A stretch of 64,000 nt of DNA, taken from positions 62,001-126,000 of the forward strand of contig NZ_FNIN01000003.1 in the NCBI RefSeq assembly GCF_900104045.1. Reading direction: 5' to 3'. The DNA comes from Desulfonauticus submarinus (lineage in GTDB: Bacteria; Desulfobacterota; Desulfovibrionia; Desulfovibrionales; Desulfonatronovibrionaceae). Position 1 is the stretch's first letter. Every line of letters starts with the position of its first letter. The position numbers and the translations under genes were made by a program. Below the pieces are notes generated by a model that saw only the letters and a list, made by a program, of their open reading frames with translations, did no database searches and was not told the origin of the DNA. This document shows positions 1-64,000 of the stretch, one piece after another.

Positions 1-1
1 A

Positions 2-1090
2 ATATTTGCCCAAAAAAGCTCATATAATTTTGTTCACTTAGATCTTCCTCAAAGCTATTTAGAAGCTAAAAACTTACTTTTAAACTGGATTCAAAATGAA
101 ATTCTTATTCAAAGTCCTGCTCCTTGTTTTTATTTAATGAAAACAAACTATAAAATAGGACAAAAAAAGCTAACACGTTGGGGAATATTTGGAGGATTAA
201 AACTATCTCCATTAGGAGAAAAAAATATTTTTCCTCATGAAAAAACATATCCCAAAGCAAAGCAAGATCGTCTAAATTTAATGGAAAAAACCTCTTCTCA
301 ACTCAGTCCAATCTTTGGAGTTTATGCAGATAAAACTCTCTTTTTAACACACTTAGGAGAAACAATAGAGGAAATATCTCCTATATTAACCTATAAAGAA
401 AATGAACAAATAGAACATATCTTATGGAAAATACCAAAAAAATATAACCAAGAAATTAAACTTTTTTTCCAAAAACAAAAGTTTTTTATAGCAGATGGAC
501 ATCATCGATATGAGACAGCTCTGGCTTATAAACAAAAAAAAGCCAAGCCAGGGCCATGGGATTATATCTTTATCTATTTAAGTAATATTACCTCTCCTGG
601 CGTTGAGATACTTCCCTATCATAGGATGTTAACTTGGGAAGAAAAATTTAATTTTCAAAAAGTCATTCATTCTGCTCAAGAACTATTTGAAGTTAAAGAC
701 TTAACAGAAACAGGTAGCAATCCTATTGCAAACAATTTTGACTTTATTTTAAAGCAAAAAACAAATCAATTTGGCTTTAAATTCAAAAAACCTAGAACAA
801 ATTATTTTTATAATTTAAGTACTTATCTTTTAGATGAATTTATTTTAAAAAAAGAACTTAATTTAAATGAAGAAAAAATAAAAACAGGTAATTATATAAA
901 ATACACACCTTTTTTAGAGGAAATTGAAGAGAAATTATCTCAAAATAAAATCCAAACAGCCTTTTTAGTAAAAAAAGTTGATCCAGAACTATTTCAATCA
1001 ATTGCACTTAGCAATAAACTTATGCCAAGAAAATCTACTTATTTTTACCCAAAAGTACCTAGTGGATTATTATTTTACTCATGGATTTAA
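2..1090 (+). CDS. DUF1015 family protein, 5' end cut by the window edge
   Basis: The reading frame is open from base 2 and has no start inside the window that fits the family, so the N-terminus is missing. The visible part has the family's conserved core: an HEKT motif with a following KxDRL, then QLSPIFGVYAD, and the signature FFIADGHHRYETAL around base 485. DUF1015 proteins are usually about 400 residues and about 360 are seen here. The biochemical function is not something I can state. The last bases overlap the start of the next gene by 10 bp, so the two are probably cotranscribed and translationally coupled. An ATG at base 137 is in frame but lies inside the conserved domain, so it is unlikely to be the start. 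Confidence 0.85.
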   Translation: MFAQKSSYNFVHLDLPQSYLEAKNLLLNWIQNEILIQSPAPCFYLMKTNYKIGQKKLTRWGIFGGLKLSPLGEKNIFPHEKTYPKAKQDRLNLMEKTSSQLSPIFGVYADKTLFLTHLGETIEEISPILTYKENEQIEHILWKIPKKYNQEIKLFFQKQKFFIADGHHRYETALAYKQKKAKPGPWDYIFIYLSNITSPGVEILPYHRMLTWEEKFNFQKVIHSAQELFEVKDLTETGSNPIANNFDFILKQKTNQFGFKFKKPRTNYFYNLSTYLLDEFILKKELNLNEEKIKTGNYIKYTPFLEEIEEKLSQNKIQTAFLVKKVDPELFQSIALSNKLMPRKSTYFYPKVPSGLLFYSWI

Positions 1091-1812
1091 TAGAATTTCC
1101 AAAAATTTTAAAACAACCTAAAACACAACAAGGATTTCGTTTTGCTATTGATTCTCTTCTTTTGAGTTGCTTTGCAAAACCCAAAAAAAAATGGAAAATT
1201 TTAGATCTTGGATGTGGATGTGGAGTGATAGGTTTAGGAACTTTATTACTTAATCCTAACTTAAATTTAAAAGTTTTTGGATTAGAAAAAGAAATTTTTA
1301 TGGGTATCTTAGCTTATAAAAATGCCTCATTATTAAACTTAAATGACCATTATAAAATAATTATAGGTAACATAAAAGACACTAAAAAACTTTTTAAAGT
1401 GAATGACTTTTTTGATCAAATTATCTTAAATCCACCATATAGACCTATCGGAAAAGGAAAACTATCGCCAGTTTCTGCTAAAAATAAAGCCAAGTTTGAA
1501 TACGAAACTTCTCTAAAAGACTTTATAAAAGGATGTAAAATACTACTTAAAAATAAAGGAGAGCTGGTTTTATCTTACCTTTCTGAAAATATTTCCTACC
1601 TTATAACCACATTAAATTGCTATAATTTTGTAATAAAAGAAATGCTTTTTATTCATCCCAGAAGCAATCAAAATGCTAAAATTGTACTCATAAAAGCCAT
1701 CAAAAACGGAAATCCTGGAACAAAAATTCTTCCACCTTTAATTCTTTATCAAAAAAATAAAAACAATATTTTTACACCTCAAGTAAAATCTTTTTGTCCT
1801 TTCTTAAAATAA
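1081..1812 (+). CDS. TrmN6/YfiC-like N6-adenine methyltransferase
   Basis: A Rossmann-fold SAM-dependent methyltransferase of 243 residues. Motif I is DLGCGCG at residues 42-48 and binds SAM. The catalytic NPPY motif is at 117-120, as in enzymes that methylate an exocyclic adenine N6. The N-terminal QPKTQQGFRFAIDSLLLSCF segment matches the tRNA1(Val) A37 N6-methyltransferase group (TrmN6/YfiC), where this region is typical. The likely role is tRNA modification, though another RNA or protein substrate cannot be excluded from motifs alone. The ATG lies inside the end of the preceding DUF1015 gene. Confidence 0.8.
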   Translation: MDLIEFPKILKQPKTQQGFRFAIDSLLLSCFAKPKKKWKILDLGCGCGVIGLGTLLLNPNLNLKVFGLEKEIFMGILAYKNASLLNLNDHYKIIIGNIKDTKKLFKVNDFFDQIILNPPYRPIGKGKLSPVSAKNKAKFEYETSLKDFIKGCKILLKNKGELVLSYLSENISYLITTLNCYNFVIKEMLFIHPRSNQNAKIVLIKAIKNGNPGTKILPPLILYQKNKNNIFTPQVKSFCPFLK

Positions 1813-1869
1813 AAATCATTTTCTGAGCTAAAACACACAGTTAAAAATTTAATTTTAACAAAACATTAT

Positions 1870-1972
1870 CAGGGCAAACACTCTAAAAAATTGTTAAAGA
1901 ACCACTTCCTAATAATATAAAAAATTTTAAAAATACAACTTAACCTATCTAAAATTTAATGTGTTTGCCCTG
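1870..1972. repeat. 103-bp AT-rich element with 12-bp terminal inverted repeats
   Basis: CAGGGCAAACAC at 1870-1881 is mirrored exactly by GTGTTTGCCCTG at 1961-1972. Read inward, both ends continue with TAAA after two mismatched bases. The interior is AT-rich and holds no gene. The element sits between two convergent genes, and no T-run follows either arm, so it is not an ordinary intrinsic terminator. A MITE-like remnant is possible because the ends resemble IS-type terminal repeats. I see no clear adjacent target-site duplication, although TTAAAAATTT occurs on both sides at 1841-1850 and 1980-1989. Confidence 0.5.
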
Positions 1973-2032
1973 CAGTAGATTAAAAATTTTAGTTCATTTT
2001 ACTCCTCTAATACGAATCTAAATAAGGTCAAC

Positions 2033-2395
2033 CTAACTAGAAAAAATATTTTCTGGCTTGTAAGGATGGGTACCCATTACCACCTCGATGCCAGCTTTAG
2101 CTTGTATTTTTTTCACTAACTCATCTTTATACGGACAATTATTCATGCAAAATGCAATATGAATCTTAGTTATTTGTTCTTTTAATGGCATATTCCATAA
2201 TTTCAATTGAACCAACCTAGTAACAATAACTGAACCAGGACATCCTCCACAATTTAACAACCCAACAATTTCCGCATCTTTACCATATCTAGCGAATTCT
2301 CCTTCTCTCCGATTAAAAGCAACCAAACACCTTGAGCAACCAATACATACATCATTCATAGCCATTTTACAGCCTAAAATTAAAATCTTTTCCAT
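2033..2395 (-). CDS. CGGC-domain protein
   Basis: A 120-residue cysteine-rich protein. It has a GCSRCLVAFNRR segment near the N-terminus, LLNCGGCPG in the middle and AFCMNNCPYKDEL near the C-terminus, the pattern of the CGGC domain family. That family is thought to bind metal through its conserved cysteines and has no firm biochemical role that I know. The start is supported by a GGAGG ribosome site at 2403-2407. The promoter side faces the histidine kinase gene and carries repeated AACCTA-type motifs. Metal- or redox-linked regulation is plausible but unproven. Confidence 0.85.
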   Translation of the reverse strand: MEKILILGCKMAMNDVCIGCSRCLVAFNRREGEFARYGKDAEIVGLLNCGGCPGSVIVTRLVQLKLWNMPLKEQITKIHIAFCMNNCPYKDELVKKIQAKAGIEVVMGTHPYKPENIFSS

Positions 2396-2416
2396 TTTTG
2401 CAACCTCCCATAAATT

Positions 2417-2431
2417 AAGTTTACCTAACTT
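2417..2431. promoter_or_regulatory. Candidate operator with AAGTT/AACTT arms
   Basis: AAGTT-TACCT-AACTT is a short inverted repeat just upstream of the ribosome site of the CGGC-domain gene. Related sequences occur at 1937-1950, 2024-2038 and 2499-2512, sharing (T/C)(A/T)ACCTA. The position fits a repressor site on the minus-strand promoter. The regulator is unknown. DtxR-like iron regulators bind boxes containing TTAGGT/ACCTAA, but the match here is partial. Confidence 0.3.
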
Positions 2432-2498
2432 TTAATATTATCCTTTTTTCAAAAAGTCTATTCCCTTTTAGAATAGGCCATACAAATAAAAAATATCA

Positions 2499-2512
2499 AA
2501 GTTAACCTACTT
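2499..2512. promoter_or_regulatory. Second copy of the AACCTA-type motif
   Basis: AAGT-TAACCT-ACTT has matching AAGT/ACTT arms and the same AACCTA core as the site at 2417-2431. Both lie in the 178-bp divergent interval between the CGGC-domain gene and the histidine kinase gene, so a shared regulator is possible. No clear promoter hexamers were found beside it. Confidence 0.25.
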
Positions 2513-2573
2513 GAAAATAAAAACAATTCGTTTATACTTCTTTCTTAACAAAAATAACTAACAACCTTATCGT

Positions 2574-5045
2574 ATGCCCACACAACAAAATTATTCTGAT
2601 TACTCAAAAATAAAATTTGTAATTTTCACTTTATCTATTTTGACCTTTATTTTTGCCGCAATTGGTGGAAGTATATACTACTTTAAAGTCAGAAATTCTT
2701 TATTAAAAGAAACTAGACAAAGATGTATAACCACTGTTGACAACGTAAATCAAAATATATCTCTTTTTTTAAGAAAATATAAATTAGCAGTAAAAACACT
2801 CAGCAATTTAGAAGAAATAAAAATATTTTTTATTAATCCATCTCATAACAATTTAAAAAAAATAAATTATATCTTAGATGTTTTTTCTACTTCCTTTCAG
2901 ACAGAAGCATGTTATTTAATGGATATTCATGGAAATACTATTGCATCTAGTAACAGACATACAAAACATAATTTTGTGGGAAAAAATTTTTCTTTTCGAC
3001 CATACTTTAAACAAGCAATGCAGGGAAAATTATGTGTATACCCTGCACTAGGTACGACATCCCATAAACGAGGAGTTTATTTTAGTGCTCCTATTTACGG
3101 GAAAACTTTATCTCATCCAATAGGAGTTGCAGTAATCAAAACCCCTATTGAATATTTAGAATCGAGCTTTCTTGCAAGATTTCCTGGTATTTTCTTTTTT
3201 ATAGATCCAAATGGTATTATTTTCATCTCAAATAAATCTAAATGGCTATTTCATTCTATTACCCCTCTAGATGCAAAAACTATTCAAAAATTAAAAGCCA
3301 GTAGGCAAATGGGCGATGGACCTTGGCCTTATAGTGGCTTTAAGTTCCTTAAAGATAAAGCATGGGATAAGTCCTCTAAAGAATATCTTGTATTTAAAAA
3401 AGAAATATCTTTTTTTCCTGGCTGGAATATCTTCTATCTCTTAGAAATGAAATATATTTTAAAAAATCTTCATAAACCTATTATCGAAATAGGTGGACCA
3501 GTCATTTTGATTATTATGTTTTTAATTGGAATTCTTGTTTATTTTCTCTCTAAAATAGCACATAAGGAATTAAAAAAAAGAGAATTAGTAGAAAAACAAC
3601 TTCGCATTAGTGAAAACAAATATCGCTCTATTTATCATAAAACACCAGCAATGCTTCACTCTATTGACCGAAACTACAGACTTCTGCGAGTAAGTGATTT
3701 TTGGTTAGAAGCTACAGGATATTCTAGAGAAGAAGTAATCGGCAAAAAACTAACAGAATTCTTTACTCCCTCTTCCAAAAAAAGGGCTGAACAAAGAATA
3801 CTACCAATTTTTTTTAAAAAAGGATTTTTAAAAAATTTTCATTATCAATTTGTAAAAAAGAATGGTGAAGTTATGGATATATTATTATCTTGTTATGGAA
3901 TCAGAAATGAACACGGAGAGGTTGTTGAAACTTTGGCAATATCTGTAGACGTAACTGAAAGATTAAAAGAACAAAAACAACTTAGAGAGGCCAAGAAAAA
4001 ATTAAGTCAGTACTCTAGGCAATTAGAAGAACTTGTAAAACAAAGATCAATGGAAATAGATGCTATATTAAGATATACTCCTTCCATTATTTATTTAAAA
4101 GATAAACAATTAAGATATAAATTAGTCAATCCTGGCTTTGAAAAATTATTTCAAGTCTCAAATGAATGGATACAAGGCAAAAAAGACGAAGAAGTTTTAC
4201 CTAAAGAGATAGCTATACAATTTGAAAAAAATGATAAAAAAGCATTGCAACAAAAAAAGTATATTCGTTCAAAAGAGATAATAAATATAAATAAACATTC
4301 TTATACATTTTGGTCCATAAAATCACCAATTTGTACTGATAATGGAGAAGTAACAGGAGTTGTCGGAATATCTACAGATATTACAGAACTGGAAAAAACC
4401 CAAAAAAAACTAAAACAACTTTCTAAAAACATTATAAAAAACCAAGAAATTGAAAGAGCTAGAATAGCTAAAGAACTCCATGATGAATTGGGACAAATTT
4501 TAACTGTTCTTAATATGGATGCCCATTGGCTAGAAAAAAAATTAAAAAAAATAGATGACCAGGCAGCCTCAAGAGCTAAGTTGATGCAGCAATTGATAGA
4601 TAAAACCATTGACGAAGTAAGAAATCTTGCTTTTCAATTAAGACCAAGTACACTAGACCATTTAGGTTTAATAGAGGCCTTAGAATCACTTCTATCAGAT
4701 TTTGAAAAAAGAACCAACATTGTATATACTTTTACTAAATCAAGAATACCTGAATTAGATGACACCACAACTACTGCTATTTATAGAATAGTTCAAGAAG
4801 CAATAACTAATGCTATTAGGCATGCTGCTGCTCAAAAAATAGATATCTCTGTTTCCTATAATGATACTCACTTACAAATTCGCATCAAAGACAATGGAAA
4901 AGGATTTGATACAAAAAGTAATAAAAAATTCTCAGGATTTGGAATTGTTGGAATGAAAGAACGTGCTGAGTTAATTGGTGGTAAAGTTGTTATTATTTCC
5001 AAGCCCAATAAAGGAACAGAAGTTATCTGTACTATTCCAGTTTAA
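2574..5045 (+). CDS. Membrane sensor histidine kinase (dCACHE-PAS-PAS-HisKA_3-HATPase)
   Basis: An 823-residue sensor. Transmembrane helices at about 14-37 and 301-328 bracket a periplasmic dCACHE-like sensing region, with SAPIYG and a following VAVIKTPIEYLE stretch. Two PAS domains follow at about 345-465 and 490-610. The HisKA_3 dimerisation segment has the phosphoacceptor His636 in ELHDELGQ. A HATPase domain follows with QEAITNAIRHA and DNGKGF. This is the NarX/DegS class of kinase, which pairs with LuxR-type regulators such as the one encoded 21 bp downstream. dCACHE domains often bind small carboxylates, and a TRAP transporter follows, so an organic-acid signal is likely. No clear ribosome site precedes the chosen ATG. 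Confidence 0.92.
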   Translation: MPTQQNYSDYSKIKFVIFTLSILTFIFAAIGGSIYYFKVRNSLLKETRQRCITTVDNVNQNISLFLRKYKLAVKTLSNLEEIKIFFINPSHNNLKKINYILDVFSTSFQTEACYLMDIHGNTIASSNRHTKHNFVGKNFSFRPYFKQAMQGKLCVYPALGTTSHKRGVYFSAPIYGKTLSHPIGVAVIKTPIEYLESSFLARFPGIFFFIDPNGIIFISNKSKWLFHSITPLDAKTIQKLKASRQMGDGPWPYSGFKFLKDKAWDKSSKEYLVFKKEISFFPGWNIFYLLEMKYILKNLHKPIIEIGGPVILIIMFLIGILVYFLSKIAHKELKKRELVEKQLRISENKYRSIYHKTPAMLHSIDRNYRLLRVSDFWLEATGYSREEVIGKKLTEFFTPSSKKRAEQRILPIFFKKGFLKNFHYQFVKKNGEVMDILLSCYGIRNEHGEVVETLAISVDVTERLKEQKQLREAKKKLSQYSRQLEELVKQRSMEIDAILRYTPSIIYLKDKQLRYKLVNPGFEKLFQVSNEWIQGKKDEEVLPKEIAIQFEKNDKKALQQKKYIRSKEIININKHSYTFWSIKSPICTDNGEVTGVVGISTDITELEKTQKKLKQLSKNIIKNQEIERARIAKELHDELGQILTVLNMDAHWLEKKLKKIDDQAASRAKLMQQLIDKTIDEVRNLAFQLRPSTLDHLGLIEALESLLSDFEKRTNIVYTFTKSRIPELDDTTTTAIYRIVQEAITNAIRHAAAQKIDISVSYNDTHLQIRIKDNGKGFDTKSNKKFSGFGIVGMKERAELIGGKVVIISKPNKGTEVICTIPV

Positions 5046-5066
5046 AAGTAAACAAGGGGTAAAACA

Positions 5067-5705
5067 ATGAACTCTCTAATAAAAGTGATTATAGCAGATG
5101 ATCATTACATAATGTTAGAAGGTCTAAAGAGAATTATCGAAGAGTGTCCTGATATGGAAGTAGTTGGAACTGCTCTGGATGGCAAAGAAGCCATAAAAAT
5201 TATTTTGGAAAAAAAACCAGATGTCGCCATTGTGGACATATCTATGCCACATTATGATGGCTTAGAAGTAGTTGATATGATAAAAAAACATCTTCCTAAA
5301 TTACCTATATTAATTTTAACTATGCACGAAGAAGAACAATATGTATTTAGAGCTATAGAGATAGGAGCTATGGGATATATCACTAAAAAAGCTGTGTCCA
5401 CGCAATTAGTAGATGCTATTAGAAAAGTACATGCAGGTAAACGCTATTTGCCAGAAGATGTTGCCGAAGTAATTGCCTTAAAGATAGCCCAGGGAAAAAA
5501 TAAATCTCCCATAGACTTATTATCTACGCGAGAATTACAAGTATTAAAAAGGATCGCTCTTGGACAAACAAATAGAGAAATAGCAGAAGCCTATAATTTA
5601 AGCGTAAAAACTATTGATACCTATAGACAACGAATCTTAAAAAAATTAAAACTCCGAAATAATGCGGATATCTCCCGTTTTGCTATTTCTTTAAAATTAA
5701 TTTAA
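5067..5705 (+). CDS. NarL/FixJ-type response regulator
   Basis: A 212-residue two-domain regulator. The receiver domain has the acidic pair Asp11-Asp12, phosphoacceptor Asp57 in VDISMP, and the conserved Lys in ITKKA. The C-terminal LuxR-type helix-turn-helix begins at LSTRELQVLKRIALG and includes NREIAE and SVKTID. It is preceded by an AAGGGG ribosome site and directly follows its likely partner kinase. The adjacent TRAP operon, with dyad symmetries in its upstream region, is the obvious target. Confidence 0.93.
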   Translation: MNSLIKVIIADDHYIMLEGLKRIIEECPDMEVVGTALDGKEAIKIILEKKPDVAIVDISMPHYDGLEVVDMIKKHLPKLPILILTMHEEEQYVFRAIEIGAMGYITKKAVSTQLVDAIRKVHAGKRYLPEDVAEVIALKIAQGKNKSPIDLLSTRELQVLKRIALGQTNREIAEAYNLSVKTIDTYRQRILKKLKLRNNADISRFAISLKLI

Positions 5706-5714
5706 ATTTAAAAT

Positions 5715-5731
5715 GTAAGAAATTTTCTTAC
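5715..5731. promoter_or_regulatory. 17-bp perfect palindrome between regulator and TRAP genes
   Basis: GTAAGAAA and TTTCTTAC flank a single T, only 10 bp after the regulator stop codon. The one-base loop and the lack of a following T-run argue against a terminator. A binding site for a dimeric regulator, such as the adjacent LuxR-type protein, is more likely. Confidence 0.4.
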
Positions 5732-5757
5732 ACTAAAATCACAAATATTCCACTTTT

Positions 5758-5790
5758 AATCTAAAAGTATTTTTATATACTTCTAAGATT
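5758..5790. promoter_or_regulatory. Imperfect dyad over the putative TRAP promoter
   Basis: AATCTAAAAGTAT at 5758-5770 is mirrored by ATACTTCTAAGATT at 5777-5790 with one gap and one mismatch. The right arm overlaps TATACT at 5776-5781, which could be a -10 element for dctQ (start 5821). No good -35 hexamer lies 16-18 bp upstream, which fits a promoter that needs an activator. The arrangement suggests an operator for the TRAP genes. Confidence 0.4.
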
Positions 5791-5820
5791 AATAATTATC
5801 TAAGTAGAGGAGATCAAGAT

Positions 5821-6339
5821 ATGCTCGCAAAACTGGACAAGGCTATTTCTTATTTTTCTCTAGTCATAATGACAATTTGCATGTCTGTAGCAACCATAGT
5901 TGCTTTTATTAACGTAGTTTTAAGATATCTTTTAAACACATCTCTTCCTTGGGCAGGAGCCTTAACCGCTTATCTATTTATCTGGTCAGCCCTATTTGGG
6001 GCAGCTTATGGATTTAGAACAGGAATGCATATTGGTGTAACTATTATAATTCAAAGTTTAAAACCAAAGATAGGAAAGATCCTGCTCATCATAAATCTCA
6101 TCATAATTTTATTATTTTTAATTTGTTTTACCAAATGGGGAATAGATTTTATTATCTTCAGTATAAACCTACATCAAATTGATATAGATCTCAGAATACC
6201 CTTCTGGATTATCTATTTATGTGTACCACTTTCTCTTTTAATCTCTACTTATCAAGTTTTTTTAAAGTTACTTAAAACTATACGCACACCAGCAGACAAG
6301 TTTAGTTATGATCAAATTATGCAAGATCAAAATCAATAG
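5821..6339 (+). CDS. dctQ: TRAP transporter small membrane subunit (DctQ)
   Basis: A 172-residue protein with four hydrophobic helices. The typical DctQ sequence features are present: NVVLRYLLNTSLPWAGAL in the second helix and an AAYGFRTGMHIGV stretch after the third. DctQ forms the small integral-membrane part of a tripartite ATP-independent periplasmic transporter. It is preceded by an AGAGGAG ribosome site and lies 21 bp before dctM. Confidence 0.92.
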   Translation: MLAKLDKAISYFSLVIMTICMSVATIVAFINVVLRYLLNTSLPWAGALTAYLFIWSALFGAAYGFRTGMHIGVTIIIQSLKPKIGKILLIINLIIILLFLICFTKWGIDFIIFSINLHQIDIDLRIPFWIIYLCVPLSLLISTYQVFLKLLKTIRTPADKFSYDQIMQDQNQ

Positions 6340-6360
6340 AATATAAAAGGAGAACAAGTA

Positions 6361-7644
6361 ATGTCAGCACTTACTCTTTTTGGCTTATTATTTTTATTCC
6401 TATTCATGGGCATTCCAATTGCAGTAGCCCTTGGTCTATCTACAGTAGTCTCTCTGCTTATTTTTACCTATGATCCCCCAATGTTAGTAGCCCAAAAATT
6501 ATTTGGCTCTCTTGATAAATTTGCCTTAATGGCCATCCCTTTATTTATTCTAATGGGAAATTTTATGTCCCATGGCGGAACAGCCAAACGAATTATAAAG
6601 TTTGCAAGAACAGTAGTAGGCCATATACCAGGAGGTCTTCCTATCTCAGCAATTTTTGCTTGCATTATATTTGCTGCAGTAAGCGGTTCTTCCCCTGCCA
6701 CTGTGGCAGCAATAGGCTCTCTTATGATAAGTTCTATTAAAGAAGACGGCTACTCCAATGCTTTTTCAGTAGGATCAATTGCCTGTGCAGGTTCTTTAGG
6801 TATTCTAATGCCTCCTTCTATTGTTTTAATTGTATATGGTATCACTGTGGATCAATCTATAGGAAAATTATTTATGGCCGGAGTTATGCCTGCTATTTTT
6901 CTAGGCGGTATGCTCATGCTAGTAACTTATTTAGCTGCTAAAAAAGAAGGAAGAGAAAAATTACCCAGAGCTTCTTTAAGAGAAATTTGGTCAGCTTTTA
7001 AAGATGCAATCTGGGGACTGTTGGTTATTATTATTGTTATTGGAGGAATTTACGGAGGCCTGTTTACTCCTACAGAAGCTGCTGCTGTATCTGCTGTTTA
7101 TGCTTTTTTTGTATCCAAATTCATTTATAAGGATTTAGCTTGGAAGGATATTCCAAAAGTTATTAAAGCTTCAGCAATCACAGCTGCAATGATTATGTTT
7201 ATTATTGCCAATGCTATGATCTTTGCATACTTTCTAACCATAGAACAAATTCCTCAAGCCCTAACTCAGTGGATAATTAGCCTAAATTTAAATAAATATT
7301 CTTTTCTTATATTCGTTAATGTTTTACTTTTAGCTGCAGGGAACTTTATGGAACCTTCAAGTCTTATTATGATTCTTGCTCCTTTAATTTATCCCATTGC
7401 TGTAGCACTAGGAATTGACCCCATTCACTTAGGTGTTATAATTACCGTTAATATGGAAATAGGTATGCTTACTCCCCCTGTGGGACTTAATTTATTTGTG
7501 GCAAGCGGTATTTCTGGTTTATCATTGCAAGAAACCATAAAAGCATCTTTGCCTTGGTTTTTTGCTCTTTTAGTAGGTTTAGCTATAATTACATATATTC
7601 CACAAATATCACTATTTTTACCTAATATTATTTATGGTGGTTAA
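6361..7644 (+). CDS. dctM: TRAP transporter large permease subunit (DctM)
   Basis: A 427-residue permease with about twelve helices. Recognisable DctM features include FALMAIPLFILMGNFM, AAVSGSSPATVAAIGS, LGILMPPSIVLIVYG, TPTEAAAVSAVYA and the C-terminal MLTPPVGLNLFVASG. This subunit forms the Na+- or H+-driven transport path for the ligand delivered by DctP. It has an AAGGAG ribosome site and sits in the operon dctQ-dctM-dctP. Confidence 0.95.
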   Translation: MSALTLFGLLFLFLFMGIPIAVALGLSTVVSLLIFTYDPPMLVAQKLFGSLDKFALMAIPLFILMGNFMSHGGTAKRIIKFARTVVGHIPGGLPISAIFACIIFAAVSGSSPATVAAIGSLMISSIKEDGYSNAFSVGSIACAGSLGILMPPSIVLIVYGITVDQSIGKLFMAGVMPAIFLGGMLMLVTYLAAKKEGREKLPRASLREIWSAFKDAIWGLLVIIIVIGGIYGGLFTPTEAAAVSAVYAFFVSKFIYKDLAWKDIPKVIKASAITAAMIMFIIANAMIFAYFLTIEQIPQALTQWIISLNLNKYSFLIFVNVLLLAAGNFMEPSSLIMILAPLIYPIAVALGIDPIHLGVIITVNMEIGMLTPPVGLNLFVASGISGLSLQETIKASLPWFFALLVGLAIITYIPQISLFLPNIIYGG

Positions 7645-7682
7645 TGTTTTAATCATATCAAAAATTTTAAGGAGGTTTTCTT

Positions 7683-8678
7683 ATGCAAAGTAAAGTAAGT
7701 GTTTTTATTTTAGCGTTAACCTTAACGCTAGCATTGGCTATAAACCCAGCCATGGCTAGAACCTATGTAATTAAATTTAGCCATGTGGTAGCAGTGGATA
7801 CTCCTAAGGGCAAAGCAGCAGAATATCTTAAAAAAATAGTAGAAGAAAGAACAAAGGGAAAAATTAAAGTACAGGTATATCCCAATGCTGCCTTATATGG
7901 GGATAGAGAAGCCTTAGAAGCCTTAAAAATGAACGCCATTCAAATGGCTTGCCCAAGTTTTTCTAAATTCACTGGTTTTGTCCCAGAACTTCAAATATTT
8001 GATTTACCTTTCCTTTTTGAAAATACAGAACACCTTCATAAATTTATGGATAGTAAGGTAGGGAAAGAATTATTAAAAGGTGTTTCTAGAATGGGACTCA
8101 TTGGATTAGCATATTGGGACAACGGTTTTAAACAACTTACTTTAGATGATAATCCCATAAGATTACCTAAAGACATTAAAGGTAAAAAATTTAGAATTAT
8201 GTCCTCTAAAGTATTAGAAGCCCAATTTAAGGTAGTTGGAGCAAGCCCTCAAGTATTACCTTTTTCTGAGGTTTACAGTGCTTTACAACAAGGTGTTGTT
8301 GATGGACAAGAAAATACTATCTCTAATATTTACACTAAAAAATTCTATGAAGTACAAAAATATATGACTATAAGTAATCATGGATATCTTGGTTATATGT
8401 TAGTAACTAACCAAATCTTCTGGAATTCACTACCTCAAAATCTGCGAGACATCCTTAGCTCTTGTGTAAAAGAAGCAACCAATTACGAAAGAAAGCTAGC
8501 TGCTGAACTAAATCAAGAACAATTAGAAAAAATTAAGGCCTCTGGTAAAGTACAAATTCACTACTTAACTCCAGAAGAGAGAAAAGTCTGGAAAAAAGCT
8601 ATGATGAAAATCTATCCTGAATTTTACGATGTAATCGGTAAAGAAAGAATAGAAGAAGCTCTTAAGTTAGCTCCATAA
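7683..8678 (+). CDS. dctP: TRAP transporter periplasmic binding protein (DctP)
   Basis: A 331-residue substrate-binding protein. Residues 1-25 form a Sec signal peptide with likely cleavage after AMA. The mature part shows DctP-family features: FSHVVAVDTPKGKAAEYLKK, KIKVQVYPNAALYGDREALE, FDLPFLFE, and GVVDGQENTISNIYTKKFYEVQK where the conserved ligand-binding residues lie. It captures an organic acid, probably a C4-dicarboxylate or related compound, but the exact ligand cannot be read from sequence. An AAGGAGG site precedes the ATG. Confidence 0.95.
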   Translation: MQSKVSVFILALTLTLALAINPAMARTYVIKFSHVVAVDTPKGKAAEYLKKIVEERTKGKIKVQVYPNAALYGDREALEALKMNAIQMACPSFSKFTGFVPELQIFDLPFLFENTEHLHKFMDSKVGKELLKGVSRMGLIGLAYWDNGFKQLTLDDNPIRLPKDIKGKKFRIMSSKVLEAQFKVVGASPQVLPFSEVYSALQQGVVDGQENTISNIYTKKFYEVQKYMTISNHGYLGYMLVTNQIFWNSLPQNLRDILSSCVKEATNYERKLAAELNQEQLEKIKASGKVQIHYLTPEERKVWKKAMMKIYPEFYDVIGKERIEEALKLAP

Positions 8679-8700
8679 ACCTTCGTCTTTAAACAAAATT

Positions 8701-8739
8701 AAAAAGCCGAGAGAAATTTAAATTTCTCTCGGCTTTTTT
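8701..8739. terminator. Bidirectional intrinsic terminator
   Basis: A perfect 19-bp stem pairs AAAAAGCCGAGAGAAATTT with its exact complement and is flanked by A- and T-runs. It lies between the convergent dctP and DNA methyltransferase genes, so it can end both transcripts. Confidence 0.93.
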
Positions 8740-8782
8740 AATCATTCATTAAAAATATTTTCACTAAACTAAAATAGCAAAT

Positions 8783-10135
8783 TTATTTCATTTTAATAAA
8801 TTGAGTATATTCTGTTCCACAAAAAGAAATCACTTTAATCTTTACTACTTTTTTCTTAATTTTTAAATAAGGAGATTTAAGCTCTATATTTCTATTAAAT
8901 CTAGTTCGAAAGCTAAACCAAGTTGGAACAAATTCATCCCTTCCCTCCACATCAATTGCCCAAAAATCTATCCAATCAGACCATTTATTTATTTTTAACT
9001 TCTTACTAAAACTTTCATCTTCTTTTAAAGGAAAAAAATCTTCCAAGCAAAAACAATACTTCTTACTATTTTTTAAAATAGTTATTTTAAAATAATTGCC
9101 AATAATATTAAAACGATGTTCTTTTTTTACACTTACCTGAAGATCAAATATAGTAGGCTTAAGGGAATTTTGCTGCTCTTGTTTTGTTATTTTTACTATC
9201 TGAAAATTAGGTTTCTTAACTCTTTGTAAAAGTCTTTTTCTACATACATGAATAGGCCAAACTCCTTTATCACATCCTATCCACCTTCTTCCTAATTTCT
9301 CTGCAACTACTAAAGCAGTTCCTGAACCACAAAAAAAATCAGCAACAATATCACCTTTTTTACTAGAAGCTAAAATTAAACGCTCTAATAGTTCTTCTGG
9401 TTTCTGAGTAGCATATTCTACTCGTTCTGGGTGATTGCCTCTAAGTGCAGGAATATCAAAAACATCTCTACAATAAACTAAAGTATATTCTCCCTTAGAA
9501 TCTTTTTTTATATCTATATTAGAAAAACCATATCTATGTTTTAAATATGATTTCTCCTTTTGCGGACTCCAATAGGCTTTGTTTCTATTTTTAGTATAAA
9601 AAAATATAACATCATGTTTTTTGCTAAAACCTATCTTTTCAGGAACTCCCCCTGTTTTATAGAACCAAATAATTTCATTAATAAAATTATCTCTTCCAAA
9701 AATTTCATCTAATAAAATTCTTACATAAGCACTTACTCTATAATCGACATGAACATAAATGCTACCTGTTTCTGACAAAATTTTATGCATTAAAATTAAA
9801 CGAGAATAGAGCATATTAAGATATGAATTAATACCTGTTTTCCAAACATCATCATAACAAGGAAAATTAATTAATTCTTTTTTCTTATTATATGAAGCAT
9901 CTCCAATACTTCGCTTTAAATAAAAAATAGAATTAGTGGCAAATGGTGGATCAATATAAATTAAATCAACTTTTTGTTTATTTTTCAAAAGCCAAGTTAA
10001 CAAAACTAAATTATCGCCGTGATAAAGAATATTTCTCCCTTGAAAATATTTTTCTAAAACACAAAAAATATATTCTTTTAGATTAGGATAAAAAAGATGT
10101 TGTTTTTCGGGCCACACAAGACAGGGATAAGTCAT
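8783..10135 (-). CDS. Solitary beta-class DNA methyltransferase
   Basis: A 450-residue N4/N6 amino-methyltransferase. The catalytic motif IV, DPPF, is at 62-65. TQKPEELLERL (motif X-like) starts near 243 and SAM-binding DFFCGSG is at 266-272. The catalytic motif before the SAM motif is the beta-class order, as in type III Mod proteins. Residues from about 300 to 450 form an extra C-terminal region of unknown role, containing WSDWIDFWAIDVEG and SFRTRFNRN. No restriction gene is adjacent. The ATG is only 2 nt after the dsrN stop and has no clear ribosome site, so it appears to be translated by coupling within the dsr operon. It ends before the shared terminator at 8701-8739. Target sequence is unknown. 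Confidence 0.88.
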   Translation of the reverse strand: MTYPCLVWPEKQHLFYPNLKEYIFCVLEKYFQGRNILYHGDNLVLLTWLLKNKQKVDLIYIDPPFATNSIFYLKRSIGDASYNKKKELINFPCYDDVWKTGINSYLNMLYSRLILMHKILSETGSIYVHVDYRVSAYVRILLDEIFGRDNFINEIIWFYKTGGVPEKIGFSKKHDVIFFYTKNRNKAYWSPQKEKSYLKHRYGFSNIDIKKDSKGEYTLVYCRDVFDIPALRGNHPERVEYATQKPEELLERLILASSKKGDIVADFFCGSGTALVVAEKLGRRWIGCDKGVWPIHVCRKRLLQRVKKPNFQIVKITKQEQQNSLKPTIFDLQVSVKKEHRFNIIGNYFKITILKNSKKYCFCLEDFFPLKEDESFSKKLKINKWSDWIDFWAIDVEGRDEFVPTWFSFRTRFNRNIELKSPYLKIKKKVVKIKVISFCGTEYTQFIKMK

Positions 10136-10137
10136 AT

Positions 10138-11577
10138 TTACGAGGCAATAATTTTAGGTGCAGGTAATGTATTGCTTTGTTTATACAACTGATATTGTTT
10201 AGCTGCTAAAACAAAGTTTCTAGCCCATTTTGGATTTCCCAGAGCATGGATATGAGTATAGCTTGCAAATACATTTTTATAAATTATTCCATCTTTCCCA
10301 GAACACACTCCAACTCCTCTTGCTAAATTTAAAGCAAAATCTAACTCAATCCTTTCATTTAAACAGTAAGAATAATGAAATTCATGTCCTAATAATTTAT
10401 AACCTTTTGGGAAAAACGGATTTTTTAAATTAATCTCTCCTTCTACATAACCATGTCCTTTGGGTTTTTTCTGCACTCCAATATCTATGGGGAAAACATT
10501 TGCCATTTGATAAGTGTTCTCGTGAAAGGTAATACTGCGACTTAAAAACATCAATCCGCCACACTCTGCATAAATAGGTAATCCTGAGTTCGCCAAATTA
10601 TTTAATAATTGTCTCTTAAATCTATTATTTTCTAATTGTAAAGCAAGGGTCTCAGGGAACCCTCCTCCAATATAAAGTGCATCTATCTCTGGCCAAGGAC
10701 TATCATCTAATAAACTTAAAAATTTCAATTTAGCCCCTGCAGCTTCTAATGCCTTAAAATTTTCTTCATAATAAAACCAAAAAGCAGAATCTTTTACAAT
10801 ACCTATACAAACTTCATCTTTATTAATTCTATTAAACAAAGGAACTTTAATCTTATGAAATAAGGGAACCTCTTGAGCAATATTGATAATTCTCTCTATA
10901 TCAAGATTATCTTTACATACTTTAGATAATGTTTGAAAAATTTTCCCAACCTCTTGATTATATTCTTGATCAGAAATCAATCCCATATGGCGTTCTGGAA
11001 TAGGATTAGTTTTAAGCTTAGGTAAAATTCCAAGTACTGGCACATCAGTATAATATTCAATAGAATCTCGTAGAATTTTTCTATGTCTTGGCCCTGCTGT
11101 TCTATTTAAAATTACTCCTGCTAAGTTTAAATTTGGCTCAAAAGAATTTATGCCCAAGACAATAGCTGCCATTGTTCTAGTAATCTTTGTACAATCTACA
11201 ACTAAAATAACAGGAATACCTAGCAACTTAGCTAACTCTGCGGTAGAAAAAGAACCATAAATATCCTTACCATCAAATAAGCCTCTATTGCCTTCTACTA
11301 AGGCCAGATCAAAATCATCTCTAAAACTAAAAAAAAGATCCTTAACTTTGTTTTTAGGAAACAAAAAAGGGTCCAGATTAGATGCCTCACTGCCAACAGC
11401 TAAACTTAGCCATTTAGCATCAATATAATCTGGACCCTTTTTAAAGGCTTTTATTTTATAACCTTTTTCAGTTAAAACTCTACCCAGTCCTAAACTGACT
11501 AAAGTCTTTCCTGAACCTCCTCTTAAACCCGCAAGTAAAAATCTCGGGAAACAACTCCTTTCCACCTGCTCTTGCAC
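10138..11577 (-). CDS. dsrN: DsrN / CbiA-type glutamine-dependent amidase
   Basis: A 479-residue cobyrinate a,c-diamide synthase-family protein. The N-terminal ATPase half carries the P-loop GLRGGSGKT at 17-25. The C-terminal class I amidotransferase half carries YIGGGFPE and the catalytic Cys near 339 in AECGGLMFLS. In dsr loci this protein is called DsrN and is thought to amidate siroheme to siroamide for sulfite reductase, whereas CbiA proper acts in cobalamin synthesis. Its place directly after dsrD favours the DsrN role. The first in-frame start is a GTG at 11577. A second GTG at 11565 is possible. Both lie in or beside a hairpin, so the exact start is uncertain. Confidence 0.88.
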   Translation of the reverse strand: MQEQVERSCFPRFLLAGLRGGSGKTLVSLGLGRVLTEKGYKIKAFKKGPDYIDAKWLSLAVGSEASNLDPFLFPKNKVKDLFFSFRDDFDLALVEGNRGLFDGKDIYGSFSTAELAKLLGIPVILVVDCTKITRTMAAIVLGINSFEPNLNLAGVILNRTAGPRHRKILRDSIEYYTDVPVLGILPKLKTNPIPERHMGLISDQEYNQEVGKIFQTLSKVCKDNLDIERIINIAQEVPLFHKIKVPLFNRINKDEVCIGIVKDSAFWFYYEENFKALEAAGAKLKFLSLLDDSPWPEIDALYIGGGFPETLALQLENNRFKRQLLNNLANSGLPIYAECGGLMFLSRSITFHENTYQMANVFPIDIGVQKKPKGHGYVEGEINLKNPFFPKGYKLLGHEFHYSYCLNERIELDFALNLARGVGVCSGKDGIIYKNVFASYTHIHALGNPKWARNFVLAAKQYQLYKQSNTLPAPKIIAS

Positions 11578-11600
11578 CTCAGTTGATATTCAGCAGGTGG
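11562..11600 (-). promoter_or_regulatory. Hairpin enclosing the dsrN start
   Basis: CCACCTGCT at 11562-11570 and AGCAGGTGG at 11592-11600 form a perfect 9-bp, GC-rich stem with a 21-nt loop on the minus strand. The loop contains the GTG start at 11577, and one arm contains the alternative GTG at 11565. There is no T-run. It could lower dsrN translation relative to dsrAB or mark an mRNA processing site. Confidence 0.5.
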
Positions 11601-11608
11601 CAAAAATT

Positions 11609-11851
11609 TTACTCACCTTCTTCTTCTGCATGCTGTTTTCCAGCACCAGCTAAACCATACATAGTAGTACTACCACTAGACCAAAATTCTAATACACCTT
11701 CATTAATAAGCTCTGTCAACAATTTTTTAACAGCCCTGCTTTTCATATCAGGAAGAAGTTTAGTAAAATCATTAAAATAAAATTTAGTTTTTTTACCTTT
11801 TTTAGACTCTAAAAATTCTAAAATTTTTTGTTTTGCTTCTGCATTATCCAT
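11609..11851 (-). CDS. dsrD: DsrD, winged-helix dissimilatory sulfite reductase accessory protein
   Basis: An 80-residue protein matching DsrD over its whole length, including KKGKKTKFYFNDFTKLLPD and LLTELINEGVLEFWSSGSTTMYGL. DsrD is a small winged-helix-fold protein, characteristic of sulfate reducers and absent from most sulfur oxidisers, that has been linked to higher DsrAB activity. It lies between dsrB and dsrN with a hairpin on each side. A GGGG-type ribosome site precedes the ATG. Its presence supports a reductive sulfite pathway. Confidence 0.95.
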   Translation of the reverse strand: MDNAEAKQKILEFLESKKGKKTKFYFNDFTKLLPDMKSRAVKKLLTELINEGVLEFWSSGSTTMYGLAGAGKQHAEEEGE

Positions 11852-11876
11852 AAAACCACACCCCTTTTTAAGGTTT

Positions 11877-11903
11877 TAGGCGCCCCCAAATTGAGAGCGC
11901 CTA
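11877..11903 (-). promoter_or_regulatory. dsrB-dsrD intergenic stem-loop
   Basis: TAGGCGC at 11877-11883 and GCGCCTA at 11897-11903 form a perfect 7-bp stem with a 13-nt loop between the dsrB stop and the dsrD start. No T-run follows on the minus strand, so an mRNA-stabilising or processing element is more likely than a terminator. Confidence 0.45.
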
Positions 11904-11922
11904 TAATAAAACTCTACTAACT

Positions 11923-13086
11923 CTAGAACTTAAACTGAGTTGTATGTCTCCAAGTATAGTAAGCAGGATCACGGAAATCATCAATAAGATGATGGGAGAA
12001 TTCTAATTCACAAAGTTCAAAGAATCTTTCCCAACCAATTCTCTCTGCCCAATCACCAAAACGTTCATATTTTCTAGCATGTTTAGCATAAGTATCAACT
12101 AATTTACGCATAGTTTGAGCAAGTTGAGGCCAACGAGGAGTCTCGTTTGGAATAAAAGCAACAATAACTTTAGAGAACTTTGGTGGGGTAATGCAGTTAG
12201 AAAGCTTACCACCTGCCATAATAACAATACCATCACCTTCCTTATCTGCCAAAGGCAAGCAAGGACACATAGTATAACAGTTACCACAGAACATACATCT
12301 TTCTTGTTTAATAGCAACAGTCTTTACTTCTTTTTCCTCACCGCTTTCAGTAGTAATCTTTGTTTTAGTTGGACGAATAGCACCTGTAGGACAAGCAGCT
12401 ACTGCCAAAGGAATCTCACAAAGATTATCTAACCACTCATGGTCAATTATAGGTGGTTTTCTGTGATAACCTAAAATAGCAATATCTGAACAGTGTACAG
12501 CACCACACATATTCAAACAACATGCCATAGAAATACGCAACTGTGCAGGAAGTCTCATTTTCTGAAAATCTTCAAATAATTCATCCATCACAACTTTCAC
12601 TGTACCAGAAGCATCAGTTGCAGGGGTATGACAATGTACCCATCCCTGGGTATGTACAATATTGGTAATACCAGCACCAGTACCACCAACAGGGAACTTA
12701 TAACTACCACCAGGATGTTTACGAGAATTCAAATCTTCTTTTAATTTTCTAGCTTTATCCAAGCTATCTACCATAAATTCAACATTATTTCTGGTAGTAA
12801 AACGTACATAACCACCACAATATTCATCAGCAATCTCGCAGATCTCTTTGATGGTTTCAGTACTTAAAAGACGAGGAGAACCGCAACGTACAGTATAAAC
12901 CTCATCACCACTTTCAGCCTTATGCATTAAAATGCCTGGCTCTATGATCTCATGCCACAACCATTTGCCTTTATTTTTCTTAATAATTGGAGGCAGAAAT
13001 TCAGCATAATGTCTTGGACCAATATCAGTAATTCTGCCTTCCATTGGCTTATCAGGATTATAATATCCAGAAGGAACAAAGGTCAT
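11923..13086 (-). CDS. dsrB: Dissimilatory sulfite reductase beta subunit (DsrB)
   Basis: A 387-residue DsrB. It has the family N-terminus ([21 protein letters not shown]), [19 protein letters not shown], and the siroheme/[4Fe-4S] cysteines in [14 protein letters not shown]. An inserted ferredoxin domain carries [15 protein letters not shown] near residue 260. With DsrA it forms the alpha2beta2 cytoplasmic enzyme that reduces sulfite, with DsrC as co-substrate. A GAGGAGG site precedes the ATG, and the gene lies 55 bp after dsrA. Confidence 0.98.
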
Positions 13087-13141
13087 TTTAAACCTCCTCT
13101 TAATTTCTCTAGTTAATTAACTTGCCTTTAAAAACAATCTA

Positions 13142-14464
13142 TTATCTTGGATGGAGTTTTCTATATTCATTAATATCACGTTGCCATCCACCAGGAACTT
13201 CTTCCTCTTTCCAGAAAATATAAGGATTATGTCTTGGCTCTTGAACATGTTGAGGAACTGGTTTAATTCCTGTTACCTCTAGGAGCTTTTGTAAGCCTTG
13301 TCTCTTCATTAATTCACCAAGACGCTCACGGTTTTTACCTTCTTCCATCCACCAATCCCAAATATTCTCAATAATCTCTTTAATTTCATCATAAGGAGGC
13401 TCTGCCTTAATAAATGGAACCAACAAAGAACCCATTTGAGCACCATCCAAAATAGGAGCTTTTGCGCCACAGAAAATAGAAAGACCTCTATCATCTCCAA
13501 TGCGCAATGCTCTAGGCATAACCCTAATACAATGCATACATCTTACACATTCTTTATTGTTGATGACAAGCTTGCCATCTTCTAAACTCATACATTGGGA
13601 AGGACAAAGATCTATTACTTCCTTCTGAATATCAAAAGGAGTATCATCTTCATGAGCACCAGCATTTGGCTTTAACTCTCCACCAATGTAGGCAGCAACT
13701 GCTTCTTGATCAATCTTAATATCATCTCTCCAAGTACCAATAAAAGACATATCAGAACGAGCAATAGAAGCAACACAACCCATAGGACAACCATCAAATT
13801 TAAACTTAAACTTATATGGGAAAGCTGGCCTATGGAGCTCGTCTTGATATTCCATTGTTAATTGATAACATAACTCCTGAGTATCATAACAAGCCCATTC
13901 ACAACGAGACTCACCCAAACAACAAGCAGGAGTTCTCAAGTTAGAACCAGATCCACCCAAATCTTGCTCAAACTCATGAGTTAATGTCCCAAAAATCTCT
14001 TCCAACTGCTCAGTTCTTGTTCCCAAGAAAACAATATCACCAGTAGAACCATGCATGTTAGTAAGGCCAGAACCTCTAAAATCCCACAAATCACAAAGTT
14101 TTCTTAAATACTCTGTAGTGTAGTATTTACCTGCTGGTTGGTTAACACGAATGGTATGGAAATGGGCAACCCCAGGGAACTTTTCAGGTTGGTCACAATA
14201 ACGTCCAATAACACCACCACCATAACCGAAAACACCTACGATTCCGCCGTGTTTCCAGTGGGTAGTGCCATCATTATAAGACATTTCCAATACACCCAAC
14301 AAATCATCACACACATCCACAGGGATCTGATAGGGCTTCCCTGCCTTTTCCATTGCTTCGGCATTTTTATGCCTGAACTCGGATTGTCTCTTAATTTCAG
14401 AGACAAAACTTGGCCATGGACCGCTCTCAAGCTGATCCAACAATGGGGTTTCATGTTTAGGCAT
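13142..14464 (-). CDS. dsrA: Dissimilatory sulfite reductase alpha subunit (DsrA)
   Basis: A 440-residue DsrA. The siroheme-[4Fe-4S] ligands appear as [12 protein letters not shown] near 180-190 and CPMGC near 225. An inserted ferredoxin domain has CVRCMHC near 305. The segments [21 protein letters not shown] and [15 protein letters not shown] are also typical. It is the first gene of dsrA-B-D-N and is preceded by AAGGAGG. The upstream region carries a -35 element and a Rex-like palindrome. The DsrD neighbour and DsrMKJOP without DsrEFH point to the reductive rather than the oxidative type. Confidence 0.98.
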
Positions 14465-14565
14465 TTCAATCCTCCTTAAAATAGTGGTTAATACCTTTTT
14501 AACTCCACCTATTACCTTAATAAAATCACCCTTCCTTTAGGTGAATTTATTAATCTACATTAACT

Positions 14566-14600
14566 TTGTGATTTTTCCCACAATAGCTATTTTTTGTCAA
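14566..14600 (-). promoter_or_regulatory. dsrA promoter with overlapping Rex-like operator
   Basis: On the minus strand a consensus -35 TTGACA lies at 14600-14595. The palindrome TTGTGATTTTTCCCACAA occupies 14566-14583, starting 11 bp downstream, over the expected -10 and transcription start. It matches the Rex consensus (TTGTGA, six bases, TCACAA) with one base changed. Rex is an NADH-sensing repressor known to control sulfate-reduction genes in Desulfovibrio. The -10 at the ideal spacing (GAAAAA) is poor, so the exact start is uncertain. Confidence 0.6.
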
Positions 14601-14613
14601 CCCAAAAAAGAAG

Positions 14614-15234
14614 CTAGACTTGATTATTTAAGGCCTTTTCTAACTCCTCTAAAACCTCTGGAGCCACCTCATATCCTGTTTCCTGAGCCTTTTCAAAATA
14701 CTCTTTTGCTTTATGATATTCTTTTAACTCCATATAAGCAAGTCCTAAGTTATTATAGGCTGGACCAAACATAGGCTGTAATTCTATTGCCTTAGTAGCA
14801 TTTTCAATACATCTTTCATAGTCACCATCCATAAGATAAGCACTAGACAATGTAGTATATGCCTGAACAAATTTAGGATCTAAAGATATTGCTCTTTTTA
14901 ATATTCTTATAGCTTTATTTATTTCACCTTGTTGCAAATAAACAAAACCCATATTTCCATAAGGAACTGCAAATCTAGGACGAATTTCACTTGCTTTTTT
15001 ATTATACATATAACAACTATCAAGATCTCCTTCGTGCATTGCAATACCACCCAATTGGACATAAGCTTCTGCCATCTCTGAGCTACACATAATAGCATCC
15101 TTAAAGGCATCTTTTGCTCTTTCAAAATCTCTCTTGGTTAAATAAGCAACTCCCAAATTATAATGATGTATAGCACAATCTGGACTCTGAACTATTTTTG
15201 CCTTTAAATCAGAAATATATTCTTCTATGTTCAC
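14614..15234 (-). CDS. TPR-repeat protein
   Basis: A 206-residue soluble protein made almost entirely of about five tetratricopeptide repeats, visible as repeated units such as HHYNLGVAYLTKRDFERAKDA, YGNMGFVYLQQGEINKA and YNNLGLAYMELKEYHKAKE. No signal peptide or membrane helix is present. TPR proteins mediate protein contacts. It is the last gene of a three-gene cassette upstream of dsrA, so a role in assembling sulfite-reduction complexes is possible but only inferred. Its stop lies 14 bp before the dsrA -35 element. Confidence 0.85.
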   Translation of the reverse strand: MNIEEYISDLKAKIVQSPDCAIHHYNLGVAYLTKRDFERAKDAFKDAIMCSSEMAEAYVQLGGIAMHEGDLDSCYMYNKKASEIRPRFAVPYGNMGFVYLQQGEINKAIRILKRAISLDPKFVQAYTTLSSAYLMDGDYERCIENATKAIELQPMFGPAYNNLGLAYMELKEYHKAKEYFEKAQETGYEVAPEVLEELEKALNNQV

Positions 15235-15252
15235 CTTATTCTCCTTTTTTTA

Positions 15253-15624
15253 TTAAAATTCATCCTCATCAATAGAATGACCTTCTTTCTCTAAAAGACG
15301 ATGGTACCAAACAGCAAAAAAATACATCCCTTTAACCTTATCATCTCTATTTACTAAGCCCTTACACATTTCTAATACACCTTGTTTAAAGGCATTACTT
15401 TTCTCTCCAGCATTCATCTCAGAAATAAATTCCTTAAACAATTGACCAGAAGTTCGTTTAGTAACATCTGTTTTTTCTTTTCTAGGATCATTAGGTTCTT
15501 GAAAAGGATCCCATTTATCATATCCTATTCTATCTATAAATCTTTTTCTTCGAGGAGATAAAGATTCATAGATAGCTCGCTTTTGCTGTTCTTGTTCTGA
15601 ATTAAGAACTAGCTTTCCACTCAT
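15253..15624 (-). CDS. Conserved protein of unknown function
   Basis: A 123-residue soluble, charged protein that I do not recognise as a named family. Features are SLSPRRKRFIDRIGYDKWDPFQ followed by a PNDPRKEK stretch, then a helical C-terminal half with a KGMYFFAVWYHRLLEKEG segment. It has no cysteines for metal binding except one near residue 86. It overlaps the end of the upstream YkgJ-like gene by 4 bp and precedes the TPR gene by 18 bp, so the three are cotranscribed. Confidence 0.75.
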   Translation of the reverse strand: MSGKLVLNSEQEQQKRAIYESLSPRRKRFIDRIGYDKWDPFQEPNDPRKEKTDVTKRTSGQLFKEFISEMNAGEKSNAFKQGVLEMCKGLVNRDDKVKGMYFFAVWYHRLLEKEGHSIDEDEF

Positions 15625-16337
15625 TTATCTTCTCCCAATACCCAAGCATTTGGCCTTACTTTATTTTGCTCTGTCTTATTATCTAATTTTTTCTTAATAA
15701 TACCTAAGTAGTTTGCATCATATTCTGTTAATAAGGCCATAGATACAGGGACCAAGACAGTATGTAAAGCTGTATATTTTGTATTCAAATTTTGTACTAT
15801 TTCTTGACTTAATAGGAATAGACTCTGATAAATTTTTTCCATATATACCGTAGGGTACTTTTCTCCTCCTTTAAAGCCAGATAAAGAACAACAATGTGCT
15901 TTTCCATATATATTTAAGGGAATACCATAAACTCTACATGTTGCTGGTCGATAAGGATATAATTCACATTGCTTATCCTCATTTAAAAGAGGACACTTTA
16001 CTTTGTGTTTTCCAATTTCTGCAAAAATTTCCTCTTCAGAAGCACCTTTCTGTTGCATTTTAAATGCTAATCTTTTAATTTTATATATTTTTCTATCCGC
16101 TTTATCAGCATCAATCAAAATTCTATTTCTTTTTTTCTCTGTTAATTGCTTAAAATGATGATTAAGATATAAAGCTTCTATTAAATGCAAATCAAACAAA
16201 GCATAACAACAATCACAACACCCTGTGGCACACTTTACTTCTTTTGGATATTTTTCTTTAACTTGAGCAAAAACTTTATCTAGCCCCCTTAATATTTCTT
16301 CATATCGCTCAAAATAAGGGGTAAAATCAAAATCCAT
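15621..16337 (-). CDS. YkgJ-family cysteine-cluster protein
   Basis: A 238-residue protein with the YkgJ/UPF0153 cysteine pattern: CATGCCDCC near residues 37-45 and, later, CPLLNEDKQCELYPYRPATCRVYG. This family is predicted to bind a zinc or iron-sulfur centre, and its role is unknown. The ATG lies 47 bp beyond the terminator that follows the ferredoxin gene, so the cassette YkgJ, 123-aa protein, TPR may have its own weak promoter or depend on read-through. Confidence 0.85.
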   Translation of the reverse strand: MDFDFTPYFERYEEILRGLDKVFAQVKEKYPKEVKCATGCCDCCYALFDLHLIEALYLNHHFKQLTEKKRNRILIDADKADRKIYKIKRLAFKMQQKGASEEEIFAEIGKHKVKCPLLNEDKQCELYPYRPATCRVYGIPLNIYGKAHCCSLSGFKGGEKYPTVYMEKIYQSLFLLSQEIVQNLNTKYTALHTVLVPVSMALLTEYDANYLGIIKKKLDNKTEQNKVRPNAWVLGEDK

Positions 16338-16384
16338 ATTTATACTCCATTGATATCATTAAACTTTTTTAATAGAAAAAAAAG

Positions 16385-16416
16385 AAAAGGGGCCAAGAGA
16401 ACATGGCCCCTTTTTT
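16385..16416 (-). terminator. Intrinsic terminator after ferredoxin gene
   Basis: AAAAGGGGCCA at 16385-16395 pairs exactly with TGGCCCCTTTT at 16404-16414. T-runs follow on both strands. It lies 14 bp after the ferredoxin stop and probably ends the dsrMKJOP-ferredoxin transcript. Confidence 0.88.
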
Positions 16417-16430
16417 ACAAAATATAACTA

Positions 16431-16619
16431 TTAGACTTCTTCAACTGTAATAGCACTCTGTTCACATACTTCAACACAAGATTCACAGCCAAGACACTCT
16501 TCTTCATTAACTGGAGTGGCTTTTCCGTCCTGAAGTTCATAAACTTCTACAGGACATACATCTACGCATTCGCCACAACCAATGCACTTATCAGTGTCTA
16601 CAGTTACTTTCCAAGCCAT
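16431..16619 (-). CDS. 2[4Fe-4S] ferredoxin
   Basis: A 62-residue ferredoxin with two complete clusters. The first has Cys12, 15, 18 and 22 (CIGCGECVDVCP) and the second has Cys42, 45, 48 and 52 (CLGCESCVEVC). It resembles the Desulfovibrio low-potential ferredoxins that serve pyruvate oxidation and other cytoplasmic electron transfer. It lies 84 bp after dsrP, with its own candidate promoter and a strong terminator. It may be cotranscribed with dsrMKJOP and also expressed separately. Confidence 0.95.
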   Translation of the reverse strand: MAWKVTVDTDKCIGCGECVDVCPVEVYELQDGKATPVNEEECLGCESCVEVCEQSAITVEEV

Positions 16620-16666
16620 TTTAAAACCTCCACTTAAATTTTATTTAGTTAAAATAAACCTTTTTA

Positions 16667-16696
16667 GCTTTACGCAATAAAGCCAGCTTATGTCAA
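16667..16696 (-). promoter_or_regulatory. Candidate promoter of the ferredoxin gene
   Basis: On the minus strand TTGACA (16696-16691) is separated by 18 bp from TAAAGC (16672-16667), about 48 bp before the ATG. The -35 is perfect and the -10 is weak. Confidence 0.4.
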
Positions 16697-16703
16697 TAAA
16701 AAC

Positions 16704-17861
16704 TTATCCTTCAACTTCCTTTTTTACCCCAATAGCTACTTTATAAAGAATAGTTAAAATCAAAAAGCCTGCACAATATACACCAAAAGTAACCAAAAGC
16801 TCCAATTTAGTGGGCGCATATTCCACTATCTCTTCTAAAGGATTTGGAGTAAATCCACCTGCAATCATTCCAAGGCCCTTATCTATCCAACAACCTAAAA
16901 ATACTAACAAACAAGCTATTGCCAGAACATTATCTGATTGTCTATTTTGAGGAAAAAGAAGAATAAAAAACGCACCCAGACCTGCTAACATAGCTACCCA
17001 CATCCAAGCTACATATGTAGAATGCCCATCTAAACCTACAAATAAGTATTTTAAGTGAATCATATGCCCAGGAATATTACTATAAAAAGCTGTAAATACT
17101 TCTAAAGCTACAAAAAACAAGTTTATTATTGTCGCATAAGTAACTATTTTAGCTAAGCTTTGGATTGCTTCTTTTCCTGGATCCCATTTAGTAAAAATCT
17201 TCACAATATAACAAAGCAAAATAAGAAAAGCAGGCCCTGACGCAAATGCAGAAGCCAAAAATCTAGGAGCTAAAATAGCAGTTAACCAAAAATGTCTTCC
17301 TGGTAAGCCACAATATAAAAACGCGGTTACTGTATGAATACTAACAGCCCAAGGAATGGAGATATAAATAAAAGGTTTAATCCATTTTGGGGGTTCAACT
17401 CCTTTATGCTCGGCCTGTAAAGTTACCCAACCAATTAAAATGTTTAAAAATAAATACCCGTTTAAAACAATCATATCCCAAAATAAAATAGAGCCAGGAG
17501 TAGGATGAAGCAAAACATTTAACATTCGTTGAGGTTGACCTAAGTCAACAACAATAAAAAGCAAACACATAGAAACAGCTGCAACTGCCAAAAATTCACC
17601 TAAAATTAATACCCTGGCAAAAGGTTGATAATGATGTAAATACTTTGGAATAACCATCATAACTGCAGATGCAGCCACACCAACCAAAAATGTAAATTGA
17701 GCAATATAAAAACCCCAAGAGACATCTCTGCTCATTCCTGTTATGCTAAGACCTTCTCTCATTTGAAAGGTGTAGGCAAAAAAGCCTATAGCCACCCCTG
17801 CTAAAAGAAGGCCAATCCAACCCCAATAAAGTTTACTTCCTTTAATTGCTTTATCTAACAT
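16704..17861 (-). CDS. dsrP: DsrP, NrfD-like quinone-interacting membrane subunit
   Basis: A 385-residue NrfD/PsrC-family membrane protein with about ten helices. Recognisable segments are SWGFYIAQFTFLVGVAASAVM near the N-terminus and LHPTPGSILFWDMIVLNGYL. In the DsrMKJOP complex DsrP is thought to exchange electrons between the menaquinone pool and the periplasmic FeS protein DsrO. It follows dsrO by 13 bp. Confidence 0.96.
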   Translation of the reverse strand: MLDKAIKGSKLYWGWIGLLLAGVAIGFFAYTFQMREGLSITGMSRDVSWGFYIAQFTFLVGVAASAVMMVIPKYLHHYQPFARVLILGEFLAVAAVSMCLLFIVVDLGQPQRMLNVLLHPTPGSILFWDMIVLNGYLFLNILIGWVTLQAEHKGVEPPKWIKPFIYISIPWAVSIHTVTAFLYCGLPGRHFWLTAILAPRFLASAFASGPAFLILLCYIVKIFTKWDPGKEAIQSLAKIVTYATIINLFFVALEVFTAFYSNIPGHMIHLKYLFVGLDGHSTYVAWMWVAMLAGLGAFFILLFPQNRQSDNVLAIACLLVFLGCWIDKGLGMIAGGFTPNPLEEIVEYAPTKLELLVTFGVYCAGFLILTILYKVAIGVKKEVEG

Positions 17862-17874
17862 GACCTTTCACCTC

Positions 17875-18621
17875 TCATATTAAGTAGTACACACAAGGGA
17901 GTGTTCCTAATTCTGGTTTACGTGTAATAGCATACCTTTCAGCCAACACCTTTCTTACTTCTGAATGAGGGTCATTTAAATCTCCAAAATAAATAACCCC
18001 TTCTGCAGCCTCTACACAATAAGGCTTTTTCCCTTCATCTAACCTTTCATAACAGAATAAACACTTTTCCACTACACCTTTTGTTCTAGTTGGAAAATTA
18101 ATATTCTCCTCTTTCAAAAACTTACGCGGATCATAGAAATTAAAACTTCTAGAACCATAAGGACATGCAGCCATACAATACCTACACCCTATACAACGGT
18201 GAAAATCCATCATCACTATGCCATCTTCTCTCTTAAAAGTAGCTTTAGTAGGACAGACTCTCACACAAGGCGGGTTGTCACAATGGTTACATAAAGCTAA
18301 GGATTTTTTCTCTGGATACTCACTTAAGTGTACCTTATCCCCCATCTGACCAGGAAATAAATGATGAAAGGTTTCTATCCAAATCCACTTAATCTCTTTT
18401 TTGTTTGGAATATGGGGAATATTGTGAGCCTTATTACAGGCATTGATACACTTTTCCATTACTTCTTCAGTAAGTTTTTTAGTATCAATTGCCATAGCCC
18501 ACCGTTTTCCCTTACCATGGGCTCCTCCATGCTCTGTTGCTCTAAGCAAGCTTGGACACAAACTCCAGCCCAAGGTGGCTAACCCAATTGTCCTTAGAAA
18601 TTGTCTTCTGTTGCTTTTCAT
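17875..18621 (-). CDS. dsrO: DsrO, periplasmic iron-sulfur subunit
   Basis: The preferred start is the ATG at 18621, giving 248 residues. It places a Tat signal (RRQFLR at residues 5-10 and a hydrophobic stretch) at the N-terminus, has a GGGAG ribosome site, and overlaps the dsrJ stop by one base. An upstream ATG at 18690 would push the Tat motif inward. Several cysteine groups follow, including CNHCDNPPCVRVCP and CIGCRYCMAACPYG, for multiple [4Fe-4S] clusters. DsrO sits in the periplasm between the DsrJ cytochrome and DsrP. Confidence 0.95.
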   Translation of the reverse strand: MKSNRRQFLRTIGLATLGWSLCPSLLRATEHGGAHGKGKRWAMAIDTKKLTEEVMEKCINACNKAHNIPHIPNKKEIKWIWIETFHHLFPGQMGDKVHLSEYPEKKSLALCNHCDNPPCVRVCPTKATFKREDGIVMMDFHRCIGCRYCMAACPYGSRSFNFYDPRKFLKEENINFPTRTKGVVEKCLFCYERLDEGKKPYCVEAAEGVIYFGDLNDPHSEVRKVLAERYAITRKPELGTLPCVYYLI

Positions 18622-19001
18622 TATTTCTCCCCCTTTGGTGCCACATGGCAGTCCCAACAATAGGGAGACACTGCCAAAGATGTATGACATTGATCACAAA
18701 ACTTCTCTTTACTTTCATGACACTTCATACAGGTTTTACTTAAACTAATATGAATCTCTTTACCTGTTAAGCGACTCTTATATTTTGTAATATGTTCACG
18801 TACATACATATCTCGCCATTCATTTAATAATTGCATATGATCAGCTCGCATGAATTCCACACTTTCCACACAAGCCTTACTTTTGGGCTGCTCTAATTTT
18901 GGCCTTTGATAGGCTGCACTTCCAATATTATACCAAAAAGGAAACGTAAATAATGCCACGAAAATGGCTAATCCAGCTAGAATTTTTCCTCCATCATACA
19001 T
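18621..19001 (-). CDS. dsrJ: DsrJ, triheme cytochrome c
   Basis: A 126-residue cytochrome with an uncleaved N-terminal membrane anchor. Three heme c sites are visible: CMKCH at 91-95, CDQCH at 102-106 and CWDCH at 115-119. Cys44 lies in the segment known in DsrJ to give an unusual cysteine heme ligand. It is the periplasmic cytochrome of DsrMKJOP. The stop overlaps the dsrO start and the ribosome site (GGAGG) lies in the end of dsrK. Confidence 0.96.
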   Translation of the reverse strand: MYDGGKILAGLAIFVALFTFPFWYNIGSAAYQRPKLEQPKSKACVESVEFMRADHMQLLNEWRDMYVREHITKYKSRLTGKEIHISLSKTCMKCHESKEKFCDQCHTSLAVSPYCWDCHVAPKGEK

Positions 19002-19004
19002 TTG

Positions 19005-20621
19005 TTAACCCTCCTTACCTGGTAAGGGTTCTCCCCTCAAATCTGTCTCTCGTTCTTTTTCCCCTGGCAAAATAAGGGCATTGCCCACCAATTCATGAAC
19101 TCCTGTAACATCTACCTCAGGTACCCAATACTCCATTAGTGGAGGCAAGGCAGCCCTATCAATTGCACAAATACAAGCAAGCATGTTAACCCCATGCTTT
19201 TCATGAACATGCTTAACAGCATTTGCCCTTGGAAGACCACCTAAAAATCTAAGCTCTTCTATTTCACCAGCATTTAAACCAGCACCACTACCGCAACAAA
19301 AAGTCTGTTCCCGAATAGTATTTTCAGGCATCTCATAAAAATGGTTACAAACATTTTTAATCACATAACGAGGCTCTTCTAACAATCCCATACCTCTGGA
19401 GGGATTACAAGAATCATGGAAAGTTACTTTTATATGGTCATTTCTACTTTTATCCAATTTTAACTTTCCATGTTTTATTAAGTCTGCTGTAAACTCAGTT
19501 ATATGAACCATTTTTGTAGATTTAGCATTTTCAAACTTAGTGCCAGTAATCGGATTTACAGGTTCCTCTAGAAAATCAGCTGGACCATTCATTGTATCCA
19601 TATATTGATGGATAACACGCCACATATGTCCACATTCGCCACCTAAAATCCACTTTACACCAAGTCTTTTGGCTTCCAGATACATTTTAGCATTAAGCCT
19701 TTTCATCATTTCATGAGAAGTAAAAAAGCCAAAATTACCACCTTCAGAAGCATAAGTACTCCAAGTAACTTCTAAACCATATTCTTCTTTTAAATAATGA
19801 AACAACATTAAATAACCCATACAAGTATATGTGCCTGGGTCTGCAAAAACATCTCCTGAAGGAGTTATAAATAAAATATCTGCTCCCTTTTTATTAAATT
19901 CAGGTTCAGGACGAATTCCTGTAATATCCTCAATATCATCACAGAAAAACTCTAACATCTCTTTAAAGGCATGAGGTTGGATGCCAAGATGGTTACCAGT
20001 TCTGTAACAGTTGGCTACAGGAGTAGCGATCCAGTCAGTATTAAGTCCAAGCAAATTGGTGAGCTCTCTGCCTATAATTGTAATTTCTGCCTGGTCTATA
20101 CCATAAGGACAGAAAAGAGAGCACCTTCTACACTCTGTGCATTGATAAAAATAATACCACCACTCTTTAATAACTTCTTCTGTTAGCTTTCTTGCCCCTG
20201 CAAAACGACCTAATATTTTACCTGCTGTTGTAAATTCACCTCTATAAATGGAGCGCAAAAGTTCAGCCCTTAAAACAGGCATATTCTTAGGATCACCTGT
20301 GCCAATAAAAAAATGACACTTGTCAGCACACGCTCCACAACGAACACAAATGTCCATAAAAATTTTAAAAGTTCTGAACTTATCTAACCTATCCTTCATG
20401 CCCTGGCGAATAATTTCCATCCAATTTTCTGGCAGCTTCCAATCATCATCCAGAGGACTCCATTTGCGGGCATGAGGCATGCCAACATACTCAAGGCTTT
20501 TAGGGTTAGCAGGATAACAATAACGACCTTGTTTGATTTCCACAGGAATGTCCATCCATTCTCTCTTGGGCATCCTGTGAGAAATCTGGGAAAATAATTT
20601 TCTTGCATTTGGTAGAGCCAT
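19005..20621 (-). CDS. dsrK: DsrK, HdrD-like cytoplasmic catalytic subunit
   Basis: A 538-residue protein related to the heterodisulfide reductase catalytic subunit HdrD. Two [4Fe-4S] motifs are present (CVRCGACADKCH and CTECRRCSLFCPYG). They are followed by CCG-domain cysteines in GGECGHMW, FHDSCNPSRG and TFCCGSGAGLN, which build the special cubane cluster. DsrK is the site where electrons reach the DsrC persulfide or trisulfide. It lies 5 bp after dsrM. Confidence 0.97.
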   Translation of the reverse strand: MALPNARKLFSQISHRMPKREWMDIPVEIKQGRYCYPANPKSLEYVGMPHARKWSPLDDDWKLPENWMEIIRQGMKDRLDKFRTFKIFMDICVRCGACADKCHFFIGTGDPKNMPVLRAELLRSIYRGEFTTAGKILGRFAGARKLTEEVIKEWWYYFYQCTECRRCSLFCPYGIDQAEITIIGRELTNLLGLNTDWIATPVANCYRTGNHLGIQPHAFKEMLEFFCDDIEDITGIRPEPEFNKKGADILFITPSGDVFADPGTYTCMGYLMLFHYLKEEYGLEVTWSTYASEGGNFGFFTSHEMMKRLNAKMYLEAKRLGVKWILGGECGHMWRVIHQYMDTMNGPADFLEEPVNPITGTKFENAKSTKMVHITEFTADLIKHGKLKLDKSRNDHIKVTFHDSCNPSRGMGLLEEPRYVIKNVCNHFYEMPENTIREQTFCCGSGAGLNAGEIEELRFLGGLPRANAVKHVHEKHGVNMLACICAIDRAALPPLMEYWVPEVDVTGVHELVGNALILPGEKERETDLRGEPLPGKEG

Positions 20622-20626
20622 AGGTA

Positions 20627-21649
20627 CTACTCCTTACTTTCAGCTGGCTGTTGTTCTAAAGGTTTTTCTACAGGTAACCCAGCCTCAACCATTTTTTCTC
20701 TAAATTCATCTTCATAAGCTTCATAAGTATGAACCTTAACAGGATAATTCCAAGGATTAATATGCCTTTTCATCCTGTTATTATTAGCTAAATTTCGTGT
20801 GGGGCTTAAGAAAACTCCACCCATATGCATAAGTTTACTTAAAGGAAAATATACAAGCAATACTGAAACCAAAAACACGTGAATATAAAAAATTGCACTT
20901 ACACCTTCAGGAATAGTTGGCTTTAAAGTAACCAACCCCATTGTAAGTTGCTTAATACCAATCACATCAGTTTTTACAAAATAGCGCATTAAAATACCTG
21001 ATATTACAATCCCAAAAATTAAGAACAAAGGAAAATAATCTGCTGGTAAGGAAATATAGCGAATTTTAGGCACCACTAGTCTTCTTAATAAAAGATACCC
21101 TAAAGCAACCAAAATAACTACATCTGTCATATAAATGTGAGGAGCTCCAATTTGAAGCATCCCGTCAACCTTATCTAGAGCCTGAAAAATAAAAGGAACA
21201 GGCTCAGTAAAGAACCTCATATGACGAACAAAAATAGTTAAAAATGAATAATGAAACATCAAAGCAAACAACCACAACCATTTAGAAGATGCATAGGCAA
21301 GTTTTGGACCATCGTAGAGCTCAACTTTAGTATTACGAAAAAGAGATCTAAAAGTGACCACTTCAAAAAACATACGTAAAATAACGCCCCACGTGGTAGA
21401 AGGGTTGTCAATTTTATTTTGCTTTATCCAGGGCAAAGAAAATTCCTGACCCGCTGTTGTAGGAATTCTAAAAGGAACAGGAGACTTGCCCCATTTAACA
21501 ACCCTCAACACAAAACCTACAATAAAAAAGAGCACGGCCACATAGGGTATAACCACCCCAAATAAATAATGGAGGCCCAATGCTCCTGCCCCTAATAGGG
21601 CAATTAACACCAATCCAAAGACCAAGAAGAGTGAATAAATCGCTTTCAT
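20627..21649 (-). CDS. dsrM: DsrM, NarI-like cytochrome b subunit
   Basis: A 340-residue membrane protein of the NarG-gamma/cytochrome b type. It has about six helices and histidines in FHYSFLTIFVRHMRFF and FYIHVFLVSVLLVYFPLSKLMH as likely heme b ligands. DsrM exchanges electrons with menaquinol and passes them to DsrK. It is the first Dsr subunit gene in the operon and follows an RsbRD-domain gene by 31 bp. Confidence 0.96.
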   Translation of the reverse strand: MKAIYSLFLVFGLVLIALLGAGALGLHYLFGVVIPYVAVLFFIVGFVLRVVKWGKSPVPFRIPTTAGQEFSLPWIKQNKIDNPSTTWGVILRMFFEVVTFRSLFRNTKVELYDGPKLAYASSKWLWLFALMFHYSFLTIFVRHMRFFTEPVPFIFQALDKVDGMLQIGAPHIYMTDVVILVALGYLLLRRLVVPKIRYISLPADYFPLFLIFGIVISGILMRYFVKTDVIGIKQLTMGLVTLKPTIPEGVSAIFYIHVFLVSVLLVYFPLSKLMHMGGVFLSPTRNLANNNRMKRHINPWNYPVKVHTYEAYEDEFREKMVEAGLPVEKPLEQQPAESKE

Positions 21650-21680
21650 CTACCAATACCCCTCTTTAAGTTTTATTTTT

Positions 21681-22196
21681 TTACAACTCCCCTACCTCTT
21701 TTATAAGTCCAGCTCTTTCCAAGAGCCTATGCACCCTCGAATTCATATAATTAGCCTTTTGACTCCATACTTTTTCTCTACACTGCATATAAAGATCAAA
21801 AGCTAACCCAACCAATTCATCTGTCTTTTGCACAAACTGGTTGTATTCCTCATAAAGATTTTGCTTCTTTATATCTTTTTTAAGAATATCCCAAACCACT
21901 CTTTTTAAAGAAAACACAAAATTAAGAGCTAAAGACGGGGAAAACTCTTGCAAAGAACGAATACGTACAATTCCATCTACCCAATCCAAAAGTTCTTTGG
22001 AACTTTTTTCTTTTAAAAGTTCATCAAAAATTCTTTCTAGATTTAAACGAAAGGTATTGCCTACAGGATTGGTAAATTTATTTAGATTAGATTTGAAAAA
22101 TTGCGCAGATTCAGGTGGATAGCTAGAAAGCAAATCTTCGAACCAATGATTTAAAATCGTTTTTTTCTTTTCTTTAAGTAAAGAATAAAATTTCAT
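21681..22196 (-). CDS. RsbRD N-terminal-domain protein upstream of dsrM
   Basis: A 171-residue soluble protein that matches the RsbRD N-terminal domain type: a helical bundle with ILNHWFEDLLSSYPPESAQFF at the start and FVFSLKRVVWDIL in the middle. That domain is globin-like without heme and occurs as a sensor in stressosome proteins. It is the first gene of the dsrMKJOP transcript and has a good promoter upstream. A regulatory or assembly role for the complex is an inference from position. Confidence 0.75.
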   Translation of the reverse strand: MKFYSLLKEKKKTILNHWFEDLLSSYPPESAQFFKSNLNKFTNPVGNTFRLNLERIFDELLKEKSSKELLDWVDGIVRIRSLQEFSPSLALNFVFSLKRVVWDILKKDIKKQNLYEEYNQFVQKTDELVGLAFDLYMQCREKVWSQKANYMNSRVHRLLERAGLIKEVGEL

Positions 22197-22236
22197 AAAA
22201 GTTACTATCTCCTTTCATTCATACCGATTGAAAGGC

Positions 22237-22265
22237 TTATTAAACTAGCCTGGGTTTATCGTCAA
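22237..22265 (-). promoter_or_regulatory. Promoter of the dsrMKJOP operon
   Basis: On the minus strand TTGACG (22265-22260) and TAATAA (22242-22237) are separated by 17 bp, about 40 bp before the start of the RsbRD-domain gene. Both hexamers fit the sigma70 consensus well. Unlike the dsrA promoter, no Rex-like palindrome is visible. Confidence 0.6.
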
Positions 22266-22407
22266 GATAATTTGGGAAAATATTAACAAGAGAAAGCCGC
22301 AGCTTTAGACTACTTTAACTTTAAAATAATTAAGAAAGTAAAAAAATTTTAAAATCAAGTCATTTTCTTAAAAAAGTAACAACTAGCCACTCTTCTATAT
22401 GAAACAT

Positions 22408-23748
22408 TTAGATTCTTAAGTGTACATAATATCCCTGTCCATCCCTAACTACTAAAAATAAAACTCTATTTTTTAATCTCAGCCTGCTAAAAAGCATTGC
22501 CATTTGTTTTACGCTATTTACCGCTATTCCTCCAACCTTTATAATTAAATCCCCGGGATGAAGTCCTAAAAGAAAGGCAGGAGTACGAGAGTAAACTTTT
22601 GTAACCACGACACCTTTTTTCCCTCTTCTATCTTTAACTTCTATTCCCCATCTTTTTCTCATTAACTCTAAACACGTAGAGGAAGTAAGAGGGCTTAAAA
22701 AAAGTTTTTGTTTTATTATTTTTCTCTTATGCCAAATCCATAACCTAATCTCGTCTTTAGAGGTAAAATTTTTTAATAAATCAATATACTCATCTTTATC
22801 GCCTATCTCGTAGTTATTAATTCTAACTAATACATCTCCAGGTTTTAAGCCAATTTTAAAACCAGGTGTATTTGGAAAAATTTCTGTAACCAAAACACCT
22901 TTAGCTTGCTTTAGCCCCAAATAAGAGGCAATCTCGGGGGTAACATCTTGAGCCATTATGCCCAGCCAAACAGGTTGAACATATCCTCTTACTACTAAAT
23001 CTTTTTGCACATTTTTAGCCTTGTCTATCGGAATGGCAAAGCCTATTCCTTGGGCCTCCTTATAAATAGCTGTATTAATACCTATTACCTCTCCTAAAAT
23101 ATTTACTAACGGCCCTCCACTATTACCTGGATTAATAGCTGCATCTGTTTGAATAAAGTCTGTAAATAATCCCTGAGATGTTTTAATTGTCCTTTTTAAA
23201 GCAGAAACAACCCCTGTGGTTACAGTATGACCAAAACCATAAGGATTCCCAATAGCAATAACTGTCTCTCCTATCATCAAGTCTTTAGAAGTACCAAGCC
23301 TAGCTACAGGCAACTTGCCCTTACCCTGAATTTTTAAAATAGCTAGATCAAAATCTGGATCAGAACCAACAAGTTCTGCCTTATATTCTCGACCATCTAA
23401 TAATTTTACTGTTATCTGATAAGCTCCTTCTATAACATGAGCATTAGTTAAAACATAACGGCTTACGTGGTCGATAATAAATCCTGAGCCTAAACTTTTT
23501 TGAACAAATTTTTGTTTAAAATCTGGAGGGAAAAAATCATCAAAAAAAGAAAATCCAAAAATAGAAGAAAATGGATTTATTTCTTGCTCTATTATTTTTT
23601 GTGTATAAATATTTACTACACTAGGAGAAACATGTTCAACTGCTCTTACTATAAGATTTTTTCTTAATTCAATGCCTGGTTGAGCAAAAACACAAACATC
23701 TAAAAAGGCAAAAAATATCCCTATTAAAATCCCTATCTTTTTTAGCAT
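22408..23748 (-). CDS. HtrA/DegP-type periplasmic serine protease
   Basis: A 446-residue protease. A signal peptide covers about residues 1-22. The catalytic triad is His104 in TNAHVIEG, Asp134 in DFDLAIL and Ser210 in GNSGGPL. Two PDZ domains follow, with [22 protein letters not shown] and [22 protein letters not shown]. It degrades or refolds damaged envelope proteins. It is the last gene of hsp20-htpX-htrA. It could be called DegP, DegQ or DegS-like, and two PDZ domains favour DegP/DegQ. Confidence 0.93.
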
Positions 23749-23778
23749 ATCCTACCTCTATAAAAAATTCATACTAAC

Positions 23779-24636
23779 TTAAAAACTATACCTCATCTCT
23801 CTAAGCCTTCTTATTCTTTCTTGAATTGGAGGATGGGTACTAAATAAAGCCATTAAACTTTCTCCACGAAGAGGATTTACAATAAACATATGGGCTGTGG
23901 CTGGGCTAACTTGTGCAGCACCCATATGACGAGAATAGGCGTCTAATTTTTCTAAAGCTGAGGCCAAATATTCAGGATTTCCACACAAAGCAGCTCCTGT
24001 TTCATCTGCAAGATATTCTCTTGAACGAGAAATTGCCAATTGAATCAACATAGCAGCTATAGGAGCTACTATTGCCATCACTAAGGCTAATAGTGGATTT
24101 CCTCCATCTTCCTCATCACTTCTTCCAAAACCAAAAATAACTGCCCATCTTACCATACTAGCAACAAACATAATTACACCTGCCAAAGTAGCGGCAATTG
24201 TCTGAATTAAAATATCTCGATTTTTTATATGACCAATTTCATGGGCTAAAACACCTTTTAACTCTTCTTGAGATAAAATTTTTAAAATACCTTCTGTTAC
24301 AGCAACTACCCCAGTATTTGGATTTCTGCCCGTAGCAAAGGCATTGGGAACATCCTGAGGTAAAATATAAATCTTTGGTTTTGGAATACCTGCTTTTCTC
24401 GCTAATTCTTCTACTATTTGATGTAAAAAAGGAGCCTCTTGTTCGCTCACTTCTCTTGCCTGATACATTGCCAACACAATCTTATCACTAAACCAATAAC
24501 TACCGATATTCATCATAAGAGCTAAAATAAAAGCTATAATCAATCCTTGCTCTCCACCTAATGCTCTTCCAAAAAACAAAATAATAGCAGTTAAAAAAGC
24601 AAGAAATATAAAAGTCTTAATTTGATTACTAATCAT
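23779..24636 (-). CDS. htpX: HtpX-family membrane metalloprotease
   Basis: A 285-residue M48 protease. The zinc site is His132-Glu133-x2-His136 in AHEIGH, with Glu207 in SREYLADE as third ligand. Two hydrophobic helices lie near the N-terminus (about 9-48) and two more near 147-202. HtpX degrades misfolded membrane proteins. It is 8 bp downstream of hsp20, consistent with a shared stress response. Confidence 0.95.
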   Translation of the reverse strand: MISNQIKTFIFLAFLTAIILFFGRALGGEQGLIIAFILALMMNIGSYWFSDKIVLAMYQAREVSEQEAPFLHQIVEELARKAGIPKPKIYILPQDVPNAFATGRNPNTGVVAVTEGILKILSQEELKGVLAHEIGHIKNRDILIQTIAATLAGVIMFVASMVRWAVIFGFGRSDEEDGGNPLLALVMAIVAPIAAMLIQLAISRSREYLADETGAALCGNPEYLASALEKLDAYSRHMGAAQVSPATAHMFIVNPLRGESLMALFSTHPPIQERIRRLREMRYSF

Positions 24637-24644
24637 AGATGCTA

Positions 24645-25088
24645 TTATCCCTCCTCTATATTAATTTTGATATTCTTAGATATATGTTTCTTTTTCAAAA
24701 GACTAATTACTAAAATACCTTTTTGAAGTTTAGCGCTAATTTCTCTCGTATCTACATATTCTGGAACAATAAATTTTCTAGCAAAAGGCCCATAGGAACG
24801 CTCTAAAAGATGATATTCACTGCCACATACATCTTTTTCCAACCTACGTTCACCATAAATACGTAACTCTCTTCCCTTTATCTCTACCTCAATTTTTTCT
24901 TCCGCAATGCCAGGAAGCTCTATTTCTAAAACAAAAAATTCTTCTGTTTCATAAATATCTGTCTTGGGTTTCCACAAGGCACATTCGCTTTTCTCTTCTC
25001 CTTTACTTTCCACTTCATCCATCAACCGTAAAATTTCATCCCGCATATTTTGAATCTCTAGCCATGGATTTAAAACTAACTTAGCCAT
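24645..25088 (-). CDS. Hsp20 small heat-shock protein
   Basis: A 147-residue alpha-crystallin-family chaperone. The core domain has TDIYETEEFFVLEIELPGI, IEVEIKGRELRIYGER and the conserved LQKGILVISL near the C-terminus. It binds unfolding proteins without ATP. First gene of hsp20-htpX-htrA, preceded by a good promoter and an AGGGAG ribosome site. Confidence 0.93.
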   Translation of the reverse strand: MAKLVLNPWLEIQNMRDEILRLMDEVESKGEEKSECALWKPKTDIYETEEFFVLEIELPGIAEEKIEVEIKGRELRIYGERRLEKDVCGSEYHLLERSYGPFARKFIVPEYVDTREISAKLQKGILVISLLKKKHISKNIKINIEEG

Positions 25089-25132
25089 TTTTAAACTCCC
25101 TAACTTTATTCATTTATTAGTTATTAGTAGTG

Positions 25133-25160
25133 TAGATAAACACCCTTATAAAGCTGTCAA
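25133..25160 (-). promoter_or_regulatory. Promoter of hsp20-htpX-htrA
   Basis: On the minus strand TTGACA (25160-25155) and TATCTA (25138-25133) are 16 bp apart, 45 bp before the hsp20 start. It looks like a housekeeping sigma70 promoter. No sigma32-type or CIRCE element was seen. Confidence 0.5.
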
Positions 25161-25298
25161 CTAAAATATTTTAAGCAAATTTTTTAAACCTTTAAAATAA
25201 TCACTTACTTGCTCTTTTTTTAAAAAAAGCTTAATAATAATTTTACTAATAAGATAAAAAAAATTTTGTTAAACACATACAAAGGGGGATAAGTTACA

Positions 25299-26594
25299 AT
25301 GAGTTTAAAGAAAAAATTAAATACCTTAGTAGAAACTTTAGGCCAAGCAAAAATTCATTCGCCCTTAAAAACTTGTCGTTTTATTAATGAAAAAAATACT
25401 CTAACCCTTCCTATTCCCAAAGAACTATTAGATGAAAATGACCAGGGACCATACTCTATTGTATGTGAAGAAGCAGGTCCGCGCCAACTTCTATATTTTG
25501 ATCCACCTAAAACAAAGTGCGCAATTGTGACTTGTGGTGGACTTTGCCCTGGAATCAATGATGTAATTCGTTCTATTGTAATGACGTGTTATCATAATTA
25601 TAACGTCGCCTCAGTTGTAGGAATCCGTTACGGCTTACAAGGACTTATCCCCAAATACGGACACCCCCTTGTAGAATTAGATCCATCTACTGTGAGCAAT
25701 ATTCATGAATTTGGTGGAACAATACTTGGCTCATCTAGAGGACACCAATCCCCAGAAGAAATTGTAGATAGTTTAGAAAGATTAAACATTAATATTCTTT
25801 TTATGATTGGTGGCGATGGTACAATGAAAGCAGCTAGGGCTATCTACAAAGAAATCAAAAAACGCAAACTTAAATTGAGTGTAATTGGAATCCCTAAGAC
25901 CATAGACAATGACATTTACTTAGTTTCTCAAACTTTTGGCTTTGATACTGCTGTAGAAAAGGCAACAGAGGCCATCCGTTGTGCCCATACTGAAGCCATT
26001 GGAGCTCCAAATGGAATTGGAATGGTAAAGTTAATGGGCAGAGAGTCTGGATTTATTGCAGCCCAAGCCACATTAGCTTTAAAAGAAGTAAATTTTGTCT
26101 TAATTCCTGAAGTTCCGTTTAATATTCATGGGGAAAATGGTTTTCTTAGTCATCTAGAAAAAAGAATTTTATCCCGAGGTCATGCTGTAGTTGTTGTAGC
26201 AGAAGGAGCAGGACAAGATTTATTTGACAATTTAGGAACAGATGCTTCAGGTAATAAAAAATTAGGAGATATTTGTGCAGTATTAAGAGAAGAAATAAAA
26301 AAATACTTTACAAGTAAAAATATACCCTATACTTTAAAATTTATAGATCCGAGTTATATTATTCGTTCAATTCCAGCTAATGCAAATGATCGAGTATATT
26401 GCGGTTTCTTAGGACAACATGCAGTACATGCAGGAATGAGTGGAAAAACAAATATGCTTGTCAGTAGACTACAAGATAGATATATTTATTTACCTATTTC
26501 AATAGTTACTCAAAAAAGAAGAAAGTTAAATCCTAATTCTAATTACTGGAGTGCAGTATTGTCCTCTACAGGACAACCTTTAAATATGGAATAA
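25299..26594 (+). CDS. Long-form ATP-dependent 6-phosphofructokinase
   Basis: A 431-residue phosphofructokinase with an N-terminal extension of about 70 residues compared with the E. coli enzyme. GGDGT at 171-175 has Gly where PPi-dependent enzymes have Asp, which predicts ATP as donor. PKTIDND at 199-205 has Lys where the short bacterial ATP enzymes have Gly. This combination occurs in the long ATP-PFK group found in trypanosomes, plants and some bacteria. It has an AGGGGG ribosome site and a possible weak promoter (TTGCTC, 17 bp, TAATAA at 25209-25237). UDP-glucose pyrophosphorylase follows by 9 bp. Confidence 0.92.
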   Translation: MSLKKKLNTLVETLGQAKIHSPLKTCRFINEKNTLTLPIPKELLDENDQGPYSIVCEEAGPRQLLYFDPPKTKCAIVTCGGLCPGINDVIRSIVMTCYHNYNVASVVGIRYGLQGLIPKYGHPLVELDPSTVSNIHEFGGTILGSSRGHQSPEEIVDSLERLNINILFMIGGDGTMKAARAIYKEIKKRKLKLSVIGIPKTIDNDIYLVSQTFGFDTAVEKATEAIRCAHTEAIGAPNGIGMVKLMGRESGFIAAQATLALKEVNFVLIPEVPFNIHGENGFLSHLEKRILSRGHAVVVVAEGAGQDLFDNLGTDASGNKKLGDICAVLREEIKKYFTSKNIPYTLKFIDPSYIIRSIPANANDRVYCGFLGQHAVHAGMSGKTNMLVSRLQDRYIYLPISIVTQKRRKLNPNSNYWSAVLSSTGQPLNME

Positions 26595-26603
26595 GGAGAT
26601 AAT

Positions 26604-28043
26604 ATGACCTCAAGTATAGATTGCATTACTAATACAGATACAGAACTTTTATCTTATTTTAAACCATTTGCTTTAAAAATGGAAAGTCAAGGTATACCTC
26701 CTATTGTTATCAATCTATTCAAGTGTTATTTTTCCCAACTTTTATTTGGAAGCCAAGGCAAATTAACTAAAAAAGAAATCCTTCCTTTAAAAAAAGATGA
26801 GTTAAAAACTTTAAAGCAGGTCTCAAAGTATACGTCTGTGGGGAAAAAAGTCCTAAAAAAATTAGTTGTTTTTAAATTAAATGGCGGATTAGGCACAACA
26901 ATGGGTTTAAAAAAACCCAAAGGACTTATTCCTGTAAAAAATAATAAAAACTTCTTAGAATTAAGCATAGAACAAATAGAAATACTTCGCTCTAAACATA
27001 AACAAAACATTCCTCTTATTTTTATGAATAGCTTTTATACTCATGAAGCTACAATGAAATTTCTAGAAAAAAACTTAAATACAGAGGGAATTCCTTCATC
27101 CTTTGTCCAAAACAAATTCCCTCGAATTTTTAAAAAAGACCTTTCTCCAGCTAAGTGGTCTAACGACCCTCAATTAGAATGGAACCCCCCAGGACATGGA
27201 GATTTTTATACAGCTTTATTTACTACTCGACTATTAGATATTTTACTTGATAAAGGATATCAGTATGCTTTTATATCCAACTGTGACAATTTAGGAGCTA
27301 AATTAGACTTAGGCATTCTTGGGTATTTGGCCAAGGAAGAGCTTTCATTTATTATGGAGGTAACAGAAAGAACACATGTGGATAAAAAGGGCGGACATTT
27401 ATGTAGATTATTAAAAAACTATCGTCTTGCCTTAAGAGAACTTGCTCAATGTCCATCAAATGAACTATCCGAGTTCCAAAATATCAAACTCTACTCTTTT
27501 TTCAATACTAATTCTTTATGGTTAGACTTAAAACAAATTAAAAAAATATTTTTACGCCATAAATTAATGCCCCTTGACCTAATTATTAATGAAAAACATA
27601 TTGACTCAGCAGATTCTTCTTCTCCTCTAGTCTACCAACTTGAAACAGCTATTGGTTCAGCTATTTCTGCCTTTGACTTTGCTGAAGCTATTAATGTTCC
27701 CAGAAATAGATTCTCTCCTGTAAAAACAACTTCGGATTTACTTTTAATTCGTTCTAATTGTTATAACTTAGATCAAGACAAAAACATTACTTTACGCAAT
27801 ACTCAAGATTGCCTTCCCAAAATTATTTTGGATCCAAAATTTTACAAAAATCTACATGATTTTGAGAAACGATTTCCTTATCCCGTTAAAATACAAAATT
27901 GTTCACAAATAGAAATTTATGGCAATATATTCTTTGGTAAAAACATTATTTTTAAGGATAAAGTTAAAATTATAAACAAAACTGACAAAGAAATATATAT
28001 AGAAGATAAAACAATAAGTAGCGAGTTAATTATAGAAAATTAA
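26604..28043 (+). CDS. Eukaryote-type UTP-glucose-1-phosphate uridylyltransferase
   Basis: A 479-residue UDPGP-family enzyme. The signature LNGGLGTTMGLKKPKGLIPV near residues 93-112 is that of the eukaryotic-type UDP-glucose pyrophosphorylase rather than bacterial GalU. NPPGHGDFYTAL and ISNCDNLGAKLDLGILGYL complete the nucleotidyl-transfer core. It makes UDP-glucose for polysaccharide or sugar-nucleotide synthesis. The C-terminal part resembles the family's left-handed beta-helix. It is coupled to the phosphofructokinase gene. Confidence 0.93.
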   Translation: MTSSIDCITNTDTELLSYFKPFALKMESQGIPPIVINLFKCYFSQLLFGSQGKLTKKEILPLKKDELKTLKQVSKYTSVGKKVLKKLVVFKLNGGLGTTMGLKKPKGLIPVKNNKNFLELSIEQIEILRSKHKQNIPLIFMNSFYTHEATMKFLEKNLNTEGIPSSFVQNKFPRIFKKDLSPAKWSNDPQLEWNPPGHGDFYTALFTTRLLDILLDKGYQYAFISNCDNLGAKLDLGILGYLAKEELSFIMEVTERTHVDKKGGHLCRLLKNYRLALRELAQCPSNELSEFQNIKLYSFFNTNSLWLDLKQIKKIFLRHKLMPLDLIINEKHIDSADSSSPLVYQLETAIGSAISAFDFAEAINVPRNRFSPVKTTSDLLLIRSNCYNLDQDKNITLRNTQDCLPKIILDPKFYKNLHDFEKRFPYPVKIQNCSQIEIYGNIFFGKNIIFKDKVKIINKTDKEIYIEDKTISSELIIEN

Positions 28044-28083
28044 TTCTGGGAAAAATAAAAAAGTAATCTATTTTAATCTGGTA

Positions 28084-29001
28084 TTAAATTTTATCAATAT
28101 TAAGTGATTTTAATAATTTTTTAGTTTCTAAGTAACCCATTTCTATCCCTTCTTTGCCTTTATGAAAATCCATAAAGCCTATACTTCCCAAAGAAGGTCT
28201 AATTAAAAAGTCAGGAGGACAAACTTCAAAAAGAATATTCGTAAGCCTTTCTTCCATCACAGTAATTGAAGTATGCATTATCTCAAAAATATGAGGTATA
28301 TCCTCTGCCTTGGTCATCCAAGATTTGACTTCTTCTAACAAAGGTATTTCTATTTTGGACAGTTTATTTTTCACCTTTTTAGAAATCTTTTCTAACCACT
28401 CACTATCTTTTTTATTATTTAATAATTTAATCTCTATTTGAGCTTTCTTATTTTTTTTGCGTCTATAATTTAAATCTACAGCAAGCACTTTTTTAGCACC
28501 TAAAGATTTTACCACATTCACAGGAACAGGATTAACTAATCCTCCATCTACAAGACATTTTTTATTTTTTATGACAGGTGTGAAAATAGCAGGGACAGCT
28601 ATACTGGCTCTAACAGCTTCTATAGTAGAGCCTGTTTTTAAAACAATTTCTTCTCCTGTATATAAGTCTGTGCTTACAGCAGCAAAAGGAATCTGCAATT
28701 CTTCTATTTTAGATGGCAAATATTGTTTTAGAAAATCAACAACCTTTCTTCCATCAATTAAACCATTTCTTGGGAAAACTAAATCTACCATAGATAATAC
28801 GCGCTTCCAATCCATTTTTAAAATATCTTTAGCAAAATCGTCTATTTTTCCTGCAGCATAAACAGCTCCTACTAATGCCCCTATACTTGTCCCAGCTACC
28901 CAGTTTATTTTTAATTCAGATTCCTGAAGAGCTTTTAAAACCCCTATATGAGCCCATCCTCTAGCAGCACCAGCACCTAAAGCAACACCTATTTTCTCCA
29001 T
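28084..29001 (-). CDS. Patatin-like phospholipase/esterase (RssA-like)
   Basis: A 305-residue patatin-family hydrolase. It has the oxyanion segment LGAGAARGWAHIGV, the nucleophile elbow GTSIG and the catalytic Asp in DGGLVNPVPV. The start at 29001 is preferred because GGAG lies 6 nt upstream and because a longer reading from 29049 would overlap the thioesterase gene. It probably hydrolyses membrane lipids or acyl esters, and the substrate is unknown. It lies 1 bp after the thioesterase stop. Confidence 0.9.
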   Translation of the reverse strand: MEKIGVALGAGAARGWAHIGVLKALQESELKINWVAGTSIGALVGAVYAAGKIDDFAKDILKMDWKRVLSMVDLVFPRNGLIDGRKVVDFLKQYLPSKIEELQIPFAAVSTDLYTGEEIVLKTGSTIEAVRASIAVPAIFTPVIKNKKCLVDGGLVNPVPVNVVKSLGAKKVLAVDLNYRRKKNKKAQIEIKLLNNKKDSEWLEKISKKVKNKLSKIEIPLLEEVKSWMTKAEDIPHIFEIMHTSITVMEERLTNILFEVCPPDFLIRPSLGSIGFMDFHKGKEGIEMGYLETKKLLKSLNIDKI

Positions 29002-29002
29002 A

Positions 29003-29371
29003 TTAATCTCCATTCTTTTTAGGTAAGGGTATTTTTTTACCTTGCTCATTAACCCTTACAAAAGTCACTTTTGTATTAAAAACCAATATCTCTTCTGTTG
29101 CACCAGGTGCATCAGCATATACATTTACTTGATATGTTGCTGATGTATTGTGCTGTTTATATAATTTAATATCAAAACGCAAAATAGAACCATTTACTAC
29201 AGGTTTTTTAAATTGAATCTCATCCATAGCAATAGTTACCATTCTACATCCTGTAAATTCTTTAGAAGCTGCTAGCCATGCGAATTCATCCACCCATTTT
29301 AACATCATTCCACCAAAAAGATAGCCATGATGATTTAAATGTTCTGGTCTCACAATAACATATGTTTCCAT
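29003..29371 (-). CDS. Hotdog-fold acyl-CoA thioesterase
   Basis: A 122-residue protein of the YciA/ACOT type. The conserved segment LNHHGYLFGGMMLKWVDEFAW contains the Asp used for catalysis. It probably hydrolyses acyl-CoA esters in the cytoplasm. It is followed directly by the patatin-like gene and preceded by the DUF1786 gene (3 bp), forming a short operon. Confidence 0.88.
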   Translation of the reverse strand: METYVIVRPEHLNHHGYLFGGMMLKWVDEFAWLAASKEFTGCRMVTIAMDEIQFKKPVVNGSILRFDIKLYKQHNTSATYQVNVYADAPGATEEILVFNTKVTFVRVNEQGKKIPLPKKNGD

Positions 29372-29374
29372 TTT

Positions 29375-30394
29375 TTATCCCCTGTTTATATGTTGAAATC
29401 CTTTTAAAAGTCCAAAACATCCAGCTAACATCATATCTCCGCCAGGACATAAAAACTCCACATCAAACTGGGACAGCTTAGATCTTCTAGGACCAAGAAC
29501 AAAAATAGGACCAAAATTTACAGGCAAATCTATAAGCACACATCCATGCCCATTAGAAGAAAATACATCCTCATTCTTTAATTTTCCCTTTTTAAATAAC
29601 TGAATATCTTCCCAAATTTGTTCACCTGTTCTTAATCTTGTATGATGCTCATAGACACCATATACTTCACTTTTATACACTAAAAACCCCAAAACATGGC
29701 TATTACCTATATTGACAATACAAATACCTTGCTGCTCTTGCAATTCTTCTACTTTAGAATCAAACATTGCACCTAAAATAGCACAGACTCCTGTATCCGC
29801 CACCAGACCTTGTCCTATACTTTGTCTCAAAGAAAATAGTCTATTTAATTCAATAGGAGGAAAATCATATAATAAGGAATAAATATTATTATTTTGAGAA
29901 ATAAATTTTTCCCACAGTTCGAATCTTCCTTTTCTATTACTTTTGTGAGGGAAAAATCCATGGTCTTGAGCACAAGCTAAAATAATATCTGGATAATCTA
30001 AGTTTAAGACATTTAAAAACGTCTGCCAAAAACTAGGAGAAAAGTCTGTGAGATAAATCGGTGCTGCACCCTTTGGAGGGTTCTCTACAATCTCTATCCC
30101 CATTTTTTTAACTTTTTCTAAATCATCAGCTAAAGAAAAGTATGCATCTTTAGCCACAAAAACTTTAAAACCTGCTTTTAAATGTTCAAATAAAGCAAAC
30201 TTATATCCTCCTCCCATATTTTTACCATAAAGAAATATATCCTTTTGCTTGGCAGTCAAATTTCGAATTTGAGTAGCTATTTGCATAGCAGGAGAAGGCA
30301 AAATGAACTTAGGACAATTTTCTATTTCTACTCCCTCTTGAAAATAAAGAACATCTTGAGTTCCACTTCCAATATCCAAACATAAAATATTCAT
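29375..30394 (-). CDS. DUF1786 family protein
   Basis: A 339-residue protein that matches the DUF1786 family. It begins with ILCLDIGSGTQDVLYF, which resembles the phosphate-1 motif of actin-like ATPases, and later has a GQGLVADTGVCAILGA stretch and NIGNSHVLGFLV. Family members have sometimes been labelled as pyruvate formate-lyase activating enzymes, but the radical SAM CxxxCxxC motif is absent here. Function is unknown. It heads an operon with the thioesterase and patatin genes. Confidence 0.82.
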   Translation of the reverse strand: MNILCLDIGSGTQDVLYFQEGVEIENCPKFILPSPAMQIATQIRNLTAKQKDIFLYGKNMGGGYKFALFEHLKAGFKVFVAKDAYFSLADDLEKVKKMGIEIVENPPKGAAPIYLTDFSPSFWQTFLNVLNLDYPDIILACAQDHGFFPHKSNRKGRFELWEKFISQNNNIYSLLYDFPPIELNRLFSLRQSIGQGLVADTGVCAILGAMFDSKVEELQEQQGICIVNIGNSHVLGFLVYKSEVYGVYEHHTRLRTGEQIWEDIQLFKKGKLKNEDVFSSNGHGCVLIDLPVNFGPIFVLGPRRSKLSQFDVEFLCPGGDMMLAGCFGLLKGFQHINRG

Positions 30395-30485
30395 ATAGAC
30401 TCCTTAACCAACTAAAATAATTTAAAAAATAGATTACTTTTATCCAAATATTCTTTTACCCATTTTCATAACTTGACAGAAATAC

Positions 30486-30517
30486 AATAATTGTCTCAGT
30501 TAAAAGGAGCAATTATT
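30486..30517. promoter_or_regulatory. Inverted repeat in the rmlB leader
   Basis: AATAATTG at 30486-30493 and CAATTATT at 30510-30517 form an 8-bp AT-rich dyad with a 16-nt spacer, followed by a T-run and then the rmlB ribosome site. It lies about 12 bp after a TTGACA-like -35 at 30473. It may be an operator or a weak attenuator. Confidence 0.25.
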
Positions 30518-30532
30518 TTTTTGGAGCTTAAG

Positions 30533-31549
30533 ATGAAAATCTTAATTACAGGTGGTGCAGGATTTATTGGCACCAATTATATATATTACTTATTTGAACA
30601 CTATCCTGATATTACTGTTATAAACTTAGATAAACTAACTTATGCGGGAAATTTAATCAATCTAGAACCTATTCAAAAAAAATGGGGTGGGAAAAAATAT
30701 TTTTTTATCCATGGAGATATTGTAGATAAAGAGCTTGTTTTAACTATTTTAAAAAAATATGAAATAGAAATTATTATCAATTTTGCAGCAGAATCTCATG
30801 TGGACAGGTCGATAAACAATCCCTATCCTTTTGTGCAAACAAATGTTTTAGGTACTCAAAACTTATTAGAATGTGCTAAACAAGTTCAAATAAAAAAATT
30901 TATTCATATTTCTACAGATGAAGTATATGGTTCTCTCGGCAAAAACGGCAAATTTACAGAAGATACTCACTTACTTCCCAATAGTCCATATTCTGCCTCT
31001 AAAGCAAGTGCAGACCTATTATGTAGGAGCTATTTTAAAACCTATAACTTGCCAGTTATCATTACTCGATGTTCTAATAATTATGGTCCTTATCAATTCC
31101 CAGAAAAATTAATTCCTCTTGCATTTCTAAAAGCAATTCACAATCAACCTATTCCTATCTATGGAAAAGGGACCAATATAAGAGATTGGATTTTTGTCAA
31201 AGATCACTGTAAAGGTATTGATCTTGCCCTTAAAAAAGGAGTACCTGGAGAAATTTACAACTTAGGTGGCAATGCAGAAAAACAAAATATTGAGGTAGTA
31301 AAAGCTATTCTAGATTTTTTGGGGAAACCCTACTCGCTTATTAAATTTGTCCAAGATAGACCAGGCCATGATTTTCGTTATGCCATGGATTTCAGCTATG
31401 CCCAAAAAACACTTGGTTTTAAGCCAAGTGTTAATTTTGAACAAGGGCTAGAAAAAACTTTAAAATGGTATCAAAATAATATTCAATGGATACAACAAGT
31501 TCAATCTGGAGAATACTTAAAATTTATGGAAAAGTGGTATGGAAAATAA
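30533..31549 (+). CDS. rmlB: dTDP-glucose 4,6-dehydratase (RmlB)
   Basis: A 338-residue short-chain dehydrogenase/reductase. It has the NAD-binding GGAGFIGTNY near the N-terminus, the catalytic STDEVYGSL segment and the YSASKAS Tyr-x3-Lys pair. It converts dTDP-glucose to dTDP-4-keto-6-deoxyglucose. The ATG at 30533 with GGAG 7 nt upstream is preferred over an in-frame TTG at 30491 that lies in the leader dyad. It overlaps rmlD by 11 bp. RmlA and RmlC are not in the window. Confidence 0.94.
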   Translation: MKILITGGAGFIGTNYIYYLFEHYPDITVINLDKLTYAGNLINLEPIQKKWGGKKYFFIHGDIVDKELVLTILKKYEIEIIINFAAESHVDRSINNPYPFVQTNVLGTQNLLECAKQVQIKKFIHISTDEVYGSLGKNGKFTEDTHLLPNSPYSASKASADLLCRSYFKTYNLPVIITRCSNNYGPYQFPEKLIPLAFLKAIHNQPIPIYGKGTNIRDWIFVKDHCKGIDLALKKGVPGEIYNLGGNAEKQNIEVVKAILDFLGKPYSLIKFVQDRPGHDFRYAMDFSYAQKTLGFKPSVNFEQGLEKTLKWYQNNIQWIQQVQSGEYLKFMEKWYGK

Positions 31550-32399
31550 AATAGCTCTTATTTTAGGTGGACAAACAGGTTTATTAGGTCAAGCAATTAC
31601 AGATATCTTAAATAAAAACAAGTGGGAAGCAATTTCTCCAGCTAAAAATAAATTTAATATATTTTCCTCTGAAGAACTTAAAAATTTTATTCAAAAACAC
31701 CATATTTCTTATGTTTTTAATACCATTGCTTATACTCAGGTAGACAAAGCAGAACAAGAACAAAAAAAAGCAATAGAATTAAATAGAACATTTCCTGTAA
31801 TTTTAGGCAATGTATGTAAAGAACTAGGTATTTATCTAATTCACTATAGCACAGACTTTGTATTTAATGGGCAGAAAGAGTCTCCGTATGAACCAACAGA
31901 TCCTCCTTGTCCTCTAAACATATATGGGAAAACAAAGCTGGAAGGAGAAAAAAATCTTTTGGAAATAACAAATCTAAAACTTTTAATTATCAGAACTGCT
32001 TGGCTTTTTGGTCAAGGAAAAGTTAATTTTGTAAGTAAAATTTTAAATCTTGCTAAAGAAAAACAAACTTTAAATGTAGTTCACGATCAAGTTGGATCTC
32101 CTACCTATACTTATGATTTGGCAAAATATTCTCTTCAACTTGTAAATACCAATGCAACAGGAATTTTTCATATAGTAAATTCAGGTCAAGCATCGTGGTG
32201 CGAACTTGCTCAAGAAGCTGTACATTGTTTAGGCCTACAATGTAAAATTATTCCTATCTCCTCTCATGAATTCCCCCAAACTGCTAAAAGACCAACCTAT
32301 TCGGTTTTAAGCACAAAAAAATTCACAGAACAAACAGGAATAACTCCTCGCCCGTGGGTTCAAGCATTAAGAGAATATCTTTATTCTTTTCACTTTTAA
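31539..32399 (+). CDS. rmlD: dTDP-4-dehydrorhamnose reductase (RmlD)
   Basis: A 286-residue SDR-family reductase. It has GGQTGLLGQ for cofactor binding, NTIAYTQVDKAE, HYSTDFVFNG and the YGKTKLEGE catalytic Tyr-Lys pair. It reduces dTDP-4-keto-rhamnose to dTDP-rhamnose using NAD(P)H, completing the nucleotide sugar used in surface polysaccharides. It is translationally coupled to rmlB. Confidence 0.93.
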   Translation: MENKIALILGGQTGLLGQAITDILNKNKWEAISPAKNKFNIFSSEELKNFIQKHHISYVFNTIAYTQVDKAEQEQKKAIELNRTFPVILGNVCKELGIYLIHYSTDFVFNGQKESPYEPTDPPCPLNIYGKTKLEGEKNLLEITNLKLLIIRTAWLFGQGKVNFVSKILNLAKEKQTLNVVHDQVGSPTYTYDLAKYSLQLVNTNATGIFHIVNSGQASWCELAQEAVHCLGLQCKIIPISSHEFPQTAKRPTYSVLSTKKFTEQTGITPRPWVQALREYLYSFHF

Positions 32400-32520
32400 C
32401 TTTTTATTCAGTAAAAATTTTCTATATGTCATTTTCCCTCTTGCTTGACACCTAAATTTCTCATAATTAGTTTTGTATTTACCTATAAACTATCAACGTA
32501 AGCCTCAAAAGGACAAAACC

Positions 32521-33543
32521 ATGTTAACACCAAGAGAACAAGAAGTATTAAATACCATTGTAATAAATTTTCTCAAAACCAAAAATCCTATAGGCTCTCG
32601 TACAGTAGCAAAACGTTCTACTCTTAATTTAAGTGCTGCTTCTATTCGAAATATCATGGCAGACTTATCTGAAAAAGGATACCTCAGACAACCTCATACT
32701 TCTGCGGGTCGAGTTCCTACAGGAAAAGCAATTCGATTATATATAACAAAACTATTTACTCCTGCTCCTTTTAGTCATCAAGAAAAAAAACAAATTGAAA
32801 ATAAATTAAAACAAAATATGCCCGACCTTGAAAAAACTTTAAGTAGCGCGAGTAAACTTTTATCCTCTGTCTCAGAACAAGTAAGTTTGGTCTTGTCTCC
32901 TCAAAAAAAATTAACTCATTGGAAACAAATAGATTTTATGTGGATAAAACCTGGTTTAGTTTTATCCATTTTAGTTCTAGAAGAAGGACTTGTTCAAAAT
33001 AAAATCATTCAAGTTAATAAAGATATCACTAAAGATGATTTAATCAAATTTAGTAATTTTTTAAATGAAAAATTTAAAGGTTTACCTCTTTATATTGTAA
33101 GACAAAAAATACTAGAAGAAATGCAACAAGCACATGCTAAATTTGAAAATCTTTATCAAAAAGCTATGCAGGTAGCACAAAAAACATTTGATGATAACAA
33201 TCGTAAAGTTTTTGTAGAAGGTACTATCAATATATTGGATAAAGAACAAATAAAAGATATTCAAACAATGAAAGAATTATTTCATTTTTTAGAAGAAAAA
33301 TCTAGACTTCTAGAAATATTAGATAAAACAATAGAAGAAAATGGATTAAGTATATTAATCGGAGAAGAAGATCTAGAATCATTAGAAGACTATAGTGTTG
33401 TATCATGCCCTTATTCCATAAAAGATGAAGCTTATGGTGTAGTAAGTGTAATAGGTCCTATCTATATGAACTATCCTAAAATTATTCCACGTGTTGACTT
33501 AATATCCAAAGTGCTTACTGAAATATTTCAAGAATTCTATTAA
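32521..33543 (+). CDS. hrcA: Heat-inducible transcription repressor HrcA
   Basis: A 340-residue HrcA. The N-terminal winged helix has LTPREQEVLNTIVINFLKT and AASIRNIMADLSEKGYL, and PHTSAGRVPT follows. HrcA represses chaperone genes by binding CIRCE elements. The ATG at 32521 is preferred because it matches the family N-terminus; an in-frame TTG at 32473 would add 16 residues. TTGACA at 32445-32450 may be its -35. I did not find a CIRCE element in the upstream 120 bp. Confidence 0.94.
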   Translation: MLTPREQEVLNTIVINFLKTKNPIGSRTVAKRSTLNLSAASIRNIMADLSEKGYLRQPHTSAGRVPTGKAIRLYITKLFTPAPFSHQEKKQIENKLKQNMPDLEKTLSSASKLLSSVSEQVSLVLSPQKKLTHWKQIDFMWIKPGLVLSILVLEEGLVQNKIIQVNKDITKDDLIKFSNFLNEKFKGLPLYIVRQKILEEMQQAHAKFENLYQKAMQVAQKTFDDNNRKVFVEGTINILDKEQIKDIQTMKELFHFLEEKSRLLEILDKTIEENGLSILIGEEDLESLEDYSVVSCPYSIKDEAYGVVSVIGPIYMNYPKIIPRVDLISKVLTEIFQEFY

Positions 33544-33566
33544 GATAAGTATAAAACGGAGGACAT

Positions 33567-34142
33567 ATGAGTAAAAAAGAAAAATCTCAAAAACAGGACA
33601 TCTCTTCTAAAAAAACACAAGAGAAACAAGACAAAGACAAAGAAATTTCTTTAAGTAACGAAGAACTAAAAAAACTATGCGAAGAAAAAATATGTCCTGA
33701 ATGTGCTCAGCTAAAAGAAAAAGAGGAGTTGGTATTAAGAACTTTGGCTGATGCAGAAAACTTAAAAAAACGCTTAGCTAGAGAAAAGGAAGAGTTTTGT
33801 AAATTTGCCACTTCTACTCTATTGGAAGACCTTTTACCAATTATAGATAACCTGGAACTGGCTCTAAGCCACTCTCAAAAACAAAATGAATGTGCGAGTT
33901 TAACTGAAGGCATAGAAATGACCCTAAAAATGTTCAGAGACGTGCTTAAAAAATATGGTCTAATCCCTGTAGGAGAAGTTGGTGAAAAATTTGATCCAAA
34001 TATTCATGAAGCAATGGCCCAAGAAGAACGAGAGGATATGGAGGAAGGTATGGTGTGCCAAATGTATCAAAGAGGATACAAACTTCATGACCGACTTCTT
34101 AGACCTGCAAGGGTTATTGTTAGCAAAAAGTGTGCAAAATAA
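33567..34142 (+). CDS. grpE: Nucleotide exchange factor GrpE
   Basis: A 191-residue GrpE. A charged N-terminal region is followed by the long coiled coil (TLADAENLKKRLAREKEEF) and the beta-domain with KFDPNIHEAMAQ and GYKLHDRLLRPARVIVSK. It releases ADP from DnaK. It has a GGAGG ribosome site and lies 24 bp after hrcA. Confidence 0.96.
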   Translation: MSKKEKSQKQDISSKKTQEKQDKDKEISLSNEELKKLCEEKICPECAQLKEKEELVLRTLADAENLKKRLAREKEEFCKFATSTLLEDLLPIIDNLELALSHSQKQNECASLTEGIEMTLKMFRDVLKKYGLIPVGEVGEKFDPNIHEAMAQEEREDMEEGMVCQMYQRGYKLHDRLLRPARVIVSKKCAK

Positions 34143-34235
34143 TATTTTTTTTCAATAAAAAGTCTTTACAAATGAAAAATTAGACTTAACTTTTGAAAAC
34201 AATAAAAAAATTAAGAAGATAGGAGGATTTAAAAA

Positions 34236-36140
34236 ATGGGTAAAATTATTGGAATAGATTTGGGTACAACTAATAGCTGTGTATACTTTATGGAGGGAAA
34301 AGATCCTAAGTGTATTACTAACCCTGAGGGCGGAAGAACCACTCCTTCGGTAGTTGCTTTTACAGATAAGGAAAGACTCATTGGAGAAATTGCAAAAAGA
34401 CAAGCTATAACCAATCCAGAACGCACTGTATATGCTATTAAAAGATTAATGGGTAGAAAATTTGATGATCCATTGATTCAAAAATGGAAAGAACGTTGTC
34501 CATATAAAATTGTACCTGGACCAAACGGAGATGCATATGTTCAAATTGGCGACAAAAAATATAGTGCTCCTGAAATTTCAGCGATGATTTTGCAAAAACT
34601 AAAAAAAGATGCTGAGGAGTTTTTAGGAGAGAAAATTACAGAAGCAGTTATCACCGTACCAGCATATTTTAATGATAGTCAAAGACAAGCAACCAAAGAT
34701 GCGGGTAGAATTGCAGGTCTTGAGGTGAAGAGAATCATAAATGAGCCTACCGCTGCTTCTTTAGCTTATGGAATGGACAAAAAAAAGAATGAAAAAATTG
34801 CAGTTTATGACCTTGGAGGAGGAACCTTTGACATTTCTATATTAGAAGTGGGAGATGGTGTAGTAGAAGTAAGAGCAACAAATGGAGATACATTTCTAGG
34901 TGGAGAAGATTTTGATCAAAGAATTATTAATTACTTAGTAGATGAATTTAAAAAAGAAAATGGAATTGATCTTTCTCAAGATAAAATGGCCTTACAACGC
35001 TTAAAAGAAGCAGCAGAAAAAGCCAAAAAAGAATTATCTAGCTCTTTAGAGACAGATATTAATCTGCCTTTTATTACAGCAGATCAAACAGGTCCCAAGC
35101 ATTTAAATATTAAACTAAGTAGGGCAAAATTAGAAAAATTAGTAGAGGACTTAGTAGATAGAAGTATTGAACCATGTAAAAAAGCCTTAGAAGATGCTGG
35201 ATTAAAACCATCTGATATTGATGAAGTAATTTTAGTAGGTGGAATGACCAGAATGCCATTAGTTCAGAAAAAAGTGGCTGAATTTTTTGGTAAGGAACCA
35301 CACAAAGGTGTTAATCCAGATGAAGTAGTAGCAATGGGTGCTGCTATTCAGGGTGGAATATTAAGTGGAGATGTAAAAGATGTATTACTCCTAGACGTTA
35401 CTCCATTATCTTTAGGCATTGAAACTTTGGGAGGAGTATTTACTAAATTAATAGAACGCAATACCACAATTCCCACCAAAAAAAGTCAAATCTTCACCAC
35501 TGCTGCAGATAACCAAAGCTCTGTAACTATCCATGTATTACAAGGTGAAAGACCAATGGCAGCAGACAACATGTCTTTGGGAAGATTTGAGCTTACTGGC
35601 ATTCCTCCAGCTCCCAGAGGAGTACCTCAAATAGAAGTAACTTTTGATATTGACGCCAACGGTATTGTAAATGTTTCAGCCAAAGACTTAGGTACAGGCA
35701 AAGAACAGTCTATTCGTATTACTCCTTCTAGTGGTTTATCTGAAGAAGAAATTCAAAAACTTATCAAAGAGGCAGAAGCTCATGCAGAAGAAGATAAGAA
35801 AAAACAAGAACTTATTGAAGCTAGAAACCAAGCAGACTCTCTTATTTATACTACAGAAAAATCTCTCAGAGATTTAGGAGATAAAATAGATGCTACTCTA
35901 AAAAGTGAGATAGAAAATAAAATAGAAACGCTTAAAAAAGTAATGCAGCAAGATAATGTAGAAGACATTAAAAAAGCTTCAGAAGAACTTGCTCAGGCAT
36001 CACATAAACTAGCAGAAAAGTTATATGCCCAAAAAACAACACAAAACCAAGGACCAGAAGCTGGTCCTCAACAAAATACCCAAACCAACAAAGATGATGG
36101 AGATGATGTAGTAGATGCTGATTATACAGAAGTAAAATAA
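34236..36140 (+). CDS. dnaK: Chaperone DnaK (Hsp70)
   Basis: A 634-residue Hsp70. The ATPase domain has [32 protein letters not shown] and [13 protein letters not shown], and the substrate domain follows with [17 protein letters not shown]. The C-terminus ends in an acidic tail with [12 protein letters not shown]. It refolds proteins with GrpE and DnaJ, but dnaJ does not follow. A strong ribosome site (TAGGAGG) precedes the ATG, and a terminator follows at 36179. Confidence 0.98.
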
Positions 36141-36147
36141 CTATGAC

Positions 36148-36177
36148 TTGACAGTGTTTCCTTATCCCACCTATAAA
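36148..36177 (+). promoter_or_regulatory. Strong sigma70 promoter for the LpoA-like operon
   Basis: TTGACA at 36148-36153 and TATAAA at 36172-36177 are 18 bp apart. Transcription should start near 36184, inside the left arm of the dnaK terminator, so the new transcript would lack half of that arm and escape termination. Confidence 0.65.
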
Positions 36178-36178
36178 C

Positions 36179-36214
36179 AGGCCTGGATTTTACATCCAGG
36201 CCTTATTTTTTATT
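36179..36214 (+). terminator. Intrinsic terminator of dnaK
   Basis: AGGCCTGGAT at 36179-36188 pairs exactly with ATCCAGGCCT at 36194-36203, with a 5-nt loop and a T-rich run. It ends the hrcA-grpE-dnaK transcript and overlaps the start region of the next promoter. Confidence 0.9.
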
Positions 36215-36229
36215 TAAGGAAATACGCTT

Positions 36230-38245
36230 ATGTTATATTCAATTACTAAAATTTTTAAACTTATTCTTGTTGTTTTATGTATAGTAATCTTTAGTGGTTG
36301 TGGGAAAAAATTTATCACTGCTCCTACAATATATGAAAACAAAAAAGAATTACAAGCTCAACAAGCCCTAGAAAATAAAGAATGGCTAAAAAGCAAACAG
36401 TTATTCTCCCAATTATTAAACACACCTAATTTAGGACCTGAAAAAAAATCTATTTATCTAAAAGGTTTAGCAATAAGCTATTTTCACACAAACGACTGTT
36501 TTAATGCATCCCACAGTATTAAAACCATTTTTAGCATCAACCCATCAATGCAAAATGACTGGGAACTAAATAAGATATTATTTCTTTGTATGCAAAAAAA
36601 CTATGGAAACAGTACAGCAGAAGAACATATATTAAGATTATGTTTAGATAAAAATAGAAATTGGGAACTTAGACAAAATGCAACATTATTTTTATTTGAT
36701 TTTTATTTAAAACAAGAAAAAGCATTAGAAGCTATTTTAAGTTTAAAGGAAATAAGTCAAAATACTCCACAAGAACATTTAGGTGAGTTAGAAGAATCCC
36801 TGTTCAATTTTTTAAAACAAAAAGATTTCAAATCCTTAGAAAAGTTAAAAGAAAATTGCTCAACTCAAAGTTCTTTTCCAGAAAATGTAATTCTCTTTAG
36901 TTATTTTTATATCCTATCAAAGGATAATCCTACTAACTGGCCATTTTGCTGGTCAAGATTAAAATCCATACTAAGGCAAAACACTCTCCATTCTTTACTC
37001 TTCTCAGAACTTGTAACCCAACTGGAAGAAAAATGGGGTACGCCTGAACAAGAACTAGTGCTTTTACTTCCTTTATCTGGCCCTTATGCCCATTTTGGCT
37101 GGCAAATATTTAAAGGAGCTAGCCTAGCCCAATGGCAACTAATGAGTGAAGGACAATCTTTAAAAATAAAAGTGATTAATTCTTTTTCTAACAATTGGAT
37201 AAAAGAATTGGAAAATTCATCTGGCCAAATAGTTGGGGGACCCATTGCCCCCAACAAAATTTCTAAAGTCTTTGAAAACAATCTTGAAAAAGAAAAAATC
37301 TTCTTTGTATTTTCTCCAAAAGTAAAAGAAGAGGGGAAAACCATATGGCGTTTTTTCCCTAGCAGTAGGGACCAAATACGGGCTTTACTTAATACTTGCA
37401 CTTATAAGTTAGGGATTTCTCGTTTTGCTATCCTCTATCCAGAAGAAAACTATGGCAAAAAAATGGCTAAAATTTTTCTTCAGGAAATTTCTAATTCTAC
37501 TTATAATGAAACAAACGCCACCGTAACTGGTTTGCTAAGTTATCCTGCCACTAATCCTAAAAAATGGGGAGAAAAAGTTGCGAAATTTTTAGGAATAGAA
37601 GCAAATACATCTGAAGAAGAACTTGATCCTAATTCAGAAGAAAAAAAGCAAAACAAAGAAATTTTTCCTGAACCAGATTTTGATGCTGTTTTTATACCTG
37701 ATAGTTTCTCAAGAGTAAGGGCAATGATTCCTTACTTCTTTTTTTATAATGAACCAACATTATATTTTTTAGGCCCAGCACTATGGGATAATTCTAGTCC
37801 CTTAAGCTCCTTAGAAAAAAACTACTTTGCTCTTTCAATGTACCCAGGGCCGTGGTGGGACAGCAACCCATCTGCAGCCACAAGCCTACTTCAACATTTA
37901 TTAGATAGTAGTGCCCAAGGTAAGGCAAATTTTTGGGTAGCACTAGGATTTGACTTTGTACGTTTTTTTGCTTCTCTACCTCAATTAAATATAAATTTAC
38001 CCCCTGCAGAAATAAACAAATTTCTACAAAAAGCTAAGGACTTTAATTGGAGCATGGCTCCATTCTCTTGGAATGAAAGTGGGTTGGCTACTCAAAAACT
38101 TTACCTATTTAGTGTATTATCTAAAAATAAAAAATTGCTAGATCTGAAAAAAATACAAAAAATTAGAAAAGAAAGAATAGAGAAAAAAATACAACAAAAA
38201 GAAACTCAAAAAAATAATGAGGAGAAAACAAATGTCTCTTTCTAA
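36230..38245 (+). CDS. LpoA/LppC-like outer-membrane lipoprotein
   Basis: A 671-residue lipoprotein. The signal sequence ends in the lipobox FSGC with acylated Cys24. The N-terminal half is helical and TPR-like. From about residue 280 a periplasmic-binding-protein fold follows with LVLLLPLSGPYAHFGWQIFKGA and QIVGGPIAPNK. This layout is that of LppC/LpoA, which activates penicillin-binding protein 1A in enterobacteria. Whether the role is the same here is an inference. The C-terminus is rich in Lys, Gln and Glu. It overlaps gatC by 14 bp. Confidence 0.85.
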   Translation: MLYSITKIFKLILVVLCIVIFSGCGKKFITAPTIYENKKELQAQQALENKEWLKSKQLFSQLLNTPNLGPEKKSIYLKGLAISYFHTNDCFNASHSIKTIFSINPSMQNDWELNKILFLCMQKNYGNSTAEEHILRLCLDKNRNWELRQNATLFLFDFYLKQEKALEAILSLKEISQNTPQEHLGELEESLFNFLKQKDFKSLEKLKENCSTQSSFPENVILFSYFYILSKDNPTNWPFCWSRLKSILRQNTLHSLLFSELVTQLEEKWGTPEQELVLLLPLSGPYAHFGWQIFKGASLAQWQLMSEGQSLKIKVINSFSNNWIKELENSSGQIVGGPIAPNKISKVFENNLEKEKIFFVFSPKVKEEGKTIWRFFPSSRDQIRALLNTCTYKLGISRFAILYPEENYGKKMAKIFLQEISNSTYNETNATVTGLLSYPATNPKKWGEKVAKFLGIEANTSEEELDPNSEEKKQNKEIFPEPDFDAVFIPDSFSRVRAMIPYFFFYNEPTLYFLGPALWDNSSPLSSLEKNYFALSMYPGPWWDSNPSAATSLLQHLLDSSAQGKANFWVALGFDFVRFFASLPQLNINLPPAEINKFLQKAKDFNWSMAPFSWNESGLATQKLYLFSVLSKNKKLLDLKKIQKIRKERIEKKIQQKETQKNNEEKTNVSF

Positions 38246-38516
38246 AGATCAAGTTAAACAGATAGCTACTCTTGCAAAGTTAAAATTACCTAAAGAAAAA
38301 GAAGAACTATACCAACAGCAACTTACAAAAATACTAGATTATATGAACAAATTAAATGAACTAGATACAACTAATATAGAGCCACTTTACTCTCCTTGCC
38401 CCAATACAAGTATTTTTCGGGAAGATATGGTACAAAAAAATATTCAAAGAAAAGATATTTTACAAAATGCCCCAGCTACAGATGATGAATTTTTTATTGT
38501 CCCAAAAATTATTTAA
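38232..38516 (+). CDS. gatC: Asp/Glu-tRNA amidotransferase subunit C (GatC)
   Basis: A 94-residue GatC with VKQIATLAKLKLPKEKEEL near the start and ILDYMNKLNELDTTNIEPLYSP in the middle. It stabilises GatA in the complex that makes Gln-tRNA or Asn-tRNA by transamidation. The ATG at 38232 with GAGGAG upstream is preferred over the in-frame ATG at 38217. GatA follows 75 bp later. GatB is not in the window. Confidence 0.94.
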   Translation: MSLSKDQVKQIATLAKLKLPKEKEELYQQQLTKILDYMNKLNELDTTNIEPLYSPCPNTSIFREDMVQKNIQRKDILQNAPATDDEFFIVPKII

Positions 38517-38591
38517 ACAGAAAACTACAAATTTTTTATTAAAAATCTAAATATCATTGTAGCATAAGAATAACATATATAAGGAGCCAGC

Positions 38592-40052
38592 ATGGAACTG
38601 ACAGATAAAACTTTAATAGAAATAAAAGACAGCTTAGCAAAAAAAGAAATAAGTGTTTTAGAGTTAGTTACAGCATGTCTAAAAAAGATAGAACAAACAG
38701 AAAAAAAAATAAATGCATTTATAACTCTAAGAAATGAAGAAGAACTACTTGAACAAGCTAAACAGTTAGATAGTGAAGGCTATGACCCCCAAAAACCTCT
38801 TTGGGGTATTCCTATTGGAATAAAAGATGTGTTTACTACAAAAGGGATTAAAACAACTTGTGGGTCTAAAATCTTAGAAAATTTTGTTCCTGTATATGAT
38901 GCTGAAGTAGTGACACGATTAAAAGAAGCAGGAGCAATTATTTTAGGTAAACAAAATATGGATGAATTTGCCATGGGCTCTTCTACAGAGAACTCTGCTT
39001 TTGGCCCAACTAAAAATCCATGGGATATAAGTCGAGTTCCAGGTGGCTCTAGTGGCGGGAGTGCAGCAAGTGTAGCAGCAAAGCAATGTTTTGCTGCCAT
39101 TGGAACAGATACAGGAGGATCTATCAGACAACCAGCCTGTTTTTGCGGACTCGTTGGAGTAAAGCCAACTTATGGCAGAGTTTCACGATACGGATTAATA
39201 GCTTATGGTTCTTCTTTTGACCAGGCAGGTCCATTAACTAAAACAATAAAAGATGCTGCTCTCATTCTAAACGTCATTGCAGGACATGACCCTAAAGATT
39301 CAACTTCTCTTCGGGCTCCTGTACCAGATTATTTAGCTCAAATTAAACATACAAGTTTAAAAGGAGTAAGCTTTGGAATCCCTAAAGAATATTTTCAAAA
39401 GGGCCTAGATCAAGAAGTAGAAAACTCTATCTTAAAACTTATAGATATCCTTAAACAAGAAGGCGCTGAAATAAAAGAAATAAGCCTACCTCATACTGAA
39501 TATGCAATCGCAACTTATTATATCTTGGTAATGGCTGAAGCTTCTTCTAATCTCGCAAGATTTGATGGCGTTCGTTATGGTTTTAGAGCAAAACAAGCGA
39601 ATAATTTAAAGGAAATGTATGAACTCTCTAGAACCTATGGATTTGGAGATGAAGTACAAAGACGAATCATGCTGGGTACATATGTATTATCTGCTGGATA
39701 TTATGATGCTTATTACAAAAAAGCAGCTCAAGTAAGAAGAATTTTAAGAAAAGATTTTGATATGGCCTTACAAAAATGTGATTATATATTAGCGCCAGTA
39801 AGTCCCACCCCTGCTTTTAAACTAGGTGAGCATAGTCACGATCCTCTAAAAATGTATCTCACTGACATCTATACTATTTCATTAAATTTAGTTGGTCTTC
39901 CAGGAATAAGTTTACCCATTGAAGTCGGAAAGCTCTCAGGTCTTCCGCTTGGTATTCAATTAATAGGTAAATGGTTAACAGAAGAAAAATTATTCCAAGT
40001 GGCTTTTAATATAGAACAACTGGTAGATTCTTTATCTTATCCTAACGTGTAA
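38592..40052 (+). CDS. gatA: Asp/Glu-tRNA amidotransferase subunit A (GatA)
   Basis: A 486-residue amidase-signature enzyme. The catalytic triad is visible as Lys78 in GIKDV, Ser153 in GGSSGGSA and Ser177 in GTDTGGS. It releases ammonia from glutamine for use by GatB on mischarged tRNA. An AAGGAG site precedes the ATG. The next gene, mnmA, starts 1 bp after its stop. Confidence 0.97.
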   Translation: MELTDKTLIEIKDSLAKKEISVLELVTACLKKIEQTEKKINAFITLRNEEELLEQAKQLDSEGYDPQKPLWGIPIGIKDVFTTKGIKTTCGSKILENFVPVYDAEVVTRLKEAGAIILGKQNMDEFAMGSSTENSAFGPTKNPWDISRVPGGSSGGSAASVAAKQCFAAIGTDTGGSIRQPACFCGLVGVKPTYGRVSRYGLIAYGSSFDQAGPLTKTIKDAALILNVIAGHDPKDSTSLRAPVPDYLAQIKHTSLKGVSFGIPKEYFQKGLDQEVENSILKLIDILKQEGAEIKEISLPHTEYAIATYYILVMAEASSNLARFDGVRYGFRAKQANNLKEMYELSRTYGFGDEVQRRIMLGTYVLSAGYYDAYYKKAAQVRRILRKDFDMALQKCDYILAPVSPTPAFKLGEHSHDPLKMYLTDIYTISLNLVGLPGISLPIEVGKLSGLPLGIQLIGKWLTEEKLFQVAFNIEQLVDSLSYPNV

Positions 40053-40053
40053 A

Positions 40054-41091
40054 ATGAAAATTGGTGTATTATTAAGTGGTGGTATTGATAGCCTTTATAC
40101 CACCATTTTACTAAAAAAAATGAACCATGAAGTAATTGGCATCTATGGTTCATTTTTTCATTCTCCAAATCAAAACACTATTTGGGAGAACCTAAAGCTA
40201 CTCTCTAAAACACTAAATTTTGAGCTTCACAAAATAGAACTTCATTCTGAATTTCAAAAACTCATCATAAAGCCTTTTATCAAAGATTACATACGTGGAT
40301 TAACACCTAACCCTTGTGCTCTTTGTAATCCAAAAATCAAATTTGGACTCCTGCTTCAAAAGGCTCTCAAATTAGGAGTAAAAAAGATAGCTTCTGGGCA
40401 TTATGCAAAGATTATTACAAAAAACAATAACACATTTTTGTTTAGAGGGGATGACCCCACAAAAGAGCAAAGCTATTTTTTATCCCTTTTGCCACAAGCA
40501 ACCCTTAGTCATTTACTTTTCCCTTTAGGGGAGCTTAAAAAACAAGATGTTGTTCAAAAAATAAAAGAATATAACTTATTCCATTTTACTACAAAGGAAA
40601 GCAATGAAGTCTGCTTTATTCCGAGTAACTATCGAGAATTTTTGCAATCTAATGGTATACATTTAGATAAACCTGGGCCAATTAAACTCTTAGATGAAAC
40701 CTTATTAGGTACTCATAAAGGTTTATGGAACTATACTTTAGGACAACGCAGAGGTATTGGAATCCCTTATAAAGAGCCACTCTATGTCCTAAAAAAAGAT
40801 ATCTCCACCAACACACTTTATGTTGGCATTAAAAAAGAACTTCAAGCTAAAAGCGTGGTAGGAATAAATTTTAATTTTTTAGAACAAGTGCAAAACTGGC
40901 CTTCAGAAATATATATTCAAATCCGTTATCGTCAAAAAGCTAAAAAAGCTATTTTAAAAAAACAAGAAAAAGATACGCTTTACTTTGAATTTAAAGAACA
41001 AGAAGAAAAACCAGCTCCAGGACAAATATTAGCTGTATATACCAAGGAAGGACAAGTACTAGGAGGAGGAATTATAAAAGGTGAATTTTAA
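40054..41091 (+). CDS. mnmA: tRNA-specific 2-thiouridylase MnmA
   Basis: A 345-residue enzyme that inserts sulfur at U34 of tRNA-Lys, -Glu and -Gln. The PP-loop SGGIDS is at the N-terminus. The catalytic cysteine pair is Cys88 in TPNPCALCN and Cys187 in NEVCFIP. It is tightly packed between gatA and mtaB, forming a small cluster of tRNA genes. An in-frame start 1 bp after gatA suggests coupling. Confidence 0.94.
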   Translation: MKIGVLLSGGIDSLYTTILLKKMNHEVIGIYGSFFHSPNQNTIWENLKLLSKTLNFELHKIELHSEFQKLIIKPFIKDYIRGLTPNPCALCNPKIKFGLLLQKALKLGVKKIASGHYAKIITKNNNTFLFRGDDPTKEQSYFLSLLPQATLSHLLFPLGELKKQDVVQKIKEYNLFHFTTKESNEVCFIPSNYREFLQSNGIHLDKPGPIKLLDETLLGTHKGLWNYTLGQRRGIGIPYKEPLYVLKKDISTNTLYVGIKKELQAKSVVGINFNFLEQVQNWPSEIYIQIRYRQKAKKAILKKQEKDTLYFEFKEQEEKPAPGQILAVYTKEGQVLGGGIIKGEF

Positions 41092-42331
41092 AACTTTTTT
41101 TATTAAAACCCTAGGTTGCAAGGTAAATCAATATGAAACTCAAGCTATTATAGAAATTCTTCAAAATCAAAATAAGATGCTTGTTTCAGAACAAAAAGCA
41201 GAAGTTATTATTTTAAATAGTTGTGCAGTAACACAAGGTGCCTTTACTGATCTAAAAAAAAGTGTACGGCATTTTGTTTCTATCAATCCCACTGCTAAAA
41301 TCATTGTCATTGGCTGTGCAGCCCAAGTATTAAAAGACAAAATTAGTTTATGGCCTGAAGTCAATACCATCATTCCCCAGGATAAAAAATTCTCTTTTTT
41401 CCAAAAAACTTCTTTTAATAATCCTTTTCCCAATATAAATAACTATTTTAGAGCCAGAGCAGTTTTAAAAGTCCAAGACGGTTGTTCTCATCACTGTACT
41501 TATTGTATCGTACCTCTTACTAGAGGAAAGTCCATCAGTAGAAAACCTAAAGACATCCTATTAGAAATCAAACGCCTTGCTCAGGCAGGGTTCAAAGAAA
41601 TTATTTTAAGCGGTATAAATCTTAGACAATATGGACGAGATTTAGAAAATAAAATGAATTTTTGGGAATTAATTGATTTTTTAGGTAATAATTTTAATTT
41701 TTTAAAACACAACATAAGAATACGCTTAAGTTCTATTGAACCTGCAGATCTAACTACACAAGCCCTACTCATTTTAAAAACACATCATTTTATCTGCCCT
41801 CATCTTCATATTTCTTTACAAAGTGGAAGCAATACCATTTTAAAAAAAATGGGAAGAGGTCATTATAAGGCAGAAAATCTTTTAGATTTCTGTGCCAAAC
41901 TCAACTCTATTTGGCCTATTTATGGATTAGGGCTAGATTTATTAGTAGGATTTCCAGGAGAAACAGAGCAAAATTTTAATCACACTTATGAACTAGTGAA
42001 TAAGTTACCTCTAAGTTATGCTCATGTCTTTCCATATTCTCCCAGACCCAATACCAAGGCTATTAATATTCCCGATCAAGTGCCTCAAACCTTAAAAAAA
42101 CAGAGAACAAAATTATTAAGGGAATTGGTGCAAAACAAAAGAAAAGATTTTTATCAAAAAGTCCTTAAATTACATGAAGTTAATGTTATCGTAGAAAACT
42201 CCAACCTAGGAACCACAGAACACTATCTTCAAGTAAAGTTTACTGAGCCTACTAACAAGCCCATAAAATCTGTTCAAAAGGCAAAACCTATCAGGATCGA
42301 AAATGACCGACTTTTAGTAAAGTTATTCTAA
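41081..42331 (+). CDS. mtaB: tRNA t6A37 methylthiotransferase MtaB
   Basis: A 416-residue radical SAM methylthiotransferase. The N-terminal domain begins with IKTLGCKVNQYETQ, the form typical of MtaB rather than MiaB or RimO. The radical SAM motif is CSHHCTYC, and a C-terminal TRAM-like region follows. It converts t6A37 to ms2t6A37 in tRNAs reading ANN codons. The start overlaps mnmA by 11 bp. Confidence 0.93.
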   Translation: MNFKTFFIKTLGCKVNQYETQAIIEILQNQNKMLVSEQKAEVIILNSCAVTQGAFTDLKKSVRHFVSINPTAKIIVIGCAAQVLKDKISLWPEVNTIIPQDKKFSFFQKTSFNNPFPNINNYFRARAVLKVQDGCSHHCTYCIVPLTRGKSISRKPKDILLEIKRLAQAGFKEIILSGINLRQYGRDLENKMNFWELIDFLGNNFNFLKHNIRIRLSSIEPADLTTQALLILKTHHFICPHLHISLQSGSNTILKKMGRGHYKAENLLDFCAKLNSIWPIYGLGLDLLVGFPGETEQNFNHTYELVNKLPLSYAHVFPYSPRPNTKAINIPDQVPQTLKKQRTKLLRELVQNKRKDFYQKVLKLHEVNVIVENSNLGTTEHYLQVKFTEPTNKPIKSVQKAKPIRIENDRLLVKLF

Positions 42332-42421
42332 CAATCTGGCTAGTAAAACCAATAAATCCTAATAGTTTTCAATCCTAATTTATCTATAAAATTCCAATAA
42401 TTATCTATCTTAACAATCTAT

Positions 42422-42450
42422 TTGAACTTGAGTTTAAAAATGGTTAACAT
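42422..42450 (+). promoter_or_regulatory. Candidate promoter of the DUF4416 to DUF89 gene run
   Basis: TTGAAC at 42422-42427 and TAACAT at 42445-42450 are 17 bp apart and about 60 bp before the DUF4416 start. A small dyad AGGGAT-ATCCCT follows near 42468-42484 in the leader. Confidence 0.4.
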
Positions 42451-42512
42451 ATTTAGTTATCAACTGAAGGGATTTATTATCCCTAAACTTAATTTTTAAA
42501 ATTTAATAAATC

Positions 42513-43043
42513 ATGAGTACACCTAAAATTCCTTCACCAGGAAAAATATTTCTTTCTATTTTAAGTGCCAAATGGGAAAAATTTTGGCCTGCTCTACTTT
42601 TAACTTTAGAAAAAAAATGGGGCAAAGCTGATTATTTATCCGATTTAATTCCCTTCTCTCAAACCAAATACTATGACGCTGAATTAGGAACTCCCATTTT
42701 TAGAAGAGTTTTATCCTTTTCTAATCTAATCCCGTTAGACCAACTGGTTTCATTAAAACAATTTACAAATCAACTAGAACAACTCAATCTTCAAAATAAT
42801 AATAGAATTTTTAATCTAGATCCAGGTATCATAACTTATGAAAGATTAGTTTTAGCTACAGGAAAAAATTTTACTCATAGAATTTATCTTAAAGAAGGAA
42901 TTTTTGCAGATCTAACCCTTATATATACCAAAGGGAAATGGCAAACTTTGCCTTGGACATTCCCAGATTATGCTACCCACGAGATGCAGCAACACTTAAC
43001 CAACATAAGAAACATTTATAGACAACAGCTTCAAAACAAATAA
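42513..43043 (+). CDS. DUF4416 family protein
   Basis: A 176-residue soluble protein that matches DUF4416: PGKIFLSILSAKWEKFW, YYDAELGTPIFRRVLSF and the C-terminal FPDYATHEMQQHLTNIRNIY. Function is unknown. This family often stands next to yicC in sulfate-reducing deltaproteobacteria. The ATG has no visible ribosome site. Confidence 0.85.
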   Translation: MSTPKIPSPGKIFLSILSAKWEKFWPALLLTLEKKWGKADYLSDLIPFSQTKYYDAELGTPIFRRVLSFSNLIPLDQLVSLKQFTNQLEQLNLQNNNRIFNLDPGIITYERLVLATGKNFTHRIYLKEGIFADLTLIYTKGKWQTLPWTFPDYATHEMQQHLTNIRNIYRQQLQNK

Positions 43044-43056
43044 GGGAGACCTTTTT

Positions 43057-43932
43057 ATGAAAAGTATGACTGGTTATGGTAAATATGCCTTAGATAAGGA
43101 TGACTATACTATATCCTGGGAAATAAAAAGCGTTAACAGTCGTTTTTTAGACATTATATTTAAAACTCCTTACTATCTTTTAGGAGAACAACCCAAATGG
43201 GAAAACACTATACGATCTATAGCTAAAAGAGGAAGAATTGAGCTATATTTAAACTTAACGTTTAAAAATCCAGATTTTATTAATCTAAAATTCGATCAAT
43301 CCCAAGCCCTTGCTATGTTAAAAGAATTAGAAAGTATGTCCAAATTAACTGCTCTGAGCTTTAAGCCCGATTTAAATTTATTTTTAACTCTTTCTCATCT
43401 CTGGAAAAATAAAGACCAAGACATTCCTTTAGAACTTAAATCAGACCTTATAATGTCTTTAAAAGAAGCCTTGTGTATTTGGGATAAAAGTAGAACAAGC
43501 GAAGGAGCAAACTTAAGTAAAGATATCGCTAATCACCTTCAATATATTCAAGATTTGCTCTTAAATCTTGAAGACACTATAAAAACAAATGTGAAAAATA
43601 AATTTCAAGAACTTAAAAAAAGAGTTGAACAGTTATTACAAGACATAAATATCACTATTAATGAGGACAAACTATTAACAGAATTAGCTATAATGGCAGA
43701 CAAATTAGATGTGTCAGAAGAAATATCTAGGCTAAAAAGTCATCTGAGTGCAATTGAAAAAATTAAAAATAATCAAGAAGTAGGAAGAAAACTAGATTTT
43801 TATCTTCAAGAATGCTTTAGAGAAATAAATACTTGTGGAAACAAAGCTCAAAATTCCCAAATAAGCCAAATAGTAGTAGAAGTAAAAGCAACTTTAGAAA
43901 AAGTACGTGAACAAGCCCAAAATCTGGAGTAA
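43057..43932 (+). CDS. yicC: YicC-family endoribonuclease
   Basis: A 291-residue YicC protein. The N-terminal signature is KSMTGYG followed by [15 protein letters not shown], and the C-terminal DUF1732 part has [22 protein letters not shown]. YicC proteins are endoribonucleases linked to small-RNA turnover in E. coli. An AAGGGAG site precedes the ATG. The gene order yicC-remA-gmk is widely conserved. Confidence 0.94.
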
Positions 43933-43936
43933 AAAT

Positions 43937-44203
43937 ATGAAGACTTCTCTAAAGTTAGTTAATATCGGCTTTGGTAATAGTGTAGTAAAAGATAGAATTA
44001 TAGCAATATTTAATCCTAATTCTTCTCCTATGCGAAGATTAAAAGAAGAAGCAAAAGAAGATTACCGATTAATAGATGCCACTCAGGGTAGAAAAACGAG
44101 GTCTATCATAGTGACAGATTCAAATCATGTAATATTATCTGCAATTCACACAGAAACAATTGTACAAAGAATACAGGAAGGAGAAAATGGAGAAAATAAA
44201 TAG
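43937..44203 (+). CDS. RemA/DUF370 family protein
   Basis: An 88-residue RemA-like DNA-binding protein with [31 protein letters not shown] and the [14 protein letters not shown] segment. RemA regulates biofilm matrix genes in Bacillus, and the role here is unknown. The ATG at 43937 has GGAG 7 nt upstream and is preferred over an in-frame start at 43907 inside yicC. Its end overlaps gmk by 17 bp. Confidence 0.9.
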
Positions 44204-44807
44204 AAAAGGATTACTTGTAATTATAAGTGCACCATCTGGTGCTGGAAAGTCTACTCTTATATCTCTTTTAAAAAGAGACTTTCCTAAATTTGAATTTTCT
44301 ATATCTTATACAACAAGAGAACCTAGAGTTGGTGAAATACATGGAAGAGATTATTTTTTTGTTTCTAAAAAAGAATTTATTAAATTAAAAAAAGAAAATT
44401 TTTTTGCAGAGTGGGCTGAAGTACATGGGAATTATTATGGAACACCCAAAGAAGCTGTTTTAAAGGCATTAAAACAGGGAAAAGACTTACTATTTGATAT
44501 AGATGTTCAAGGAGCAATGCAAATAAAACAAAACTTAAATAAAGGAATTTTTATATTTATTTTTCCTCCTTCTTTAGAAGAGTTAAAAAGAAGGTTAGAA
44601 AAAAGAAATACAGACAGCCCAGAAACAATAAATATCAGATTAGCTAATGCCAAAAAAGAAATACAAGAAGCTAATATTTTTGATTATTGGATTATAAATG
44701 ATAAATTAGAAGCAGCATATTTACAATTAAAATCAATTATTATTGCAGAAAAACTGCGTCCTTGTTTTTTCCCAGATCTACCTAAAAAAATTTTGGAGCA
44801 AACATGA
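44187..44807 (+). CDS. gmk: Guanylate kinase (Gmk)
   Basis: A 206-residue guanylate kinase. The P-loop APSGAGKS is near residue 15, and [21 protein letters not shown] forms the GMP-binding region. It phosphorylates GMP to GDP. The ATG at 44187 with GGAAGGAG upstream is preferred over an in-frame ATG at 44160. In many relatives rpoZ follows, but here pyrF follows with a 4-bp overlap. Confidence 0.96.
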
Positions 44808-45496
44808 GTGAAATAATTTTAGCTTTAGACTTTGATACAGAGGAAAAGGCTATAGCATTTGCATCTTTAGTTCAAAAAGAAATAAAATGGGTAAAAGTAG
44901 GTTTAGAACTGTTTTGTAAAGCAGGAACAGTTATTTTACCTAAACTAAAAGATTTAGGATTTAACATTTTCTTAGATTTAAAATTATTTGATATTCCAAA
45001 CACTGTAAAAGGAGCAATCAAAAATATTCTAAAATTTCACATTGATATGCTTACTCTCCATTTATTAGGTGGAGAAAATATGATAAAAGAAGCAGTAAAT
45101 GTTAAAAATTCTTTAAGGCCAAAGTGTCTTATATTGGGAGTTACTATTTTAACAAGTTTAAGTAAAAACGATTTAGTATGGTCAGAAAGCAGATCGATTT
45201 CAGATGTCGTTCTAGATCTTGCTCAAAAAGGATTAGGCTGGGGAGTTGACGGAGTGGTTCTTTCTCCTTTAGAGTTAGAAGTAGTGGGAGAAAAGCTACC
45301 TCGGTTAACTTTGGTGACTCCAGGAATCCGTTTAACTACAGATAAGAAAGGTGATCAAAAAAGGGTCTTATCGCCTTATCAAGCAACATTAAAAGGTGCT
45401 GATTTTTTAGTAATTGGCCGAAGCATCACTAAAGCCAAAGACCCTCTACAAATTATAAAAACTATAAAAAAAGAGATCAAAAGGGCAAAACAATGA
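44804..45496 (+). CDS. pyrF: Orotidine 5'-phosphate decarboxylase (PyrF)
   Basis: A 230-residue TIM-barrel enzyme for the last step of UMP synthesis. The catalytic motif FLDLKLFDIPNT holds the Asp-Lys-Asp residues. ILALDFDTEEKA at the N-terminus and LVTPGIR near residue 180 are typical. It overlaps gmk and the next gene by 4 bp each (ATGA). Confidence 0.95.
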   Translation: MSEIILALDFDTEEKAIAFASLVQKEIKWVKVGLELFCKAGTVILPKLKDLGFNIFLDLKLFDIPNTVKGAIKNILKFHIDMLTLHLLGGENMIKEAVNVKNSLRPKCLILGVTILTSLSKNDLVWSESRSISDVVLDLAQKGLGWGVDGVVLSPLELEVVGEKLPRLTLVTPGIRLTTDKKGDQKRVLSPYQATLKGADFLVIGRSITKAKDPLQIIKTIKKEIKRAKQ

Positions 45497-46263
45497 GTGA
45501 AGAAAAAAATAATGGCACTCAAAAAGAAAAAATTAAAGGTGTTTTTTCCACACAAGTATTAACTAGAATAGGCACAGGCACAACACAAAGAAAAAGTATC
45601 CAAAAATCTTACTGGTTTGCTGAAGAACAAGAAGATGGAACCATTGAAATTCAACCTTTAAATGTTAACTATGTTCCTTCTGGACCTAAGAAACAAATTT
45701 CTAAAGATGAATTCTTAGACAAATTCGCTCCTGAGCCTGAATTTTATATTCAAACAGTTTATCCTAAAATGCGGGAACTTACTAAAACTATTGCTAGAGC
45801 AGAAAGACATCGCAAAAGAGGTGAAACCTATAGTGCAGAATATGAATTTAAAAATGCCCTAAACATAGATGAAGAAAATATTAGAGCTAATTTTGGCCTT
45901 GGTCTTACTTATTTAGAAAGAGGAGAAAAAGAAAAAGCCAAAGATGTATTTGAAAGATTAGTAAAACTAGATGCTGCATTTGAAGAAGAACATAAACATC
46001 TATTTAATGAATTTGGGATAAATCTAAGAAAACAAAATATGTATGAAGAAGCTGTTCAATATTATGGTAGGGCTCTTGAGCTTACCAAAGATGACGAACA
46101 CCTTCACTACAACATTGCAAGAGCTTATTTTGGGTTAAACCGCATAGACAAGGTAATTTATCATTTAAAAGAAGCCCTTTCTCTAAATCCAGAATTTGAA
46201 GAAGCGAAAAAATTTTTAGAATTCCTTAAGAAAAAAGGTTTATTAAAAAAACAACCCCAATAA
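45493..46263 (+). CDS. TPR-repeat protein
   Basis: A 256-residue soluble protein. The N-terminal half is low in recognisable features (YWFAEEQEDGTIEIQPLNVNY). From about residue 95, TPR repeats follow: YSAEYEFKNALNIDEENI, NFGLGLTYLERGEKEKAKD, YYGRALELTKDDEHLHYNIA and VIYHLKEALSLNPEFEEAKK. It probably acts in protein binding. It overlaps pyrF and lies 14 bp before recJ. Confidence 0.85.
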   Translation: MSEEKNNGTQKEKIKGVFSTQVLTRIGTGTTQRKSIQKSYWFAEEQEDGTIEIQPLNVNYVPSGPKKQISKDEFLDKFAPEPEFYIQTVYPKMRELTKTIARAERHRKRGETYSAEYEFKNALNIDEENIRANFGLGLTYLERGEKEKAKDVFERLVKLDAAFEEEHKHLFNEFGINLRKQNMYEEAVQYYGRALELTKDDEHLHYNIARAYFGLNRIDKVIYHLKEALSLNPEFEEAKKFLEFLKKKGLLKKQPQ

Positions 46264-46277
46264 GAGATTAACATTAA

Positions 46278-47972
46278 ATGAAATGGAAGCTAAAAAACAC
46301 CTCTCCTGTTCCAGAGCAAATAAAACAAACATGGCAGCAAATAGGAATATCTCCTATTTTAGGAAAAATTCTTTACAATAGAGGAATTATCCAAAAAGAA
46401 GATATTGAAATATTTTTAAGTCCTAGTCTAAAATACCTTCCCCCTTTAGAAGTGTGGCCAGAACTTTTAGATACTGCTTATTTTCTTACAGAAGAAATTA
46501 AAAAAGGGAAAAAAATAGCTATTTGGGGAGATTATGATGTAGATGGTATTACCTCTACTGCCCTTTTAAAAGATTTTTTTGCTAAAAAAAATATCCATAC
46601 TCTTACTTATATTCCCTGTCGTTCTGAAGGATATGGTTTAAATTCCTATGGAATAAAAAAACTTCAGGAACAAGGGACAGACATCCTTATAACTGTAGAT
46701 TGTGGTATATCTCAATGTGAAGAAGTAAATTTTGCAAACTCATGTGGTTTAGACGTTATTATTACAGATCACCACACTCCTCCTCCTATCCTACCAAAAG
46801 CAAAGTTCATATTAAATCCCAAATTAACTCATTCAGAGTATTTTGACTTAGCAGGTGTAGGTGTAGCTTTCTTACTGGCTGCTGCTTTAAATCGTTTTTT
46901 ACCAGGACCTAAATTAGATATCCGATTATTCTTAGACTTGGTAGCCTTAGGAACAATTGCCGATGTAGTGGAACTCTCTAGAGTTAATCGAATCTTGGCT
47001 AAAAATGGGTTATTAGTTTTAAGTGAAAGCAAACGTCCTGGTATTATTGCTTTAAAAGAAAAAAGTGGATTAAATGGGAAAAAAAATCTTGGAAGCGGAG
47101 ACATTGGATTTATCTTAGCCCCTAGAATAAATGCCTGTGGACGTTTAAAAACACCCAAGCCAGCCTTAAATCTATTACTTACTCCAGATATAAATGAAGC
47201 CAAATTATTGGCAGAAGAATTAGATGCACTAAATAACGAAAGAAGAACAATTGAAGAAAATATTTTAGAACAAGCTTTAAGCCAAGCAAAAAAATTATTA
47301 CCTGCTTCAGGATTAGTATTATTTTCTCCTGAGTGGCATGAAGGAGTCATCGGAATAGTAGCATCTAGAATTGTTCAGGAGTTCTATAGACCATGCATTA
47401 TTTTAACCCAAGAAGAAAACATATTAAAAGGGTCAGGACGAAGTATTCCTGAAGTAAATCTCTATGAAACCTTGGAAAAAATTTCTCCATTATTAGAAGG
47501 ATTTGGTGGTCATAGAATGGCTGCGGGTTTAAAATTAAAAAAAGAAAATCTTTTACAATTTACTCAAAATTTTACTCAAACCATTGAGCAACATTTTGGA
47601 GATAAATTTTCTCCTACTTTAAATCTAGATGCAGAAGTAAATTTTAATGCCCTAACTCCTTCTTTTCTCAAAGAGCTAGATATGCTTCAGCCTCACGGCC
47701 CTGGAAATCCCAAACCCTTATTTTTGAGCCCACCCCTTAAAGTCAGAGCTCAAAATTTTTTTGGCAGTGAAGAAAATCATTTAAGCCTACTTTTACGTGA
47801 TGAAAAAAGTAATCTCAACTTAGAAGGTAAAATTTGGCGCCAAGGGCAAAAATATAAAAATCAAAATTTTATAAACCATCAAATTAGATTAGCTTATCGT
47901 CCTACTTTAAATAACTTTAATGATCTTTTGAGTATTACTTTACAAATAGAGGAAATTCTAGAAATCAAATGA
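46278..47972 (+). CDS. recJ: Single-strand DNA exonuclease RecJ
   Basis: A 564-residue DHH-family nuclease. The metal-binding motifs IWGDYDVDGITST, TVDCGIS and ITDHHTPP lie in order, and the DHHA1 part has GSGRSIPEVNLYETL and GFGGHRMAAG. It degrades single-stranded DNA 5' to 3' in recombination and repair. It overlaps the next gene by 4 bp. The length is usual for the family. Confidence 0.95.
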   Translation: MKWKLKNTSPVPEQIKQTWQQIGISPILGKILYNRGIIQKEDIEIFLSPSLKYLPPLEVWPELLDTAYFLTEEIKKGKKIAIWGDYDVDGITSTALLKDFFAKKNIHTLTYIPCRSEGYGLNSYGIKKLQEQGTDILITVDCGISQCEEVNFANSCGLDVIITDHHTPPPILPKAKFILNPKLTHSEYFDLAGVGVAFLLAAALNRFLPGPKLDIRLFLDLVALGTIADVVELSRVNRILAKNGLLVLSESKRPGIIALKEKSGLNGKKNLGSGDIGFILAPRINACGRLKTPKPALNLLLTPDINEAKLLAEELDALNNERRTIEENILEQALSQAKKLLPASGLVLFSPEWHEGVIGIVASRIVQEFYRPCIILTQEENILKGSGRSIPEVNLYETLEKISPLLEGFGGHRMAAGLKLKKENLLQFTQNFTQTIEQHFGDKFSPTLNLDAEVNFNALTPSFLKELDMLQPHGPGNPKPLFLSPPLKVRAQNFFGSEENHLSLLLRDEKSNLNLEGKIWRQGQKYKNQNFINHQIRLAYRPTLNNFNDLLSITLQIEEILEIK

Positions 47973-48727
47973 GCAAAAAATTATTAAATTGCCTTCTGCT
48001 TCATGGATTTGGAGGACAGCCATTTGAACTTAAAGAGTTAAGAGATTATCTAGAAAAACAAAATATAAAAACAAAACTTCCTTGCTTACCTGGACATGGT
48101 TTAACATTAGAAGACTTTAATAAAACCAGATACAAAGACTGGCTTTTAGCGGCAAAACAAGAATTCCAAAGTTTAAAAACTGGATCTACACCTACTATTA
48201 TTATTGGCTTTTCTATGGGTGGAACATTGGCTTTGAATATAGCCCAAGAACTGGCCGTAGATGGATTGGTTATTATTGCAGGTCCTGTATTTTTAACTCG
48301 TATCTTTCCTCCTCTTTACTCAGACTGGCGGCTATTTTTTGTACCTTTTTTAAAACATATAAAACCTATGTTTCCTGTAAATCCTCCACATCCAGAATCA
48401 AGACAAATAGCCCCTTGGAAAGGATATGAAAACTTTATCCCACTTTATCCCTTAGACAGTTTTTTAAAAGGCATGCGCAAGGTTAAAACACGGTTAAAAT
48501 ATATAACTTGTCCCTTTCAAGGCATTTACTCAACTGAAGATAAAACTGTACCTGTAGAAAATGCATTTTATATTTTAAAAAAAATTAATTCTAATAAAAA
48601 AGAACTTCACCTTCTCACTATAAAAGAAAACATTACAAGCAAGCATCTTTTACCAACACACCAAGAAACCAAACATATTGTATTTCAAAAAATCACTAAT
48701 TTCATTCAACAAAATTACTTTTCATAA
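47969..48727 (+). CDS. Alpha/beta hydrolase
   Basis: A 252-residue hydrolase of the carboxylesterase/monoglyceride-lipase type. LLHGFGGQPFELKEL gives the oxyanion region and GFSMGGTLAL the nucleophile Ser. An Asp in YSTEDKTVP and a His in the C-terminal region are the likely remaining catalytic residues. Substrate is unknown. It overlaps recJ. Confidence 0.88.
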   Translation: MSKKLLNCLLLHGFGGQPFELKELRDYLEKQNIKTKLPCLPGHGLTLEDFNKTRYKDWLLAAKQEFQSLKTGSTPTIIIGFSMGGTLALNIAQELAVDGLVIIAGPVFLTRIFPPLYSDWRLFFVPFLKHIKPMFPVNPPHPESRQIAPWKGYENFIPLYPLDSFLKGMRKVKTRLKYITCPFQGIYSTEDKTVPVENAFYILKKINSNKKELHLLTIKENITSKHLLPTHQETKHIVFQKITNFIQQNYFS

Positions 48728-48738
48728 GGAGATTGCTC

Positions 48739-49587
48739 ATGCAGACAACATTAGATTGTATTCCTTGTTTTTTACGTCAAGCTCTAAAGGCTGGACGCCT
48801 TGCCTGTCCTAATCAAGAAGAAGTTCATAAACAAATTATTTATAAATTTTGTGAATTAGTGCCTCAATTGGACCTAACTCTCTCTCCTCCTGCTCTTGCA
48901 GGAAAAATATATGGACATATTAGTAAAATAACTAAACAAAAAGATCCTTTTAAAGAATACAAACAAGATGCTAATAAAAAAGCTTTACAAATGTTACCTC
49001 AATTAAAACAAATCATTGATCAATCTCCTGACAAATTAAAAACAGCGTTACATATTTCTATTATAGGCAATTATATAGATGCAGGGATTGAAACTAACTT
49101 CAATTGGGAAGATGCCCTATTTAAAGAAAAAAATACTTTAGATGAACAATCTTTTCAATTATTCATTCAAAAACTTCAAACATCTTCCTCTATAATGATT
49201 TTAGGAGATAATACAGGAGAAATAGCTCTAGATACCCTTTTAGTTCAGGAACTCAAATCAAAAAGAAAACAAGTAATATATGTGGTTAGAGACAAACCTA
49301 TTATTAATGATGCAACTTTAGAAGATGCACAAGAAGTTGGTATGACCAAATTATGTGAAGTTATTTCATCTGGAGTATCCTCTCCAGGAACTGTCTTAGA
49401 AAATTGTTCCCAGCAATTTATCCAATATTTTAAAAAAGCAGACATTATCCTCAGTAAAGGACAAGGAAACTTTGAAGCTTTAATAGACAAAAAGGATGGA
49501 ATATTCTTTGCTTTTAAGGTAAAATGTCCTGTAGTTGTAAAACTAACAGGGAAAAAATTAGGAGAATCTGTGTTTTTTTATAAATAA
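48739..49587 (+). CDS. DUF89/ARMT1-like phosphatase-family protein
   Basis: A 282-residue DUF89 protein. It begins with a CIPCFLRQALKAGRLA signature and has SIMILGDNTGEIALDTLLVQEL and SKGQGNFEALID near the C-terminus, the metal and phosphate-binding segments of the family. Related proteins are metal-dependent phosphatases of damaged sugar-phosphates, but the substrate here is unknown. AAGGAG lies 7 nt before the ATG at 48739, making it better than the TTG at 48733. Confidence 0.88.
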   Translation: MQTTLDCIPCFLRQALKAGRLACPNQEEVHKQIIYKFCELVPQLDLTLSPPALAGKIYGHISKITKQKDPFKEYKQDANKKALQMLPQLKQIIDQSPDKLKTALHISIIGNYIDAGIETNFNWEDALFKEKNTLDEQSFQLFIQKLQTSSSIMILGDNTGEIALDTLLVQELKSKRKQVIYVVRDKPIINDATLEDAQEVGMTKLCEVISSGVSSPGTVLENCSQQFIQYFKKADIILSKGQGNFEALIDKKDGIFFAFKVKCPVVVKLTGKKLGESVFFYK

Positions 49588-49700
49588 AAACTTTCTAAAA
49601 GCAATAATAAAAGAACAAGCTTAGCTAACCATTCATAAAAACATTCATTTACCCCTATTTAAATGAAACATCATCTTATTGCTCTTATCTATCATTCCAA

Positions 49701-51083
49701 TTATTCGTAAACAAAGCGAACAAGAGGAGTAACCTCTTGTGGATTCATTTCAATATAATGAGTAGAACAAGAAATACATGGATCATAAGCCCTTACTAAC
49801 ATACTTAAAGTAAGTTCAATTTCTTCTTCGCTTTTGCCTTTTAAAGTTGGAGCTATAGCATCAAAATCTTTTTGAATATTACCATGATTTTGATTTGTAG
49901 GGATCACACAATCAGCTTTTACTATTCTTCCTTCTTCATTGTATTCATAAGAGTGAAATAAAATTCCTCTCGGCACCTCCACTGCACCTATGCCTTTTCC
50001 CCATCTTGGTTTTATTTCTACTGGCTTTTCCTCTTTTAGTCCTTTAGTCAGTAATAAATCTATCAAGTAAATTGAGTCCTCTGTAGAATGAATGCACTCT
50101 ACTATTTGAGCTAAAGTAATATAAAAAGGATTATGACAAAGAGGTATTAACCCAAACTTTTTAGCCATTGCCTTTGCTCTAGAACCTAAAAACTCATAAT
50201 TAAGATTTACTCTGGATAAAGCTCCAACCATATAAGAATCTTTTAAATTTTTGCTCCACTTAGCTGTTGATTGAGGTACACAATATTCATTGGATATTCT
50301 ATTATAAAAAGAATTTGGTTTTCTTTCATCTAAAGAGGATCCTATTTCTCCGTGATACATAGCATATTCGCCATTACTGACCAAAGCAATATATTCAGTG
50401 GGACGAGAAAAATTTGGATATTTTTCTTGTAAAACAGCAAAAAGATCTCCCAATTTTTCTAGCCATTCTAATGATTCTTCTAAATTTGCCTTTAATGTTT
50501 TTAGTTCTCCTACGGAAGGAATCTCCTCCATCCCTCCTGGGATAAGGCGTTGAGGATGAGTTGTCCTACCACAAATCACTTTACTAAATTCATTGGATAA
50601 TTTCCGACATGCAATCAAATTTAAAAGCTCTTCCTTATGAGTTTTGGCTAAGGGAAAAACTGAGCCAACTCCAAGAAGGTCGGGCAAAACCAAATAGCCT
50701 ATATGTAAAAGATGACTCTGCAAATTTTCAGCATGCAATGCTAACTTTCTAAAAATAAGGGTTTGCTCTGAAACCTGACAATTAAATGCCTCTTCTGTTG
50801 CTTGAATAGAAGCTAGTTGATGTCCAATAGAACATATTCCACAAATCCTTGAAACAATATGATGAATATCTGTATATGGACGTCCGACAACCATAGCTTC
50901 AAAGAATCTAGGAGCTTCTACTACATGCCACTCACACAATGTTATATTACCTTTTTTATCAATATGCACAATAATATTGCCATGCCCTTCTACTCTTGTA
51001 AGATGCTTTACTTCTAACTTTCTATTTTTTTTAGAAATTTCTTTATTGTTTTGCTGTTTTTGAGAATTTTTATTTTTTGTCAT
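49701..51083 (-). CDS. hydA: [NiFe] hydrogenase large subunit, group 3b type (HydA)
   Basis: A 460-residue catalytic subunit. RVEGHG is near residue 30. The nickel ligands are Cys81 and Cys84 in RICGICSIGH and Cys436 and Cys439 in DPCISCSTH. The 18 residues after His442 are probably removed by a maturation protease, which is not encoded nearby. With the FAD and FeS subunits it fits the NADP-linked group 3b (sulfhydrogenase-type) enzymes. It may oxidise H2 or dispose of electrons as H2. A Lys- and Asn-rich N-terminal tail precedes the core. Confidence 0.93.
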   Translation of the reverse strand: MTKNKNSQKQQNNKEISKKNRKLEVKHLTRVEGHGNIIVHIDKKGNITLCEWHVVEAPRFFEAMVVGRPYTDIHHIVSRICGICSIGHQLASIQATEEAFNCQVSEQTLIFRKLALHAENLQSHLLHIGYLVLPDLLGVGSVFPLAKTHKEELLNLIACRKLSNEFSKVICGRTTHPQRLIPGGMEEIPSVGELKTLKANLEESLEWLEKLGDLFAVLQEKYPNFSRPTEYIALVSNGEYAMYHGEIGSSLDERKPNSFYNRISNEYCVPQSTAKWSKNLKDSYMVGALSRVNLNYEFLGSRAKAMAKKFGLIPLCHNPFYITLAQIVECIHSTEDSIYLIDLLLTKGLKEEKPVEIKPRWGKGIGAVEVPRGILFHSYEYNEEGRIVKADCVIPTNQNHGNIQKDFDAIAPTLKGKSEEEIELTLSMLVRAYDPCISCSTHYIEMNPQEVTPLVRFVYE

Positions 51084-51089
51084 AGTCTT

Positions 51090-51836
51090 TTATCCCCGTG
51101 CTTTTAAAAAATGCCCCATATATAGACGCAACTTATCCTCTGCCTCCAGCCAATTAAAGCCATGTTCATCCATCACTTGTCTAGCTGCATCTAAATTGGC
51201 TCCTGGAGCAGGTCCTCTACATCCCCAACAGACACTTCCTGCTGTAATACACGCAGCATTACATCCTGCCCTTGTAACAATACCAAGACACAACCTACCT
51301 TGTTCAAATCTACAAATATTTCCTGCTTTTTTACACTCTACACACACAGGATAATCAGGAGGAACATAACTCTTCCCCAATAAAAGAGACTTTACAACCA
51401 AAACAAACTCTTCTTTATCAATAGGACAGCCATGAATCTCTCCATCCACTGGCACCACTGCACTAACAGGTCGAGCAGCATAGGTAGAATAATATCTGGC
51501 ATAAGGACCATACACAATAGAGGTATATTCTTGTTTTGTTAAAAAATTTTTCAAACAATTAATCCCACCTATAGTGGCACAAGCACCTAACGCAATTAAT
51601 ATTTTTGCATTTTTCCTAATCTCTTTTATCCTTTGCTCATCTTCTGGACGAGTAATAGATCCCTCTACAAAAGCGATATCATAATCATCAACATGCTCGG
51701 TTTTTACCTCTCGAAAACTTACAATTTCTATATGTGAAACTATATCTAAAATTCTTTCTTCCAAATTAGCTATTTGCAGTTGATCTCCTTCACACCCTGC
51801 AAAATCAAAAAAAGCAACTTTTGGCTTAGCGGACAT
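51090..51836 (-). CDS. hydD: [NiFe] hydrogenase small subunit (HydD)
   Basis: A 248-residue small subunit. The family core includes ALGACATIGG, the DGEIHGCPIDKEEF segment and cysteines in YPVCVECKKAGNIC, CLGIVTRAGCNAAC and CWGCRG for FeS clusters. The N-terminal proximal-cluster motif reads GCEGDQLQ: Cys15 is present, but the usual second Cys is Asp18. It hands electrons from the active site to the HydB and HydG subunits. AAGGGG lies upstream, and it precedes hydA by 6 bp. Confidence 0.92.
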   Translation of the reverse strand: MSAKPKVAFFDFAGCEGDQLQIANLEERILDIVSHIEIVSFREVKTEHVDDYDIAFVEGSITRPEDEQRIKEIRKNAKILIALGACATIGGINCLKNFLTKQEYTSIVYGPYARYYSTYAARPVSAVVPVDGEIHGCPIDKEEFVLVVKSLLLGKSYVPPDYPVCVECKKAGNICRFEQGRLCLGIVTRAGCNAACITAGSVCWGCRGPAPGANLDAARQVMDEHGFNWLEAEDKLRLYMGHFLKARG

Positions 51837-51853
51837 TTTTTTCCCCTTTTTAA

Positions 51854-52684
51854 TTATATTGCTTCTTGTAAAGAGGCTATATCAGTATAACAAAACACAG
51901 GGCCATCTACACAACAACTAAGTCCATTAATCTGACAGTGTCCACATTTTCCAAGGCCACATTTCATTCGCCTTTCTAAGGAAACAAAAATTCTTCTCTC
52001 ATCTATACCCAACTTTTTACACTCAGCAATAACAAACTTATACATTATCGGAGGACCAACCATTGCCACATAAGTATTTTCTGCATCTATTTTTATTTTT
52101 GGCAAAAGAGTGGTAATAACCCCAACATTTCCTTTCCATGTATCATCAGGGACATCTACAGTTTCAAGAACTTCTACGTCTTTACGCTTACTCATCTCTT
52201 CTAGCTGATCAATAAAGATGCGTTCTTTTGGATTTCTAGTACCTACCAAAACCATAATTTTCCCATACTCATCTCTATGCCTCAACATATAATTCAACAA
52301 GCTTCTCAAAGGAATAAATCCAAGCCCTCCTGCTACAAACAAAACATCTTGTCCTACAAATCTATGCATTGGAAAATAAGATCCATAAGGCCCACGCACA
52401 CCAACTTTTGCCCCAACATTAAGATTATGCAAAGCTGTAGTAACAGTACCAATTTTACGCACAGCAATTTCAAAATGATGATGATCGCTTATAGGAGGCG
52501 AGGTAATAGAAAACGGAGCCTCTCCGACTCCAAAAATAGATAACTGAATAAACTGACCAGGTCTATGAGCCAAAGGTTTACCATTGTCTTGAGCAAACTC
52601 AAACAAAGTAACAAAATCCGAAAGTTTTCTCTTAGCCTTTAAGGTGGCAAGCCTAGGAACATATGGAGAAAATTTACTTTTCAT
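51854..52684 (-). CDS. hydG: Hydrogenase FAD/NAD(P)-binding subunit (HydG)
   Basis: A 276-residue ferredoxin-reductase-like subunit. RPGQFIQLSIFGVGEAPFSI binds FAD, and VAGGLGFIPLRSLL marks the NAD(P) site. The C-terminal CGLGKCGHC group and following cysteines bind a [2Fe-2S] cluster. It exchanges electrons with NADP(H) in the group 3b complex. The start overlaps the hydB end by 11 bp. Confidence 0.93.
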   Translation of the reverse strand: MKSKFSPYVPRLATLKAKRKLSDFVTLFEFAQDNGKPLAHRPGQFIQLSIFGVGEAPFSITSPPISDHHHFEIAVRKIGTVTTALHNLNVGAKVGVRGPYGSYFPMHRFVGQDVLFVAGGLGFIPLRSLLNYMLRHRDEYGKIMVLVGTRNPKERIFIDQLEEMSKRKDVEVLETVDVPDDTWKGNVGVITTLLPKIKIDAENTYVAMVGPPIMYKFVIAECKKLGIDERRIFVSLERRMKCGLGKCGHCQINGLSCCVDGPVFCYTDIASLQEAI

Positions 52685-53720
52685 AATTTAGGGCCTCCCA
52701 CAAAATATTAAACACTTCCAATGGGTTTGCAATCTTTGCTGTACAAGCTTTAACGCATCGCCCACACCCAACACATCCAAGCTCTCCTAGCATATCGTAA
52801 ATATATTTTCCTTTACGCATATATCTATGACGGTATCTTTCAAAGGCTTGTCCTCTAAAGTTATGCCCGCCAGCAATTTTGGCAAAACCCTCTAACATAC
52901 ATCCATCCCATGTCCTATATCTTCTTCCCTTTTCCAGCTTATCATCCACATCATCTTGGATATCAAAACAATAACACGTCGGACAAACAAAATTACAACT
53001 TCCACAGGCTAAACATTTTCTAGCCTTTTCCGTCCATAAATAAGAATCAAAACTTTTTTCCATTACCTTAGGTACTTCTTCCCAAGGATATTTTAAAATA
53101 TTCTGCTTCTTAGCTAAATATAATATTTCTTTATGTTTTCTTCTTGCTGTTTCTTTTTCTCCTGCAGTGGCTTTATCTACTTTACCATTTACAAACAAAA
53201 GTTCTTCACCAAGCCCAGAACCTACTTCTACTAAAAAGGTAGCTGGCCCTATTTTTGTCCAATACAGATCAAATCCAAAATCAACTTGATCTGCATCTAC
53301 AAAAGCCCAAAAAGCAGTATCTGAAACACGTAAAGGATCTAGTCCCATTATAACTGTACTATCTCGCCTTGCCCTATAATTTACATCTACACTGCCCATA
53401 TCCATAAGTTGATCAAGTTGATTAATCGCTTTAATATCATAGGGATGAACTCCAAATAAAATCTGGGGCTTGCTTTTTATAATAGGCTTAGATTCATATG
53501 ATTTTAAATCAAATTCTATTAAGTCCTCATATGGAGGAAACAAAAATTCCTTCAAAGGATTATAAATCACATCATAATCAAAGCAAACTTCTGCTCCTTC
53601 CTCATATTCTTCCAAAAAATAAAATTGGTCTTTTTTCTGTGGAACAAAAAGACGAAATTTTTCTTTCCACTTAGCAAAAAGACGGGGTAACTGTTCTAAA
53701 TAAACAATATAAGTACTCAT
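52674..53720 (-). CDS. hydB: Hydrogenase 4Fe-4S subunit (HydB)
   Basis: A 348-residue iron-sulfur subunit of the sulfhydrogenase beta type. The N-terminal part has ILFGVHPYDIKAINQLDQLM, typical of HydB. CLACGSCNFVCPTC and CVGCGRCVKAC bind two [4Fe-4S] clusters. It connects HydD and HydG. It is the first gene of hydB-G-D-A. No strong promoter was identified in the 134 bp before it. Confidence 0.92.
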   Translation of the reverse strand: MSTYIVYLEQLPRLFAKWKEKFRLFVPQKKDQFYFLEEYEEGAEVCFDYDVIYNPLKEFLFPPYEDLIEFDLKSYESKPIIKSKPQILFGVHPYDIKAINQLDQLMDMGSVDVNYRARRDSTVIMGLDPLRVSDTAFWAFVDADQVDFGFDLYWTKIGPATFLVEVGSGLGEELLFVNGKVDKATAGEKETARRKHKEILYLAKKQNILKYPWEEVPKVMEKSFDSYLWTEKARKCLACGSCNFVCPTCYCFDIQDDVDDKLEKGRRYRTWDGCMLEGFAKIAGGHNFRGQAFERYRHRYMRKGKYIYDMLGELGCVGCGRCVKACTAKIANPLEVFNILWEALNYEK

Positions 53721-53854
53721 GGTAAATTCCCCATAAAATCCTATTATTTTTTATCCGCATTTTGCCCTTTTTTTTACTTTTTTTAGGTATGGTCAAATAA
53801 AAGAATATTTTCACAAAGTCTAGAACAAACAAAAGATCTGAAACAAGGTAATAA

Positions 53855-54304
53855 TTAAAAGAAATTTAATTGACGATAGGCTTCGTAAACAATAATGCCT
53901 ACGGCTGTAGAAAGATTCAAACTTCTTACCTTTCCCCAAATAGGAATGGTAATTTTATAAGGACTCTGGGCAAGGATAATTTCAGGAAGGCCTCTGCTTT
54001 CTGGTCCAAATACTAAAAAATCAGTTGGTTTAAATTTAAACTGAGTATAAACTAAACCTTCTCTAGCACTAGTAAATACTAACCTTTGTTCTGATTTAAT
54101 ATGTCTATAAAATTCACCCCAACAGGACCAAATCTTTACTTTCAGGAAATCCCAATAATCTAAGCCTGCTCTTTTTAAATGTTTATCATCTACCTTAAAC
54201 CCCAAAGGCTCTATAAGATGTAAATAAGTATTTGTAGCTGCACACAGACGAGCAATATTACCTGTATTAGGGGGGATTTCTGGCTCAAATAAAACGACTT
54301 GCAT
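53855..54304 (-). CDS. trmL: tRNA (cytidine/uridine-34-2'-O)-methyltransferase TrmL
   Basis: A 149-residue SPOUT methyltransferase. EPEIPPNTGNIARLCAAT near the start, VFGPESRGLP and IPIWGKVRSLNLSTAVGIIVYE at the end are TrmL hallmarks. It methylates the wobble ribose of certain tRNA-Leu species. The ATG at 54304 lies 11 nt from the 3' end of tRNA-Val on the same strand. No ribosome site is visible. A longer reading to 54352 would run into the tRNA gene and is rejected. Confidence 0.92.
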   Translation of the reverse strand: MQVVLFEPEIPPNTGNIARLCAATNTYLHLIEPLGFKVDDKHLKRAGLDYWDFLKVKIWSCWGEFYRHIKSEQRLVFTSAREGLVYTQFKFKPTDFLVFGPESRGLPEIILAQSPYKITIPIWGKVRSLNLSTAVGIIVYEAYRQLNFF

Positions 54305-54315
54305 ATAAATAAAAA

Positions 54316-54391
<76 letters not shown>

Positions 54392-54401
54392 AACTATCTA
54401 A

Positions 54402-54430
54402 ATTTTAGGTAAAATAAAACTTTAAGTCAA
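54402..54430 (-). promoter_or_regulatory. Promoter of tRNA-Val and probably trmL
   Basis: On the minus strand TTGACT (54430-54425) and TAAAAT (54407-54402) are 17 bp apart, 10 bp before the tRNA 5' end. It is a close sigma70 match. Confidence 0.65.
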
Positions 54431-54556
54431 ACATTCTAAATATAACATCCAAACAATTACCTAAAAAATTTATTTTAAATATCCTAAAGACAAATAGCAA
54501 GCATTAAAAAATAACAAACAATACTCCAACAATTTTTATTCCTTCTCAATTAAAAC

Positions 54557-54585
54557 TTGACGCAATCTACCTTAATAAGTAAAAG
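54557..54585 (+). promoter_or_regulatory. Promoter of tRNA-Arg
   Basis: TTGACG at 54557-54562 and TAAAAG at 54580-54585 are 17 bp apart, about 15 bp before the tRNA. Confidence 0.5.
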
Positions 54586-54600
54586 GAAATCCTTCTGTTT

Positions 54601-54677
<77 letters not shown>

Positions 54678-54753
54678 TTAAAAATTATCTTTACATCTAC
54701 TCTAAAATCCTTTTATTCCTCCAACAAAACAACAACTTTATTATTGAAAAATT

Positions 54754-55854
54754 TTAATTTAATAACTTAAATAAAATACATCCAATTATCAGCATAAAAA
54801 AACTTAAGAGGTGAAATTTTATGAGAAAGCTTTTTCTATTATTGTAGGATATATAAATATTATTTACGTATAATCTATAAGCAATAATATTTGCTAAGGA
54901 AGAAATTAAAGTCCCAAAACCACCTATATTAACTCCCCAAAGAAGATAATCCCATTTATTAGTAAAATCTGCCACCAATAATGTGCTTGGAACATTGCTT
55001 ATAAACTGACTTAATAACAAGGATACCCAAAAGACCTGCTCTCCTGTATCAAATTTAAAATACAAAATATTCATTAAATTATCTGTAAAACCAAAAAAAA
55101 TAAGAAATGTCAGTAATAAATAGTAGTCTATGAATAAACTTTTTATATCAAAAAAAATAACATACAGTATTATAATTATACCTAAATATATGGGCAACAT
55201 CTTCATAATGCATAATATAAAAATTAAAAGAAAAATTAAATAAATATATCCCTTTATATTAGAAAACTTCCCTAAATTAACTGAGTTATTATCCATATTA
55301 TTATCTTTATTTAAATATTTTTTTTGAAAAAATAACATTAAGCTTAAAAAAACAATAATAATATTTAACCATATAAAACTGGCTGTAACTTTAAAGAATT
55401 GATTTGGATTTAAATTATAAAACCAATAAAGAAACAAATTTTGAGGATTTCCAAAAGGGGTTAAAGAAGAGCCTGCATTTGAAGCTAATGCTTCTAAGAT
55501 AATAAGATATTCTTTTCTGTCTATATCTAAACATAGAGTTAAGGGAACCACAATCATCAATGCAACGTCATTTGTAATAAACATTGCTAATATTATTGTA
55601 ACTATAATTATTTTCAAAGGTAGATATGACGTATTATTTAAATAAGAAGATAGAACATTAAACAAATTAGCTCTTTCTAATCCTTTGATAATTACTAATA
55701 ATACGCCTAAAATATAAATAATCTTAAAATCTTGAATGGAATAATAAGGGAAATGTTTAAGATATAAGGAAGTAGTCAATAAACCTAAAAAAGAAAACAG
55801 CAGTAGCCATTCTTTTATTATTCTTTTTAAAAAAGTTTTTACACAAAAGTCCAA
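54754..55854 (-). CDS. ArsB/NhaD superfamily ion permease
   Basis: A 366-residue membrane protein with about ten helices. FITNDVALMIVVPLTL and SNAGSSLTPFGNPQNLFLY match the half-membrane signatures of the ArsB/NhaD/CitMHS permease group. The transported ion (arsenite, Na+/H+, or an organic anion) cannot be decided from sequence. The C-terminal half also contains FISNVPSTLLVADFTNKWD, the repeat of the same signature. Base composition is even more AT-rich than its neighbours. It is unlinked to any obvious operon. Confidence 0.85.
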   Translation of the reverse strand: MDFCVKTFLKRIIKEWLLLFSFLGLLTTSLYLKHFPYYSIQDFKIIYILGVLLVIIKGLERANLFNVLSSYLNNTSYLPLKIIIVTIILAMFITNDVALMIVVPLTLCLDIDRKEYLIILEALASNAGSSLTPFGNPQNLFLYWFYNLNPNQFFKVTASFIWLNIIIVFLSLMLFFQKKYLNKDNNMDNNSVNLGKFSNIKGYIYLIFLLIFILCIMKMLPIYLGIIIILYVIFFDIKSLFIDYYLLLTFLIFFGFTDNLMNILYFKFDTGEQVFWVSLLLSQFISNVPSTLLVADFTNKWDYLLWGVNIGGFGTLISSLANIIAYRLYVNNIYISYNNRKSFLIKFHLLSFFMLIIGCILFKLLN

Positions 55855-56026
55855 TCAATCACTCCAAAAATAATGTAAAATAACAACATCTTTTACATAA
55901 AAGATATATCTCACCATATAATAAATTTATGCAAAATATCACTTAATCTCTTAAGTAAAAATACCTAAGAGGTATTGTGTTTGAAAATATTGGGAGTAAA
56001 TGAAGCTACATTAAAAACTAAAAAAT

Positions 56027-56248
56027 TTAACTATGTTCTTCTAAAATCTTTTTAGCTCGCTCATGCATATTGGGATATAAATCTGCAGGTACACGATCTC
56101 TACCTAATTTTTTAAAAATCATATATCTAGCACAATTAGAATTATCACCTAGGCAATATTTTTTCTTATAAATACCAGCTAAACCTTTGGTATCTTTCAT
56201 TTTATCGTTAAAAAAAGGACATTTTGGCAAACATTCACATTTAGACAT
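56027..56248 (-). CDS. Small cysteine-rich protein
   Basis: A 73-residue soluble protein with five cysteines: a CECLPKCPFF motif at the N-terminus, then CLGDNSNCARY, which could bind a metal or FeS centre. I do not recognise a functional name. The ATG at 56248 with GGAGG upstream is preferred over one at 56263 that lies on the ribosome site itself. It has its own promoter at 56276. Confidence 0.7.
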   Translation of the reverse strand: MSKCECLPKCPFFNDKMKDTKGLAGIYKKKYCLGDNSNCARYMIFKKLGRDRVPADLYPNMHERAKKILEEHS

Positions 56249-56275
56249 ACCAACCTCCTTCATTTTTAAGGAAAA

Positions 56276-56305
56276 ATTTTACTATGTCCTTTATCTTAAA
56301 GTCAA
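56276..56305 (-). promoter_or_regulatory. Promoter of the 73-aa cysteine-rich gene
   Basis: On the minus strand TTGACT (56305-56300) and TAAAAT (56281-56276) are 18 bp apart, 28 bp before the start. The interval from 56249 to 56516 otherwise shows no gene and is very AT-rich. Confidence 0.6.
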
Positions 56306-56516
56306 TAATTTTCTAAAAATTATCACCTTTTTATATTTTTTATATTAAAAAATTTTCAAATCCACTAAACTAAAAAACAAAACTCATTGGTTTACACTAT
56401 TTATTATTTTTTAATTAAAAAATATTTAAAAAATAAAGTCGAAAAGAATTTAGAATAATTCAGTTAAGAAGAGAGGAATAAAAGAAATGCATATAAATAA
56501 AGAAAAAAATATATAA

Positions 56517-56744
56517 TTAATCTTTTGTTCCCGTATAGATAAATCCTTTTGAAATCATTTTATAATATTTACCTTTATCTATAGCTATTACTTGCCCACA
56601 TTCGCAATATATCTTATTTTTTATTTGATTAATATAATATATCTTTTTTATTCTATCTTTATGGCAACGTAAAACTTCTCCCTTGCCTATTTTGTAGTAT
56701 TTCCACAATTTTTTTTTGCATCCAGAACATCGAATTATTAACAT
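56517..56744 (-). CDS. Small zinc-ribbon-like protein
   Basis: A 75-residue, Lys-rich protein with CSGCKKKLWKYYKIGKGEVLR and IYCECGQVI, the spacing of a zinc-ribbon or rubredoxin-like fold. Function is unknown. It lies 12 bp downstream of trmJ and is probably cotranscribed with it. Confidence 0.65.
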   Translation of the reverse strand: MLIIRCSGCKKKLWKYYKIGKGEVLRCHKDRIKKIYYINQIKNKIYCECGQVIAIDKGKYYKMISKGFIYTGTKD

Positions 56745-56756
56745 TTTTTAATAAAT

Positions 56757-57518
56757 CTAAGAATCATCTTTATTTTTTGAACTTAACCATCTTATCTGTC
56801 TACATATTCCCATAAATAAATTATATTCATTTTTGCGCAAATTAACTCTATTAAAAAACCTTTTTATTGGCATCATAAAATAGTCAGGATTATTATCTTT
56901 ATGAAGAAAATCTATCTCTAAAAGTGCATGTTTTAATTGTAAAAATAATGTCTGAAGATCTTTGGCTGTAGCTAGTTTTATATTTTTATCATGAATTGGT
57001 CTGGTTTTTCGTTCTGCCAAAAGTTTAAAATTTTCATACAAAATAATTAAAACTGCCTGGGCTAAGTTTAAGGACCAAGCGTCTGAGACTGTGGGAATAC
57101 TAATAATCTGCCCACATATTTCTATTTCTTCATTAGTAAGCCCTTTATCTTCAGAACCAAAAACCACTGCTACGTTTCCTTCTAAACTGATAACTTCTTT
57201 TATTTTTTTACTTGCCTCTTCAGGTAAAAGAATGCCTTTTCGCCATCCTCCTATTCTAGCTGTGGTTCCAAAAACACTATGAAAATCTTTTAAAGCATCT
57301 GATAGCTGGGTAAAAATACTTGCTTTTTCTAAAATTTTCATACCCTTAGGAGTAGCCAAAGGACATGCTTTATCTAAAGAAAAATTTTGAGGTGAAACTA
57401 AATATAGATTTGGGCAGCCCATATTAGCGCATGCTCTAGCAACAGAGCCTATGTTTTCAGAAAACTTTGGCCTGACAAGAATAACTGTTAAGTTATTTAA
57501 AGGATAAAAATCAGACAT
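56757..57518 (-). CDS. trmJ: TrmJ-type tRNA/rRNA 2'-O-methyltransferase
   Basis: A 253-residue SPOUT methyltransferase. VILVRPKFSENIGSVARACANMG is the N-terminal signature, and VVFGSEDKGLTNEEIE and IPTVSDAWSLNLAQAVLIILYE form the SAM-binding knot. TrmJ methylates ribose 32 of tRNA in E. coli, and other targets remain possible. It overlaps the YchF-like gene by 8 bp. Confidence 0.88.
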   Translation of the reverse strand: MSDFYPLNNLTVILVRPKFSENIGSVARACANMGCPNLYLVSPQNFSLDKACPLATPKGMKILEKASIFTQLSDALKDFHSVFGTTARIGGWRKGILLPEEASKKIKEVISLEGNVAVVFGSEDKGLTNEEIEICGQIISIPTVSDAWSLNLAQAVLIILYENFKLLAERKTRPIHDKNIKLATAKDLQTLFLQLKHALLEIDFLHKDNNPDYFMMPIKRFFNRVNLRKNEYNLFMGICRQIRWLSSKNKDDS

Positions 57519-58521
57519 TGAAACGAAAAGTTATAATATCTCCATCCTGAACAATATAGTCTTTGCCCTCTAAACGCAAAGCTCCCTTTTCTTTAGCTTG
57601 CTTAAAGTCACCATATTTTTCAAAATCAGACCAAGATAAAACTTCTGCTCGAATAAATCCCTTTTGCAAATCAGAATGAATAACTCCAGCTGCCTCTGGT
57701 GCAGTGCTTCCTCTTTTTAAAGGCCAGGCTCTAACTTCTTTCTCCCCAGCAGTTAAAAAAGTAATCAAATTTAAAAGGTTATAAGTACTTTTTATTACAC
57801 GATTTAAGGCAGATTCTTTAATTCCCAAGTCTTCCATAAACATAGCAACTTCTTCAGGATCAGTAAGCTCTGCCATCTCTTTTTCTAACTTAGCAGATAC
57901 CACAATATGAACTTGTTTATCAGCAGATTCAGGTACCTGCATACTCCCTATTTCATCTTCCGCTACATTCCAAGCATATAAAATAGGTTTTGCACTTAAA
58001 AAACAATATCCTCTAAGTTCTGGAGCTGTTACTAATTCGCTAAATCCTCGTAAGGGTTGTTCTTCTTCTAAAACTGTTTTTACCTTTTCTAACAATTGCT
58101 CTTCTTTAGGATCTACCAAATGCTTAGACTTTTTTTTATCTACAGCCATTTTTTCCAACTTTTTTTCCACTACAGCCAAGTCTGAAATCAAAAGGTCTGT
58201 TTCTATTGCTTCCCATTGAGATTTAGGATCATTTAAGCCACTAAACCCATCTAATACTGCTAAAAGACAGTCATAAGGTCTTATTTCATTTAAAATCCTT
58301 GCACCCAATCCTTGTCCTTTTCCTCCTCCACCTGGGATATCTAAATACTCTATTTCAGTATAAGTAATTTTTTTAGGATTAAATAATTTGGCCAATGGAT
58401 CCAATCGAGGCTCAGGCACTTTAACCATAGCTCTGTTAACATTTATATTCTTTGCTCCTGCTAAGGCCAAAAAAAGATCTGTTTTTCCACTACCAGCAAA
58501 ACCAAAAATTGCTGTTTTCAT
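57511..58521 (-). CDS. YchF/Obg-like P-loop NTPase with TGS-type C-terminus
   Basis: A 336-residue protein. Its G1 motif reads GFAGSGKT instead of the canonical YchF form (GLPNVGKS), while the G3 region DIPGGGGKGQGLGARILNEIR is clearly YchF-like. The C-terminus ends in a DUF933/TGS-type segment (LEGKDYIVQDGDIITFRFNV). It is a divergent relative, probably a paralogue, of the ribosome-binding ATPase YchF. It follows secF by 9 bp and overlaps trmJ by 8 bp. Confidence 0.82.
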   Translation of the reverse strand: MKTAIFGFAGSGKTDLFLALAGAKNINVNRAMVKVPEPRLDPLAKLFNPKKITYTEIEYLDIPGGGGKGQGLGARILNEIRPYDCLLAVLDGFSGLNDPKSQWEAIETDLLISDLAVVEKKLEKMAVDKKKSKHLVDPKEEQLLEKVKTVLEEEQPLRGFSELVTAPELRGYCFLSAKPILYAWNVAEDEIGSMQVPESADKQVHIVVSAKLEKEMAELTDPEEVAMFMEDLGIKESALNRVIKSTYNLLNLITFLTAGEKEVRAWPLKRGSTAPEAAGVIHSDLQKGFIRAEVLSWSDFEKYGDFKQAKEKGALRLEGKDYIVQDGDIITFRFNV

Positions 58522-58530
58522 ATATTAAAC

Positions 58531-59586
58531 CTACTCCTTATCCTTTGCTCTGGTATCACCAAAACTCAATAAAATAGGACTGGCAACATAAATGGAAGAA
58601 TAAGTACCAACTAAAATACCTATAAATAAAGCCAATGCAAAATCGTGGATTACTCCTCCACCAAAGATAAGCAAACATAAAACTACCATCAAAGTAGTAC
58701 CAGAAGTTAAAATAGTTCTACTCAAAGTTTGATTTATACTTTTGTTAATAACTTGCGCAAAGGTCCCTATTTTTTTACCTCTTAAATTTTCTCTTATTCT
58801 ATCAAATACTATGATAGTATCATTTAAAGAATAACCTATAATTGTTAATAAAGCAGCTACAATAGTTAAATCAAATTCTTTATTTAAAAGTGAGAAAATT
58901 CCTACTGTAATAGTAACATCATGAATAAGAGCAACTACCGCCCCAAGCGCATACTTTAATTTTAAATACCAACATAAAAACAAAGTAATTAACATGGCTC
59001 CAACTATTAAAAAACTAGTTGGTAAAGACACAAGCTTTAAAATATATACACCAAAACCAAGAGCTGCAGCCATAAGTGCAGAAAGAGCCCACTTATGTTC
59101 AAAACGACCAGAAATATAAATAGCAATTAATAAAACTGCATAAAACAAGGCTTCTAAAGCCTTATTTTTTAAATCCTTACCAACCTTTGGGCCAACCATC
59201 TCTAAACGTTGAATCTCAAATTTATTATTTTTTAAATTTTTATTTAAAGCTTCGGAAATAAGTTTTCTAACCTGCTCTCCACTTTGTTTTAATAAAGGCA
59301 AACGCAAGAGGTATTCATGATCGGTATCTGAGCCAAATCGTTGGATTACCAAATTTGGAAGCCCTGTATTTTTTAAAGCATCTTTTAAGGAGCGGACTTT
59401 AATATCTTGGTCAAATTTTATTTGCACCACCATTCCACCAGCAAAATCTATCCCATAACGAGGTCCACCTTTAATTAAAAGAGACACAATTCCTATTAAA
59501 ATTAACAAACCAGATAAAGCAAAAGCAAATTTTCTAAACCCTATAAAATCAAAGTTAGTATTAGGTTTAATTATAGTAAGTCCCAT
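58531..59586 (-). CDS. secF: Protein translocase subunit SecF
   Basis: A 351-residue SecF with six helices. [16 protein letters not shown] near the N-terminus and [19 protein letters not shown] with the catalytic-looking Asp in the fourth helix are family markers. With SecD it uses the proton gradient to finish export. It follows secD by 13 bp. Confidence 0.96.
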
Positions 59587-59599
59587 TCCTTTAGCCCCC

Positions 59600-61198
59600 T
59601 TAAATATTTAAAGACTTAACTTCTTTCTTCCTAGACAACCACCACTCAAAAATAGCTCTTGAAACAAAAATAGCTGTAAACATAGAAGCCAAAATACCCA
59701 AAGTTAAAGTTACAGCAAAACCTCGTATTGGTCCTGTACCAAACTGATACAAAATAATAGCAGCAATAATAGTGGTTACATTCGCATCTAAAATAGTTAA
59801 AGTAGCACGAGAAAATCCTTCATCAACTGCTTTTCTTGCAGTAACACCTCGCCTTAATTCTTCTCTAATTCGTTCAAAAATAAGAACATTTGCATCAACA
59901 GCCATACCAATAGTCAAAATAATACCTGCTATTCCTGGCAAGGTCAGAGTAGCTCCAAATGCAGCTAACCCTGCCATAATTAAAATCAAATTAAAGATTA
60001 AAGCTATATCTGCAACCAATCCACCAAAGCCATAATAAATTAACATAAATAGAATAACTATTCCCCCGCCAAGCAAAGCAGAAAAGATTCCTTTCTGGAT
60101 TGACTCTTGACCTAAAGAAGGTCCTACACTCCTTTCTTCTAAAATTTTAACTGGTGCAGGCAAAGATCCTGCTCTTAAAACAATAGCTAAATCATGAGCT
60201 TCATCTGTGGTAAAATGACCAGTAATACTAGCTCTGCCTCCAATAATTTTTTCTTGAATAACTGGAGCAGAATATACCTTTCCATCCAAAACAATTGCTA
60301 ATCGTTTATTAACATTTTCTCCTGTAATTCGCTCAAAAATCTTTGCACCTCTGGCATTAAAAGACAAAGAAACATAAGGACGACCAAAAGAATCAAAAGC
60401 CACATTAGCATTAGTTATATATTCTCCTGTTAAAACAGGGGTATCTATAAGTACTATGGGATGTTTTGTTTCCTGACCAGAAGGAGTTTCCCTGTAGATA
60501 TAATAAAGCTTTCTTCCCGGAGGTAATATTCCTTTTTTAGCCTTTTCTAAATCCACATTATCATCAACTAACATAAATTCTAGATGTGCAGTTTTTCCAA
60601 TTACCCGAATAGCTCTCTCTGGATCATTTAATCCAGGGAGCTGAATCTGTATTCTATGATCTTCTTGCTTACGAATATCTGGCTCTGCTACTCCAAATTG
60701 GTCGATTCGATTCCGAATAGTTTTTACTGCCTGATCTAGTGTCATTTTAATTTGTTGTTCTTTATACTTTTCTTTAAAACTTAAAAAATATTTAACTTGC
60801 TCTCCCTGCACCTCTTTCTTTAAAATTTTTAGCATTGGAAAATATTTTTTTATTAATTTTTCCAAATCATTTGCTTGGGAAGACTTTAAAAGCGTAAAGG
60901 TTAAAGTGTTTGAATTATCTACCTGAGGTTTTAGAACAAAAATTCCCTTTTCTCGAGCCTCATCTCTTATATCTTCACCTGTTTGGGCTAAAGAATTTTT
61001 TAAGGCAGTATTCACATCTACCCCTAAAGTAAGATGTATTCCGCCTTTTAAATCCAAACCAAGGTTTATCTGATCATCTGGTAAAAATTTACCTAATGGA
61101 GAATTTTTAATTTTAGGAATAGAAGGCAAGGTATAAATAAGCCCCAAGACCAACACTATTAAAATAACAATAAATCGCCACCGCAAACTCATATTCAT
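59600..61198 (-). CDS. secD: Protein translocase subunit SecD
   Basis: A 532-residue Sec[17 protein letters not shown] begins the large periplasmic P1 region, and [21 protein letters not shown] lies in the membrane half. It acts with SecF and YajC in the Sec holotranslocon. A terminator-like hairpin separates it from yajC. Confidence 0.97.
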
Positions 61199-61237
61199 CC
61201 TTTTTACCCCTTTACCAAAATTTTATGCCCATAAACA

Positions 61238-61267
61238 AAAAGGGCTTGGCAATAAACCAAGCCCTTT
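61238..61267 (-). terminator. Hairpin between yajC and secD
   Basis: AAAAGGGCTTGG at 61238-61249 pairs exactly with CCAAGCCCTTTT at 61256-61267 over a 6-nt loop, with T-runs on both strands. It sits between two genes transcribed in the same direction, so it may partly terminate yajC messages. Confidence 0.82.
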
Positions 61268-61298
61268 TAACTAAAATTATCTACTTTGGCTACTTTTT

Positions 61299-61664
61299 CT
61301 ATTTACCTTTTTTTGTTGACTTCCCTTCTGTTTTCTGTTTTTCAGGATTCACTACAGCAGCGATATAACCTCTATTTACCTTAACCTCTACATTATCAGC
61401 AAGTTGCACAGTAACAACCTCTCCATCTAAATCCACAATTCTTCCGTAAAGTCCTCCACCTGTCATTACTCTATCACCTTTACGAAGAGAAGCGAGCATC
61501 TCTTTATGCTGTTTTGCTTTTTTTTGCTGTGGTCTTATTAGCAAAAAATAAAAAATAGCAAACATCAAAAGTAATGGCAAAAAAGCTCCCAAAGGATTGG
61601 GCTGCCCCCCACCAGAAGCTCCACCTGCCTGACCCATAGCATGGGCAACACTCACCAAATCCAT
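61299..61664 (-). CDS. yajC: Sec translocase accessory subunit YajC
   Basis: A 121-residue protein with a glycine-rich N-terminus, one membrane helix (LGAFLPLLLMFAIFYFLLIRPQ) and the conserved QQKKAKQHKEMLASLRKGDRV segment. It associates with SecDF. It is preceded by an ATAGGAGG ribosome site. Confidence 0.95.
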   Translation of the reverse strand: MDLVSVAHAMGQAGGASGGGQPNPLGAFLPLLLMFAIFYFLLIRPQQKKAKQHKEMLASLRKGDRVMTGGGLYGRIVDLDGEVVTVQLADNVEVKVNRGYIAAVVNPEKQKTEGKSTKKGK

Positions 61665-61743
61665 AAAACCTCCTATTTTCTAAGTAATTTCTCTCCTCTT
61701 CAAGTATTTTTTAAACTAAGTCAACTGATTTGTAGGTAAATTA

Positions 61744-63003
61744 TTAATCATCATAATCACCAGTTCCTACGTCAGTACGCAAATCTTTCATTTGTTTAAT
61801 TTTTTCTATAGTCCATTCTTCTGGATTTTCTATTCTTTTAGCTTTTGGACCAAGATCAAAACTGCCTGCTTCTAAAATCAACTCCTTGGCTATATCTGCA
61901 CTATCTTGAGCATAAAATACATTTACCAATAAATCATACACAAAGTCTTCCACAGCTTTGGTCATTCTCTCTCTAACTTCTTTTGGTTCACTTAAAAACT
62001 TCATCTCAAAAGGAAGATTAAGCCATTTATAATTCTTTGCAGGCCATCCCTTTTCTTTTGCATAACTTACCATTTCTTGCCATAACTCATCTGTAACACC
62101 TTTATCCTTTTCTTTTATCAATTCTCCTTTATCATCCAATACTGCATTCCCATATTCGTCTACTTTTACACCCCAAGCAAGCATTTGCAAAGCCGTAGCT
62201 ACATTAGCCTTAGTAGTAGTAGTCTTTGTAGCAATTTCTCTTAACCTGTCAGAATTGTTTCCAGATGTTCCATGCTGAGCACCAGAAACACCATAAGGCG
62301 CAATTGCCTCATGTATCTTTGCTGTCAAATCCACCTGGATACCTGCATTACTATCTTGAATGCCATGAGTGGTACCATTATTTAAAGCAATCCAATCAGG
62401 GAAAATATTATTTGCATTTAATCCCTTAATTAAAAAAAGAGCTTCTTCTGGAGTAGATAATCCTTCTTTGCCTTTAATTTCTCCAACTTCTGTCTCATAT
62501 CCAGCCCAGGAAGGAACATATTTTGCTAATTCTATATTAGCTAGCAAATTATCTCTATCTGGCAAATGAGAAGCATCTATTGCAATGGAAGTAATCCCAA
62601 ATTCAAAAAGAGATGGAATTTGCTTCTTTGCTAATTCAACGTCTTGTTGGCTTTTTATAGTAAAATGGTCTGCATGAATTGCAAGAGGAACAGTTATTCC
62701 AAGTTCATTTGCAACTGTATCTACATAGCGAGCAAGATTCCACATATTTATATGGCAATAATTACTTTCTGACTTAGCTATCTCTAAAATAATAGCAGCA
62801 TTTGCCTTTTGAGCTGCTAACAAAACTCCTCTTAAAACAAAATAATTACGACAATTAGCTGCAATTGTCATACAATTTCCTTTTTTCAGCATTGCTCTAT
62901 CTATAACTTTGCCACTGACCAAAAGTGCTTTACTATGAGGAAAAAGCCTTTTTATCGTGTCTGGTCTACCCAACTCTAAAACTTTTTCATATGTATCTGC
63001 CAT
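61744..63003 (-). CDS. Class II fructose-bisphosphate aldolase
   Basis: A 419-residue class II (zinc) aldolase, longer than the 340-360 residues of the E. coli enzyme. IHADHF contains the catalytic Asp and zinc-binding histidine, ETEVGEIKG provides a glutamate ligand, and IALNNGTTHG and GAQHGTSGN hold further zinc or phosphate-binding residues. It cleaves or forms fructose-1,6-bisphosphate. The C-terminal extension ends in an acidic GTGDYDD. It works with the phosphofructokinase encoded at 25.3 kb in the same pathway. Confidence 0.9.
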   Translation of the reverse strand: MADTYEKVLELGRPDTIKRLFPHSKALLVSGKVIDRAMLKKGNCMTIAANCRNYFVLRGVLLAAQKANAAIILEIAKSESNYCHINMWNLARYVDTVANELGITVPLAIHADHFTIKSQQDVELAKKQIPSLFEFGITSIAIDASHLPDRDNLLANIELAKYVPSWAGYETEVGEIKGKEGLSTPEEALFLIKGLNANNIFPDWIALNNGTTHGIQDSNAGIQVDLTAKIHEAIAPYGVSGAQHGTSGNNSDRLREIATKTTTTKANVATALQMLAWGVKVDEYGNAVLDDKGELIKEKDKGVTDELWQEMVSYAKEKGWPAKNYKWLNLPFEMKFLSEPKEVRERMTKAVEDFVYDLLVNVFYAQDSADIAKELILEAGSFDLGPKAKRIENPEEWTIEKIKQMKDLRTDVGTGDYDD

Positions 63004-63225
63004 CTTAGCCTCCTTTTAATTTTATAGAGTTTCAAATAAAAAAGAAATAACCTCGCTCTTCATTATTATAAAAAAATCCACCTTAAAACTTAATAGCCAA
63101 AGAATAATACTAATATATAGCGTGTCTTTTTACTTTTGCCTAAAAAATTAAACCTTGGCAAGAAAAAGAAAGAGTATTCTTTACAAAAAAATAATTACAC
63201 TTAAAATCTAGAAGTCATAAAATAA

Positions 63226-63262
63226 AAAAGGCTTCTACCCTCTAAAAGGATAGAAGCCTTTT
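63226..63262 (-). terminator. Terminator after tRNA-Glu
   Basis: AAAAGGCTTCTA at 63226-63237 pairs exactly with TAGAAGCCTTTT at 63251-63262 over a 13-nt loop, and T-runs flank it on both strands. It ends the tRNA-Gln/tRNA-Glu transcript. The 269 bp between the aldolase gene start and the tRNA contains no other gene that I can see. Confidence 0.88.
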
Positions 63263-63272
63263 GTCTCTTTGT

Positions 63273-63350
63273 TGGCGTCCCCAAGGGGATTTGAACCCCT
63301 GTTACCGGCGTGAAAGGCCGATGTCCTGGACCGGGCTAGACGATGGGGAC
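63273..63350 (-). tRNA. tRNA-Glu (TTC)
   Basis: A 78-nt tRNA with acceptor stem GTCCCCA/TGGGGAC, T arm AGGGG-TTCAAAT-CCCCT and anticodon loop CTTTCAC, giving TTC for Glu. The 3' CCA is encoded. It lies 15 bp after tRNA-Gln in the same transcript. Confidence 0.95.
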
Positions 63351-63365
63351 GCATATATAACTTTC

Positions 63366-63439
63366 TGGCTGGGGGACAAGGACTCGAACCTTGACTAACG
63401 GGGCCAGAACCCGTCGTCCTGCCATTAGACGATCCCCCA
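63366..63439 (-). tRNA. tRNA-Gln (CTG)
   Basis: A 74-nt tRNA with acceptor stem TGGGGGA/TCCCCCA, T arm CAAGG-TTCGAGT-CCTTG and anticodon loop TTCTGGC, giving CTG for Gln. The 3' CCA is encoded. It precedes tRNA-Glu. Confidence 0.95.
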
Positions 63440-63454
63440 ATCAAGAGGACATCT

Positions 63455-63483
63455 TCTTTATAGGCAGGACATTCTTCTGTCAA
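63455..63483 (-). promoter_or_regulatory. Promoter of tRNA-Gln and tRNA-Glu
   Basis: On the minus strand TTGACA (63483-63478) and TAAAGA (63460-63455) are 17 bp apart, 15 bp before tRNA-Gln. It is a good sigma70 match. Confidence 0.65.
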
Positions 63484-63576
63484 GATTTTTTTAATTATAA
63501 TACCAAAATTTTAAAGAGCATTACCTCATCCCGAATGGAAAGAGGCTTTTAAACAAGAAAACAGTCCCCTGTCAAC

Positions 63577-63984
63577 TCATTTTTTATAATGAGCCTCAAC
63601 TTCTATTACTACTCCACCCCTAGGCTTAAATTTACCAACAACTATCATTTCTTTTGGCGAACACGCATTGACTAAATCATCTAAAATCCGATTAACCACT
63701 GTTTCCATAAATGTAGGTTCTTGCCTATAACTAAAAAGATAAAACTTTAAAGACTTGGATTCAATACAACGCTTATCAGGTCTATATTTAATAACAATTG
63801 TTCCATAATCAGGCTGTCCTGTCATAGGACAAAGGGAGGTAAATTCATCACTAATCAAAGTTACCCAATAATCTCTATTTGGGAAACGATTCGGAAAACT
63901 TTCCAATAAATCAGGACTTACTTTAGAGGGATATTCTGTTTTACTCTTTCCCAAAAGTTTTAAATCAGACACGTCATCAAACAT
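63577..63984 (-). CDS. queF: NADPH-dependent 7-cyano-7-deazaguanine reductase (QueF)
   Basis: A 135-residue QueF of the short, single-domain type. The catalytic Cys52 is in SLCPMTGQPDYG with the acidic partner Asp59, and ESKSLKFYLFSYR forms the substrate region. It reduces preQ0 to preQ1 in queuosine synthesis for tRNA. A GGGG-type ribosome site precedes the ATG. Confidence 0.95.
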   Translation of the reverse strand: MFDDVSDLKLLGKSKTEYPSKVSPDLLESFPNRFPNRDYWVTLISDEFTSLCPMTGQPDYGTIVIKYRPDKRCIESKSLKFYLFSYRQEPTFMETVVNRILDDLVNACSPKEMIVVGKFKPRGGVVIEVEAHYKK

Positions 63985-64000
63985 GTTATCCCCTTTAAAT

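Follow-up and report, generated by a model that had tools for sequence, protein, structure and literature searches.

The window, as we call the whole stretch of 64,000 nucleotides of Desulfonauticus submarinus DNA that was analysed, carries the genes for dissimilatory sulfite reductase on its minus strand, behind a promoter that contains an imperfect palindrome resembling the operator of the repressor Rex. The features of this locus are as follows.

11923-13086, minus strand: dsrB, dissimilatory sulfite reductase beta subunit (TIGR02066, 483 bits)
13142-14464, minus strand: dsrA, dissimilatory sulfite reductase alpha subunit (TIGR02064, 628 bits)
14526-14544, minus strand: terminator-like hairpin in the dsrA leader, weaker than in relatives; relatives of the family have a hairpin in the equivalent place
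14566-14583, minus strand: Rex-like operator TTGTGGGAAAAATCACAA, an 18-bp imperfect palindrome over the dsrA -10 (from its letters, its conservation and matrices)
14571-14576, minus strand: -10 element AAAAAT inside the operator, with an 18-bp spacer (promoter scan, 31 promoters)
14595-14600, minus strand: -35 element TTGACA of the dsrA promoter; the conserved architecture places it 11 bp from the operator

Both genes serve as markers of sulfate respiration, which drives much of anaerobic carbon turnover, and to our knowledge their control is poorly known. The coding (minus) strand of dsrA reads TTGACA (14600-14595), 11 bp and then TTGTGGGAAAAATCACAA (14583-14566), which corresponds to TTGTGATTTTTCCCACAA on the plus strand (14566-14583), and the palindrome at this promoter is, as observed, real. 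A promoter scan returned TTGACA-18-AAAAAT, scoring 10/12, with an 18-bp spacer and the -10 at 14576-14571; because the -10 is placed there, the palindrome covers it and extends almost to the expected start site, some 100 nt upstream of the start of dsrA. This position over the -10 fits repression. The sequence-only reading had described a Rex-like site over the -10 and start region downstream of a perfect -35; its statement that the site departs from the consensus by one change depends on the consensus that is taken. It is true of TTGTGA-N6-TCACAA, to which there is one mismatch, and false of the full Rex consensus TTGTGAA-N4-TTCACAA (PMC6391272), with which the site agrees at 11 of 14 positions; two of the three mismatches come from the left half, which has GG in place of AA at its inner bases (TTGTGGG).

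By its sequence alone the motif is unremarkable and does not rise above chance. With up to two mismatches allowed, the window holds seven matches where 3.8 are expected, and TTGTGA-N6-TCACAA with no more than one mismatch was found at two places in the genome, as compared with three for the reversed pattern. A looser Rex pattern, TTGTKA-N6-TMACAA with at most one mismatch, likewise gave no excess over its reversed control in the whole genome. Since such loose searches show no enrichment, they cannot define a regulon, and it is the position in the promoter and the conservation that make the dsrA site significant.

DsrA was searched for in 40 relatives from the same genus, family and order, and 30 dsrA loci were fetched, that of the window among them. 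The architecture TTGACA-N11-TTGT...TCAC was present in 25 of these 30 loci, which as orthologous promoters are not independent, with roughly 100-170 nt between the -35 and the dsrA ATG downstream of it. A scan by name placed the relatives in Desulfonatronospira, Desulfonatronovibrio, uncultured Desulfohalobiaceae and Desulfothermus okinawensis, all of them Desulfovibrionales. Of 101 Desulfovibrionales genomes, 17 contained the exact pattern TTGACA-N11-TTGT-N9-CACAA, each a single time and always just upstream of dsrA, while in the same 101 genomes the reversed pattern gave no match and neither did the negative control, the same architecture with a spacer one base longer. When 31 distinct promoters were compared, the -35, the TTGT and the distal CAC were kept and the 11-bp spacer and the flanks were nearly random, although the rows had been chosen for the -35, the TTGT and a right half of CAC or ACAA type, so that these columns are partly ascertained. 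Positions 2 (A) and 6 (T) of the inferred -10, which were not selected for, were invariant in all 31, as expected of a -10, and positions 5-6 of the site varied freely (TTGTG, TTGTT, TTGTC and TTGTA). The site was degenerate in three loci (L009, L026 and L178), and no such site was found in L031, the dsrA promoter read for family f5, or at the dsrA loci of Desulfobacterales. Its absence at L031 fits the placing of DsrAB outside the Desulfovibrio TTGTGA-N6-TCACAA regulon by Rodionov 2004 (PMC545781). A chance match in an AT-rich promoter would agree with the frequency of the loose motif in the window and in the genome, but it is contradicted by a fixed geometry that is kept across several families while the flanks vary, and we regard this explanation as extremely improbable.

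The separate dsrMKJOP promoter had been said in the sequence-only reading to lack a site of this kind, yet the best Rex match of the window, TTGTTAATATTTTCCCAA at 22289-22272, lies just upstream of the -35 of that operon and is conserved.

16704-21649, minus strand: dsrM, dsrK, the dsrJ position, dsrO and dsrP (DsrO and DsrP by NCBIfam, Nitrate_red_gam at dsrM)
21681-22196, minus strand: RsbRD_N-domain gene heading the dsrMKJOP operon (PF14361)
22242-22237, minus strand: -10-like TAATAA of the operon promoter, read by eye
22260-22265, minus strand: -35-like TTGACG of the operon promoter, read by eye
22272-22289, minus strand: Rex-like site TTGTTAATATTTTCCCAA upstream of the operon -35 (matrix; conserved in relatives)

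In the same promoter region the relatives have TTGTTAAGTTTTTCTCAA, TTGTTAATTTTTTCTCAA or TTGTTTCATTTTTCACAA. Because the site is upstream of the -35 and not over a -10, the effect of binding at dsrMKJOP may differ from that at dsrA. The upstream region of the operon also contains a weaker Rex-like site at 22365-22382. The ORF at the DsrJ position gave no Pfam match, and the gap between dsrP and dsrA (14614-16337) is occupied by three small genes on the same strand, coding for a TPR protein, an unknown ORF and a CxxCxxCC-like protein.

A Rex operator calls for a Rex protein, and the genome encodes exactly one, of 218 aa, on contig C2 after the ATP-synthase genes atpB and atpE. It scored 315 bits with the NF003993 equivalog profile and 74.6 bits with PF06971, matched PDB Rex 5zz5 over its full length with both the winged-helix N-terminal and the NAD(H)-binding Rossmann domains present, and carries the DNA-reading motif SQIRKDLxYFGEFGxRGVGY and the NAD(H)-binding motif GVGNLG, as in solved Rex proteins. 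The gene has a near-perfect operator of its own, TTGTTAAAAAATTCACAC, beginning 19 nt ahead of the rex ATG, and most of the family has an operator of this kind ahead of rex. In the wider set, rex was over the cut-off in none of the 28 genomes without the dsrA site (mostly Desulfobacterales) as against 12 of 13 Desulfovibrionales genomes, a co-occurrence that agrees with Rex and is essentially one phylogenetic contrast. The rex search gave no match in the site-bearing genomes G008 (82% complete), G010 (89%) and G032 (97%) and in the genome of L218.

Rex-type sites were also present at sat, at the atpI-B-E-rex operon and at a second ATP-synthase operon, as had been anticipated for the sat and atp promoters from the window sequence. 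The atpI promoter carries TTGTGAATGTTTGAACGC, and of 16 relatives most have a site like TTGTGAATGNNTGCACGA in the corresponding position; ATGTGAAATCTTTAACAA (L272:1730-1747; G000 C2:84229-84246) lies upstream of the second ATP-synthase operon; and at sat, which aprB adjoins, GCGTGCATAAATTCACAA lies downstream of the -10, the relatives having TTGTTAGATTATTCACAA, TTGTTAAATATTGCACAA or TTGATAAAAAAATCACAA. In the atpI-atpB-atpE-rex operon the site of the TTGTGAATGNNTGCACGA form lies downstream of the -10 (L049:5680-5760 on G000 contig C2; L255-L270), and ATGTGAAATCTTTAACAA overlaps the end of the preceding bactofilin-like gene. Given that such sites recur at the other promoters examined for sulfate respiration and ATP synthase, a large part of the pathway may be under the control of one redox sensor.

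Since the training sites were picked by eye, the p-values obtained with matrices are guides and not tests: a matrix built from the rex, atp and sat sites only ranked the dsrA site third among the 63,983 positions of the window (per-position p 5e-5), and a matrix built from the dsrA sites alone recovered those at rex, atp, sat and dsrM (median p values of 5e-6 to 6e-5). With the former matrix the dsrA site was the top site of its 300-bp upstream region in most relatives. When held out, the sites at rex, sat, dsrM and the second ATP-synthase operon scored strongly, and those at atpI and dsrA modestly (p ~0.02 per 300 bp, weak alone). These comparisons bear on whether the dsrA site could instead be the operator of some other regulator specific to dsr, or an extended promoter element peculiar to dsrA, its likeness to a Rex site being partly incidental. 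The dsrA sites do form a recognisable subtype (TTGT-N5-AAAATCACAA-like), their exact architecture is found only at dsrA, and their inner bases depart from the Rex consensus; nevertheless, the dsrA-only matrix gives the sites at rex, atp, sat and dsrM scores far in excess of background, and the distributions of dsrA sites and rex coincide in the wider set. A promoter element is further opposed by the TTGT, which lies outside the -35 and the -10 and mirrors the ACAA. We therefore consider a regulator or element peculiar to dsr to be unlikely.

The palindrome could also be read as a binding site for an HcpR-type CRP/FNR regulator, which would couple dsrAB to nitrosative stress and not to NADH. 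HcpR1 of D. desulfuricans binds TGTGA-N6-TCACA, its authors calling the Rex sites identical (PMC5701242), and such sites at sat and apsAB were given to HcpR by Rodionov 2004 (PMC545781). Against this, a search of the genome with HTH_Crp_2 returned only one full CRP/FNR protein, and reading its recognition helix placed a proline at the position of CRP Arg180, so that a cognate regulator with an Arg180-type helix was not found in this genome; the same change was tied to an FNR-like motif by Rodionov 2004 (PMC545781). In addition, the promoter of the HcpR-like gene and that of the adjacent ferredoxin gene both carry TTGACTTAAGTCAA, which suggests that the HcpR motif may have diverged in this lineage, and the free variation at positions 5-6 of the dsrA site is unlike a CRP site. 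With a proline in the helix and TTGACTTAAGTCAA at both promoters, control of dsrAB by a regulator of this type appears very unlikely, and CRP/HcpR was rejected as the dsrA regulator for its recognition helix without Arg180 and its own motif. The HcpR-like CRP/FNR gene and the FrdX-like ferredoxin gene that it adjoins are at L111:900-2620 (G000 contig C11).

Control by Rex has precedents in the same order. According to the account in PMC7531388, Rex of D. vulgaris represses sat and a high NADH/NAD ratio relieves the repression, in keeping with what the sequence-only reading had stated for sulfate adenylyltransferase in Desulfovibrio. The dsrA site resembles the sat operator of D. vulgaris Hildenborough (Christensen et al. 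2015, as summarised in PMC7531388) in being a Rex-type palindrome at a sulfate-reduction promoter, but here the target is dsrAB, the predicted site lies over the -10 and the left half is off consensus. It also resembles the predicted Desulfovibrio Rex regulon, in which many sulfate-reduction genes and rnf are reported to be co-regulated by Rex (Ravcheev et al. 2012, as cited in PMC4215793) and which may already include dsrAB, whereas the site described here belongs to lineages of the Desulfonatronovibrio, Desulfonatronospira and Desulfothermus type and is lacking at L031 (f5). Almost the same palindrome characterizes the HcpR/CRP-like TTGTGA-N6-TCACAA regulon, with sites at sat and apsAB (Rodionov et al. 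2004, PMC545781); DsrAB was stated to be absent from that regulon, and the HcpR-like protein of this genome appears to use TTGACTTAAGTCAA. Rex control of sulfate-reduction genes is thus already known or predicted, and the site at the dsrAB promoter would be a further case.

The leader between the palindrome and dsrA may hold a second element. In related genera (L007-L030) the leader hairpin is followed by U residues (for example, AAGCCGTC...GGGCGGCTTTTTT), and both sides have changed at two pairs in a compensating manner. The covariation is modest, its score being reached by 20 of 500 shuffles, the folding z-scores were not remarkable, and an Rfam search of the dsrA leader found no known family, only a few sub-threshold matches far below the gathering score. 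The hairpin could be an attenuator or a mere stability element. A wider proposal for this Desulfovibrionales branch, in which Rex would control most of the sulfate-respiration chain (sat with the adjacent aprBA, dsrAB, dsrMKJOP and both ATP-synthase operons) and the conserved terminator-like hairpin in the dsrAB leader would add a second layer by acting as an attenuator, is tentative, and we hold it to be rather doubtful as a whole.

Taken together, repression of dsrAB by Rex at low NADH is the best explanation of the site and a likely one. The site, its fixed place in the promoter, its conservation, the rex gene and the similar sites elsewhere were observed; we infer that Rex binds at dsrA, that binding represses and that NADH releases the repressor. 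The 18-bp palindrome would be the operator for the single Rex of the genome: at a low NADH/NAD+ ratio a dimer of Rex would occupy the -10 of the dsrAB promoter and block RNA polymerase, and when NADH rises, NADH-bound Rex would leave and dsrAB would be transcribed. The same Rex, acting at its own gene, the ATP-synthase operons, sat and dsrMKJOP, would tune sulfate respiration to the supply of electrons. Such control would call for caution in taking the dsrA transcript as a simple proxy for the rate of sulfate reduction in these lineages. A Rex operator at dsrAB, together with the sites at sat, dsrMKJOP and the ATP-synthase operons, would provide a testable wiring diagram in which the NADH/NAD+ ratio sets the expression of the pathway.
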